The notes beneath the pieces were generated by a model, which searched no databases, was not told the DNA's origin, and worked only from the letters and a program-made list of their open reading frames with translations. Positions 1 through 64,000 of a DNA stretch of 64,000 nucleotides are shown in pieces. The position numbers and the translations under genes are program-made. How positions within the stretch are numbered: the stretch's first letter is position 1; every line of letters starts with the position of its first letter. Source of the DNA: Pegea sp. RAD2-039 (taxonomy: Eukaryota > Chordata > Thaliacea > Salpida > Salpidae). The stretch spans positions 248,001 to 312,000 of the forward strand of contig JAQGEQ010000003.1 of NCBI GenBank assembly GCA_034620365.1, given 5' to 3'.

Positions 1-1855
<1,855 letters not shown>

Positions 1856-2193
1856 AATTCACTTCACCATAAAAAAAACTTTAATAAAAATATTTGACTG
1901 CATAAGAAATATTTAATAACAATTATCATTGTAATAAGTTAGTACCGCTATTTACTAACTATTGACTAGTAACAAGCTAGAATTTAAATTACTCCAATTG
2001 ATTTCACAAACATAAATTGCACGATAAACGATTTGTCTAATACTGAAGTAAGACGAGAACAGATACAAATGTAGCTGGTTTAGAATGAGATTTGTGTGTA
2101 TAATAATTCTATAAACGGAATGAAAATAGATGAATTCAGGGAAACTGTTTAAACTGATTTGTTAGAATCACAAAGAAATGATTATCGTAGATT

Positions 2194-4692
2194 CTAGAGT
2201 CTTTTCTTGATCAGTTTTTCAAGTTTACGGATTCTAGATGAATCTGAATCATTTGTGACATTTGAACTTGTTCTCATTGGAGATGCTTTCATCATTTCCG
2301 GATTCAGCTGTGATTTCCTAAAAGCATCTAAGATTGATCCCTGTTCTATCTTCCTCAGACCTTTCATATCAATCACTTTTTGAACAGTATCTACATCAGC
2401 ATCAACTAGTAACCGGAAACAACTTGAAACGAACGCAGCAGTTGGTTCATGAGGAGTCATCACAACTTTAAGTAACATTTCAGCTTTTGTCATTCCTTTA
2501 ACAACAATCTTAGTATAAGACGAAGGAGCTTTACGTGCAACTTTTGATCCTATAGAAGGAAGATCTAGTAAAAGAGTCTTCAACGAATGGGCATCCAGAA
2601 GAAGTTGTTCCGCTCCAACAGTACCAATTGGTTTACATTTGCATAAATATGAAATGAACTTAGGTACAAATGAATTCGCGTACTTGATGCAAACTTGTGT
2701 GAAATATTTTCGTGCTGATGATAGATTAGAACGAATTAATGGAATGGTTTGCTTGACAGCTGATTCAATTGCGCTCACATAAACACTCTGATCACCAACA
2801 TGCTCTAACAAAGTCCAAGATTGTTTGGGCATCTCAATTAAAGCTTGTTCACTAACTGATCCGAGATCTTGTACTAGTAGATGAATACAATTAGATATGA
2901 CTGAAGTAAAAGCGTTGCGCTCTTCTGTAAGATTGATTCTACTCTTCAAAGATGCATCTACCTTCTCTCGTAGTTTTTCTTCTAACTGGTTGACTGTATC
3001 CAGACAATAATCGGATGTTGTGAGGATGGAGCAAGTGAGATTTAACTCTCCAGAGCTTAACCGGGAGTCTTGAATGTCTTTAGAGGTACTATCTTTCAGT
3101 AGAAGATTTGTAACTGATGATAGAGTGATGTTTTGTTGTGAAGTAACACGCGCAATTTTTGGGATGTTATTGATGAGAATTTTTGATGAATATTCGCGAA
3201 GGTGCTTTTGGAAGATATTAGCTAGTGCCACAAGTGGCTCACCTGTGCTGAGTTGTGAACATTGCATCATCCCTTTTTTATAATAAACAAATAAATCTGC
3301 ACAACTACTCAGGACTCCACTCTCACATGCTGCAGATGCTTTTCCACTTTTCAAATCTTCTGCTTGGATCTTAAAATCTTCTTGAAATCTTAAGATCAGC
3401 TCTTGTAAATTCCGATCTTGTGATTCAATGTAGATGTAGAGAAATGGTTCAAATGAGCTTGAGATGAGTCTCAAGAAAACATTTTGATCTTCTCCTCCTG
3501 CTGATGACTTTTCTGATTCTTCTTTCAAGTCTTCATCTTGTAAAAAGGGATTTTTTGATCTCTGTTCTTGATCTTCTTTGACTCGTAGAGATCCGCGATC
3601 TTTTAAAGTAATTCCGGAGAGTCTTTTAGAGAGCAAAGATTCAAAAGCTGTTGTACGTTGAATAGCAAATAGAAGAAGTTTCACATCAATTTCTTTACTT
3701 CGTTGCTTCATCACACAATTTAACTCTCGATTAGTTATTCGACAAAATTCCACCGCGATCCTCTCCGAGACTTCCCAACTTTTCGGGAAGATCGTTGAGT
3801 ACTTCTCCTCAAAGTTGACGAGGACACGTTTCACCCAAGCATACCTTCGATCAATCTTATCAAGCCAAGCCATATCTTGAGAAGCATCGAATAACACAAG
3901 ATACTCTGATAACTGATTCTTTACAAATTTACTCAGAAGTTCTCGTTTGACGGTAGGTTCTAAAACATCAGCTACTTCGCAAGCTTGTCGAAGTAAAGAT
4001 ATATTTATTGAAGAGCTTTTACTACTTGAAAACGCTCCGTCAAATTCTAATAGAACTAATCGAGTCAACGTCTCTTTGATATCTTTTACTTTTCGAGTCA
4101 AATCACGAATAGTATCTATCGATTTGTAGTTATCAAACTGTTCCATGACATTAAGGACACATTGCAATAAACCAGCAGCTTCACCAAAATCTTTTCGTCC
4201 AGTTAAAGTATTCAATTTCTCTACACAACTAATAACCATGTGTAAATGATTATGTGTTGTTATAGCTTGAGTTAAATTTCGTTTAGCAATATCTAATTGT
4301 TTGATATCACGAGTAATTTCTTCAACCATATGTTCTGATTGCTCTGCGCGGTCTTTGATACTTTTGATTTTAGTGAAAAGTTCTTGTATAGCTAACTGAG
4401 CTTCTTCTAAAGCTTTCTGTCCTTTGGAACCAGCGGTGGTCTGGTGTCTGACTGCTTGCTTGACACTTGTACTAAGATCAGTGATTCGATTCTCGACTTG
4501 TGTAACAACTTCATCAATATTTGAAAGTGATTGTTCATTTGGGAATAAAGAATTGATGTGATCAACAACATTGAAATCTGCGTTTTCTAGTGGGTCGTTG
4601 CTAGGGAAAACCTCATCTAAAACAGCTTGTACGTTGTCAGGGAAAGTGATTTCACATTGCAATTTCGTCTCTGTGGTGTTTTCGGATTCCAT
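2194..4692 (-). CDS. COG4: Conserved oligomeric Golgi complex subunit 4
   Basis: Subunit of lobe A of the COG tethering complex, which captures retrograde vesicles at the Golgi. One uninterrupted 832-residue ORF, close to the length of animal COG4 (about 785-790). The N-terminal third is heptad-rich and predicted coiled coil (roughly residues 45-130), as expected for the helix that assembles with COG2/COG3. The middle and C-terminal parts follow COG4 (for example LTRLVLLEFDGAF, FEPFLYIYIESQDRNLQELI). The single exon is notable for so long an animal gene when neighbours are split into many exons. The start is the ATG 23 nt after a TTTTTTTCAG acceptor-like site, and only 93 nt separate it from the stop of TIMM29 upstream. 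Confidence 0.95.
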   Translation of the reverse strand: MESENTTETKLQCEITFPDNVQAVLDEVFPSNDPLENADFNVVDHINSLFPNEQSLSNIDEVVTQVENRITDLSTSVKQAVRHQTTAGSKGQKALEEAQLAIQELFTKIKSIKDRAEQSEHMVEEITRDIKQLDIAKRNLTQAITTHNHLHMVISCVEKLNTLTGRKDFGEAAGLLQCVLNVMEQFDNYKSIDTIRDLTRKVKDIKETLTRLVLLEFDGAFSSSKSSSINISLLRQACEVADVLEPTVKRELLSKFVKNQLSEYLVLFDASQDMAWLDKIDRRYAWVKRVLVNFEEKYSTIFPKSWEVSERIAVEFCRITNRELNCVMKQRSKEIDVKLLLFAIQRTTAFESLLSKRLSGITLKDRGSLRVKEDQEQRSKNPFLQDEDLKEESEKSSAGGEDQNVFLRLISSSFEPFLYIYIESQDRNLQELILRFQEDFKIQAEDLKSGKASAACESGVLSSCADLFVYYKKGMMQCSQLSTGEPLVALANIFQKHLREYSSKILINNIPKIARVTSQQNITLSSVTNLLLKDSTSKDIQDSRLSSGELNLTCSILTTSDYCLDTVNQLEEKLREKVDASLKSRINLTEERNAFTSVISNCIHLLVQDLGSVSEQALIEMPKQSWTLLEHVGDQSVYVSAIESAVKQTIPLIRSNLSSARKYFTQVCIKYANSFVPKFISYLCKCKPIGTVGAEQLLLDAHSLKTLLLDLPSIGSKVARKAPSSYTKIVVKGMTKAEMLLKVVMTPHEPTAAFVSSCFRLLVDADVDTVQKVIDMKGLRKIEQGSILDAFRKSQLNPEMMKASPMRTSSNVTNDSDSSRIRKLEKLIKKRL

Positions 4693-4785
4693 ATTAAAAA
4701 ATAACTTCCTAATTTCTGAAAAAAATCATAAAGATATTTAATGAGGATATCATGAAACAAATTATTCAAATTATCTTTTATTTAT
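4693..4785 (-). promoter_or_regulatory. 93-nt TIMM29-COG4 intercistronic region with poly(A) signal and splice acceptor
   Basis: On the minus strand AATAAATAAA begins at the TIMM29 stop codon. About 60 nt later comes a polypyrimidine stretch ending TTTTTTTCAG (AG at plus 4717-4716), then a 23-nt leader and the COG4 ATG. This is the arrangement seen between genes of trans-spliced operons. The spacing and motifs are seen directly; trans-splicing is inferred. Confidence 0.6.
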
Positions 4786-5451
4786 TTAAACTTTATCTTC
4801 CATATCAACATAATATGATGTGGCTAACGGTTGAGAAGTTAAATTACTAAAATATGAAAAACCAAAAACTCTTTTTAACATATAAGCATAACGTTCAAAT
4901 AAAGATTCAAACTCTAAAGGAAACTCTTTGAAGTTGACATCATAATCAACCATCTTCCATTTCATGATCCACCAAGTATCACAAAAACCAACATCAATTA
5001 CATTTTGATAAATTTCATTCCATCTAGGGTTTGTATATTTACATTGAGATAAATAAGCTTTGTTGTGTTTATCATAATCACTTGAATAAACTAATGAAAA
5101 CAGTCCTAGCCATCTATAACGAAGCATATCTTTGCTATAAAGTCCATACACGTATTGAGTATGAGCATATGCTTCCTCGTTTATGATATCATCTCCAATA
5201 GTTACTAAATCAGTTGATGCTTCAATAAGTGTCCCATTAAAATTAGACTCGGTAGGAACATGGTGATAAGAATACAAGCCAGTGGCAAATATAGTTGTAT
5301 AGATAGCTGCCTTAATAGGTCTTCGTTTCATATCAAGGAATAAATCTTCACCAGCAGCTCTATAATCATATACAAGAGGTTTGGCTTTATTGGCACACCA
5401 TTTCCACAATTTAGTTCCACTGTTTTTAAAGAAAGTTGTTACTTTATACAT
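4786..5451 (-). CDS. TIMM29: TIM22-complex subunit TIM29
   Basis: Animal-specific subunit of the TIM22 carrier translocase in the inner mitochondrial membrane. 221 residues in one exon. The N-terminus is basic (KLWKWCANKAKPLVYDY). One hydrophobic segment follows at about residues 48-62 (AAIYTTIFATGLYSY). The C-terminal intermembrane-space part carries the family signature: RYRWLGLFSLVYSSDYD, YLSQCKYTNPRW, DVGFCDTWWIMKWKMVDYDVN. Human TIM29 has matching blocks from memory (LGLCSLVYEAPFD, CRYLQPRW, LDVGFVGRWWVL). The ATG lies 15 nt after an acceptor-like TTCCAATTCAG. COG4 follows at 93 nt and may be co-transcribed with it. Confidence 0.9.
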   Translation of the reverse strand: MYKVTTFFKNSGTKLWKWCANKAKPLVYDYRAAGEDLFLDMKRRPIKAAIYTTIFATGLYSYHHVPTESNFNGTLIEASTDLVTIGDDIINEEAYAHTQYVYGLYSKDMLRYRWLGLFSLVYSSDYDKHNKAYLSQCKYTNPRWNEIYQNVIDVGFCDTWWIMKWKMVDYDVNFKEFPLEFESLFERYAYMLKRVFGFSYFSNLTSQPLATSYYVDMEDKV

Positions 5452-6603
5452 TATACTACTTTTCTCTGAATTGGAATAAAAACATGATTAGTTTCAAAAA
5501 TTGATTTACGAAATTAAAACTTTTTAAATCTTTGTAAATTATTAAATGTAATCGAAATGAATATTCAAAAATCATATAAACAGCAGACTCTTATCAGTTG
5601 ATAAGATTATCATGTTAGATTGTACAGCTTTATCTAATAGTCACCAATATACTAGTTGGGTTTTGAAGGCCAAGGAATCAGATATAAGTTGACAGTTATA
5701 CTTTCTATCTGCGCATGCGCTCTGATCACAGTGTAGAGTGGCATGCGCTGAACTACCCCTACCCTTTAGCCCAGTGGCATAGGATAGTGACATCAAAGTC
5801 GAAAGGTTATCTGGACTTACCAATGCTCTTTAGCATGTGGGGTTATATGGCAAGGCATGTAGTTCTTTAGAAGAGCTAGAATTCAAACTCATGTTTAAAA
5901 AGCATAATGGAGTAGCAGCTAATCAACTAACTCACTCATTTCAAAATCATTATCTAAGTCTTATATAAAAGTATAATCTTTTAAAACGATTTTAGTCTTT
6001 GTTTATCAATCACTTAATGACTCAGTTAAATTATCAAAATATATATTAGTATTCTTCTAATATTTATTTATGATTTATAATATTGGTCATGTAAAACAAA
6101 AAGTTAGTTTTGTTTTAAACTTTTCTGCAATATTTGTTTAAAGTTAAAGATATTTCAAGCAATTATTTTAGCCTTAACCTAAGCCTTGTTAAAATAATTA
6201 AATCTAAAAATAATTTGGTTTGTTAATCTAATTGATGATGATAAACAAAGTAATATGATAAAGATATTATTATACCAAATTAAAGGTATTATTTAGAATT
6301 ACTTTTTAGACTAACTAAACTAATAGATAAACATATTTTAAATTATTTATCAATGAGATTATACCTGCAAGAAAGTTTATAAAGTAATAACAGTTACACA
6401 TAGATTAATTAAATTATCTAAATTTCTCAAACAAAATTATAAAATGTTCAAAAAGTTTGAAGTTATATTAATGATACAAACCAAAAAATAGTTTTATTCT
6501 CTATCTTCAATTCTATGGTTTCAGATGCCATTTAGCAATTACATTACAAAAATATAAATAATCTGAAAAAAGTAGATAAATTATCAAAACTTGATCACAA
6601 GCA
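5452..6603. other. 1.15-kb gap between TIMM29 and FAAP24; SINE-like relic at about 5690-5890
   Basis: Mostly AT-rich and non-coding. A less AT-rich stretch near 5690-5890 contains TAGCCCAGTGG at about 5767, which fits the RNA polymerase III A-box consensus, and a poor B-box-like AATTCAAACTC near 5880. The A-to-B spacing is too long for an intact tRNA head. I read it as a decayed SINE-like insertion, with low certainty. Confidence 0.35.
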
Positions 6604-7242
6604 TCATAACAAGGTGTTTTTGATTTTCTGTGCTACAGATTTACCAGCAATATCAGCAAGTTCAAAATATGAAGCATTAAAAATATTTTCAATTGTTTTA
6701 AACTCTTGTAACAAGAGTTTAGCTTTTACGTTTCCAATTCCTTTTAATTTTTCAACAAGAGCTAAAACTTGTTGGTCAATATTTTGAGAGTAATTATAAG
6801 TATTTGAAAAAAGACTTCTTCCATTACTACGAGTTTCTAAGCCAACCATTTGTTTCAATATACTCACTGCTTGTTCATTACTAGAAACACTCAGAAAATT
6901 CAGTTTATGATTGATAACTATAAAGTTTTGTAACTCAAACTGCAAATGAATTGTTCGTTGATTAATTTCAATAAAAACATATTTCTTTTCAGTTTTCACT
7001 GAATTTCTCAGCTTGACAATTCTTCTTTTATAACAGCCATCAGTTAATAAATCTCCTTCAGTTAAATAAATCACTGAAGTATTACTTGAAGGACAGAAAT
7101 CCACAATTCCAATATCACCCAGAAAAATAGTTTTAACTTTCGGTTTTAGTAAAGATGCCAACTCCGAGTTGCACCATTTTGGGTGCACAACACAGTGACC
7201 AGTTGGTACAGTTAGACCTGAATAATTGGATTGTGTAGACAT
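6604..7242 (-). CDS. FAAP24: Fanconi anaemia core complex-associated protein 24
   Basis: Partner of FANCM that helps load the Fanconi anaemia core complex on damaged DNA. 212 residues in one exon; human FAAP24 is 215. The N-terminal half is the XPF-like pseudonuclease fold without catalytic residues (start GHCVVHPKWCNSELASLL, then EGDLL...KRRIVKLRNS...YVFIEINQRTI). The C-terminal half (about 150-212) is a tandem helix-hairpin-helix: QVLALVEKLKGIGNVKAKLL, then IFNASYFELADIAGKSVAQK. The ATG is 7 nt after an acceptor-like TTTTCATTATACAG. It follows POLDIP2 by 177 nt on the same strand. Confidence 0.88.
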   Translation of the reverse strand: MSTQSNYSGLTVPTGHCVVHPKWCNSELASLLKPKVKTIFLGDIGIVDFCPSSNTSVIYLTEGDLLTDGCYKRRIVKLRNSVKTEKKYVFIEINQRTIHLQFELQNFIVINHKLNFLSVSSNEQAVSILKQMVGLETRSNGRSLFSNTYNYSQNIDQQVLALVEKLKGIGNVKAKLLLQEFKTIENIFNASYFELADIAGKSVAQKIKNTLL

Positions 7243-7419
7243 TTAAATTCTGTATAATGAAAACAAACTATTTTAGAATTTTAATTAATAATTATTTTTG
7301 TCAAACTGAATTTTATAAAAGATGTAAGACAAATAAATAGTGCTTACATGTAGTTAAATAAATAGATTTACTTATATGCAAAAAAACTTAATAACAAGAC
7401 AACTTAAATTGTTGATAAT

Positions 7420-8373
7420 CTAAGAAGACAAAGAATTAGTCCGACTCTCTAAGAAGAATGTTGGTGTTTGTACATCTAACTTTTTACCATTAGCTAACTT
7501 TAATTTCAAAACACCACGAACTGTACCATTAGTACATGGCAATGAAATATGACTATTATTCAGATATACAGGATTTTCTTGACTCAATACTGGAATGTCA
7601 CCTAGATTTCTAGAGCTCTTCACAGAACCATTGCTAATAATTTTCCAATGGCGTTCATATATTGTTATTTTGTGTTTACCAAGGTTTTCAACACATACTG
7701 TATATCTCCACCAATGTTCAGGTTGATCACTTTCAATTATATGTCCCAAATAAAATGGAATTATTTTAATTTTTATTTTTCCAACTATATCTATATAAAC
7801 TTTATCAACTTCTAAAAAGCCACAATTCTCTTCCTGCCATTGTTTAAACAGATCACTAATTTGAAAAGAATTTCTTTCTACATCCAAATTAAAAAAATAT
7901 TCAAATAATAAATGTTGGATTGGAGTTTTCTCTGCAGAGTTGTAAGGAATAATATCATTATGAGACACATAATCAATTCCAGGGATTGTATCTAACATAT
8001 CATTTGAATCATATTTATTTAAGGTTGTAAAAACAAAAGCATTTTGGTTCTGATTTTCTGGGATATCTCTCATATCCATGAGAACTTGATAATAAGTCTG
8101 TACCTTAAGTTGTGGATGAATTTTCTTTTTATGTTTTTTTGCATTTTTCTTCTCAAATACACTTGCAATCCAAGGATGTAATATAATACCTCGATAACCA
8201 AATATCTTATGAAGGAACATTTGACCACCAGGATAAATACTATTTTTATTAAATTGTTCCGAAAGATGTCCAACCAGTTTCATTTCTGGTTCTTTAGTAG
8301 AATATAAAAACTTTAAATTTATATTTGAAGATTTGAACTTCTGGAGCAGATTCTTGGAGACATTTATCCACAT
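7420..8373 (-). CDS. POLDIP2: DNA polymerase delta-interacting protein 2 (YccV/HspQ-like plus ApaG domain)
   Basis: Mostly mitochondrial protein, also reported in the nucleus, that binds the p50 subunit of DNA polymerase delta and PrimPol. 317 residues in one exon, shorter than the human 368. Residues 1-27 are basic and amphipathic, like a mitochondrial presequence. Then come a YccV/HspQ-like domain (about 45-150: YPGGQMFLHKIFGYRGIILH, HPQLKVQTYYQVLMDMRD, YVSHNDIIPYNS) and a C-terminal ApaG domain (about 190-317: ESDQPEHWWRYTVCVENLG, ERHWKIIS, GVLKLKLANGK). This is the first gene of the minus-strand cluster; no convincing acceptor lies close to its ATG. Confidence 0.93.
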   Translation of the reverse strand: MWINVSKNLLQKFKSSNINLKFLYSTKEPEMKLVGHLSEQFNKNSIYPGGQMFLHKIFGYRGIILHPWIASVFEKKNAKKHKKKIHPQLKVQTYYQVLMDMRDIPENQNQNAFVFTTLNKYDSNDMLDTIPGIDYVSHNDIIPYNSAEKTPIQHLLFEYFFNLDVERNSFQISDLFKQWQEENCGFLEVDKVYIDIVGKIKIKIIPFYLGHIIESDQPEHWWRYTVCVENLGKHKITIYERHWKIISNGSVKSSRNLGDIPVLSQENPVYLNNSHISLPCTNGTVRGVLKLKLANGKKLDVQTPTFFLESRTNSLSS

Positions 8374-9423
8374 CCTTTTTAACTTGATGAAAATATTTTT
8401 AATTATAAATTAACTTTTAGCTCCATTCTATAAGAAATATGAATAAAATTTTTTAATATCATACAACATAAAAAAAACCTCAATAAGTAAATCTAATCTA
8501 TTAACTATTAAAATAAGTTTATAAATAAATAATATAAACAAAACAGTAGCCTAATTAATAATAATAATTAATTAATTTGTAAAACTTTTTGAACTATATT
8601 AAGCTTAGTAAGTGATACCCTTTATAAAATTCACAACAAAAATGTTATTAAATTAGCTGAAATAAATATTTATATTTCATAAGAAACATAATTTCATCTA
8701 ACTTTATCAATATATATTTTCATAATAAATAATAATATACATAAAGCAGTAGTTTAATAATAAAAAAATTGATTATTAAAACATTTAAAATTAAAAAACT
8801 CAGTTTTTTTATTACAATATATCAAGTTACTTGTAGAGTCTGAAATGCCAAAACTAGTTGAGCAAGGTAATATCAATAAACTTAAATAAAATATTTAAAG
8901 ATAAAAATACTTTCTTATTTGCTTTAAAATTTGAAAAGTAAAATAATTTTATTAATTATTTTATACTAAGAAATTACTGATAAAAATTTTTACAACAATC
9001 AGTTTAAAATAAACATAAGTCCAACAATTTTTACATACAGATGTTGATTCTAGATATTGTGAATTATCATTGTAAAAATATACATCTAATCTACAAAATA
9101 AAAAATATTTTAGTTTTACATCTAATAATTAATCAACTATTTATTCAAATTTATAAAACATAAAATAATATCATGCATAAATTTTACAAAGATAATGTCA
9201 AGCATCATAAACATATTTTATTGTTTAATTAGAAGTAGTTTTAAAAAATCATACCTAAAAATTTTTCAAATAAGTAAATTATTTTTGTTTAAAAATTTAT
9301 TGATTAACCATCAAATTTGTGATTAGTGATTTGTGGAGTATTTAATCTCAAAAAATAGACAAAAGTAAAACTCCCGTTTACGAGAATGTGAAACTTTGAC
9401 ATTATTTAAATTTATTTAATTTT
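8374..9423. other. 1.05-kb AT-rich gap upstream of POLDIP2, nothing recognised
   Basis: Extremely AT-rich with many short A and T runs. No ORF, RNA gene or clear repeat was recognised. It should contain the promoter of the minus-strand cluster, but no core element stands out. Confidence 0.5.
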
Positions 9424-9597
9424 TACATAATTTTCCATGTAATTACTCACTATTATATGCTTTGAGGACTACCTATATGCTATGTGTTACATTTTTTTCT
9501 TTCTATATTTCTAACTAATTGTTTGTGAGAATGTGTGTTATCGAGAGGTGCTCTTTTCAGGTACCTCCTTTGCGTTTATCATAATAGAATAAAAAAA
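9424..9597 (+). mobile_element. 3'-terminal fragment of a non-LTR retrotransposon (LINE)
   Basis: Aligns by eye with the 3' end of the LINE copy at about 22360-22545: shared blocks are ATGTAATT, CACTATTATATGCTTTGAG, GTGTTACAT, TTTCTATATTT, TTTGTGAGAATGTGTGTTA, GAGAGGT and CTCTTTTCAGG, then an A/T-rich tail. Only the 3' untranslated end is present, a typical 5'-truncated insertion. Confidence 0.75.
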
Positions 9598-9732
9598 TAA
9601 AAAGTAGTACAAGGTCAGGCAAAAGACGTCGATACAGTAAGAATTTAATAATTAATTTATAGGGATAGTCTTCATATGAGTAAAAGGGTAGATCTAAGGA
9701 AAGCGTTCCTAGTGAATGATATTTTTTTTTTT

Positions 9733-9912
9733 TATATATATAAATGCGAAGGAGGGTGCTTAAAGAGAGCACATCTCACTAACACACATTCTCACGAGTT
9801 TTTTATGGTTTTTCTCAGGAGTTTATAAATATGTCTCTACCTGGGGTCGAACTCGGTACTTCCTAGCTAGATGTACCTTGTAGCTAGGTGTAGTTTCGCC
9901 ACCAAGCAGGAC
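9733..9912 (-). mobile_element. tRNA-derived SINE, copy 1 (antisense)
   Basis: Read on the minus strand, the element starts with a tRNA-like head (GTCCTGCTTGGTGGCGAAAC), an A-box partly lost in this copy, a strong hairpin (CCTAGCTA paired with TAGCTAGG) and a B-box (GAGTTCGACCCC). It ends in GTGTGTTAGTGAGATGTGCT and a GCACCCTCCTTCGCATTTA tail with TATA repeats. A second copy lies at 20713-20896. The 3' tail matches the LINE tail. Confidence 0.85.
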
Positions 9913-9989
9913 AATTTGGACGGATTGAAACGTTGTAATATATTTTTAAGGCGAAGAGTTCATATAGAAGAGTTGAACTGTAATTTAGG

Positions 9990-11050
9990 ACAGATGGTAA
10001 ACATGAAAATTTGGTATAAAGCTAATGAAACAGTTTTGAACAGATAGTAAGTCTACTTTAAGTCTTTAGAGATGAAGATTCTAGAGTCTTTAACGACCCT
10101 AACGGAAAGTTTTATTGTTGTCTAGATAAAAGTCAGTTGATGTTGAGTTAGAACCTGAAGTTTTATTTATTTACAGATGAAAAGATTTGTCTGTGGCGAG
10201 CTTGAGTTTTCTCGATTAGAGCCATAAATTGGAGTCCAAAAAAGACTGAAGAACAATTGATTTAGAAGTTTGAAAGTCGTCGGCAAAAAACATTAAATTT
10301 ATAGAACTATTTTTTAATGTATGTCTTTAATGTTATTGATATAAATATTGAAAAGAAGAGAACCAATAATGTTGCCTTGTCGAGCACCACTAAAAACCTC
10401 AAGAAAACTTGAAGAAACGTCACTAATCATGCTTTGTTGTTGTCTATTTTTGAGAAATTGATCAATCTAAGAGATAAGAGTGGTTTTAATAATAAATTTT
10501 CCAAGAGTTTTTACTAAAATGAGATGTGAAACTGAGTCAAAGGCTTTGTTTATATAGATGATATTGGTTTTAAAATATTTGCTGAGAAATATAGTCACTG
10601 GTGAAAAAAGGGCAACAACTGATCACTAGAAGATCTTTGAAAAGGAATCAAAATTGATAGTCAAAGAGCAAATTGTTGTTGAAAAGAAAAGTCAGAACTT
10701 TCTGTGAAATGATCAACTCAAAGCCTCGACAGAAGCTACTAGTGAGGTAATTTAGTGGTTTATTTCTATCTCCTTTTTTATGGACTGGAACAATGATGGA
10801 AATCTTCTATTGTGAAAGTAGGTAACTGAGGAATTAATGAGGAATTAAAGGCAGTTAACACAGGTTGTGCTATAAAAAACATAGATCTCTTAATAAAGTA
10901 GGAAGGAAATGTTTCCGGTTTACGAGTTGATTTGTACTTGATATTGTGGACGGCTGTGAAAATGTAACTTCCGGATATTAACAGTTATCCATAAGATTGG
11001 ATTTCTTTGCTCTATTAATAATGTTTTTATAGTCGTTGTCGTTTTCTATA
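9990..11050 (-). mobile_element. Decayed LINE reverse-transcriptase remnant
   Basis: Minus-strand translation with several stops and frame changes still shows reverse-transcriptase blocks in order: ISIIVPVHKKGDRNKPLNYL near 10780, NKAFDSVSHLILVKTL near 10540, RQGNIIGSLLFNIYINNI near 10370 and the catalytic FFADDFQTSK near 10280. The last retains both aspartates. It is non-LTR type (CR1/Jockey-like order) and more decayed than the copies at 21.7 and 44.2 kb. It is not functional. Confidence 0.8.
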
Positions 11051-11719
11051 ACCTTCTTAAACGCTTTGGTTTAAAAATTCAGCTTTTTCAAGATCACTGA
11101 GATACACATTTAATAAAAAAAACTCCTCTAATAAAATCTATTTCATAAGTGAAGTACCAATTTTGCCTGAGATCTTATTCTTTACAAAAACTTACTCAGT
11201 TTCCTACAAAAGATTTTTCTAAAAAGTAAAAATTATTGAAAAGAGAATAAAATAGTCTCATAGCTTTTATAGATTTTATGAGTCGTTAGATCTAACCAGC
11301 TATTTTATTGATTAAAGTTCCATCAAACACATCTGTTATTACAATGAGCTTTGGTATAATTTATTCGCTTTAGTTATATGAATGTTTGTTTCTTAATTAT
11401 AAATACCCAACAGATCTTGTAAAGCTGAGCAACTAAGTATGTTTATCTCTCAATACTTTAACTGATATATTACTAAATGCATAATCATTGCTTGTTTATT
11501 TTTATATATCGAATTAACATGAGTATTATAGTACAATGTTTAGATTAGAAGTTATATACACGATGAAAGCGGGTTGTGTTCTGAAGTTTATTTGTCCATT
11601 GCAAAGTATTGCAGACCTACAAAGATCAAAGATATATTAAAATTATAAATTAATTAGTTTAAAGTGATTGAAAAAACAATGAACAAGCAATTTTAATATA
11701 AAGTTCAAATAAAAAAAGG
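11051..11719. other. Gap between LINE remnant and cellulase 3' end, nothing coding recognised
   Basis: AT-rich. A minus-strand AATAAA (plus TTTATT near 11588) about 130 nt past the cellulase stop is a candidate poly(A) signal for that gene. Confidence 0.4.
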
Positions 11720-16601
<4,882 letters not shown>

Positions 16602-17487
16602 TTTTTTAATGAACTGTTCAGTTGAATGAGAAATAATGAATCAGTTTTTTGATGCTGCTGCTATTTAACCAGAAAGTCTATCCTTTGTATTTTCTCATGT
16701 GATATCATAAGTGAGATATGAACACGAGTATCTGACGTCATATCCGGTTCCGTGCCGGGTTTTAACTCGAGAAATTGTTAACTCTTGTAAACTGAACTTG
16801 ATCGTGACTTGAAATGTTGATTCCTGTGATTATTGATGTCAAAATTACTCATTGTTTATTTTAAAGGTTTTTAGGTTTGAGAAAGTTTCAACTGTGATAA
16901 CTAAATTTGGATTGTTTTAAGACCCTGTTTCTACAGCAACTTGAATACAGGAAGCGCTTATGTCATCAATATGAAAAAATACAAAAACTGAAAAAGAAAA
17001 CTTTTATTGGAAATCACTTTAACAATTTGAGGTGACAATACTAAAGTAAACTAAGATTTAATAAGAGTAACTAAATGAAATACTGATTCGTGTTCTGAAG
17101 TACAAACGTAAATGAAATGTTAGCTCAAACAAAGGTACGAATAAAGTTTACTTATTTTACAAACAAGTCTTTTTAGTGTAAACATTATATTGGTTTCCAT
17201 AATCACAATAGACAACTATTTTCGAATAAGTGGTTTGCTTGCAAGGACTTTGCAATGCAGAGATTTTATTAACTTGGATTGGATCCTGAAACACCATCTG
17301 GAAGTAAAACATTAACTTTTGTTTAAAGCCAAAAAGTAGAATTTACTTCAAAGCAATTCCAATTCAAATCACGATTAAACGAAGAATGAACTTTGTCGCT
17401 GAAACCGCGACACCGATAATCACTTGAACTGATTATTTCAGGAAACTGTGAACGCATTTTGAAAGATCAATCAATTTTAATGACGAA
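16602..17487. other. Gap between cellulase 5' end and PABP-like gene 3' end
   Basis: No exon recognised. It should hold the cellulase promoter. An acceptor-like CAACTGAACAG lies 13 nt before the cellulase ATG, and a perfect CRE palindrome sits at 16733-16740. Confidence 0.4.
16733..16740. promoter_or_regulatory. CRE/ATF palindrome TGACGTCA upstream of cellulase
   Basis: Perfect TGACGTCA 132 nt upstream of the cellulase ATG, followed three bases later by ATCCGG, an ETS-like core. The position suits a proximal promoter element. The same 8-mer is frequent elsewhere in the window, so its role here is uncertain. Confidence 0.35.
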
Positions 17488-20400
17488 TTATTGAATTGAG
17501 CTAGATATGTTTCTAAATATTAAACTTTTTGCAATCATAAAAATAGTATCAATGATTAAAAAGCTCGTAGCAGTTACTACCGTTCTTGTGAAGAAACCAG
17601 GAAAATTTCTACATTCAGCTGGAAAAGCGTTGTACATTTCAATGTGGTAAGCAAGTGAGACAATCAAGTGCTTTTCTCCTAATATACTGCCATTCAAGGC
17701 TTTGATTGCATTCTTTGCTTGAATAGAAGTCTGGAAAGTAATAAAAGCAAACCCTCGCTGGATTCCTTTATTTCTCACCACCTACAACTGATTCATAAGA
17801 AGTACGTTCGACTGATACGTTTCTTACTTACACGAACTTTTCGAATTATTCCATAAGCTGAAAATGCCTTCCACAAGACCATCTCGTCAAGATCATACGG
17901 AAAGTTTTTCACGTACAAACAGCAATACTTAGATCTTCTGATCTCATTCAAATCGACTTTTTTAACAACGCGCGCGCTCTTCTGTTGCATGCGGCATACT
18001 GTTATCGACTGTAAGATATCTCCAACTAAAATAGTTCGAAGTTGAAATTCATATCAATTTTCAGCATTTGACCGCAAGGTGGCGCTAGTGAGAACTTACT
18101 TTTCACAATGCGATGCTGAAGAATATTCAGAGCATTCTTGGCATCTTGATGCAGATAAAAAGACACAAATCCAAATCCCATTGAGTTTCCAAACTCGTCT
18201 TTCGCAATTTTAATTTTTCGTATGTCCCCATACTCCTAAAAATTGAGTATTGCCCTCTCGCCAGTAGATATCAAATCATTTACCTGAAATATCTCTCTGA
18301 TATCCTCTTCAGTGGTATCAGGGTTAAAATCTTTGATGTAGAGATTTGTGAAGTTAAAACACGAGTTAGACTTCAACGCTGCGTCACGTGATTCCAGTTT
18401 CACAAACTTCGAAACAAAAACTTTGCGATCTCCAAGACACGAACCATTCATCTATAAACAATTCAATAAGATACAAATCTAAAGACTAGATCTTTACCTT
18501 TTTGATCGCTTCAAGTGCTGCCTCTTTTTTATCAAAGCAAATAAATCCGTACCCCTTAGATCTATTATCAACTGTTTTACAAACCTACAAACAATTCAAA
18601 CGTTTAGTTGATGTTAGTCGGATTTTACCAGCTGTTTCACCAACTTTGCAAGAAATAATTTCCCCGAAGTCGAGAAAAGCCTCGTACAGTTCTTTATTAT
18701 CTATCTGGGCATCTAAGTTTTCGATGAAAATGTTTTGATGCTCAAAATGATGTTGAAGAACTCGTTTTTCAAGCCACTCAGTTATCCGAATCGACCAACC
18801 ATTGACACGCTGATAATTCAGTTCCTTTACTACTTGTTTTAAGTAATTTTCTGCAGAAGAAATTTAAATTTAATGAATTGAGAATTATTTTTATACCTTC
18901 GGTTTGTTGGTCGAAAATAATCTTAGCAAAGTTTGAGGCTTTTGGATATCGTTGATGCAACAGAACCCTTTTGATACTCAATTTTTTATTAAATATCTCT
19001 TTAATATTGTTCTCATTTAGGTTTGGATGGAGATCACCAACAAAGATATCAAGCTTTTGCTAAGTAACAAATCATAAATTAGTGCTAGGCCATTATTTAA
19101 AAACGCCATTTAAGTGAAAAATTAAAAGATCGAACCTTTGGACTATTGACTGGATCAAACTTTCTTCTATCTTCTGGAGACATAACTAAGGAGACGTAAA
19201 TAATTTTACCTTCTATCTCAACTTCATGAAGATCAACAATAGAAGATTGTGCATCTTCAGCTATCTTGAAGCACACAAACCCGAAGCATTTACTTTTTCC
19301 ATTCTCATTAAGCATCACCTTTAAATTGAAAGATTAGAAAGAATGAACTCCTTGAAAATACTGACTTTAGTGTTTTTGATTTCTCCATATTTTGAAAATA
19401 ATTTTTTCAGTTTTTCATCATTGAAATGTTCAGGAATATTTTTGATAAAAACGTTTCGATCTTTAGATTCTTCCTTCAAGGCTTTCTTCAGAGTTAAGAA
19501 TTCCTTTTTTAAATAAATCAAACGATCATGCTTCTTCTGTGCAGCTGATATATACAAAGCTCGATCGTCTGGGAGTAATAATTAAAGCTTTTATCGACTT
19601 TTATGTTCTCAACTCACTTATGCTAAGCTTCTTTTCATTCTTCACCGCCAAGCGAGCATCTTCACATCTTTTAAAGCTCACAAATCCAAATTTCTTGGAC
19701 TTACCATCCTTCTCTCTTCCAATAAACACACTTTGTATTTCTCCATAAACCTATCATATGAAGCTGTTAGTAGATAAGAGATTAAAGCTTCAAATCTATC
19801 GAACTTTAAAAACATTGTTCAAATGTTCTTCATCAACAGTTTCATTGAAATTTTTCACATATACTTGCGTGAATTCCACACTACTAGTACGCTCAGAGCG
19901 ACGTTTGAATTTTTGGATATCTATTTTCTTCCCATTTAATGGCAGTCCATTAATCTAACAACACAACCGATATCAAAGTGGGCTTTATTATTGAAAACTA
20001 ACTTCTTCTACAGCATAATCAGCCAAAGCTTCATTCTCAAAGTGGATATATCCGTATCCTTTAGAAACATTATTTTCATCGGTTGCAACCTAAATTTTCA
20101 TTTTTAGACATTTGTAGACTTGTGCTAGTAACAAATAATACCTTGCATGATAGAATATTTCCAATATTTGAGAAAAAGTCATATAAAGTTCTTGTGTCTA
20201 TAGAACTATCTAAATTTTTGATGAAAATATTACCACCTTTGGATTCGATTGATGTAGGGTCAGATATCTTATGCATAACTCTCATTGGTCGTTCAAAAAA
20301 TAGAGAATAGTTAAATAGATCTATTGCAAGTTGAGCTGAAAAAATTGATGTTTAGTTACTTCAAAAATAGTTGAGATCTCACCATCTGAAGAATACAGGT

Positions 20401-20566
20401 AATTTACATATCCATATGTCAATGACTTTCCTGTAACTACATCTTTACAAATCCGAACTGAAGTCACAACTCCAGTTTCAGAAAACTTTTCATAAAGATT
20501 AGTTTCGGTTACATCTGGATGCAGGTTACCAACGTAGAGAGATAATCTAGGTCTAACCAATTCCAT
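17488..20566 (-). CDS. Poly(A)-binding-protein-like protein with eight RRMs
   Basis: Predicted RNA-binding protein of about 793 residues in 14 exons: 20566-20383, 20335-20142, 20089-20003, 19954-19805, 19750-19618, 19568-19366, 19318-19136, 19059-18897, 18850-18645, 18584-18498, 18451-18284, 18235-18100, 18025-17832, 17781-17488. Residues 1-378 match PABP RRM1-4 in order ([55 protein letters not shown]). Residues 379-793 repeat the same four ([56 protein letters not shown]). RNP1 motifs are good in RRM2-4, 6 and 7 ([45 protein letters not shown]) and degenerate in RRM5. There is no MLLE/PABC domain; the C-terminus is instead hydrophobic. The ATG is 2 nt after TTTGAATTTTTAG. Confidence 0.87.
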
Positions 20567-20712
20567 TTCTAAAAATTCAAATTTTTCAATTTATTTCAAG
20601 TTACTTAAAAACTAAAGAAAAACGTAGAAGACACAATCTAACAAAAGCTTTAGTTTGTAATTTTTTGGTCCTGTAAAGAATCAAATGATTTAAAGTTTTA
20701 ATTTTTTTATTT

Positions 20713-20896
20713 TATATATATAAATGCGAAGGAGGGTGCCTAAAGAGAGCACATCTCACTAACACACATTCTCAGGAGTTTTTGTATAGTTTTTCTCAGG
20801 AGTTTTATATGTCTCCACCTGGGGTCGAACCCGGTACTTCCTAGCTAGATGTACCTTGTAGCTAGGTTTAGTAACCGCTTCGCCACCAAGCAGGAC
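20713..20896 (-). mobile_element. tRNA-derived SINE, copy 2 (antisense, better preserved)
   Basis: On the minus strand: head GTCCTGCTTGGTGGCGAAGC with a full A-box (TGGCGAAGCGG), the CCTAGCTA/TAGCTAGG hairpin, B-box GGTTCGACCCC, then GAGAATGTGTGTTAGTGAGA, GGCACCCTCCTTCGCATTTA and an AT tail. It is nearly identical to the copy at 9733-9912 apart from the A-box region. No clear target-site duplication could be picked out by eye. Confidence 0.88.
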
Positions 20897-21714
20897 GCTA
20901 AGAAAGCTACGAAAGTCATAGTTTTACTTAGAAAGAATTTACACAAACTTTATTCAGATAATCTGTCAATAAACATGAATTACATTTTTAATGATTAGTT
21001 TAATGTATACATGCAAAGAAAGGGATTTTTATAAAAGTATTTTATATAGTTTTAGTAAAACCATTAAATTAAGAATAATTACTTGATAACTAAAAAAAAA
21101 CGTTTATATAACATCCAAATTATTACCCAATACTGATACTTAATAAGTAGTAGTTAACACTTAGAACCAAACAATTTTAAGTCTATATATAGAACTTTAT
21201 AAATATCTAAAACAAAAAAGCTAAAAATAATTTACCAATTTTCAGATGTTGTCGAAGTTAGGGTAAGTTGCACGGTAGTTGCTTGAAAAAATGAATGTTG
21301 CCTCATAAATGTGATTTCTTTTATTGTCTGAAGAAAACAGCAGAAGCATTCACAGAAATTTCAAAACTACAAACTTAAATTTAAAAAAGTAATGATCTAC
21401 TTTATAAAAGTGTAATCTTCAAAAAAATCATTTTCATATGCTGAAAAAAAAATAAACTTGATTAAAAAGAAGCTTTTATTCAACTGACAAAAACTTTGAT
21501 TATCTAAGCTTTTTTAAGTTAAAATTACTTAAGATTTATTTTGTGTATTTATGCGTCCAATTTTTTATTTCAAAATTTTTACAGTTAATATCCAGTTGTA
21601 CTGAACAGATAAAAACGACGATTGTAGATAAAAAAGTCAAATTTTCTGAAATGATTTCATCCAAATTTTAACCAAGATATCTAGCAACTTACTTGTCTCA
21701 ATCTATTTCTAATT
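20897..21714. other. Gap between SINE and LINE, nothing recognised
   Basis: AT-rich with no ORF. It may carry the promoter of the eight-RRM gene, separated from it by the SINE. Confidence 0.35.
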
Positions 21715-22545
21715 TCTATTTAGGAAGAGAAAGTGCAGTTTTATCTTCACCTAGCAAGAAAACGTTTTTTGGTTTCATAAATCGCAAGCTTAAGGCGAGA
21801 TCTCAAATAGCTCCCCTAATTGATAACAGCAACCAGCTTGTGATGGAACCAGAAAATAAAGCTGAATAGCTAAATAATCGATTCAATAGCGTTTTTAGAA
21901 CCGATGATGGCAATACTTCTTCTCTTTCCTACTCCGACATTCTTACAAATGTCTCTGAGATGATAGATCTTGACATAACGGCTGGTATGGCAGCTAAAGC
22001 TATTTCTTCTTTAAAATCATCAGTTTCCAACACCCCAGATCAGATCCCAGCTTTGTTTTTAAAAAAACTGCTTCCTCTTTATTACTACCTTTATCGCTTT
22101 TCTTTAACAAGACTCTGAGGCGAGGAAGAGTTCCACCAATATAGTTATATACCTTACACACATTACACCTTAATAAGCCTATATCACCTAGTACATTGGT
22201 TAGAGCAAATTTTTTCTCATACCGTACAATTAATACATGGAATCAGCTGCCATCAGACATTGCCATGTCGAAGTCACTCGCATTGTTGAAACAGAAGTTG
22301 AACCGTTATAATATTGCCAACATTACATTTCTAAACTGTGAATTTTTCCTTTTTTATATTATTAACATTCTATGTAATTGTTCACTGTTATTTGCTTTGA
22401 GTGATATCGAAATACCATGTGTTACATCTTTTACTTTCTATATTTTTGACTTAATAGATGTTATTTGTGAGAATGTGTGTTAGCGAGAGGTACTCTTTTC
22501 AGGCACCCTCCTTTGCATTTATTGAAATAAATAAATATAATGCCA
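21715..22545 (+). mobile_element. LINE copy with internal deletion of the reverse transcriptase
   Basis: The 5' part encodes the pre-RT segment also found at 45.4-45.7 kb on the minus strand (NQLVMEPENKAE, then NNRFNSV, DDGNT, SYSDILT), interrupted by an in-frame stop. Near 22140 the sequence jumps to the extreme C-terminus typical of LINE ORF2 (FSYRTINTWNQLPSDIAMSK, from 22196) and the 3' UTR ending CAGGCACCCTCCTTTGCATT. The RT core is absent. It is non-functional. Confidence 0.85.
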
Positions 22546-23019
22546 GTTATCAAATTTTTTTCAGGAATTTTCAGTTACTAGGCCTAGTTTATTATAACTT
22601 AACCTGATTATAACAGAGATTGGACAGTTTCAATGAAAAAATTTGTTGTTTTCAATAAAATTATAAAGTTTATACTTTTTTATAAGTGTTAACTAACTTC
22701 TTAACTATTAATTAATGTATTAATCAAAAAAAGGGATTTTTAATTCTATTTAAGAATAAATTAAGCCCCAATAAAACTTGTCGGGTTTTTTTAATGTAGG
22801 CTTTAGTGATTTTCTTTGTCCAGTTGCATGGTATTTCATTTAGGCTTGTTTAAAGAACTTCTGGATAATATTTGTCAAATATAATTTAAGCCATTTTATC
22901 CAAGATAAATATTGTATAGCGCCAGCAAGTGGTTCATAAACAAAATATTTTAGTTATTTTGACTGTTTATGTTTAATCCTAGAAACTCTATTTTGTTATT
23001 TTTGTCAGTAAATTGAAAG
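22546..23019. other. SPATA7 upstream region
   Basis: AT-rich and without ORFs. TTTTTGTCAG, an acceptor-like sequence, ends 11 nt before the SPATA7 ATG. No other promoter motif was recognised. Confidence 0.35.
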
Positions 23020-26000
23020 ATGAATTCACCTTATAAACGATCAATAAATTCACTAAGAGGACACATGGCTCTGAATAGTAGCTGTAAGCCATTTTTGTTG
23101 TCATATTTTGAGATAATTATAAACAATATCTGTATTTTATATACATAATTTAAATATTTTTTAACTATTAGGGTATTTTGATTCATATTCTCTTTCTATT
23201 GTTATGTAATTATGATTTAATTATGATTCTTTAATTATAATTATAGTTTCTTTTATAACTTTAAACTTGATCTGAAGATATAAGTTATTTATAGTTAGTT
23301 TTTATTTAGTTCAATTGATTAATCTAATTTAAGTGTTTTTATAAGTAATTTAGTTAACTTAATTAGAAATGATTCTTCATAAAAACACTTATTCCATCAA
23401 AAGTTATTTCATCAAAATGCTTTTAAACAAACATTAATATTAAAGAAACTTTTTTATAAATATGAACTAGCTAATTTCTTTATAATTGGTCCACATTATT
23501 CTATTTCTAATTTATTTTCAATTAAAGCTATCAAATGAAATCATTTTAATGGTTTTAGAAACCCAAATTATGATGATTAATCTACAAACTTAAACTTACA
23601 GCTTTGAAACCAACAATTAACAAGTTGTCATCACAATATCTTATTCAAGACCAAATGACTTCTCATTACTATAATTTAGCCACTATCAAATGTAAGTTAT
23701 CAAATTGTTTCATGTTTATTTTTCTAATTTGATTTATTTGTAGCTGCTATTGATAGTAAACCACCAAGTTCTATGAAAAAAAGTATTAAAAAACAAGATC
23801 AAAAAAGAAGAAATGCTATTATAAAAGAGCTAACATCAGAAAATGAAGTATATAAAGTAGGAACTTTTGTCAAATTGTTGTTTTAGAAAGTAAATTTATG
23901 AGTATTTTGCAAAAATTTTTTTATTCTCAACCTACAATAGTTCTAAAGACGAGTTACAACTTCAAATTATAGGTTCATCTCCTTTTTGTAAGTTTTATGT
24001 TACTGATTGAAAAGATCATTCAATAAAAGCTTCAAAACGCTTTCATAGCTTTTCTAAGGAATACTTTACTATAAAAAACGTTTTTTTACACATCAACTTT
24101 GCTACTATTAACTCTTATACCAACTGAATACCCAAAATTGTAAGCTAACTTAACAAAGATAAAGATGTTAGTTTAAAGAAAAACGTTTTTTATTTTTATG
24201 ACAGAAAATTACATTTAGAAATATTTTTGACAAATAGAACAACTTTTATAGACTTTCAAATAAAAAATTTTTGTCTAAGCCAACTGTAATGTTAAACTAT
24301 TTCTTTCAAATAACATTTAATGTATTTTGACATTTTTTTCAAATAAACTTTTGATTTTGTATTTCAGACGAATATAAGTTCAGAACAGAATGCAACTTCA
24401 GCAAAAGGCAACCATTTAAACATGACTTTTCGTAAATCAATCACATTTACGAATAATTCCAAAATAACTCCTCCCAAAACCACTACAATGAGAATCGCGA
24501 AGCCCGACGCTCGTCAACTAACTTATAGTGGTGATTACTTAGATCGTCATAGCAACCGGTTCAAAGGTTCTGCTGAGAAAGCATTCACTCCAAGAACAAA
24601 AAAAAGAAAGGCAACTTCATACTTGTCTAAGTCTCGACATTATGCACCACCTGTAAGAGCTCCAAAAAGTAAAAATAATAATGAAAATAAAAAAGGATCC
24701 TCGTCTGATAGCAGCGATCATGAAGTTACTTCCTCGTTTAACAAGTAAGTTTTCAATTTTTCTGATTTAATTGACAATATTTACATTTACTTGTACTATT
24801 GACTGGATAAAACGTCACCAGTTTCACTTTGCGCACAAAATCTCAATCATGATTCAATTGAGTCGTTGAAGACTCCTTCAGTTGATTCATAAAATCTCTA
24901 TAAAAGTTACTGGATGTTTATTTTGAGAAAGTCCTCACGTAAAAATCTTTCTTGCTGTAAATGTCTCTAGCCAAAAGTTGATCTGCTTTTTCTTAAAAAT
25001 TTGTTTTGACAAATAGAATAGAAATTTATTTCTAACCAGTTTAGTTTCGGTTGAGGTTGATTAGAAACTCTGTAGAAATGAAAATATCCCTAAAACATTT
25101 TTTAAAAAGATTTTTCGTAAGTTTATTTCATTAAAAGTATAGAACTTTCAAACTCACGATTAGTTTCTGATGCATGGCAACCAAACTTAATTTTATTGTG
25201 ACGTCACTAACGTCCAATTGAAGTAAAAAGCTAGTATCAGATGAAAAAGTTAAAGAAAGTTACAATGTCTCTCTACCAGTGTTGCAAAGTGCGAAATATT
25301 AATAAAAATAATCATTTAATCAAAAAATCACCGTGTACTCTTCGTTCTTTGCTTTTACAATTACGTAAATTTATATTAAAAACAGTAAACTATGAACAAT
25401 TGTATAATGAAATGGAAACTTGTATTCGCACAAATAAACCACCACCATCACTAACTACTAATATTCAACCGTTAGGTGTCGCTATTCCTGACGATTCGAC
25501 GCTTTCAAAGCAATGGAAGCAAGTTCAACAGAATTGTTCAAGAAGTTTAATGGAGATTTTGTTAAAAGCTTACAAAAAGGAGATTACTGAAACTGTAAAA
25601 CAAAGAAGAAACAAACGAATAGAAATAATTGATATGATTGTAGCTAAATCAGAATGTAGTCGAAGTCAAATTATTAACTCTCTTGATAAATGGGTCATTT
25701 CTGTCACTAAAAACGCCCAAAAAAATAAAAAAATTCGAGTTGGAAAAGTAACATGTGGTAGTAGTAGAAGGATTAGAAGTATGTCAGCTGTTTGTGATGA
25801 ATATGACCGTCTTCTTGAAGAGTTGTTCTTCAGAAGATTACTTAATATTAGGAGTGAAACGTGATGCAGAAATTTGTTGATTCTGAAATAGTAATCTTTA
25901 TCTTTTCAGGACACAAAATCACTCTGATTGGGTAGAAGAGCAAGCAGAGTTTGTGCAAAGACTCGCTCTTCAAGATGAAGATGAAGAAAATGATTTGTAT

Positions 26001-27105
26001 CATCTTCCCCAACACAAGTCAGAATCAATTTTCACAAATCCCGCCCTCTAGTGACAACTTTATTCATCTTAGATCTCCAACCGCCAATGAACGCTTCTCA
26101 AATGCCATTCGTCAGCCTCCGTTTAGTGATGACGTCACCAAAATACGCGAGACTCGACAAAAGATCGAAAAAGAAGAAGAAGATGCAAAGTATCTCGCGT
26201 TTATCAACGATGTCGCTTCTGACATTTTGTCACGTGGTATCTACTCGAACAGGTAGATCGATGTGACGTCATCAACACATGACGTCATCCCTAATTTCAA
26301 TAGAGTGCTGATGAAGACGATGGAAAGACATCTTCAGTCGCGATTACATGATCTAGATGAGATGAGGATGCGACAAATGTTAAAAGAGCTTCGCGATGGG
26401 CTTGGTATTGTTTCCGAGTCATGTGACTTGCTACAAACTCCTATTGTTCCCGATGTCTCTAAACGCGACTCAAGTTTGCAAAAATCTTCCGCGAGTCCGG
26501 ATTCGTTTGGAAATTCGCTCAATTATTTGTCTTCTGCAAATTATCAGGGAACTGGATCTTGTAGATCTGATGAAACAGATTATTTATCTGTTGCTGATCT
26601 TGCTACCGTCATAAAAGCTCCTAATGATGAGCAAATTGTTGATGAAGATTTGCTGAAGGAAGATCTTAAAATTGAAGATCTTACTAAATATAAGGATCTC
26701 GCTAAAGATGAAGATCTGACTAAAGATGAAGATCTAACAAGAGATGAAGATCTAACAAAAGATGAAGATCTCACTAAAGATGAAGATCTCACTAAAGATG
26801 AAGATCTAACAAGAGATGAAGATCTTACTAGAGATGAAGATGTCACTAGAGATGAAGATCTCACTAAATACGAAGATCTCACTAGAGATGAAGATCTAAC
26901 AAGAGATGAAGATCTTACTAGAGATGAAGATCTCACTAAAGATGAGGATCTCACTAAATACGAGGATTTTTCTAAGAAAACTGTTTCTTTTCAAGATGAA
27001 GATTCTTCTGAAGATGAGGATTCGTTTGTCATCAAAACTGAAGATAGAAAATCTTGTGATGAAGATTATGATTACAGCGATGACTTTACAAATGATGAAT
27101 TCTGA
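23020..27105 (+). CDS. SPATA7: SPATA7 orthologue (ciliary transition-zone protein)
   Basis: In vertebrates SPATA7 works at the photoreceptor connecting cilium with RPGRIP1. Exons 23020-23083, 23602-23691, 23744-23856, 24368-24744, 25910-25996, 26052-26252, 26304-27105; phases agree; 577 residues (human 599). Conserved blocks: SLRGHMALNSSSLK, LIQDQMTSHYYNLATIKSA, KKQDQKRRNAIIKEL; GDYLDRHSNRF with AFTPRTKKRKATSYLSKSRH; DAKYLAFINDVASDILSRG, then MERHLQSRLHDLDEMRMRQM. The acidic C-terminus holds 16 hexapeptide repeats. Two introns are very short (55 and 51 nt). The 25996/26052 junction is partly a choice: a donor 21 nt downstream keeps frame too, with a 34-nt intron. An unrelated ORF lies inside the intron 24745-25909. 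Confidence 0.88.
25241..25864 (+). CDS. Unrecognised 207-residue ORF nested in a SPATA7 intron
   Basis: Complete ATG-to-TGA ORF lying wholly within the 1165-nt SPATA7 intron, same strand. It is unlikely to be a SPATA7 exon: the flanking exons join in phase without it, the codon formed at its nearest acceptor would be a stop, and it matches nothing in the family. The protein is basic and mostly helical. Hydrophobic positions alternate in LRSLLLQLRKFILKTVNYEQ, and a segment TNKPPPSLTTNIQPLG is followed by WKQVQQNCSRSLMEILLKAY. That layout reminds me of helical domains in mobile-element proteins, but I cannot name a family. AGCTAGTATCAG ends right at its ATG. It could be a host gene, a domesticated element fragment or a chance ORF, though 207 codons is long for this AT content. 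Confidence 0.5.
   Translation: MKKLKKVTMSLYQCCKVRNINKNNHLIKKSPCTLRSLLLQLRKFILKTVNYEQLYNEMETCIRTNKPPPSLTTNIQPLGVAIPDDSTLSKQWKQVQQNCSRSLMEILLKAYKKEITETVKQRRNKRIEIIDMIVAKSECSRSQIINSLDKWVISVTKNAQKNKKIRVGKVTCGSSRRIRSMSAVCDEYDRLLEELFFRRLLNIRSET
26674..26961 (+). repeat. In-frame 18-bp coding minisatellite in SPATA7 (16 units)
   Basis: Sixteen copies of an 18-nt unit (GATGAAGATCTCACTAAA and variants) encode the hexapeptide EDLTKD with K/R and D/Y variation. No unit breaks frame. Synonymous and conservative variants are interspersed, so it is not a very recent single burst. The unit adds an alternating acidic/basic tract to the SPATA7 C-terminus. Confidence 0.95.
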
Positions 27106-27621
27106 AAATCTAATCTTTCTAACAAACCAATTTTATTCAATTTGTAAATTTTCGTAATCTGTGATAGATTCGATTTCTGTGATAATTTTTTACTTGTAGA
27201 AATCACTAAACTAGAATTTCTAATATTCTTTCTGTATCTTTTTTATTGTACTTTTTCTTTGCAGCTAAATAATATGGTTAAAGTAGAAATTATGATAGGT
27301 GAATACAATAAAATGATTTCTTTGTAATAATTTTTGGTCTGCTTTCAATAATAGAAGCAAAAATAACTTTCAATTTGATTATAATTTATTTGAATCTGTT
27401 ATCTAAAAAGTATAAAGTTTATTGTAGTCTTTGATTTATCAGAAAAATCTTATAAAGACTGATCATTTCAACCAAGAATTTTTCTACTATCTTAGCTTCT
27501 ACGTGAAACACACAAAAATTTGTAAATATGTTTTATTGTAAAGCTAAAACGGTAATATTAGACAAATATATCAGAAAATAGTTTAATAAAACAACATGTG
27601 ACTGTTCCAACAAAATTATTT
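27106..27621. other. Convergent gap between SPATA7 and VIAAT
   Basis: The two genes end towards each other across about 516 nt of AT-rich sequence. Nothing else recognised. Confidence 0.4.
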
Positions 27622-30600
27622 TTAGTTATAAGGTTTTACTTTACCGAGAAAGCTATAGTGATGACTCATAACTGTAGTCGTATCAGAAAGTGAAATATTT
27701 GAAAATTTTATTGTTGAGTTAACTAAATGTTTGTTTGAACTAAGCAATAAAGTTTTAGAAACTGCGTCTAAATATACTATAGACATAAACAACCCAATAA
27801 AAGAACACAACGCACCAGCAACACAAATAACTATATCTGCAACTTTTTTATACAGCTTCAAGCTTTTCCACTTCAATTGAAGGTGAAAAATGCATGGTAG
27901 AATAATCGATAGCGGAACACCAGCTAGACTACCAGTTAAAGACATCAGTAAATCGAAATAAGGCAAATATATTGCAGTGATTAATGTTATAATGACAAAA
28001 ACTACACGAATGACAAGTGAAAGAAATTTATAACTTTTACAAACGGTCACTATACTTTTCCAAAGTTGTTTATTTATAATCTAGAAAAGAAATGTTAGAA
28101 GTAAATAATGATATTTTTATTAATTTATTAATTGTCATCAGCTTTAAACAAAACTTATTAATATTAAAAGATTTTTAGTTGAACACCTTAATTTTGAAAT
28201 CAGTCATAAAAAAGAAGTTAAAGAAAATCTTTTTTTAATTCAAAATAGAAACTTACCTTACTGTTGGTATTGTTGGTGGTTGATTTGCTGTTTGTTTCTA
28301 GATCCTGAGAATCTCCATTAAGAGAGTATATAGAAATGACTTCATAATCTGAAGTTTTACTTTTTGTATTTATAAAGCAGTCTGTGTTAGGAAAAGCTGC
28401 TACAATCCAATCTTGTATAACCTCAACCCCAACAAAATATGGTAATGGGAATGATAAAAGTGCTTTAAGAGCTAGCAAGCAGTTTATCAAGGGCCGAATC
28501 AAAATAGGAAGATTATCTGTAACAACCTCCTTTGTGTTCTCAGCCCAAGTTAGAAAACATACAAGTGAAAAAATAACTTTCACAATTCCTGACGATATGT
28601 AAGACCATCGAAGCATAGATTTAAATTCTTCCCGTTTTATCATGCTTTCTTCTAAAGATGGTAAGAATATTTGTGAAGTATAACTGAAAATAATTGCGCT
28701 TGCTGATACCGCAAACTCAGGATTATTGATTCCTATAGTTAACTGAAAAGGAATGTGAAGCAAAAAGGTAAGGTGATTTTAATAGTTTATTTAAGTAGGT
28801 TTGAGTATGACAGTTATGTAAATTAAAATCAACAAATTAATTTCAAAACTATTTAGTAAGTAGTTGATGAAGAAATAGTTTTTGTGCTTTTATTTTTAAT
28901 TTAATAAAAAGTTATATTCAATTAACTTAAATTATATTTTTATAACAGTTTAAAGTTTTTACAGCATAAGAAGAAATAAAAAGAAATTATTGCGATTGTA
29001 CAGAAATAATTTTTAAGTAAGATTGAAGTGTAAAATAATTGAAACTATTTTTTAAAGATATTTGGAGATTTAAATGATGTTAGCAAACCAAACCATACTT
29101 TACTTACCTTGTTCCAAACCCAATCACTAGCTTTAAAAAAGCAATAAATAATAATGAAAATGATAACTAGAAAATGAACAACTGTACAACCCAGACTTAG
29201 TTTGGAAACAACCACCAAATCACGTAAAAAAACACAAAAAAACAATATAACAGCCACAATAATTGACCTGGAAAAATGGAAAGGTATGATTAATTAGTCT
29301 GTAAGATATTTATTATGTTCATACCAAGATGATTGGTTGACAAAAAAATCAGGGAAGCTATTGTAGAGAAGCTTAGTAGATAGTACAACATACAATGAAC
29401 ATGTTGCAACCAATTCACATATTTGAGCAATATTAACTATTCGAGTTCCACAAGATTGTCCCCAGCAAGCAATTGCTACATCAACGTATGAGGATCTAAC
29501 CTAAGACAACAAATTAATTAAAATTGAAAGATTTATTTAACCGCTTCAATATACTTTGAATATAGTTTTAAGTTGAGCTAAAAATCAAACATCTTATAGC
29601 AAGTTGTTCGTCTTAATAAATCAACTTAATTTAAAAAAACATTTATAATAAATTAAGTGAAATTATTGGTAACATTTTATAAAAGTGTTTCACATTTACC
29701 AGATATCAAAAAATAATATTGTTTATTTATTAATAATTAAATTTTGTAATTATAAATTCCCATTAAGTCAATTGCTAACTTTATAGTCTAAGTTATTAGG
29801 ATAGCAAAACGTGCTAAAAAAATAAGTAAAAAAAACAACTAAAATTAACAAAACTAACTCGATTATTGTTATTTTCATCATCTTTCTCATATAGACATTC
29901 AATCAAAATATTTCCTGTGTAACAACTAATAACAGCTACAATTGCCATCACAAAAAGACTGGAAACTCCATTATGAATGACAGTGAAAGGAAGACCTATT
30001 ACAAAAAGTCCCTGGTGGAAAATATTGTAAGTAGTTAAAGATTAATTTGCTTTTATGAAAATAAAATTAAAAAATATTTATCAGGAAAAAACTCGACGTA
30101 AAACATGTGTATAAAATACTATCAAATATAAAAACCTTTTTGACAAAAGTAAAAGGACAAAATTGTTGAACATAAGAGCGTAAATGGACATCTTATTATA
30201 TTATAAGATACATACAGATTGTATTTCAAAAGCTTTTAAAAGTGTATGGACTGTCCCAAAGATGCAAGGATTAAGTTTAGCTTCTAAAAAACATGTACAG
30301 AAAAGGTGTTGGATTATAACACAAGGATAAGGAAATCTCTTGAATTATGCTAAGTAATATCAAGATTTGAAGCTACTATTGACAGGCTAATGGTAAAAGT
30401 CTGTTTTTTTCATGAAAACTGACTAATATAGTGTTTAGAAACTTTAAATAAATTAATTTATTATTGAAGGCATTGTAGTAATATATTTAAATAGTTTCGT
30501 TATCTTAGCTAATATATATATAAAATATTGACTTATAAAATTTATATCTGACATTTTAACAGTTTAATTTTTGAATATATTTCGACTAAAATTTGAAAAA

Positions 30601-32343
30601 GTATTTTTTACATCGAATAAGTCTTTGGAAAGTGGTAAAGCAACTTTCTGTTTTCATTAAATATTCAAATTTTATTTTTGTCATGATTAAAAGAAAACAG
30701 ATGTTTAAGTCTCTTTATTTTTACGTTTTAGTAATTTATGATTTGATTCTAATGATAAAAGATGGAAATAAAAGCATCAACTTAAACTTTTATAGTGAAA
30801 TAAAACTACCTAAAACAAAAATTAAAAAAAAACTTTTGTTTAAATAACTTTAGTTGGTTTTATAAATTTCAAAAGATTTTTCTTTTGTTTAAGATTTATA
30901 TAAAGTTAAGAGCTTTTGGTTTTGAAGCTATATTTGAGTGTAATGTTAATTTGTCTTCTTGTTCTTCTGATATAAACATATCAATAACAATTTTTATGAT
31001 TAGTTGATGAAATAGTTTTAGAATTGATCTAATTCAACTTTAATTGAAAATATCAAAGACTAAATAAATCAGTTTTTTTACACATTACTTTCTAAATGAT
31101 ATTCTGTCTTACCAAATCCCTAAAGGTAGAAGCAGTAGACCTAAAAAGTGTTATGTAAACATCAGTCGTTAATACAGATGAAATATTTAGTATGCGAGTG
31201 TGTATTTGATAAATACATTCTCAACATATATTTCTAATTTAGAGAAGGTATAAGGTTAGTATTAGGAGTTATTTTTTCAAGATTTTGGTTTTATTATCTC
31301 AGTAAAAATGTCAAACAGCTAATTGATATTATGTAGTTTCATCATGAAAAATCAAGCTTATTACATGTGTATTAAAGCCGCCATTATGTCAATAAAAACT
31401 ATATATATAGATAGAATTGGATGTTTTCTGCGCCTTGATTAATATCAAGTTTAATTAAAAACATTTTTAAAGAGTATTCTCAAAAAATGCCTTTTTTTTT
31501 GCGACTTAGGATAAAATACTAAAAAATAAATAAACTTGCTTTTACATAAACATGGAACAGAAAATGATTAAAATATGTTTAAAAAGCAAATTAATTTTAG
31601 TCTATATCTTATTTTATCAAAAATATTTTGATAATAACATGAACCAAGTAAAAAGTATTATTTTATAACTTTTTCATTTACTTTTGTTAATGATTTGAAA
31701 ATTAAAGTTTGGTTTCCAGCTTTCTATTTATTCAGAACAAAATTTTAAGAATTTTTTAGAAGCTGAACTTGTTGTTGGATAAAAAAGTTAATCTAAGATA
31801 TGAACTTAATAGTACATAATGAATTTATTATTTAAGCTAAAAAAACCATTTAAAAACAAATTTGAAATTTTTATGAGCATCAAATGACATATGCTCTATT
31901 TTTTCAGTTGGTTTTGAAATAGCTCACTACTAAACAGAAATAACTTGTTGATTTTTCAAATAGAATTATTAACATTTTCATTGCTTTTGACAATTAGAAA
32001 AAGTTTCAGATGACAAAACAACTTTATTAAACTACAAATATTAGTTACAAATCACAAAAACTCTATTAGTTACCGAATAAAATAATATTTATAAATATAT
32101 ATGTTGTAAAGAACTTCTCATTATAAAAACTTAAATAAAAATAACTATTATTAATTTATTTACCTGAATTGCATTAGCAACATTCCAGCCAGCATCGAAT
32201 GAAGAGATGTTATACTTTCTACATTCATTCGTACTTGCAGCCAACTTTTGAAAATCTGTATTCACATTACTTACTGGGTCATTTACAAGATACTGTCGCT
32301 CCTCATTACAAGAACGCTGAAAAATATTCCTTAGTCTTTGCAT
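27622..32343 (-). CDS. SLC32A1: Vesicular inhibitory amino acid (GABA/glycine) transporter
   Basis: Proton-coupled transporter that loads GABA and glycine into synaptic vesicles (VIAAT/VGAT, UNC-47). Exons 32343-32164, 30011-29859, 29500-29325, 29267-29108, 28742-28257, 28080-27622; phases agree; 537 residues. Family blocks: DAGWNVANAIQGLFVIGLPF, SCYTGNILIECLYE, LYNSFPDFFVNQSSWSII, AVILFFCVFLRDL...SKLSLGCTVVHFLV, IIFSYTSQIFLPSLEESM, LTWAENTKEVVTDNLP, ALKALLSFPLPYFVGVEV, YLPYFDLLMSLTGSLAGVPL. The start is the first in-frame ATG after an upstream stop. A variable, Ser/Thr/Asn-rich loop around residues 380-420 is longer than in human. Intron 1 spans about 2.15 kb with nothing recognisable in it. 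It implies an animal with inhibitory amino-acid transmission. Confidence 0.95.
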
Positions 32344-35300
32344 GATAGTCCAAATAAAACTCTTATTTAAATCTTTATATTCCAAAATGGTCGTTTAAAA
32401 ATTTTATTTTAAACCAATGATTTTTGATAAAAGGTTTTTGATAATATGTAATTGTTCATTCTGTTTGCTGCTTTTAAAATGACAAATGAGAGACAGTGGC
32501 GAAAAAGTTACACCTGATACCTGCTTTTCCAGTTGCCTAGCAGCTTATTTTTCTCCTTAATTTTCTTTCAAGTTGAATAAAAATGTTTATTTTTAGAAAT
32601 TAGCAAATATTCGCACGTAAATATCATGAAAATTGAAGTTGAAAGCCTTCTATTTTTTAAATAAGCTTGTGTTGCTTTTTTATGTATAATTTTAATGAAA
32701 TATTCTTGATTTTCTTTCAGTTTTTTTTAAAGTAAATAAAAAAATGTCTGAAAATAATTAAATTATTTTCTAAAAATTAAAATGATTTTGTGTAAAATTG
32801 ATTAACTACAGAAACTTGGTTTGCTAGGAGCAATCTTTGAAATATTTTTACATATAAGAAAATTAATTAATCACAGTTAATTTTTTAATTATTTTTTTAT
32901 ATTTGTAGAAACCAATTATTACTACATTCTATGACAACTAAAGAAAAAGATGTTCTTATGTTTTTTGTTAAATTTCGAAGAGCTTATTTCTTGTCATGTA
33001 TGTTTGGTAAATCTTAATACTATCGATTTATAAAGCTTCTTAACAGGTATTTTAAGCTTCTAATAACATATCCTTGATTTTATGCAAGACGAATAAGTAA
33101 AAAAAATTTTGATAAAATTATAACTTTTATTAAAAAGTGAAATATTATATTTGACTAAAACTAACTCTTTTTTTTGAACTATTTATGGAAGAATTTTGCT
33201 TGTAGGTCATCACTAGCTTCTATATTTTGATAAATCTCGCTGATTATAGCTGATAAAATGCTTCCTTTAGTTAGTTATGTTGGTCGAAGATTTTTGGTGG
33301 TTGCTAAATCAACCAAATTAACTTTTTATTGAATACTTGTGATCTATATAAGATTAAAATTAGTATCTACGCTACACAAGTAAAAGTTTCTATTATATTC
33401 ACTAGTATCAGTATCTCTATGATGAAAAACAACTTTTTGAGAGCCATGTCTCACGAATGTTGAATAATTTAGAGTCTTATAAAATTTTGATAAAATCAAT
33501 CTAACATATAAAACAAAAGAGACCTTCAATTAATTTTTGTGAGTATTCGAAAATGTTTATTAAAAGTTTCAAGCTTTTTATTATAATAATTTTTATTTAC
33601 TAAGGCTTCTAAGAAGTTGGATTAGGATTAGAAAAAGATTATAAAAGATTTACAACTTAAAAAATTAAAAAAAATTTATACAATTGTTCAACAGACATAT
33701 AAACAAACAGAAAATAGTTTATCTGTTAAAAAATTTCTGATCTTATTTCTAAGATTAAACTTTTATTTTTTGCTGCTAGTTGCTGTGAATTGAAGGCGAC
33801 CTATGTCCTGGACCGCCTAATATCAGAACTGTGACTGGGTCTTCTAGATGTTATCTGTCACTATCATCACTGTAGAAGTGTATAGTACAGTGACCAGGGA
33901 CAATTTATTTTATAGAAATTTTTTGGAGAATCATCTTTATAATTTTCTTTTAGAGGTATTTCTATATTTTTATTAATTAGACAGTTTTCTGTGGAACTTT
34001 TGGATCAAGCAGAAGCTGTTAATTATTCAAAATAAAACTATTCGACACTTTATCAATATTTTTTATTATTGGTAACGCTTCGAGCTATGAAGATAGAGCA
34101 CAGGACATGCGAACGATGCATCGAGAGTTAGAGAGGATGAAACACACTATCTTTTACATAGATTTTAAACATTCTGCTGTGTCAAACTTCATAATTTTTT
34201 ACATCAAAAATATCAGTTAATGTAAAATTTATTAAAAATGAACTCAAAAAAGGAGTATCTTCCTCAAAAATTATTAAATTAATTCATTAGTTAATGAAAC
34301 TGTTGGCTTTGAATAGAAAAGTTTAGAAAATTTGGAATCAAATTTTAAAGTTTGTTATTTAGAGACAATTTAAAACCGTTTCTTAACCACCTTTTACTTT
34401 TCAATGACTGCAAATTGCCTAAAACAAAATTGATTGAATATTTTTACATAAAAGTATTGATAGCTCAGAATGCTGTTGTTTATCAAAATTAGATATTTCT
34501 GAATTTAAAGTAACAAATTGTTTCTTAAAACGGTGTAAATAAATGCAAACTTTTTTTATTTTCTAAAAAATTAGAGATTTTTGATCAAATTTTGTGTATA
34601 GGGATCTAATCTTGTTCTTATCTTTTTTAGGTTTTTAAGTTATAAATTCGTTTAACATCAATATCATCAGTTGTGAAGATATTGAAACAGATCGCTCCAA
34701 ATGATGCACTCGACAAACAACTGTAGGATAGAAAAGACAAACAGCTTCAAAGAAAAAAATAAAGCTTAAAAACTTTTAGTTTTTTGTAACTTTTTTGAAT
34801 GTATTCTGATTTTAGTTTGTTTGCTTGCTTTGTTTTGGGTTTTTTTCAACATTATCACTCATAGCGTATCCAGCAAGGTAGTTCTCGGTCGAAGTAGGCC
34901 TTGTTATAAACAAACTACGGTGGTAATGACTTCATGATATATATTACGTTTTTATGTAAGATGCTAAAAAAATATAAAAATCAGTTTTCAGCATTTTAAA
35001 CATTCTTTTCAACATTTTTTTAAAATTTAAATTTAATAATTTTACTTTAACATGAAATTTTGCAAATTGCATTAATTCTTCAATAACCTGCGTTAAAATA
35101 CCATTCGTTTTACTCATTATAAATTAGTATATTCAATAAAATGAATATTCCGCTTTAATTATTAGTTTTGAACAAATTTTTTAAGAGTTTTCTGAAAACA
35201 TTTTCTTGAAAGAACTTTCATCAAAGATTTACAAATATTCTTCAATTTATTAATCAGCAAACTCCATTTTAGATATCATTTTTGATTCTAATCATGTTTG

Positions 35301-36707
35301 GAATTAAGAAACTAGTTTGATATCAATAAAACTCAAAAATTCGGAACTTTAGGTTTCAAGATAACTAGAGGATATCAGAACAACTTTTTTTTGTTTGAAT
35401 CTAATTAAATTAACTTTCAAAATTGATCTAACAGTTTTTTATAAAACTTTAAACTTTATCAAAGTAACAGATTTTCAATCTTAAGATTAACAATAAATTC
35501 AATATTAGGACTTTGAGTTAATAAAATCTAAACTTTTAAAAACAAAACTTCTCAAATATTTTTAGTTTAGAAAATAATTTTAAAATTTTGACCAGTAGGT
35601 GTCAGTAAAGAGGTGATGATTTTATAAGATAGAGTTGATCAACGAGGAAGTCTTCAGTTTATTAATGTTGTAGAAAACGTAAAAAATTATTCGGAGTATT
35701 CCTCTTTATAAGAATTCGATTCAAAAAATAAAAAAGAACTTTCTTAAAAAAAGTTAGTTAAAAAAATGCTTTTTCCAAGAATAAAAGTGAATTCCGTAGA
35801 AGTTGTTACAACCACAGCGGAAGAGAAGATATTGAAAGCGGGACAACAAACTTTGTAGCGCTGTAACTTTCTTCTTATTCTTTTTATTGTTGCATTTCGC
35901 GTTGTTCTTTTATTCAGTATGCAAATCTTTGGTAAAACAGCTCTGTACCACCCACAGTTCTTAAGTCCGTCGGAGACACAAAAATGACCTGAAAAATGAA
36001 ACGAATTGCAGTATATAGAGTAGAAGAGCTTTGTTTCCGAGGTTATTGTTAAAAAGAGATCAAATAAAGCCTGATCTGGAGCATTTGAAACTTTTTATGG
36101 ATCTACAGCCCCCAAAAATATAGAGTAGAGGAGCTTTGTTTTCAAAGTTATTGTGCGGAGAGAGATCAAATAAGCGAGATCTTGAGAGTTTGAATCTTTT
36201 GAGCTCCTTGCAAATGCAAGAAGTTGCAGAGAGCGCAGGGACTTTCTTTGGATTAGGAAGATAATGAAGAGGGAACCACGGTGGAAATAGACTTGACGAA
36301 GCAAGAAGAGATCTTCATCACTTAGGAAGAAGTTATTTTAAAAGTTCTTGTCCTTATTCTAGTCAATAAATATGATGATAATAATGTAAAAAAAATTGAA
36401 TTATTAATTTCAGTATGGTTTAATTGGCACTTGATAACCATTCCATAAGTCCTGATATAAATATGTAAGAAGACCTGAAGAAACCAACAGCCTCTTTTTG
36501 GTATTATTTATACTCTACACAAGTTCAAATGCTTCTTTTGTCACAAAGCATTTGAAATGATTCACAGCGCACTACTGATAATTTCTTATTCTAGATGTTA
36601 TTTAAGTTATAGTAGCATTAGTTTAAGAGACTGTAAATGAAAATAACTCTTTGAGAGCGCCATATTCAAGGCAGCTAACAATTATACTATTTAATTAGTA
36701 TTTTTGA
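32344..36707. other. 4.4-kb intergenic region; two-copy tandem duplication near 36.0-36.2 kb
   Basis: Divergent region between VIAAT (minus) and the coiled-coil gene (plus), so both promoters should lie here. It is AT-rich and no gene was recognised. About 85 nt at 36011-36096 is repeated at 36116-36199 (shared TATAGAGTAGA, GAGCTTTGTTT, GAGATCAAATAA, GTTTGAATCTTTT-like ends), a diverged tandem duplication. A less AT-rich patch at 33780-33905 has no match that I recognise. Confidence 0.45.
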
Positions 36708-36876
36708 AGGCGCCATAATAACTCGATAACACAATTACATAAGCGGTAAAATACTTTACTGTTATACTACACCGAGTTTCTCTATGGACTTTTCCTTGTT
36801 GCAAATATGTGTCCACCTGGACTCAAACCCGGAATCCCCGTCACGTAGGCGGGTGTGGTAACCGCTACACCACATA
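36708..36876 (-). mobile_element. Second tRNA-derived SINE-like element
   Basis: On the minus strand it reads GTGGTGTAGCGGTTACC (A-box-like, plus 36857-36873), an anticodon-arm-like hairpin (CCCG...CGGG), then CCGGGTTTGAGTCCAGG (B-box-like). The body ends GTGTTATCGAG and GGCGCC. Head order and spacing fit a tRNA-derived SINE. It differs from the 9.7/20.7-kb family, although GTGTTATCGAG also occurs in the LINE 3' end at 9.5 kb. Confidence 0.6.
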
Positions 36877-37056
36877 AACAAATTCAAAATAACTTTTAAT
36901 ATCAAAATATTAAAATGATACTTTATATATCTTAACATATCTACATTGATATTGATTCAAGAACAAAGACAATAATTACGTCATAGAGACCGATGAATTA
37001 ACCAGCTGACTTTTTTCTTTTCAGCAATTCTTATTTCTATCTAAACACCAGCAGTC

Positions 37057-39725
37057 ATGTTAGCAGATTTGAAAGGAAAAAATAAAGAACTGAAAGAAAA
37101 ATTAGGAAGACTTCGAAGTGAAACTTGCAAAGTTTATGGAGAAACACAGAAATGTGTTCCAAATCAAGAGACTGAGTCATCCCAACAATTATCTATAGCA
37201 CCTCAAGCAGCAAAGTTAGTTTCAACTTTATAGCAAATTATTAAGAATGATTTTAAATAATTTTTATAAGTTATTAATTCCTTTTTATCTTATTTAATAT
37301 TTTAGTTTAGTTTTTAAATTCATTAGCTGTATACAGTAGGTTTATCTTAAATCTTGATAAAGATATTGACTCAAAAATAACTTTTAAACTTTATAAGTCT
37401 CTGAAAAGTTCAAGCAATCTTAAAAAATACAATTACAGATTAGATCAAGGTGCTTTAGCATCTAATCATCTTCAAACCTAAAAATTAGACTTTATAATAT
37501 TTTAACTTTAAACTTAATTACTAACAGATAAATTAGAACACTTTTTAAAAATCAAAAACTGTTACCCTATTTCAGCAAATCTTTAAACACTCCAAATGCC
37601 TCATCTGGACCTACAATTGGGAATACCTCCAACAGTATGTTTCAACCTCGTCCCTGTAGCTTAGGAAGTCAAGCTGCTGGCTCTTCAGCACCAAGACTAA
37701 ATCTTTCAAACCGCGCGAAATCTATTCGAGGTGAAACTTCGAAAAGAATTGAGGGGCTTTTAAATGAATGGAAAGATTATAAACAGTCAGCAGAAGAAGA
37801 AATCAGGTTAAAAACTGTTTGTTAAAAATGAAATTAGAATAAACAAGCTCTACAATTTTCTTAGAAATTTTTATTATTAAATTTTTTAATAATATTGATA
37901 ACATTAGTAGGTTATTAAAAGATTAAAAACTATTTTTTTTCAAAATAAAATGTTTTGTTTGTAAGTTTTGAAAACAGTTTTCTGTTAAGCTTCTTAATTT
38001 ACCTTATTTGCAACGAATAATTTAACCAAATAGGTGGTAAGATAAACAAAATAAATTTGAATAGTTTGGAAAAATGTAAAAACTTAATCTTTTTAGAATT
38101 AATTTGAATAAATTATTGAAATGATTTAGAATAAATTTTTTAAAAGGTTTTATAGAAATTAAACTTTGTAAAAGAATGTTATACGACTTAAAGCTTATAA
38201 TCCTTTCAAATATCTTTCATTTTTGCTTCAGACGTATCTCTAAAAACGAAAAATGCCTACAAGAAGTAATAATTCAAAAACAGAGAGAAAAAGAGGAAAT
38301 GCAACAAGAGCTTTGTAGTCTAAGATCTCTTTCTATAGAACAGAAGAATATAATTACAAAAATGAGTGAGAGACTAGAAAGTGATGAAAAAAACAGAGCT
38401 AGAGCTATTCATATAGAAATGCAGGTTTATATTTGAAGAACTTTTTAATCTATCAAGTTTGTTAAGAAATTTAAACTTAATTTGATAAATTCAGTTGATT
38501 TTTCATCTTATTATGTCAAAACTCCTCAGCTAACTGTATGCAAATATTCCCAACAAACTTATGCTTGTCTTGTAGACTTAAAATTGTAAATCAACAAATC
38601 TAGTTTAAGTCCTGTGAAAAAATGATTGAAAATTGAATCAACTTAGCACCTTGGGTTGTAAAAAGTTCTTGGTTATCTACATATAGATATTATTTTCTAA
38701 TTAGTTCAAATCTAAAATTTGTCTAACCTACATACCCATGCTTGCTTCTATTAATAATTAGACCACCAGTTACTTGATTGCTTAGATTACTAGCAGTTGA
38801 CTTGCAAAAATCTCTCAGCAAACGTTGTAGTTTAAAGTACCGAAAACTCGCCTGTATCTATCATCTGTTTAGAATATTCTAGAACTTACGTTTGTTTCAT
38901 ACAAAATTCTATGCCATTTTTGATATAGAAGTATTCATAAATGAATTTTTTTAATTAACTGAAATCCGTTTACAGCTAAATACAATAAGACGACGAAATT
39001 GTGAATTAGAGTACGAGCTTAAATCGAAAACTGAAGCTTTAAATGAGATGCAGCGGGAGAAAGATTGCTTGCTTCATCAAAATGAGATGCTACGACAAAC
39101 TAATTTAGAGCAAAAAAACAAATTAGATTGCTGTGATCAAGATGTAACAGGTAAATAAAAGATCTGTTTAAATTGATGTTAAAATAAAAACTTTTTTACA
39201 GAAACTCAACTGGAATTGGAGATATTAGAAGAAATGGTAAAAACTTTAAATGAAAAGAAAATTGCAATTACTGGCAATAACTCGCCAACTTTAATGTGTA
39301 TGAAAGCAAAGTTAGTTGACATCAAAATAGAAATATTAACTTATTAATTTGTGGTTTTATCTTTAGTAGGTGTTCTACTCCGAAACCAATCATAAAAAAC
39401 TTCTCTGTGCCTTTCATGACTGATCAAAACGATTTATCTTCAATTAGAAGATTTCCAGAAGTAAGTTTTATTATTAATAATTCTTATGCCAACTAAATAT
39501 TCGAACTTTTTAGCCGTGTAGAGTTGAGAATTCTTTAGAAACACACATTAATGATCGGGCTAATTCAACTTTAGAAGCATTAAAAGGTTTGCAGAAACAA
39601 CATCAAAATAGATGCATGTAAGTAAACAATTTTCAATCGTAAAAAAGTATAACAAATTTTGTTTTTGTAGTGAACTTTCTACAAGAATTGAGAAAATTAA
39701 CAAGAATAATTCCAACTGCATGTAA
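37057..39725 (+). CDS. Unrecognised coiled-coil protein, 372 residues
   Basis: Eight exons with GT/AG ends and matching phases: 37057-37214, 37576-37806, 38232-38424, 38976-39150, 39202-39310, 39367-39460, 39514-39617, 39671-39725. The N-terminus (1-30) is charged and helical. Residues 50-100 are Ser/Asn/Pro-rich and probably disordered. About 105-265 is a long predicted coiled coil rich in Glu/Lys/Leu (RIEGLLNEWKDYKQSAEEE, KMSERLESDEKNRARAIHIE, ELEYELKSKTEALNEMQREK, ELEILEEMVKTLNEKK). A short C-terminal helix ends the protein. It looks like a centrosomal, ciliary or cytoskeletal coiled-coil protein, but I recognise no specific family. TTTCTTTTCAG lies just over 30 nt before the ATG. Confidence 0.75.
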
Positions 39726-41845
39726 AATTCATCTAAGTTTGCAATGTAGTTTTAGTTGTTCAAAAATTACATTTGTGTGTTCCACTTGAAGTTTCGCTAA
39801 AAAATAAAACCAAAAAACTTTAAAAATTTTTTTGCTTAAAACTTAATTACTTTTATTCAAATATTAATCAGTTAAAATTTTTATTCTATACTATTAAATT
39901 AAAGAAATTCTAATAGAAATTATGATGAGATTTATGTGGCTATAAATGTTTTTCGTTATTATTTTATGATATTTCTTCTAATTTTACTAATTTTAAATTC
40001 TTTTAAAAATAATTTCGCTAGACTTACGGTTATGTGTTTGACTTAAAAACAAATTTATACGATATATTATTAAAAAGATACGTTGTCAAAAAGTTCTAAG
40101 TTTTATTATAAGAATCTTTCAATGTGCGGCTAAAAGATAGAAAAATGATTTGATTAGCAAGTAAGATCTTAAAAGTCAAGATTGTAAGATTCTTAAGTTA
40201 AGCTCGCAGTTCTTACATATTGTAACTTTACTCAAACTGAAATATTAATTTCTTTAATATGTCTTTTATCGAATACTAATTTAGGACAAATATAATTTAT
40301 AGATGATGTCGGTATTAAATAAAGATATTATCATATGATAGTTTTTATGCATAATTATAATTTAATGTATCATATATAAACCTTTAATGATAATTTCGTA
40401 ATTAAGTATTAAAACTAAGATGTTTTTTATGGTATCGAAAAACATATTAAGTTTTCAAAAAATTATTATTAAATTTTTTCAACTGTGTTTTCATTTATAT
40501 AAATGCCATAAGTCTGATTTATCCAATTAAGTTTTTATAATTTAAATAATATTGATTTATTTTCTCAATACTTTTAAGAAGCCATTTCACAAAAAGGTCA
40601 CATTAAAGTTTCGTCTAGACTTCTTAACAATTTCTTTCAGCATTTATTTTTTTTTATTAAATTTAAACTTCTATTGTTGGTCTTCATTTTATTTTTTGTT
40701 TGAAATAAAATATCAATTTTAATTATTTAAAGTTTATTTCTTGTTTGTTTTTTTTATCTTCAACTTAATCTGTTAAATTTGAAGTTTATAAATTATTTTC
40801 TGTTCTTAAAACTTTTTAAAGCAGCATAGCAGTTTTTTTTTATTGTTTCTGAAACTTTGTAACAATTTATTTACAATTATTAAATCAAAATTAAATGTTA
40901 TATATTTTAAAAGCTATCTATTTGAATTTGTTTTAATTTTAAAGAACTTCTATAATTTTGTTTTTTGCATTAATTATTAATAAAGTTAAAAAGTTTTCTT
41001 TTTAAGCTGGACTTTTTTTTCTGACTTTTTTTAATTTTTTATCTTCAGTCTAATTTTATTTTTGGACTTTGTAAAGCTTCATAATAATTTTTTAGTTTTT
41101 ATAATTCAAAACAACAGTTTTTGATATTATAGAAACTTGTAATTTGTTCAAAATTGAAATTCTTTTAAAATTTGTTTTAAAACTTTTTTAACTTTATTTA
41201 AATAATCTCTAATTGTATAAATGATTGTAATAAATATCTTTAAATTATTATCTTCTATTTATATCAGTTAAAACAACTTTTTTACAAAATTATTTCAAAT
41301 AATAAGATTGATTAATATAATGAATTAAAACTTAATTTATTTTTATTCTTTTTTTTATAAAACTTTGATTTATTTTAAGCATTTAACCATAAATTTTGTT
41401 AAAATAATTTTTTTATGTCAGATTATATAACTGTTAACTTATAAAAGGTGTTTTTGTTTGTTTTAATTATTAATTCCCTGTTATTTGATATATTGGAATT
41501 AATATTCAGAATTAAATATTTGTTTTTATCCTTTAGCTGCATCATATTTATAACTATCTTAAATTTTAGTTTATAATAATTATATATAAAGTTCTTTTAA
41601 TCTTTCAGCACATTTATTAAATTCAAATATATTTATTCAGTTTCTCATAAAATTAGAAAAAAGTTTTTAGTATTTAAAACAACCTTGATTATTATTTTAA
41701 ACTTTAGATTATATCAAAATGTTTTTGTTTATTTTTAAGCTAGATGTAAACTTTGTAACTAACATTTAGTAGATATGTCAAAAAAATCGATTATTTTATA
41801 ATTTAATAAAATCACAATTTACATTTTTCAGGTTAAATCTTCAAA
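39726..41845. other. 2.1-kb AT-rich intergenic region, nothing recognised
   Basis: Long T and A runs. No ORF of note and no recognised repeat. An acceptor-like ACATTTTTCAG ends 14 nt before the IDH3A ATG. Confidence 0.45.
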
Positions 41846-42946
41846 ATGTATAAAACTAGAAACTTACTCACCAATCTCAACCTTCACCGACTATCTCAGG
41901 ATTTAAACCTCTCAATATCCTCTCATCTTAATCAATCTCTAAAAACCTGCACCCTAATCCCAGGTGATGGAATAGGTCCTGAGATCTCAGATTCTGTGAT
42001 GAAGATTTTTGAAGCAGCTGAAGCCCCTATATGCTGGGAAGAACGATCCGTAAAAGCTGAAAAAGGTCCTGGAGGTAAATGGATGATCCCTCTAGAAGCT
42101 CAAGACTCCTTAAACAAGAACAAAGTTGGATTAAAAGGTCCCTTAGCCACCCCCATAGCAGCAGGGCATCCTTCCATGAATTTATTGTTGAGGAAGACCT
42201 TCAACTTGTATGCAAATGTACGTCCGTGTGTGTCTTTGAAGGGATATAAGACTCCTTATGAAAATGTTGATCTTGTAACTATTCGGGAAAACACCCAAGG
42301 TGAATATTCAGGGATTGAACATTCAATTGTTGATGGAGTTGTTCAAAGTATCAAGTTGATAACAGAAGAAGCTTCTTTGAACGTCGCTAGATATGCGTTT
42401 GAATACGCGAAAAAGAACGGGCGAAAAAGCGTCACCGCGGTTCATAAAGCTAATATACATCGACTATCAGATGGTTTGTTTCTCAGTTCATGTCGACGAA
42501 CAGCAGAAGAAAACCCTGACATCAAGTTTAATGACTTATACCTGGATACTTTGACCTTAAACATTGTCCAAAATCCAACCAAATTCGATGTATTGGTGAT
42601 GCCTAATCTCTACGGAGATATTGTTAGTGATCTGTGTGCTGGTTTGATTGGAGGATTGGGACTGACACCTAGTGGTAATATTGGTGCGGATAATATGGCT
42701 CTTTTTGAAGCTGTTCACGGCACAGCTCCTGATATAGCTGGGAAAGATCTTGCTAACCCGACAGCGCTTTTATTATCTGGTATTATGATGTTACGTCATC
42801 TAGGTGAGTTTGAATGCGCTGCTAAGATTGAAAAAGCGTGCTACGACGCGATTGAGAATAAATCGACTCGTACTAAGGATCTAGGTGGCGAAGCGACTTG
42901 CTCTGTTTTCACTAATGACGTCTGTGCTCGTGTGAGAGATATGTAA
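41846..42946 (+). CDS. IDH3A: Mitochondrial NAD-dependent isocitrate dehydrogenase, alpha subunit
   Basis: Catalytic subunit of the TCA-cycle enzyme that oxidises isocitrate to 2-oxoglutarate with NAD+, in the mitochondrial matrix. 366 residues in one exon, the usual length. Residues 1-33 form a Ser/Leu/Arg-rich presequence, followed by [20 protein letters not shown]. Substrate-loop and catalytic segments are intact: [112 protein letters not shown]. Sequence around 41960-42940 is clearly less AT-rich than its surroundings. The lack of introns is notable. Confidence 0.97.
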
Positions 42947-44224
42947 AAAAAAATTAGATAATTTCGGGAATATATCAGTTTATTTATTATTGTAATTAGA
43001 CAATTTCTATTTGGAATATTTTACAAACACAAGCTCATCGTGAAATTTTATAAAAAGTTCTTATTTGTCATGATTGTGTTTAATTATTTGTCTTCGGATG
43101 TTTAGAAAAATCAATTTAGCCAAAACTTCATACAAACTTGTTGCTGCTAGTTTTTAACATCAATTATTCTTATACTCAAAAGAATTACGTTTTAAAATAG
43201 AAGATGTTGATTAGGGTTAGGGTTAACATTAAATTTCTAGTAATTATATTTTAGTAGCTTTAGATTTCACATAAAAAATCAACTTAATTACTGCAAGTCC
43301 AAAAATTTATATCAAAAAAGTAATAAAATATAATAAAGTCCAATTTTATTTAGAGATACTATCTCTAACTACCATATAAAGTAAGCCATATAAACAAACT
43401 TTATTAGCAGTCTGAAGACAGGAATAAATATTTGAAAGATATACCGAGAAACAGGTATAAAAATAAAATCAGATTTTTGCGTTTTTCTGGTAAGCACATT
43501 TGTGTCTAAATAAGGTAATATGCATAAGGTACACTTTTTCAGATCTATGAGATTGTTGGGTGAAAACCTTTATAGCGTTTTTGTAATGTTAATCAATAAT
43601 GAAATTAAAAGCTACTAAAAAACGAACTTTTAAAAGCTATTTGAACCTTGTTAAGTTAAAAAGTACTTATTTTATTCAATTTGTAATTATCTCAGTTTTT
43701 AACAAATCTTAAGCCAGTTTTCATCATGAAACAATTTATACAAAATAAGATTTCAACAACACTTAAATTAAAGTTTATAAATGAGATAAAATTTACCCTT
43801 AAGTTGAGATTAGGAACCGTCTAACAAAATTAAACCAAATCGTCCATCATTCATTGTAAGTTGTAGAAAAATTCAAATAACTGCAAAAAAATTACTAAAA
43901 GGGAAAATAAAAGTAATAAAATTTCAAATATAATTGATATCCTAATTAAAGGTTTTATTAATTTAAAAAAATAATTTTACTAACCTACAAACTTAGATAT
44001 ATATGTAGAAGCATTTAAACTCAACTTTTAAAAGTAGATAAAATAATTAAACAAAATTTAAGATTCAAGATTATTATAAAAAATAAATAATCAGGAAAGG
44101 TTTATAACAGTTTGTAGTGTTAACTTTCATTACTAAGCTCTGAAAAGTTTGCAATCTTAACTAAGATTACATATAAGCAAATATAAAAGTAATGAAAATT
44201 CTACGTTTTCTTCTAAGTTTTTTA
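42947..44224. other. Gap between IDH3A and LINE; short telomere-like motif
   Basis: AT-rich and non-coding. TTAGGGTTAGGGTTA occurs at about 43211-43228, two and a half telomere-type repeats; too short to be more than a trace or chance. Confidence 0.4.
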
Positions 44225-45700
44225 TTTATTTATTTGTTTATTACAATAAATGCAAAGGTGCCTGAAGAGATATCACCATTTTTGATATCACTAATTTGAT
44301 ATGGCATCCATACACTGACATTGTATTCAAGAATTGGACGTAGGTACAGATCGAAAAGATTGATAAAAAAGCATGGTTTCATAGAATTAAAGGTCTTTAT
44401 AATAAGGAAGACAAGGTTGATTGATTTTCGAAAGATTTTGGAGACATAATTGCACCATTTAAAGTCAGATGATAGACTAATGCCGAGGTCTAGGACCGAA
44501 GATACTCGTTGAATAATAAATCTATTGATGGAGTATTGGTTCGAGGAATTTACAGCTGGTTTACGAGAAAAGTTTATAAGTACAGACTTCGTGGGCTGGA
44601 TTCTGAGCTGCCAATTCGTTGACCAGTTTTCTACAACGTTTAGTGCAGTTTGAAGTTTTGAAGGATTACAAGATAATATCTTGTCTGCATACACAGACAC
44701 TCTGACATCATCTACTGCTACCAGTCTTCTGATGAAGTCTTCAATGAAAATTAAAAAGAGAAGGGGACCCAGAACAGAACCCTGAGGAACACCACTAGTG
44801 ATTTGACTAGAAGTAGATAAAGATCTTTCTACACGAGTTTGTTGGGTTCTACCTGATAAGTAATCTTCAATCCACTGTAAGATAAAGATATTGATTTTTA
44901 AGTTTTTCAATACAGTAACGAGCTTAGTGTGTGGGACAGAATCAAACGCTTTAGCAAAATCGAGGTATATGATGTCACAAGGAGTATCACTTTCATAATG
45001 GGCTGTAAGCTCATTAAGAAAAGTGAGATGTTGAGTCAGGGAAGATCTTCGTTTCACAAAGCCATGTTGGACATCAGATATTAGATGGTGCTCCATCAAA
45101 TGTCTGGTCATATGATTGTGAATGATATGCTATTGAGTTCTGCAGAAAACTGAAGTCAGCGAAACTGGTCTGTAGTTAAGTGCGGTATTTCTGGGACCCT
45201 TCTTATGAATTGGAGTAATAATAGCTTTCTTCCAAATTTGTGGAACTCTTCCTCGCCTCAGAGTCATGATAAAGAGTCATTAAAGAAAAGCAATAAAGGT
45301 AGTGTGATAAAGATTATTTTCTTCTTAAAAACAAAGCTGGGATCTGATCTAAGGTGTTAGAAACTGATGATTTTAAAGAAGAGATAGACTTAGATACCAT
45401 ATCGACCGTTATGTCAAGATCTATGTCATCTCAGAGACAGTTGTGAGAATGTCGGAGTAGGAAAGAGAAGGAGTATTGCCATCATCGGTTATAAAAACGC
45501 TATTGAATCGATTATTTAGCAACTCAGCTTTATTTTCTGGTTCCATCACAAGCTGGTCTTTATTGAAAAAAAAGTTGACGGAATCATTTTCATTAAACCA
45601 ATATAAACAAATCTGTTGCTTGTTGTTCAAAACAGTTTTTGCTTCTAATAAATGTTTATAATTTATATTCATCATATTGATATATCATTATTAGGTTTTT
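44225..45700 (-). mobile_element. Degenerate LINE with reverse transcriptase (CR1/Jockey-like)
   Basis: The pre-RT segment is at 45675-45421 (QLVMEPENKAELLNNRFNSV, DDGNTPSLSYSDIL). Most of the RT domain is one ORF at 45111-44230: IYLDFAKAFDSVPHTKLV, SGVPQGSVLGPLLFLIFIED, WSTNWQLRIQPTKSVLI, DLGISLSSDFKW. The catalytic YADD box reads VYADKILSC: two residues including the second Asp are lost. Frame is broken between the two segments. After the RT it jumps to the 3' tail (CAGGCACC, TTTGCATTTATTG, then TAAATAAATAAA). It is non-autonomous and the same family as the copies at 9.4 and 21.7 kb. Confidence 0.9.
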
Positions 45701-46745
45701 AGCTGCTATAAATACACTTTATTATGTTTAAGCTCTGCATAAGATTTTTAAAATTTGTAAGATTCAATAAAACTCAGACATATTTCTTAAGTAATAAATT
45801 ATTGTTTCATTTTTATTTTATGCCTTAATTGAACGTTAAAGGTCATCAATGAATTAGTATTTGATTACTGAATTAGTGTGAGGAATACAATTAAAAATTA
45901 TAGTCTTGGTGCTTTTCTTCAAACTAAAAAGTGCTTGAAGTTGGTGATGAGTTTTGTAAAGTAAAACATTTGCTAATTAGAATGTTTAGAGCTATCATAA
46001 AATTTAAAAATCTTGTAATTTTTTATTTCGACAAATAAGGTCTTAAAGTAAAGTTACCATACATTTTAAAGAATAATATTTTTGATATTAGAATATTTAA
46101 CACTTACATTTTAAACTATAAAACGGTTACTTTAAAAACCATTTTTGTAATTGGCCAGTTTTGTTTGAGATATATTCAGAATTTAATTAAGATCTGTATG
46201 TAGAAGGCAATTTCAAAAATTGTATTCAAATATTTTCTTCATAAGTATAATTTTTTTTAGATTTAACTACTATTTTAATTTGCTTTTCATATTTTTTAAA
46301 TGTTAATAAATGTTTTAGTTAATTGCTTATAATTTTTATACTTGTTTCAGTTACTTTCTTTTTGTTTTTGAAACTTTATATGTTTTTTTTAACTTTATCG
46401 CAGAAAACAATTTTATAGTTTTTCCAATAACTGACTGTTAGAAAAGCAAAAATTATAAATTTATTTTTAAAGCAAATTTCAGAAATCAAAATTAGATAAA
46501 TTAGTTACTAAATGTTTGTGCTAAGTTATTCTTTAATAATTTTATTTATATATATCTTCAAATAATCATTTTAATCTTATTTTTAATTCCATTTTTTTAA
46601 ATCTTATTTCTCACAACTGTATTTTTAATTTCTATATTTAATTTAATCTTTTTCATGAATTATATCATAAAATATTTGAAATAAATGTTTTTTTCTTAAA
46701 GTTTCATAGTTAATTTAAAATCAATTTTAATTTTATTAAAAAAAT
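45701..46745. other. 1.0-kb AT-rich gap upstream of Porcupine
   Basis: Nothing coding recognised. AAAGTTTCATAG, an acceptor-like sequence, ends about 38 nt before the Porcupine ATG. Confidence 0.4.
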
Positions 46746-48275
46746 ATGAATGATTATTATGAATATGATGATTTTCTTCCTAGTATGTATGAAGATGATT
46801 ATTATGAAGATGAAGCTTTTAAGCTCCAATCTTTTGAACCTTCAGTCCTAATAGAAGCAAGAATTGAAAGTTATTCTTTTATTTCAGAAGTTCAACATAT
46901 CTATGAAAGTTGCACAAAAACAGTTTTAAAACAAAGTTTTGAACAAAATCAGCGTTTAATTATCTCTTGTATCTTCTACCAAATAACTCTTCAATTCTTA
47001 TTTCTTCTGAAACTAAATCCAAAAACTCATTTGAAGTTTGCAAACTTTACTTCAATTATTTTAGGTATTTTTGCTTTAAGTAGTATTTTTAATGACATTT
47101 TTATGTTAACTTGTTATATTGTGGTTGGTTTACTTGCTATAACTTATTTTTTGATGCTTTTAAACCTTAAATTTTATCAAAAAGTTATTGGCAACCATAT
47201 TGCTATACTGACAGTTGTTGCTATAATAATATCAGAGGTTTCATTCCAAGATTCTCACACTTGGAGTCGTATTAGGGGTCTGTTACTTCTTCTCGCTATG
47301 AAAATAATCTCATTTGCTTTTGAAATTGAGAGAGAATCTATGAAACTCACCTCATTCTTTGAATTTTTATCTTTTGCCTTTCACCCTGGTACTATTATGT
47401 TTGGTCCATGGATTAATTTCAAAGATTTTCAGACTTCTATAACAACAAAAACCCAAATAACCTTTGAATGGTTTCTTAGTTTATTTAAAAATACTTTCTA
47501 TGCTTTGATCTGTTTATTAATTTCAACTTGTGTCAGCTTTCATCTCTTTATAGACCCTCTACAACCTTTACTACCTTCTTTAATACCAATTGTTTCAAAC
47601 AAATGGGTCCAAGCTTATGTGACGACTCTATCATTCCATTTTAGCCACTATTACATTTGTTACTTGTCAGTTGTAACAAGTCAATTAACCGGATGTTGTT
47701 GTTTACTTGGCAATAATTCAAATCAATCTAAATGGACAAGTTTTAAGGTTGTAGAACCATTTTCTGTTGAAATACCGACTTCTATGTTAAATGTAGTTGT
47801 AGCTTGGAATATACAAATGAGTAAATGGTTAAAAAGTTATGTTTTTGAATCTTATAAGCACTTAGGTAAATTCCCAGCAATTTTATTGGTTTATATTGCA
47901 AGCTCTTTATTACATGGATTAAGCTTACATCTTGCTTTAGTTATTGTATCACTGGCTGTTTATACTTATGTTGAATTAAAGTTAAGGTTTAAATTATCTA
48001 AACTTTTTAAATGTCCTTATATACAATCAAGACCAAATAAACATTATAAACTGTCTGACGTTCCTGTCTATGCTCATTTCATCAATTTGGTTTGGATTTT
48101 AATCAATTTACTTCATCTAAGCTACTTAGGATCATTTTTTAATCATGATAGTAATGAAAATGGTTTCTATTCTTACCACCATACTCTTTCTAAATGGAGT
48201 GATTTATATTTTTGTAGTCATTTAATTGTTTTAGTTTGTTTCTTAGTACAATTAGTATTACCTTATAGGCAATAG
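46746..48275 (+). CDS. PORCN: Protein-serine O-palmitoleoyltransferase Porcupine
   Basis: MBOAT-family acyltransferase of the endoplasmic reticulum that adds palmitoleate to Wnt proteins. 509 residues in one exon; human PORCN is about 460. The extra length includes an acidic Tyr/Asp/Glu N-terminus (1-30). Many hydrophobic segments span about 65-500. The catalytic region is clear: FHFSHYYICYLSVVTSQLTG, then LNVVVAWNIQMSKWLKSYVF with the MBOAT Asn, IASSLLHGLSLHLALVIVSL with the invariant His, and VYTYVELKLRFKL. The C-terminus has LLHLSYLGSFF and SKWSDLYF as in PORCN. Its presence implies Wnt signalling. The gene lies 481 nt upstream of PFDN5 on the same strand. Confidence 0.94.
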   Translation: MNDYYEYDDFLPSMYEDDYYEDEAFKLQSFEPSVLIEARIESYSFISEVQHIYESCTKTVLKQSFEQNQRLIISCIFYQITLQFLFLLKLNPKTHLKFANFTSIILGIFALSSIFNDIFMLTCYIVVGLLAITYFLMLLNLKFYQKVIGNHIAILTVVAIIISEVSFQDSHTWSRIRGLLLLLAMKIISFAFEIERESMKLTSFFEFLSFAFHPGTIMFGPWINFKDFQTSITTKTQITFEWFLSLFKNTFYALICLLISTCVSFHLFIDPLQPLLPSLIPIVSNKWVQAYVTTLSFHFSHYYICYLSVVTSQLTGCCCLLGNNSNQSKWTSFKVVEPFSVEIPTSMLNVVVAWNIQMSKWLKSYVFESYKHLGKFPAILLVYIASSLLHGLSLHLALVIVSLAVYTYVELKLRFKLSKLFKCPYIQSRPNKHYKLSDVPVYAHFINLVWILINLLHLSYLGSFFNHDSNENGFYSYHHTLSKWSDLYFCSHLIVLVCFLVQLVLPYRQ

Positions 48276-48756
48276 ATTTATGTAAATTTTTAAACGCTTT
48301 TTAGTACTTTAGTGTAATTTTTGGTGTCATGATTTTTTGGTTTTATATTTTAATTTCTCATCGATTACTTTCATATACAAAAATTTTAGAGTACTTTACA
48401 TTAAAAACTGTTTTATAATTTTTTGTTCAATTGAAATGCCAACAAAAGTATTTTTGTGTATTCAGTTTTGATAACAATTTCTAACTAATTTTTTTATTCT
48501 TAAATATTATGTTTTGTAAATTGAATTATGTTTGTGTTTTAAAAGCTAAAAATGTTTTGATTTATTTTCATATCATGTTGCCAAACATAAAACTTGAAAA
48601 TTATCTAAATCATAAAATGTAATTCAACTTAATTTTGTTTATTTTTTTATTTTTTAAAGTGTAAACTTCTTATTCTCTCATCTCATTTACATTTGCGTCG
48701 TACTTTCAACTAACACAAAACTTCCTTAGCAGGTTTTAAATTTGTTAGATAAAAAA
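48276..48756. other. Porcupine-PFDN5 intergenic region
   Basis: AT-rich. The last 70 nt are pyrimidine-rich and end CTTCCTTAGCAG, an acceptor-like site 25 nt before the PFDN5 ATG. Confidence 0.4.
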
Positions 48757-49215
48757 ATGGCTACCAAACCAGAAACTGTCAACCTAAGTGACCTGTCACC
48801 TCAACAACTTAAAATGGTCCACGACCAGTTAGACGAAGAGGTAGAAACTTTAACGATGTCGCTACAAGCGCTCAAGAACGCTCAACAGCGCTACATTGAG
48901 TCGAAAAGTTGCCTGGGTGAAATAAGTGAAGCAAATGTGGACAAACCGCTAATGGTGCCATTGAATAGTTCTGTGTATGTGCCAGGCAAGTTACAGGACG
49001 CTAAGGTGGTTTTGGTTGACATAGGGGCCGGTTATTTTGTGGAAAAGTCCACTAAAGATGCGGAGGAGTTCTTTAAACGGAAATTGGACTTTGTGAAGCT
49101 TCAAATGGATAAGATTCAACCTCCTATAAAACAAAAGTTTCAAACTAAACAGATTGTGGCTCAAATTTTGAAAGGAAAGGTTTTGGCCAGACAACAAGCT
49201 GTTGTAAAGAAATAA
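48757..49215 (+). CDS. PFDN5: Prefoldin subunit 5
   Basis: Alpha-type subunit of the prefoldin co-chaperone, which hands actin and tubulin to the CCT chaperonin. 152 residues in one exon, close to the human 154. The start is the ATG giving MATKPETVNLSDLSPQQLKM; the upstream in-frame codons TTG/TTA are not used. The N-terminal helix (LDEEVETLTMSLQALKNAQQ), the beta-hairpin region (MVPLNSSVYVPGKL, VLVDIGAGYFVEKS) and the C-terminal helix fit the family. The stop codon overlaps an AATAAA poly(A) signal (49211-49216), and the WDR70 ATG comes 83 nt later. Confidence 0.96.
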   Translation: MATKPETVNLSDLSPQQLKMVHDQLDEEVETLTMSLQALKNAQQRYIESKSCLGEISEANVDKPLMVPLNSSVYVPGKLQDAKVVLVDIGAGYFVEKSTKDAEEFFKRKLDFVKLQMDKIQPPIKQKFQTKQIVAQILKGKVLARQQAVVKK

Positions 49216-49298
49216 ACATTCGTGAATTAATGTCGTTGTTCGCGATCAGTGATTAGCGTTTTATTTGTTGTTTCAGAGATTTGTAGGTTTTTTTAAAG
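49216..49298 (+). promoter_or_regulatory. 83-nt PFDN5-WDR70 intercistronic region with poly(A) signal and splice acceptor
   Basis: AATAAA overlaps the PFDN5 stop. After 58 nt a pyrimidine-rich TTTTATTTGTTGTTTCAG ends at 49276, followed by a 22-nt leader and the WDR70 ATG. There is no room for a conventional promoter. This matches an operon with spliced-leader trans-splicing; cis-splicing from an unseen upstream exon is possible but would have to skip PFDN5. Confidence 0.62.
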
Positions 49299-52200
49299 AT
49301 GGCTTCAGTTGAAGATGAAGATGATGCTTTGAGTAAAGTTATGGGTTTTGGAGGGTTTGGGAAGAAAAGTAGGAAATTTGATTTTAAAGCGATCTTTGAA
49401 GAAACGAGAAGAAATGCTCAAGAACGAAACCAGAAAAATATCGGTTAGTTCATAATTGATCCTCCTAAAATCCTATTTCAACTAATTCGCGCTTCTAGAA
49501 GTTGTGACGTCATTAAATTCATGAAATTAACGGAAGCTGTCAAAATATCAACAAATTTTAATGAGTTGTAAATAAATCCAAACTTTTCACAAAGATCTAT
49601 TACCAACTCCTCTTATATCTGGATCTCTTTACTGAATATTCGAGTCTTTATCGAATCTTAAAACACTTGAGCAATAATTTCAAAGTTTTTTAATTTAAAA
49701 TCAACAAATTACTTTATTTCACAGAGAGGCTTCAAATTGAAGAAGAAATTATCAGAAGTGGAGCCAGCGTTGTTGTGAATACCGAATCTGAAAAGTAAAT
49801 TTGAAATTTATCCAAAAATTTCACTTATCTGAAAAAAAATATTCCATAAAGTAAATCAGATGACGTCATACGACCTCCAAAATCAACCAGCCAATCAGAA
49901 GACGAGGATGAGACGCTAATAGGTCCTCCGATCCCTAAGAACCAATCAGAAGATGAAGAAGAACCAATAATTGGGCCACCAATTCCAACCAACCAATCAG
50001 AAGATGAAGACGAAGATGACGTCACAAACGAAGACGAAGAGGTCCTAATATGGAAATTGGTGGCAAAAATGTCTAATTTTATTTATATTAAAACAGACGA
50101 ACGACTTTTTTATTCCATTATCCCATGAAATTGTACTTTCACATGGAATGAAACCAGTGACTGCTCTTTCAGTAGAACCGGCTGGATGCAGACTTGTTTC
50201 TGGTGGTCAAGACTTTAATATGAAATTCTGGGATTTGGCGGGAATGAATAATTCACTTCAATCCTTTCGTGAATTATCGCCTTGTGATTGGTGGGTTTTT
50301 TTACATCAATAAATATTGTCTTGAAAGGTTTATTTCTAAACACCTCAGCACCTTAAGTGGCTGAAATATTTTTAAAATAATTTATTTATAAATATTATAT
50401 TTATATATATAACTAATATTTGATATTAATAATTTAAATGTTATTTTTTTAATATTAGTGAATATGAAATATTTTCTTCTAAGTTCAAACACCTAAACCT
50501 TTTTATCAAACGCTTATCTTCTTTTTCTTGCAGTCACAACATGGTGAGATTAGAGTTTAGCTCAACTGGTAAATATATTTTAGTGATAGCATCAAATTCA
50601 CAAGCTAAAGTTTATGATAGGGATGGTTATGAGTTACTTCAATGTGTAAAAGGGGATCAATATCTAAATGATATGTACAACACAAAAGTAAGTTGCTCTT
50701 CTTCTAATCTTCTGATCTTCATCTTCTTATATTCATCTTCTAATCTTCATCTTTTAATTTTCATCTTCTGATCTTGATCTTCTGATCTTCATCTTCTAAT
50801 CTTCATCTTCTAATCTTGATCTTCTGATCTTCATCTTCTGATCTTCATCTTCTAATCTTCATCTTCTGATCTTCATCTTCTAATCTTCATCTTCTGATCT
50901 TCTAATCTTCATCTTCTGATCTTCATCTTCTAATCTTCATCTTCTAATCTTCATCTTCTAATCTTCATCTTCTAATCTTCATCTTCTAATCTTCATCTTC
51001 TGATCTTCATCTTCTGATCTTCATCTTCTGATCTTCATCTTCTAATCTTCATCTTCTAATCTTCATCTTCTAATCTTGATCTTCTGATCTTCATCTTCTA
51101 ATCTTCATCTTCTAATCTTGATCTTCTGATCTTCATCTTCTAATCTTCATCTGATCTTCATCTTCTGATCTCTATCATCGGATTTTTGATCTTCATCTTC
51201 TGATCTCTATCATCGGATCTTTGATCTTCATCTAGGGACACACAGCGATGCTCAATGATGGATGTTGGAATCCAATCAATAAAGAAGAATTCTTAACTTG
51301 CTCAAATGATGGAACAATCAGAACCTGGGATGTTTTCAGACGAGGCAAAGAGTCAAAAGTAAATACTGCTCTCTGATTGGACGATCTTTCTCATGTATTA
51401 TGTTTGCAGATGATTCGTAAATGTCGCGATAAATCGGGTAGACGGACACAACCGATTTGTTGTTGCTATAGTAACGACGGAAAGCTATTAGCTACTGCTT
51501 CAAATGATGGCTCCGTTTTATTGTGGGATGAAAAGAAGAAGGTTTTTGCTTGTTTGTTACGATTGTTGCTTGTTTGTTACGATTGTTGCTTGTTTGTTAC
51601 GATTGTTGTTTGTTACGATTGTTGCTTGTTTATTACGATTGTTGTTTGTTTGTTACGATTGTTGTTGTTACGATTGTTGTTTGTTTGTTACGATTGTTGT
51701 TTGTTTGTTACGATTGTTGCTTGTTTGTTACGATTGTTGTTTGTTACGATTGTTGCTTGTTTATTACGATTGTTGTTTGTTTGTTACGATTGTTGTTGTT
51801 ACGATTGTTGTTTGTTTGTTACGATTGTTGCTTGTTTGTTACGATTGTTGTTTGTTACGATTGTTGTTCGTTTATTACGATTGTTGTTTGTTTGTTACGA
51901 TTGTTGTTGTTACGATTGTTGTTTGTTTGTTACGATTGTTGTTTATTACGATTGTTGCTTGTTTGTTACGATTGTTGCTTGTTTGTTACGATTGTTGTTT
52001 GTTTGTTACGATTGTTGTTTGTTTGTTTGTTTGTTACGATTGTTGCTTGTTTGTTACGATTGTTGTTCGTTTGTTACGATTGTTGTTTGTTTGTTACGAT
52101 TGTTGTTTGTTTGTTACGATTGTTGTTTGTTTGTTACGATTGTTGTTTGTTACGATTGTTGTTTGTTTGTTAAGATTGTTGTTCGTTTGTTACGATTGTT

Positions 52201-55200
52201 GTTTGTTTGTTACGATTGTTGTTGTTTGTTACGATTGTTGCTTGTTTGTTACGATTGTTGCTTGTTTGTTACGATTGTTGTTTGTTACGATTGTTGTTTG
52301 TTTGTTACGATTGTTGTTTGTTACGATTGTTGCTTGTTTGTTACGATTGTTGTTTGTTTGTTACGATTGTTGCTTGTTTGTTACGATTGTTGTTTGTTTG
52401 TTACGATTGTTGTTTGTTACGATTGTTGCTTGTTTGTTACGATTGTTGTTTGTTTGTTTGTTTGTTACGATTGTTGCTTGTTTGTTACGATTGTTGTTCG
52501 TTTGTTACGATTGTTGTTTGTTTGTTACGATTGTTGCTTGTTTGTTACGATTGTTGTTTGTTACGATTGTTGTTTGTTACGATTGTTGCTTGTTACGATT
52601 GTTGTTCGTTTGTTACGATTGTTGTTTGTTTGTTACGATTGTTGTTGTTTGTTACGATTGTTGCTTGTTTGTTACGATTGTTGCTTGTTTGTTACGATTG
52701 TTGTTTGTTACGATTGTTGTTTGTTTGTTACGATTGTTGTTTGTTACGATTGTTGCTTGTTTGTTACGATTGTTGTTTGTTTGTTACGATTGTTGCTTGT
52801 TTGTTACGATTGTTGTTTGTTTGTTACGATTGTTGCTTGTTTGTTACGATTGTTGCTTGTTTGTTATGATTGTTGCTGTTTATTACGATTGTTGTTTGTT
52901 ACGATTGTTGTTCGTTTTTACGATTGTTGTTTGTTACGATTGTTGTTTGTTACGATTGTTGTTTGTTTGTTATTACGGTTGTTGTTTGTTTGTTACGATT
53001 GTTGTTTGTTTGTTACGATTGTTGTTTGTTACGATTGTTGTTTGTTTGTTACGATTGTTGTTCGTTTTTACGATTGTTGTTTGTTACGATTGTTGCTTGT
53101 TACGATTGTTGTTTGTTACGATTGTTGTTTGTTACGATTGTTGTTTATTACGATTGTTGCTTGTTTGTTACGATTCTTGTTTGTTTGTTACGATTGTTGT
53201 TTGTTTGTTACGATTGTTGCTTGTTACGATTGTTGTTTGTTACGATTGTTGTTTGTTACGATTGTTGTTCGTTTGTTACGATTGTTGTTTGTTTATTACG
53301 ATTGTTGCTTGTTTGTTACGATTCTTGTTTGTTTGTTACGATTGTTGTTTGTTTGTTACGATTGCTGTTTGTTTGTTACGATTGTTGTTTGTTACGATTG
53401 TTGTTTGTTTGTTACGATTGTTGTTCGTTTTTACGATTGTTGTTTGTTACGATTGTTGCTTGTTACGATTGTTGTTTGTTACGATTGTTGTTTGTTACGA
53501 TTGTTGTTTATTACGATTGTTGCTTGTTTGTTACGATTCTTGTTTGTTTGTTACGATTGTTGTTTGTTTGTTACGATTGCTGTTTGTTACGATTGTTGTT
53601 TGTTATGATTGTTGTTTGTTACGATTGTTGTTTGTTTGTTACGATTGTTGTTTGTTACGATTGTTGTTTGTTTGTTACGATTGTTGTTCGTTTTTACGAT
53701 TGTTGTTTGTTACGATTGTTGCTTGTTACGATTGTTGTTTGTTACGATTGTTGTTTGTTACGATTGTTGTTTATTACGATTGTTGCTTGTTTGTTACGAT
53801 TCTTGTTTGTTTGTTACGATTGTTGTTTGTTTGTTACGATTGCTGTTTGTTACGATTGTTGTTTGTTTGTTACGATTGTTGTTTTTACGATTGTTGTTTT
53901 TACGATTGTTGTTTGCTATGATTGTTGTTTGTTATGATTGTTGTTTGTTTATTACGATTGTTGTTTGTTTGTTACGATTGTTGTTTGTTTGTTACGATTG
54001 TTGTTTGTTTGTTACGATTGTTGTTTGTTTGTTACGATTGTTGTTTGTTATGATTGTTGTTTGTTTGTTACGATTGTTGCTTGTTTGTTACGATTGTTGC
54101 TTGTTTGTTACGATTGTTGTTTGTTATGATTGTTGTTTGTTACGATTGTTGCTTGTTTGTTACGATTGTTGTTGTTACGATTGTTGTTTGTTATGATTGT
54201 TGTTTGTTATGATTGTTGTTTGTTTATTACTATTGTTGTTTGTTTGTTACGATTGTTGTTTGTTTGTTACGATTGTTGTTTGTTTGTTACGATTGTTGTT
54301 TGTTTGTTACGATTGTTGTTTGTTACGATTGTTGTTTGTTTGTTACGATTGTTGCTTGTTTGTTACGATTGTTGTTTGTTTGTTACGACTGTTGTTTGTT
54401 TGTTACGATTGTTGTTTGTTACGATTGTTGTTTGTTTGTTACGATTGTTGTTTGTTTGTTACGATTGTTGTTTGTTACGATTGTTGTTTGTTTGTTACGA
54501 TTGTTGTTTGTTTGTTACGATTGTTGTTTGTTTGTTACGATTGTTGTTTGTTTGTTACGATTGTTGTTTGTTACGATTGTTGTTTGTTACGATTGTTGTT
54601 TGTTACGATTGTTGTTTGTTTGTTACGATTGTTGTTTGTTACGATTGTTGTTTATTACGATTGTTGTTTGTTACGATTGTTGCTTGTTTGTTACGATTGT
54701 TGTTTGTTATGATTGTTGTTTGTTACGATTGTTGTTTGTTACGATTGTTGCTTGTTTGTTACGATTGTTGCTTGTTTGTTATGATTGTTGTTTGTTATGA
54801 TTGTTGTTTGTTTATTACGATTGTTGTTTATTACGATTGTTGTTTTTACGATTGTTGTTTGCTATGATTGTTGTTTGTTTGTTACGATTGTTGTTTGTTA
54901 CGATTGTTGTTTATTACGATTGTTGTTTGTTACGATTGTTGCTTGTTTGTTACGATTGTTGTTTGTTATGATTGTTGTTTGTTACGATTGTTGTTTGTTA
55001 CGATTGTTGCTTGTTTGTTACGATTGTTGCTTGTTTGTTATGATTGTTGTTTGTTATGATTGTTGTTTGTTTATTACGATTGTTGTTTGTTTATTACGAT
55101 TGTTGTTTATTACGATTGTTGTTTTTACGATTGTTGTTTGCTATGATTGTTGTTTGTTATGATTGTTGTTTGTTATTACGATTGTAGTTTACTTTTTTAT

Positions 55201-58000
55201 GTTGTTCTTTAATTTGCTTTTTAATGTCACAAATATCTTCATTTGTTTGTCAGCATCGGAAATTTTTCCTTTTTTATCTCACATTTCTTTAAATTTTGTT
55301 ATTGAGTTTCTTTGTAAACTAACTGATGTTGTGACAATTACTAAAATAACTTTACATTTATTGTATATAAAATTTTTATTTATTTATATTTATTACAATC
55401 TTATTTGTAACTTAATCTTATAAATAATTCGTTTTGTTCATTAATCAAATCCTGTTTTTCAGGTAAACACAACACATGTGGTTAGAAATGCTCACCAGTC
55501 AGGAACAGATACATCTTCTATTCAATTTTCACATTTAAATCAAAGTATCTTTTGTACTCGTGGTGGAGATGATACAGTTAAATTATGGGATTTGAGGAAA
55601 TTAAAAGATCCAGTTGCAAGCGCTTGTGATATTCCTAATTATTTTTCTGGGTTAGATTTTAACTTTTATACAAAAATCAGTTTAAAATAGACAACTAATT
55701 ATTAAACCAACCTAGCAACCATCTAACTAACCTAGCAACCATCTAACTAACCTAACAACCATCTAACCAACCCAGCAACCATCTAACTAACCTAACAACC
55801 ATCTAACCAACCTAGCAACCATCTAACCAACCTAGCAACCATCTAACCAACCTAGCAACCATCTAACCAACCTAGCAACCATCTAACCAACCTAGCAACC
55901 ATCTAACTAACCTAGCAACCATCTAACCAACCTAGCAACCATCTAACTAACCTAACAACCATCTAACCAACCTCTAACCAACCTAGCAACCATCTAACCA
56001 ACCTAGCAACCATCTAACCAACCTAGCAACCATCTAACTAACCTAGCAACCATCTAACCAACCTAGCAACCATCTAACTAACCTAACAACCATCTAACCA
56101 ACCTAGCAACCATCTAACCAACCTAGCAACCATCTAACCAACCTAGCAACCATCTAACTAACCTAACAACCATCTAACTAACCTAGCAACCATCTAACCA
56201 ACCCAGCAACCATCTAACCAACCTAGCAACCATCTAACTAACCTAACAACCATCTAACCAACCTAGCAACCATCTAACCAACCTAGCAACCATCTAACCA
56301 ACCTAGCAACCATCTAACCTAGCAACCATCTAGCAACCATCTAACCAACCTAGCAACCATCTAACCAACCTAGCAACCATATAACCAACCTAGCAACCAT
56401 CTAACCAACCTAGCAACCATATAACTAACCTAGCAACCATCTAACCAACCTAGCAACCATCTAACCAACCTAGCAACCATCTAGCCAACCTAGCAACCAT
56501 CTTTATTTTTTCAGTACAAACTGCACTTTTAGTCCAAACGACAAAATGTTGATGACCGGTTGCTCAGTAAAACGAGACGAAGAAAAAAAAGGAAAGTTGG
56601 TTTTCTTGGACACAACTAATCTGGAAATCGTCAACGAATTAGAAGTTGCGCAAACAGTAAGTGTCGCGTAGCAACCAACTGACGTCATCATCTGTCTACT
56701 GACGTCATCACTTCTCGTAGAGTATCATCAGAAGCTTTTGGCATCCAAAAATAAATCAAATTTTCGCGACAACAGCTCAGGGTAAAGTTCATGTTCTCTA
56801 CGATCCAATAAAAAGCGTTCGTGGCGCGAAGCTGTGTGTTGTCAAGCGACGAAAGAAAACTAATCACATCGAAATGGTTGCCAGGCAACGAATTATCACA
56901 CGTATGACGTCACATATCGATGATGACGTCATAAATGATAAAATTCTCTTCCGCAGCTTATTCGCTTCCTTTGTATCGCGAGGATCGCGAAAAATCAACG
57001 AAAAAGCGATTAGAGAAAGATCGTAAAGATCCAATCAAATCTCATCGCCCTCAACCACCTCTAAATTCACGTGGAGGTAAGTCTAGACGATTTTTTAGTT
57101 GTGGCGCCATCTAGTGGATGTTTTTTAGGTGCTGGAGGACGTTTGAAAGCTCATGGAAGCACTTTAGCTTCATTTGTGATGAAGAGTATCGCTAAAGACA
57201 CATTTGATGACACTAATCCACGAGAAGCTATATTACGTCACGATGACGCTGCTAAAAAGAATCCACAATGGATTACGCATGCCTACCAGAAGTAAGTTGT
57301 TGCTGGGTGATTTGTGAATTGTTGCTAGGTGATTTGTGAATTGTTGCTAGGTGATTTGTTAATTGTTGCTAGGTGGTTTGTGAATTGTTGCTAGGTGATT
57401 TGTGAATTGTTGCTAGGTGATTTGTGAATTGTTGCTAGGTGGCTTGTGAATTGTTGCTAGGTGGTTTGTGAATTGTTGCTAGGTGGCTTGTGAATTGTTG
57501 CTAGGTGGTTTGTGAATTGTTGCTAGGTGATTTGTGAATTGTTGCTAGGTGATTTGTGAATTGTTGCTAGGTGATTTGTGAGTGGTTGCTAGGTGATTTG
57601 TGAATTGTTGCTAGGTGATTTGTGAATTGTTGCTAGGTGATTTGTGAATTGTTGCTAGGTGGCTTGTGAATTGTTGCTAGGTGGTTTGTGAATTGTTGCT
57701 AGGTGATTTGTGAATTGTTGCTAGGTGATTTGTGTTGCTAGGTGATTTGTGAATTGTTGCTAGGTGATTTGTGAATTGTTGCTAGGTGATTTGTGAATTG
57801 TTGCTAGGTGATTTGTGATTTGTGAATTGTTGCTAGGTGATTTGTAAACATTTGATTTGTTTAGAACACAACCGAAGACAATTTTTCAACCATTTGAAGA
57901 TCCAAATATAGAAGAAGAAGATGAGAACAGTCATGTGATAGTCGGATCGAACAAAAAACCTGAAACTGAAGAACCATCTCCTAAGAGACATAAATTTTAA
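49299..58000 (+). CDS. WDR70: WDR70 (WD-repeat protein 70) with minisatellite-filled introns
   Basis: Nuclear WD40 protein linked to CRL4 ubiquitin ligase and histone H2B ubiquitination in DNA repair. Exons 49299-49443, 49725-49794, 49852-50041, 50097-50290, 50534-50687, 51236-51358, 51410-51541, 55463-55650, 56515-56656, 56721-56901, 56957-57076, 57129-57291, 57865-58000; phases agree; 645 residues (human 654). Markers: MGFGGFGKKSRKFD, acidic IGPPIP repeats, VSGGQDFNMKFWDLAGM, AKVYDRDGYELLQCVKGDQY, GHTAMLNDGCWNP, NDGTIRTWDV, GTDTSSIQFS, GGDDTVKLWDLRK, GAKLCVVKRRKK, DDTNPREAILRHDDAA, KTQPKTIFQPFEDP. The donor after exon 3 (GTCCTA) is weak; a GTGGCA donor 18 nt on also keeps frame. Introns 5, 7, 8 and 12 are tandem arrays. 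Confidence 0.93.
50697..51230 (+). repeat. Minisatellite filling WDR70 intron 5 (AG-free, pyrimidine-rich)
   Basis: About 530 nt of alternating blocks TCTTCTAATCTTCA and TCTTCTGATCTTCA, with a few TCTTGATC variants. It starts within 10 nt of the donor GTAAGT and runs to the acceptor CATCTAG. No AG dinucleotide occurs between the donor and the true acceptor. Each block carries a branch-point-like CTAAT or CTGAT inside a pyrimidine tract. Confidence 0.97.
51545..55187 (+). repeat. 3.6-kb minisatellite in WDR70 intron 7
   Basis: Roughly 200 copies of a 16- or 20-nt unit (GTTACGATTGTTGTTT, or the same with an extra GTTT), plus rarer variants with GCTT, GTTC, TATT, ATGATT or GATTCTT. It begins four bases after the exon 7 donor. 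Higher-order structure is visible: ACGATTGTTGTTGTTT recurs 423 nt apart (52212, 52635), and variant pairs at 53424/53687 and 53533/53796 are both 263 nt apart, so whole blocks were duplicated. The unit has almost no AG and only one C, in a CpG. Confidence 0.97.
55704..56502 (+). repeat. 20-bp minisatellite in WDR70 intron 8
   Basis: About 40 copies of CTAACCAACCTAGCAACCAT with CTAACTAACC and CTAACAACC variants and a few indels. The array ends right before the true acceptor (TTTATTTTTTCAG, 56514). Each unit contains CTAAC, an ideal branch-point match, and a TAG. The core ACCTAGCAAC is the reverse complement of the intron 12 core. Confidence 0.97.
57297..57846 (+). repeat. 22-bp minisatellite in WDR70 intron 12
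   Basis: About 25 copies of a 22-nt unit containing TTGCTAGGTGATTTGTGAA, with GGCTTG and GGTTTG variants. It starts just after the donor GTAAGTTGTTGCTGGGTG, which itself looks like a degenerate first unit, and runs to about 20 nt before the acceptor TTGTTTAG. Each unit has AG|GTGATT, a donor-like sequence. Confidence 0.97.
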
Positions 58001-61000
58001 ATTTATTCGATTTTAAATCGTTTTTTTTTTTGTAAAGTTTCTTCAAAAAAATGAAACTAAATTTGAGTTTAACATAATTCAATAATTAAAAGCTTTTTAT
58101 CAAAGATTCACTAAAAATTCAATTTTAATTTAAAATTATAAATTATTAGTGATTTATAAATATATATCTAAATAAATCTCCATTTGAAACATTTTTTGAT
58201 GATTTGTAAATTAGGTAATTACAATTTGAAATTTCTAAATTTAGAACAAAAATCTTTTTGAGTTTCTTTCTTATTTTTAGCTTCAACTTTTAATCAAATA
58301 ATTGTTCTGATTGAGAAAGAAAAAAGTTCTAAAAATTTATTTCATAAAAAGCTTTTTGTTTAAATTGTTTAATTCTGATTAAGATCAAAAAACGTTTACT
58401 ACAAAATACAAGTTTATTCAAAAACAAAATTATGAAAGAACATTTATAAGAAAAAATTGATGGAAGATTTTGATAAAAATTATTTTCAAACTAAAAAAAA
58501 AAGCTAAAGATTTCGAATAAAATATCAATTTAAGTTTATAAATAAAAGAATTATTGTATTTATCGTTTAGAGATTTAGTTGTTTACAAACATTTTATAAA
58601 AGCATCAAGTGTTTAGTCATTTTAAAATTAGCAAAATGTTTCAAACTTATTCAATTTAAAAAGTAATTTTTGGTTTTATACAAACCTTTTGGTTAATTAT
58701 ATCAACAATTATAAGTTTTAAAAAAGAAATCGTTCTTGAATTATGTAATTTCTTTAGATATAATCAAAAAAACTTTGTTTTGAAATATAGGAGAAATAGT
58801 GAAGTGTGTTCTTGTCATCAATTATATGATGAAGTATCAGACTTATTTGATGATTAAATAAAAGCATTGAATAAATTTTCAATCACAAAACTAAAAATAC
58901 AATCTGACTTTTTACTTAATCATTTATATTGTAAAAAGTAGGAGGATTGTTATAGAAGCAGGTTTAATAAAATAAAACTCTTTTCTAAATTCTTTTAATT
59001 ATTTTCGATATGATTAACTTTCACAAAAGTTTTCTCCTGTAACTAACTAAAACATTTTAGTTGAAGAGGTTTTCAAACACTCAAAATTCTTTTAACAAGA
59101 ACTTGAGAGAATTTTTACATTTCAATTTCTATTTTATTAGAAATATTTAAATTTTTTTTTGTTTTGCAATTGACCGAAAAAACTTTTATGAATTGAATTA
59201 CAGATTTTCACTTTGATGAACAGAAACTATTCTGGTATTATTAAACCGATTTATGTAAATTCTATTTAAATGAGATATATGTAAAATTATTTTATACTAG
59301 ATAAATAACATTTTTAAAATAATAAATAAATCTTGATATAAACAGTTGAAAGTAATCATTCATATCATAAAGTGTTCTGATTGATTGATGAAATTTAGAG
59401 ATAAAGTTATCAAATTAAACTTCTTAATCTGATCAAGTAAACTCCTTAGACAAATCCATCATCACATTTTTTTTAAAAACATTTTTATAAACCAACAAGT
59501 AACAAAATTAAACATTAGTAAGTTACTATGTTTAGAATGTATAAAATGGTTAACCAAAAAACTGAATATTTAATTTAAATTTTGTTTAAATGTTATATAT
59601 AACCTCTTTATGGTCTAAATAAATATTAAAGTTAAAAAAATTTTAAAAATAGAAAGAAATTTATAAGATTTAATACTCTAATTTTTGTATTTAGATAAAA
59701 ATTTGTTAAAAAATTTATGATTTTAAAGTCTTAGATAAAATATCCAGTTACTTAATTCATTTTAAATATCAAATCAACAAACCATTAAAAAAAAATTCAC
59801 TTTTTGACATTTCAAAGCTTTTTTGATAATAAAATGATAGAATGAGGTTAAAAACATTTAAATAATTCCTTGACTAATCTAAAATTAACATACTCAAAAA
59901 AATCTTTGTAGTGATGACGTCATATAGTGTCACGTGATTGGTTGTCTTGTTATCTAGATAAATTTGTTAAAAAGTTATATGAAGTAGTCTTATGGTTGAT
60001 CAAAGAGCTCTTAGATAATGTTTTTACAATATATATATTATCAAAATTCAGTGATTAAAGCTTAGAAATATTTTAAAATGTGAAATTAAAGGAATATTTT
60101 TCTATTTTTATCATAAATTTCACTTCTTATTTCACTTACTAGAAACCCAATATACAAAAAACAAGCTTAATTTTTTAAATCAAATAATCTAATTCTATCT
60201 TTCATTGATAATCTGTCTAATTTAAGATCAAAACATAAATCTTTTTCTAAAAACTAAAATTACGTCTTCTCAAAAGACTTTGATCAAATAGGAAATGAAA
60301 TAATATTTCTATTTATATCCTTTAATTCCAAACAAAACTAAACCTAAAAAAAAGGAAAAAAATTAAATGAAAGTATCGCTGGGCTTTTTTGGGTGTAGAA
60401 ATAATCCAATCTAGAACTTTTATAGAATGAAACAATTTCTATTTGTACATTTTTATAACTTAATCTAATCATTTTTGATATAATTAGTTGATAGTAGAAT
60501 TAGGTTTAAAAAATTATAAAAACAATACTGACATTGAAAATCTATTTTAAATTAATTTCAAAATTAAAAATTTATTAAAAAATTTAAAAATATAAACATT
60601 GTATTTATTTACAATCTAATTATTGAATAATAAAAACCAAAACTTGATGGTTAGATTATGAAGAGTTTCAAGAAACAACACTTTATCATCAAGTTTGTCA
60701 TTTTCTAAAATTAAAGATCTTAAATTCACATCGATTCAAACCTGAATCATTTAATAGATGCAATATCTGTTGTAATTCTATATTTTTATAAATTTTAGTT
60801 CTACAGACCATGAATTTGTAATAACCGTAGACATTTAGTTTTATAATTTCGTTTAGAAGGAGAATTTTTCAAACGGTGGTTTCATTAGCTTACTTTCAAA
60901 TTTGTATTTTTGATTATTACCTACTTGCTTGTAAAATCTTCTTAGTCTAATTTCAGTTTTTACAAATTATCTAAATTATTTTTCAATATTTTTGTATTTT

Positions 61001-64000
61001 AAATTTAAACGTTTTCAGTTTAGTGAACCTTTTTGAATATTTTAAGAAAATGTTTTTAGAAAATTTATTTTATTTAACAAAAAATATTAAATCATTCTAT
61101 ATTTTCATTTGTAACTTTTTTAAGTAAAAAGTAGTGTTGTCATATTACTTTTTTAAAAAATGCTTTTTGAATTATTAAACAAATTATCTGAAGATATTTT
61201 TCAGAATCTAAATTTTATTAAAATATTTTTTCGTGACTTTAAAAAAATTATTTTTTTTCTTAAAATATAAATATTGAAAATTATGTATTAAATTCAAATA
61301 AATCATCTTTTTGAAATATTACGTTTTTAAAGTTTAGTATATTTGATTTATGTTTCTTTTTAGAGTTGATTCGAATGAAATTTTAATAAAATTACAAAAA
61401 ATCTGAAAACAATTTCACAAAAGTACAAATAGAATTATTAATAAAATTTTATTAATTTCAATATTCGTTATTCAGATGAAAAAAAAATCAATAATTTATT
61501 TTGTTAGAAATAAATTAAAACAAAAATTCATCTTTTTATTTACAAACAAACTTTTAATCCAAAGGAGAAAACCTTTTAAGTTAATCTTTCAAACGATTAT
61601 ATCAAAAAATATTAAACAAATGAATTTAAAGCTTTTTAGCACGTATAAACAGGAACTTCTGACTTAAGATTAAAAGCTTTTCTTACAGATATAAGCTAAT
61701 AGAATGTAATTATCTAACCTTTCCTAGAAATATTTTGAATGATATCCTTTCCTTTAATCAATTTCCTAAACCGGTTACACTAAAATGCCTTTGTTGTTTT
61801 TTCAAGCGTAAAAAAATTTGGGTGCTCAAAGAGGGATTTTTCTTATTAATTCACAGCGAGTGGAGATATAACCAAAAATAAATAAACCTTCTATTTTATT
61901 AAATAATCATTCACTATAAAAATTTTAAATGTGATTATTAACTCATATAGATGTAAAAAAGGATCTTAAGTTTTTCCTTTTAGTAATAAAATTGATTTAA
62001 GTTGATTTTAAATAGCTCTAGAGTTCGATGCCATCTCTAGACACTGAGTTGCAGACCAGTAAGCAACAAATCTGGGGACCCATGTAGGAAATAGTTGATT
62101 CCATGCTAGTTTAGTTACGATTTCTGCAAATGACTTTTTTTGAAAACTTTGACTCTCATAATACTTGATATCGATAATTTAACTGAAAATAAAATATTTT
62201 AAATTTTATTATCTAGTATAAAATTCATTTAAAGAAAATTTTCAAGCTGCATAAAATTTCTAATTAGTGACAATTGTTTATTTTCAATCAAGTCCTTCAA
62301 TTACGATCTTCCTTAAAAATCAAATTATTCTAAAGAGCATTTTTTCACAAATAATTTTTTACAAATTTTTTAAACAAAAATCACAAAAAATAAAAAATTT
62401 GTTTCAACTATTTGTTTATTATCGAGTCTAACTACGCGTTGATTGCCATGACAACCAAAGCCAGTCACCTAGGTCAGGTGTAGCCCAAAGCTGAAAATTT
62501 ATGTAGATTAGATTGGTTCGACATGTTGACCTTAATTGAGTTGATTTATTTAACACTGAAAAATTTTGTTGGCTAATATAAACAGGTTTTGATGTTTTGA
62601 AAACTGTGTAAAATTGTCTATTTAAAAAATTGATTAGTGGTCCAGGGTTTGATGTATGTAGTAGCAGCCTAATTAAAAATGAAAATATGAATAAATTTAA
62701 AAAAATATTATTTCATTAAATACTTTGAATTAATATTAAAAAAAATTTGAATAAATTTAGTGACTTTCAAATATTTCAAATTCCAATTTAATAAACGGCC
62801 AATTTTGTTACATGACTATTAAAAATGGAAATTGTTTTGCAGCCAGGAGTAACTTTCAAAAAAAACGGAAATAATATAAAGCAATTATCACATCGAAACA
62901 GGTGCTTCAAAAAAAACGTTTATATAAATGTGAATAATAAAAAAATCTAAATAAATAGTTCAAATAAAAAGCTTCAATTAACCTATTAATAAGATGAAAA
63001 CTATGGGAAAAATATTTCAAAGTATTTATTGATTGGTTTAAGTTAAAGTGATTTCAGAATTTTGTTTGTTTATAAGCTATTAAGAAATGTTGTTAAAGTT
63101 TCTGATAAACAAATTTGAATCCCTTAAAATGTATTATTTTTAAAATATCAAAACTTTCTTTCATATTAATTATAAATTTATGGTTAATTATTAAGTTGAT
63201 ATCATTTTTATAAAATTAATTACATCATGAAAGCTCAAATAATGACAAAGAATTTATTTTAAGTAAGCTAAGATTGACAGAATTTTAATTTTTTTGTATT
63301 TTTTCTCTACCAGCATTACATCATGAACATTTCCTTACTATCGTTTCAAATATTGAACCTAAGATATTAACACCTTTAGTATAATGAAAGCATTCAATAT
63401 TAAATGAATAAAATCTTCTTATTTAACTTTGATAATAAATCTCGAACTATTGTTCTAACTTCTTATATTTAATCTGAAATTTTTACTTGTAAAATACTTG
63501 ATGTTTAAGTTGAAATTATTTCTGATTAATATAATCCTTGGTATTTTTTTTTTCTAAATTGAACAAAGCTTTTATTGATTTATAAATTAAATTGACAGAT
63601 ATTAAATATCTAATTCGATGGTTTATTTGATGTTTAAAAGTTTTGATAAATTACAAAACTTGTTACAGCTTTTTCAGTAAATAAACCAGCTTAAAAATAT
63701 TGATTTATAATATTTAAATGTCTGTAAAATCCAATTAAACGAATAATTAAAGAACCAAATATCGTAAAGTTTATTACATCATTCTTTTTATAAACAAAGG
63801 AAGTATATTTAAAATGATTTCTTTTTTCAAATTAATAAAATACTGACAATGTGAGTTTATAAAACAAAAGTCCTTTTATTGTTTACTTTTTGATTAGAAG
63901 TCATAAATAAAAACACAATTTTGATGAACTGATGATAGTTGAAATTGTTATCTAATCAAGTTGGTGAGTATTTTTTACCACAAACATAGCTAAAAGTTAA
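58001..64000. other. 6-kb AT-rich region without recognisable genes
   Basis: No convincing exon on either strand; the few ORFs are short, Lys/Phe/Ile-rich and typical of random AT-rich DNA. Less AT-rich islands at 62010-62115 and 62425-62500 may be old insertions: the first has GAGTTCGATGCC, B-box-like, and the second an RFX X-box-like ATTGCCATGACAAC at 62442-62455. A TGACGTCA sits at 59915-59922. Confidence 0.45.

Follow-up and report, generated by a model that had tools for sequence, protein, structure and literature searches.

Gene Structure of the Locus

The window, a stretch of 64,000 nt from the tunicate Pegea sp. RAD2-039, carries on its minus strand a PABP-like gene composed of two consecutive units (table 1). 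The exon sizes proposed in a preliminary description of this DNA (184, 194, 87, 150, 133, 203, and 183 nt for unit 1; 163, 206, 87, 168, 136, 194, and 294 nt for unit 2) were placed by a splice search starting at the ATG at 20566 and allowing GT or GC donors, AG acceptors, introns of 40–109 nt, and an open frame. Exactly one solution was obtained for the 14 sizes, from 20566 to 17488 on the minus strand, where a TAA closes a frame of 793 aa, in agreement with the single 14-exon frame previously described. All 13 donors are GT and the introns range from 46 to 76 nt. The phases at the exon ends are 1, 0, 0, 0, 1, 0, 0 in unit 1, and the six internal introns of unit 2 show 1, 0, 0, 0, 1, 0; the series 1, 0, 0, 0, 1, 0 described for both units is thus found in each.

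The frame in use is open over 2,379 coding nt, whereas the other two frames of the coding sequence contain 54 and 89 stops. In random sequence with the exons' own base composition, the chance of such openness is ~4e-15 for unit 1 (378 codons) and ~1e-13 for unit 2 (375 codons). The gene is located in a contig of 1.2 Mb and is single copy in the genome (105.7 Mb in 387 contigs searched; 57 of the 67 candidates scored): 11 of the 33 genome matches fall in the gene itself and five in the canonical PABPC, the latter being 33–59% identical to the fused gene. The acceptor next to the start ATG is probably a spliced-leader site or the end of a 5′-UTR intron. Similarly, the ATG of the canonical PABPC is preceded by an AG at a distance of 4 nt.

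Table 1. Features of the PABP-like gene and their positions in the window
Feature	Position	Strand	Basis
Entire coding region, eight RRMs in 793 aa over 14 exons; no MLLE found	17488..20566	minus	unique splice solution; single copy in genome
Strong 3′ splice acceptor (GAATTTTTAG/AA), 2 nt before start ATG	20567..20570	minus	6.3 bits vs 99th percentile of −1.1 for all AG
Unit 1, exons 1–7, RRM1-4, 378 aa	19136..20566	minus	splice solution, unit alignment, class HMMs
Unit 1, exons 1–4	20566-20383, 20335-20142, 20089-20003, 19954-19805	minus	
Unit 1, exons 5–7	19750-19618, 19568-19366, 19318-19136	minus	
Intron 7, predicted fusion junction, 76 nt, phase 0, AAG/GTTCGA...TTACTTAG/CAAAAG	19060..19135	minus	splice-matrix scores
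Unit 2, exons 8–14, RRM1 (degenerate)-2-3-4, 415 aa	17488..19059	minus	splice solution, unit alignment, class HMMs
Unit 2, exons 8–11	19059-18897, 18850-18645, 18584-18498, 18451-18284	minus	
Unit 2, exons 12–14	18235-18100, 18025-17832, 17781-17488	minus	
Candidate extra intron inside exon 14, 68 nt, phase 0, 22 aa after RRM4	17513..17580	minus	splice scores

Exon 14 may contain a further phase-0 intron, in which case the protein would have 766 aa and end in ...FFTRT-KHI. The acceptor of this candidate scores 4.5 bits and its donor 1.6 bits, below all 18 comparison donors. Its removal would eliminate a hydrophobic C-terminal stretch (residues ~767–785; mean Kyte-Doolittle value of 1.77 over 19 residues). 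This stretch has the highest hydropathy in the whole protein and, given also the weak donor of the intron that would remove it, it could be a real part of the protein serving as a membrane anchor. On the contrary, the stretch corresponds to an intron of typical size, and at this place the other two PABP copies also have a phase-0 intron behind RRM4 (the first such intron of the canonical gene, 27 aa after RRM4, and intron 7, 15 aa after it). Moreover, translated stop-free intron pieces of this gene reach similar hydropathy (up to 2.02, in a piece of 14 residues). A membrane anchor is therefore considered doubtful.

Domain Content

Class-specific HMMs built from other PABPs order the RRMs as 1-2-3-4-1-2-3-4, in accordance with the two four-RRM sets of the preliminary description, with two soft spots. 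The RRM4 of unit 1 is a near tie (82.1 bits with the RRM3 model vs 79.4 bits with the RRM4 model), and the RRM1 of unit 2 is weak (17.8 bits), the RRM1 model still being the best and the next one scoring 8.1 bits. The Pfam RRM_1 model gives 409 bits over the whole protein, with seven stretches individually significant. Four consecutive RRMs of classes 1-2-3-4, by which a PABPC is recognized, are present twice. Among solved structures, the best match to the whole protein is chain 6r5k_D, from a cytoplasmic and nuclear polyadenylate-binding protein (query residues 8–369, E 4e-86).

RRM2 is the best-kept domain in both units. The identities of RRM1/2/3/4 to the canonical PABPC of the same genome are 0.54/0.64/0.35/0.36 for unit 1 and 0.26/0.55/0.36/0.36 for unit 2. 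The RNP1 of the RRM1 of unit 2 reads FAKIIF in place of the canonical YAYVNF, as its reported loss of a normal RNP1 implied. The divergence in RNA binding that had been suggested from this loss is plausible mainly for that one domain, whereas the other seven RRMs appear to keep the aromatic residues of RNP1 and RNP2, as judged by eye. In a passage of PMC9753129, the double change M161A/D165K in RRM2 of PABPC1 is described as abolishing the contact with eIF4G. The aligned residues, located by counting on a fish PABP (P0017), are L/E in the canonical copy, which thus departs too, L/G in unit 1, and S/D in unit 2.

In a six-frame search carried out exon by exon, through which an MLLE split by an intron could escape, the MLLE profile found no match in the fused gene, consistent with the domain's previously noted absence, and matched only two places in the genome: the canonical PABPC and a second locus. 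Moreover, no linker of the PABPC type follows unit 1 or unit 2. Since neither linker nor MLLE is found, the predicted protein is a PABPC-derived paralog and not a complete PABPC.

The second genomic MLLE is located at G000:C88:199997-200245, where the match has one in-frame stop. By analogy it would be UBR5/EDD-like, EDD being named as the only other MLLE protein in a passage of PMC9753129.

Predicted Fusion Junction and Spliced Leaders

In the predicted gene, the two units are joined by intron 7, which at 76 nt is the longest of the 13 introns (the others have 46–74 nt). With a splice matrix trained on 18 comparison introns, intron 7 being left out, its donor scores 7.7 bits (5.3–10.4 in the comparison introns) and its acceptor 2.9 bits, just under the comparison range (3.0–10.3) but well above AGs in general (99th percentile of −1.1). 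If the intron is retained, 12 extra codons are followed by an in-frame stop, and a four-RRM protein of 390 aa results. It is thus conceivable that the fused transcript is real but that its main product is this shorter protein of unit 1, the eight-RRM form being a minor isoform. The acceptor score, the lowest of the set, and the clean stop after retention are in favor of this, but unit 2 has stayed open and PABP-like through a long divergence, and such a minor role for the eight-RRM form appears improbable.

Spliced leaders of the Ciona type exist in this genome. The 16-nt Ciona leader followed by GT has 585 genome sites with up to two mismatches, compared with 77 for the reversed control. A tandem array of SL RNA genes (L033, G000:C4:1135044-1142219) contains 33 exact copies with a spacing of mostly 197–200 nt, and a further array (L035) is located at C11:1-2500; the SL exon of the repeats is identical to that of Ciona, and GTAAGTGTCTATCAGGAGTAATCTCCTATTTT comes next in the most frequent type. 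Over the first 60 nt of the four most frequent SL repeat types, a search for the Ciona Sm motif AGCTTTGG and for several variants gave no match. Six dispersed single copies of the SL exon with GT (L027-L032) have 3′ flanks unlike those of the array, several of them with ATAGGTTATAGG-like sequence, and are candidates for SL pseudogenes or for SL exons carried by repeats.

These arrays make an operon pair a serious rival to the fusion. In this case, unit 1 would stop inside 19135-19060, giving the 390-aa protein, and the mRNA of unit 2 would receive a spliced leader at 19059. The preliminary description had named two separate mRNAs as the refutation of a single gene, and could not weigh the operon arrangement, which is real in tunicates. 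According to PMC7986045, the source of the Ciona leader sequence, this leader serves at least 58% of expressed Ciona genes and the median spacing within operons is 1 bp. About 20% of Ciona genes are placed in operons with abutting genes, and gene models often join the members of such a pair into one gene by mistake, according to passages of PMC2760879 and PMC7986045. The locus has several corresponding traits, that is, the spacing of 76 nt, an acceptor placed just before RRM1, much as an AG precedes the start codon in unit 1 and in the canonical copy, and an AATAAT at 19097 that is a possible weak poly(A) signal.

The start of unit 2, however, does not fit a separate cistron. The leader has no ATG and exons 8–10 hold none in frame, which extends the earlier observation of an ATG-less first exon. 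Even with a Ciona leader in front, no in-frame ATG is met before codon 153, with which exon 11 opens, 456 nt past 19059 and late in RRM2. A protein started there would be devoid of RRM1 and of the larger part of RRM2, the domain that is best conserved in this unit. The only ATGs ahead of this codon are three that lie out of frame and open ORFs of 12, 6, and 3 codons. In addition, neither AATAAA nor ATTAAA occurs within the 76-nt junction. Unit 2 thus has no start codon of its own behind the trans-splice acceptor, as an operon cistron would, and two cistrons are regarded as unlikely.

Two further ways of starting unit 2 were dropped. An alternative first exon inside intron 7, with an ATG near 19104 and spliced from the next GT, leads to the wrong frame (worked out by hand). 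The spliced leader of flatworm type ends in AUG; the leader of the host tunicate has no ATG.

Since unit 2 is unable to start a complete protein of its own even with a spliced leader of the Ciona type, one fused eight-RRM gene is the best reading of the sequence, with a probability of roughly 0.8. The fusion is favored over separate cistrons but not proven, the length and acceptor score of intron 7 and the AATAAT in the junction being points against it.

Origin of the Two Units

Units 1 and 2 are 29% identical along nearly the whole RRM part (E 4e-43). This divergence argues against a collapsed or duplicated assembly artefact. By eye, five of the six introns shared by the units each fall in the same alignment column; the exception is intron 5, whose two positions differ by a few codons within one variable loop of RRM3.

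The genome has one copy of the canonical PABPC, with four RRMs and an MLLE (ATG at G000:C1:2497191). It has counterparts of introns 1, 2, 5, and 6 of the units, that of intron 5 being shifted by a few codons but equal in phase and loop, whereas introns 3 and 4 are common to both units and absent from the canonical copy. Since the latter shares four of the six introns, most of the common structure is the PABP ground plan and is no proof that one unit was copied from the other. The tandem duplication that had been concluded from the phase series is therefore supported in part, by the two introns private to the pair, which may be ancestral, but not by the remaining four. For each of the four RRMs, both units are more similar to the canonical copy than they are to one another.

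The phylogeny proposed in the preliminary description was computed on four-RRM units. The tree has 38 rows, namely 33 proteins hand-picked from the 195 listed matches of two PABP searches, two halves of the Camellia protein P0002 (see below), the two units, and the canonical copy. Both units are located on long branches (1.29 and 2.18 changes per column) with no starred placement, and a clade of the two was not recovered in this tree. The AU test gave P values of 0.10 for unit 1 with unit 2, 0.20 for unit 1 with the canonical copy, 0.094 for unit 2 with the canonical copy, 0.076 for all three together, and 0.33 for animals with both units, none of the five being rejected at 0.05. Neither a recent duplication of unit 1 nor an independent origin of the units is shown by the tree or by these tests. 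Tandem duplication would be the simplest history, on the basis of the adjacency of the units and their two private introns.

The proposed course starts with a tandem PABPC pair, in which a deletion would have taken away the end of copy 1 (linker, MLLE, stop, and poly(A) site) together with the beginning of copy 2. Such a deletion would span from the post-RRM4 intron of copy 1 to the 5′ flank of copy 2, and the second ATG would have been lost at once or later. The junction could then have been formed in two ways. In the first, the donor of the post-RRM4 intron of copy 1 would now be used with the acceptor in the 5′ part of copy 2, originally that of a spliced leader or of a UTR intron. The donor of intron 7 lies 15 aa after RRM4 (27 aa for the phase-0 intron of the canonical gene, with the donor GCT/GTAAGT), and its acceptor sits before the RRM1 of unit 2 at a place matching that of the AGs found 2 nt ahead of the unit 1 ATG and 4 nt ahead of the canonical one. 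A 1-nt exon set by the aligner in the canonical linker is false, and the donor GCT/GTAAGT is unaffected by it. In the second way, the post-RRM4 intron would have remained intact and the break would lie at the start of exon 8 or inside it. After the AG, CAAAA opens exon 8 as well as the linker exon of the canonical gene, a 5-nt match found by eye that counts in favor of the second way but may be due to chance.

Relation to Known Proteins

The whole-protein search gave 2070 matches (from the 7992 candidates sharing most words), of which the best 120 were listed, and the search with unit 2 gave 75, all listed. A PABP with eight RRMs was found neither among the best 120 of 2070 nor among the 75 of 75, where P0001-P0005 were judged by a Pfam scan and the remaining matches by length and name. 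None appears either in the titles and abstract openings of the open PMC papers listed on PABP architecture, on PABP in tunicates, and on trans-splicing and operons (15 of 37 and 12 of 27 papers for the last subject).

A canonical PABPC has four RRMs, a proline-rich linker, and an MLLE, whereas the fused gene has eight RRMs, with linker and MLLE not found. The fused gene shares the order of RRM1-4 and, as far as judged by eye, most RNP motifs with canonical PABPC1 and the canonical copy of this genome. In the comparison of introns, made with the genome's own copy, a phase-0 intron soon after RRM4 is also shared.

The two best matches of the whole-protein search, among the matches listed, are PABP-like proteins of Camellia sinensis, P0001 (1052 aa) and P0002 (977 aa). 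Like the fused gene, each has tandem PABP RRM units in one annotated protein without MLLE, but the number of RRMs by Pfam is seven. P0002 shows the order R1-2-3-4-1-2-4, its second unit being devoid of RRM3, and a long repetitive C-terminus. The two units of P0002 are sisters with a support of 100/99, which indicates that the Camellia fusion is independent of the tunicate one. The Camellia proteins are thus a precedent and a separate case, itself known as annotation only. Two other matches with five RRMs and repeated PABP pieces, P0003 of Acipenser and P0004 of Scortum (joined to 14-3-3), look like annotation faults.

Multiple RRMs in one chain are also found in RBM19, which has six. Its partial entry P0153 (952 aa) matches 38% of unit 2 at 28% identity and is not derived from PABP. 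Among vertebrate PABP paralogs, PABPC5 and PABPC4L have four RRMs, and PABPC5 is not known to have an MLLE. Both stand beside the canonical PABPC1, as named in a passage of PMC9753129, and differ from the fused gene in that no fusion is involved. The operon pairs of Ciona described in parts of PMC2760879 resemble this locus as same-strand tandem genes within 100 bp in a tunicate that uses spliced leaders, but their cistrons are separate genes with their own starts, unlike unit 2.

Proposed Function

Judging from the features of the sequence, the locus is rather probably a single protein-coding gene of a tunicate, a divergent eight-RRM paralog of PABPC devoid of MLLE, which would have arisen by tandem duplication and deletion-fusion and would coat long poly(A) or A-rich stretches. 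The opposite view, that a PABP tandem pair has here become a pseudogene, in decay or without function, could refer to the very long branches of the units, the degenerate RRM1 of unit 2, and the absence of an orthologous protein among the matches listed (best 120 of 2070 for the whole protein, 75 of 75 for unit 2). It is very unlikely in view of 793 codons free of stops and frameshifts, 13 GT-AG introns, and the selective conservation of the RNP motifs and RRM2 at a divergence where a neutral frame would not survive.

For the predicted eight-RRM protein, the RNP motifs that are intact by eye in seven RRMs suggest that unit 1 and the RRM2-4 of unit 2 would bind poly(A) or A/U-rich RNA in series, the RRM1 of unit 2 being decayed. 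Two RRM sets would give a longer footprint and a higher avidity than those of an ordinary PABPC, and the lack of MLLE would keep PAM2 proteins (eRF3, PAN3, Paip2, and GW182) from being recruited. The protein would thus work on long tails beside the normal PABPC, coating them or competing for them in particular tissues or stages. This role is tentatively proposed from the domain content.

A more speculative proposal is that a chordate PABP with eight RRMs and no MLLE would be a tandem clamp on long poly(A), shielding it from the deadenylation and termination factors recruited through PAM2. Such a protein would owe its origin to a deletion after which the 5′ acceptor of the downstream duplicate, previously serving the spliced leader, was used in cis, so that a would-be operon pair became one gene.

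The arrangement of four RRMs and an MLLE is among the most conserved architectures in eukaryotes. A natural doubled PABP devoid of MLLE would separate the coating of poly(A) from the recruitment of PAM2 factors, and would offer a test of footprint length against tail length and deadenylation. If the reading is true, an operon-like tandem pair was resolved into a fused gene in an animal with spliced leaders; multidomain proteins can arise by this route, which is readily mistaken for a fault of annotation.

Other Features of the Window

A VPS53 gene is located at 2194-4725 as one intronless ORF of 832 aa, whereas the PABP genes of this genome are intron-rich. Over 2197-4692, it is 65% identical to the protein of Clavelina lepadiformis, 63% to that of Phallusia, 56% to that of Styela, and 54–56% to those of vertebrates, among the matches listed. 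The ORF at 26257-27105 includes many six-residue repeats of the type DEDLTK/DEDLTR. A T-rich short tandem repeat of ~3.4 kb (CLLRLLFVTIVV...) occupies 51377-54867, is open in several frames, and shows a GC skew of up to 0.54. By eye, the ORFs at 44230-45129 and 21870-22118 resemble pieces of retrotransposon reverse transcriptase, and an apparent tRNA-like SINE lies near 20740-20900, upstream of the fused gene.
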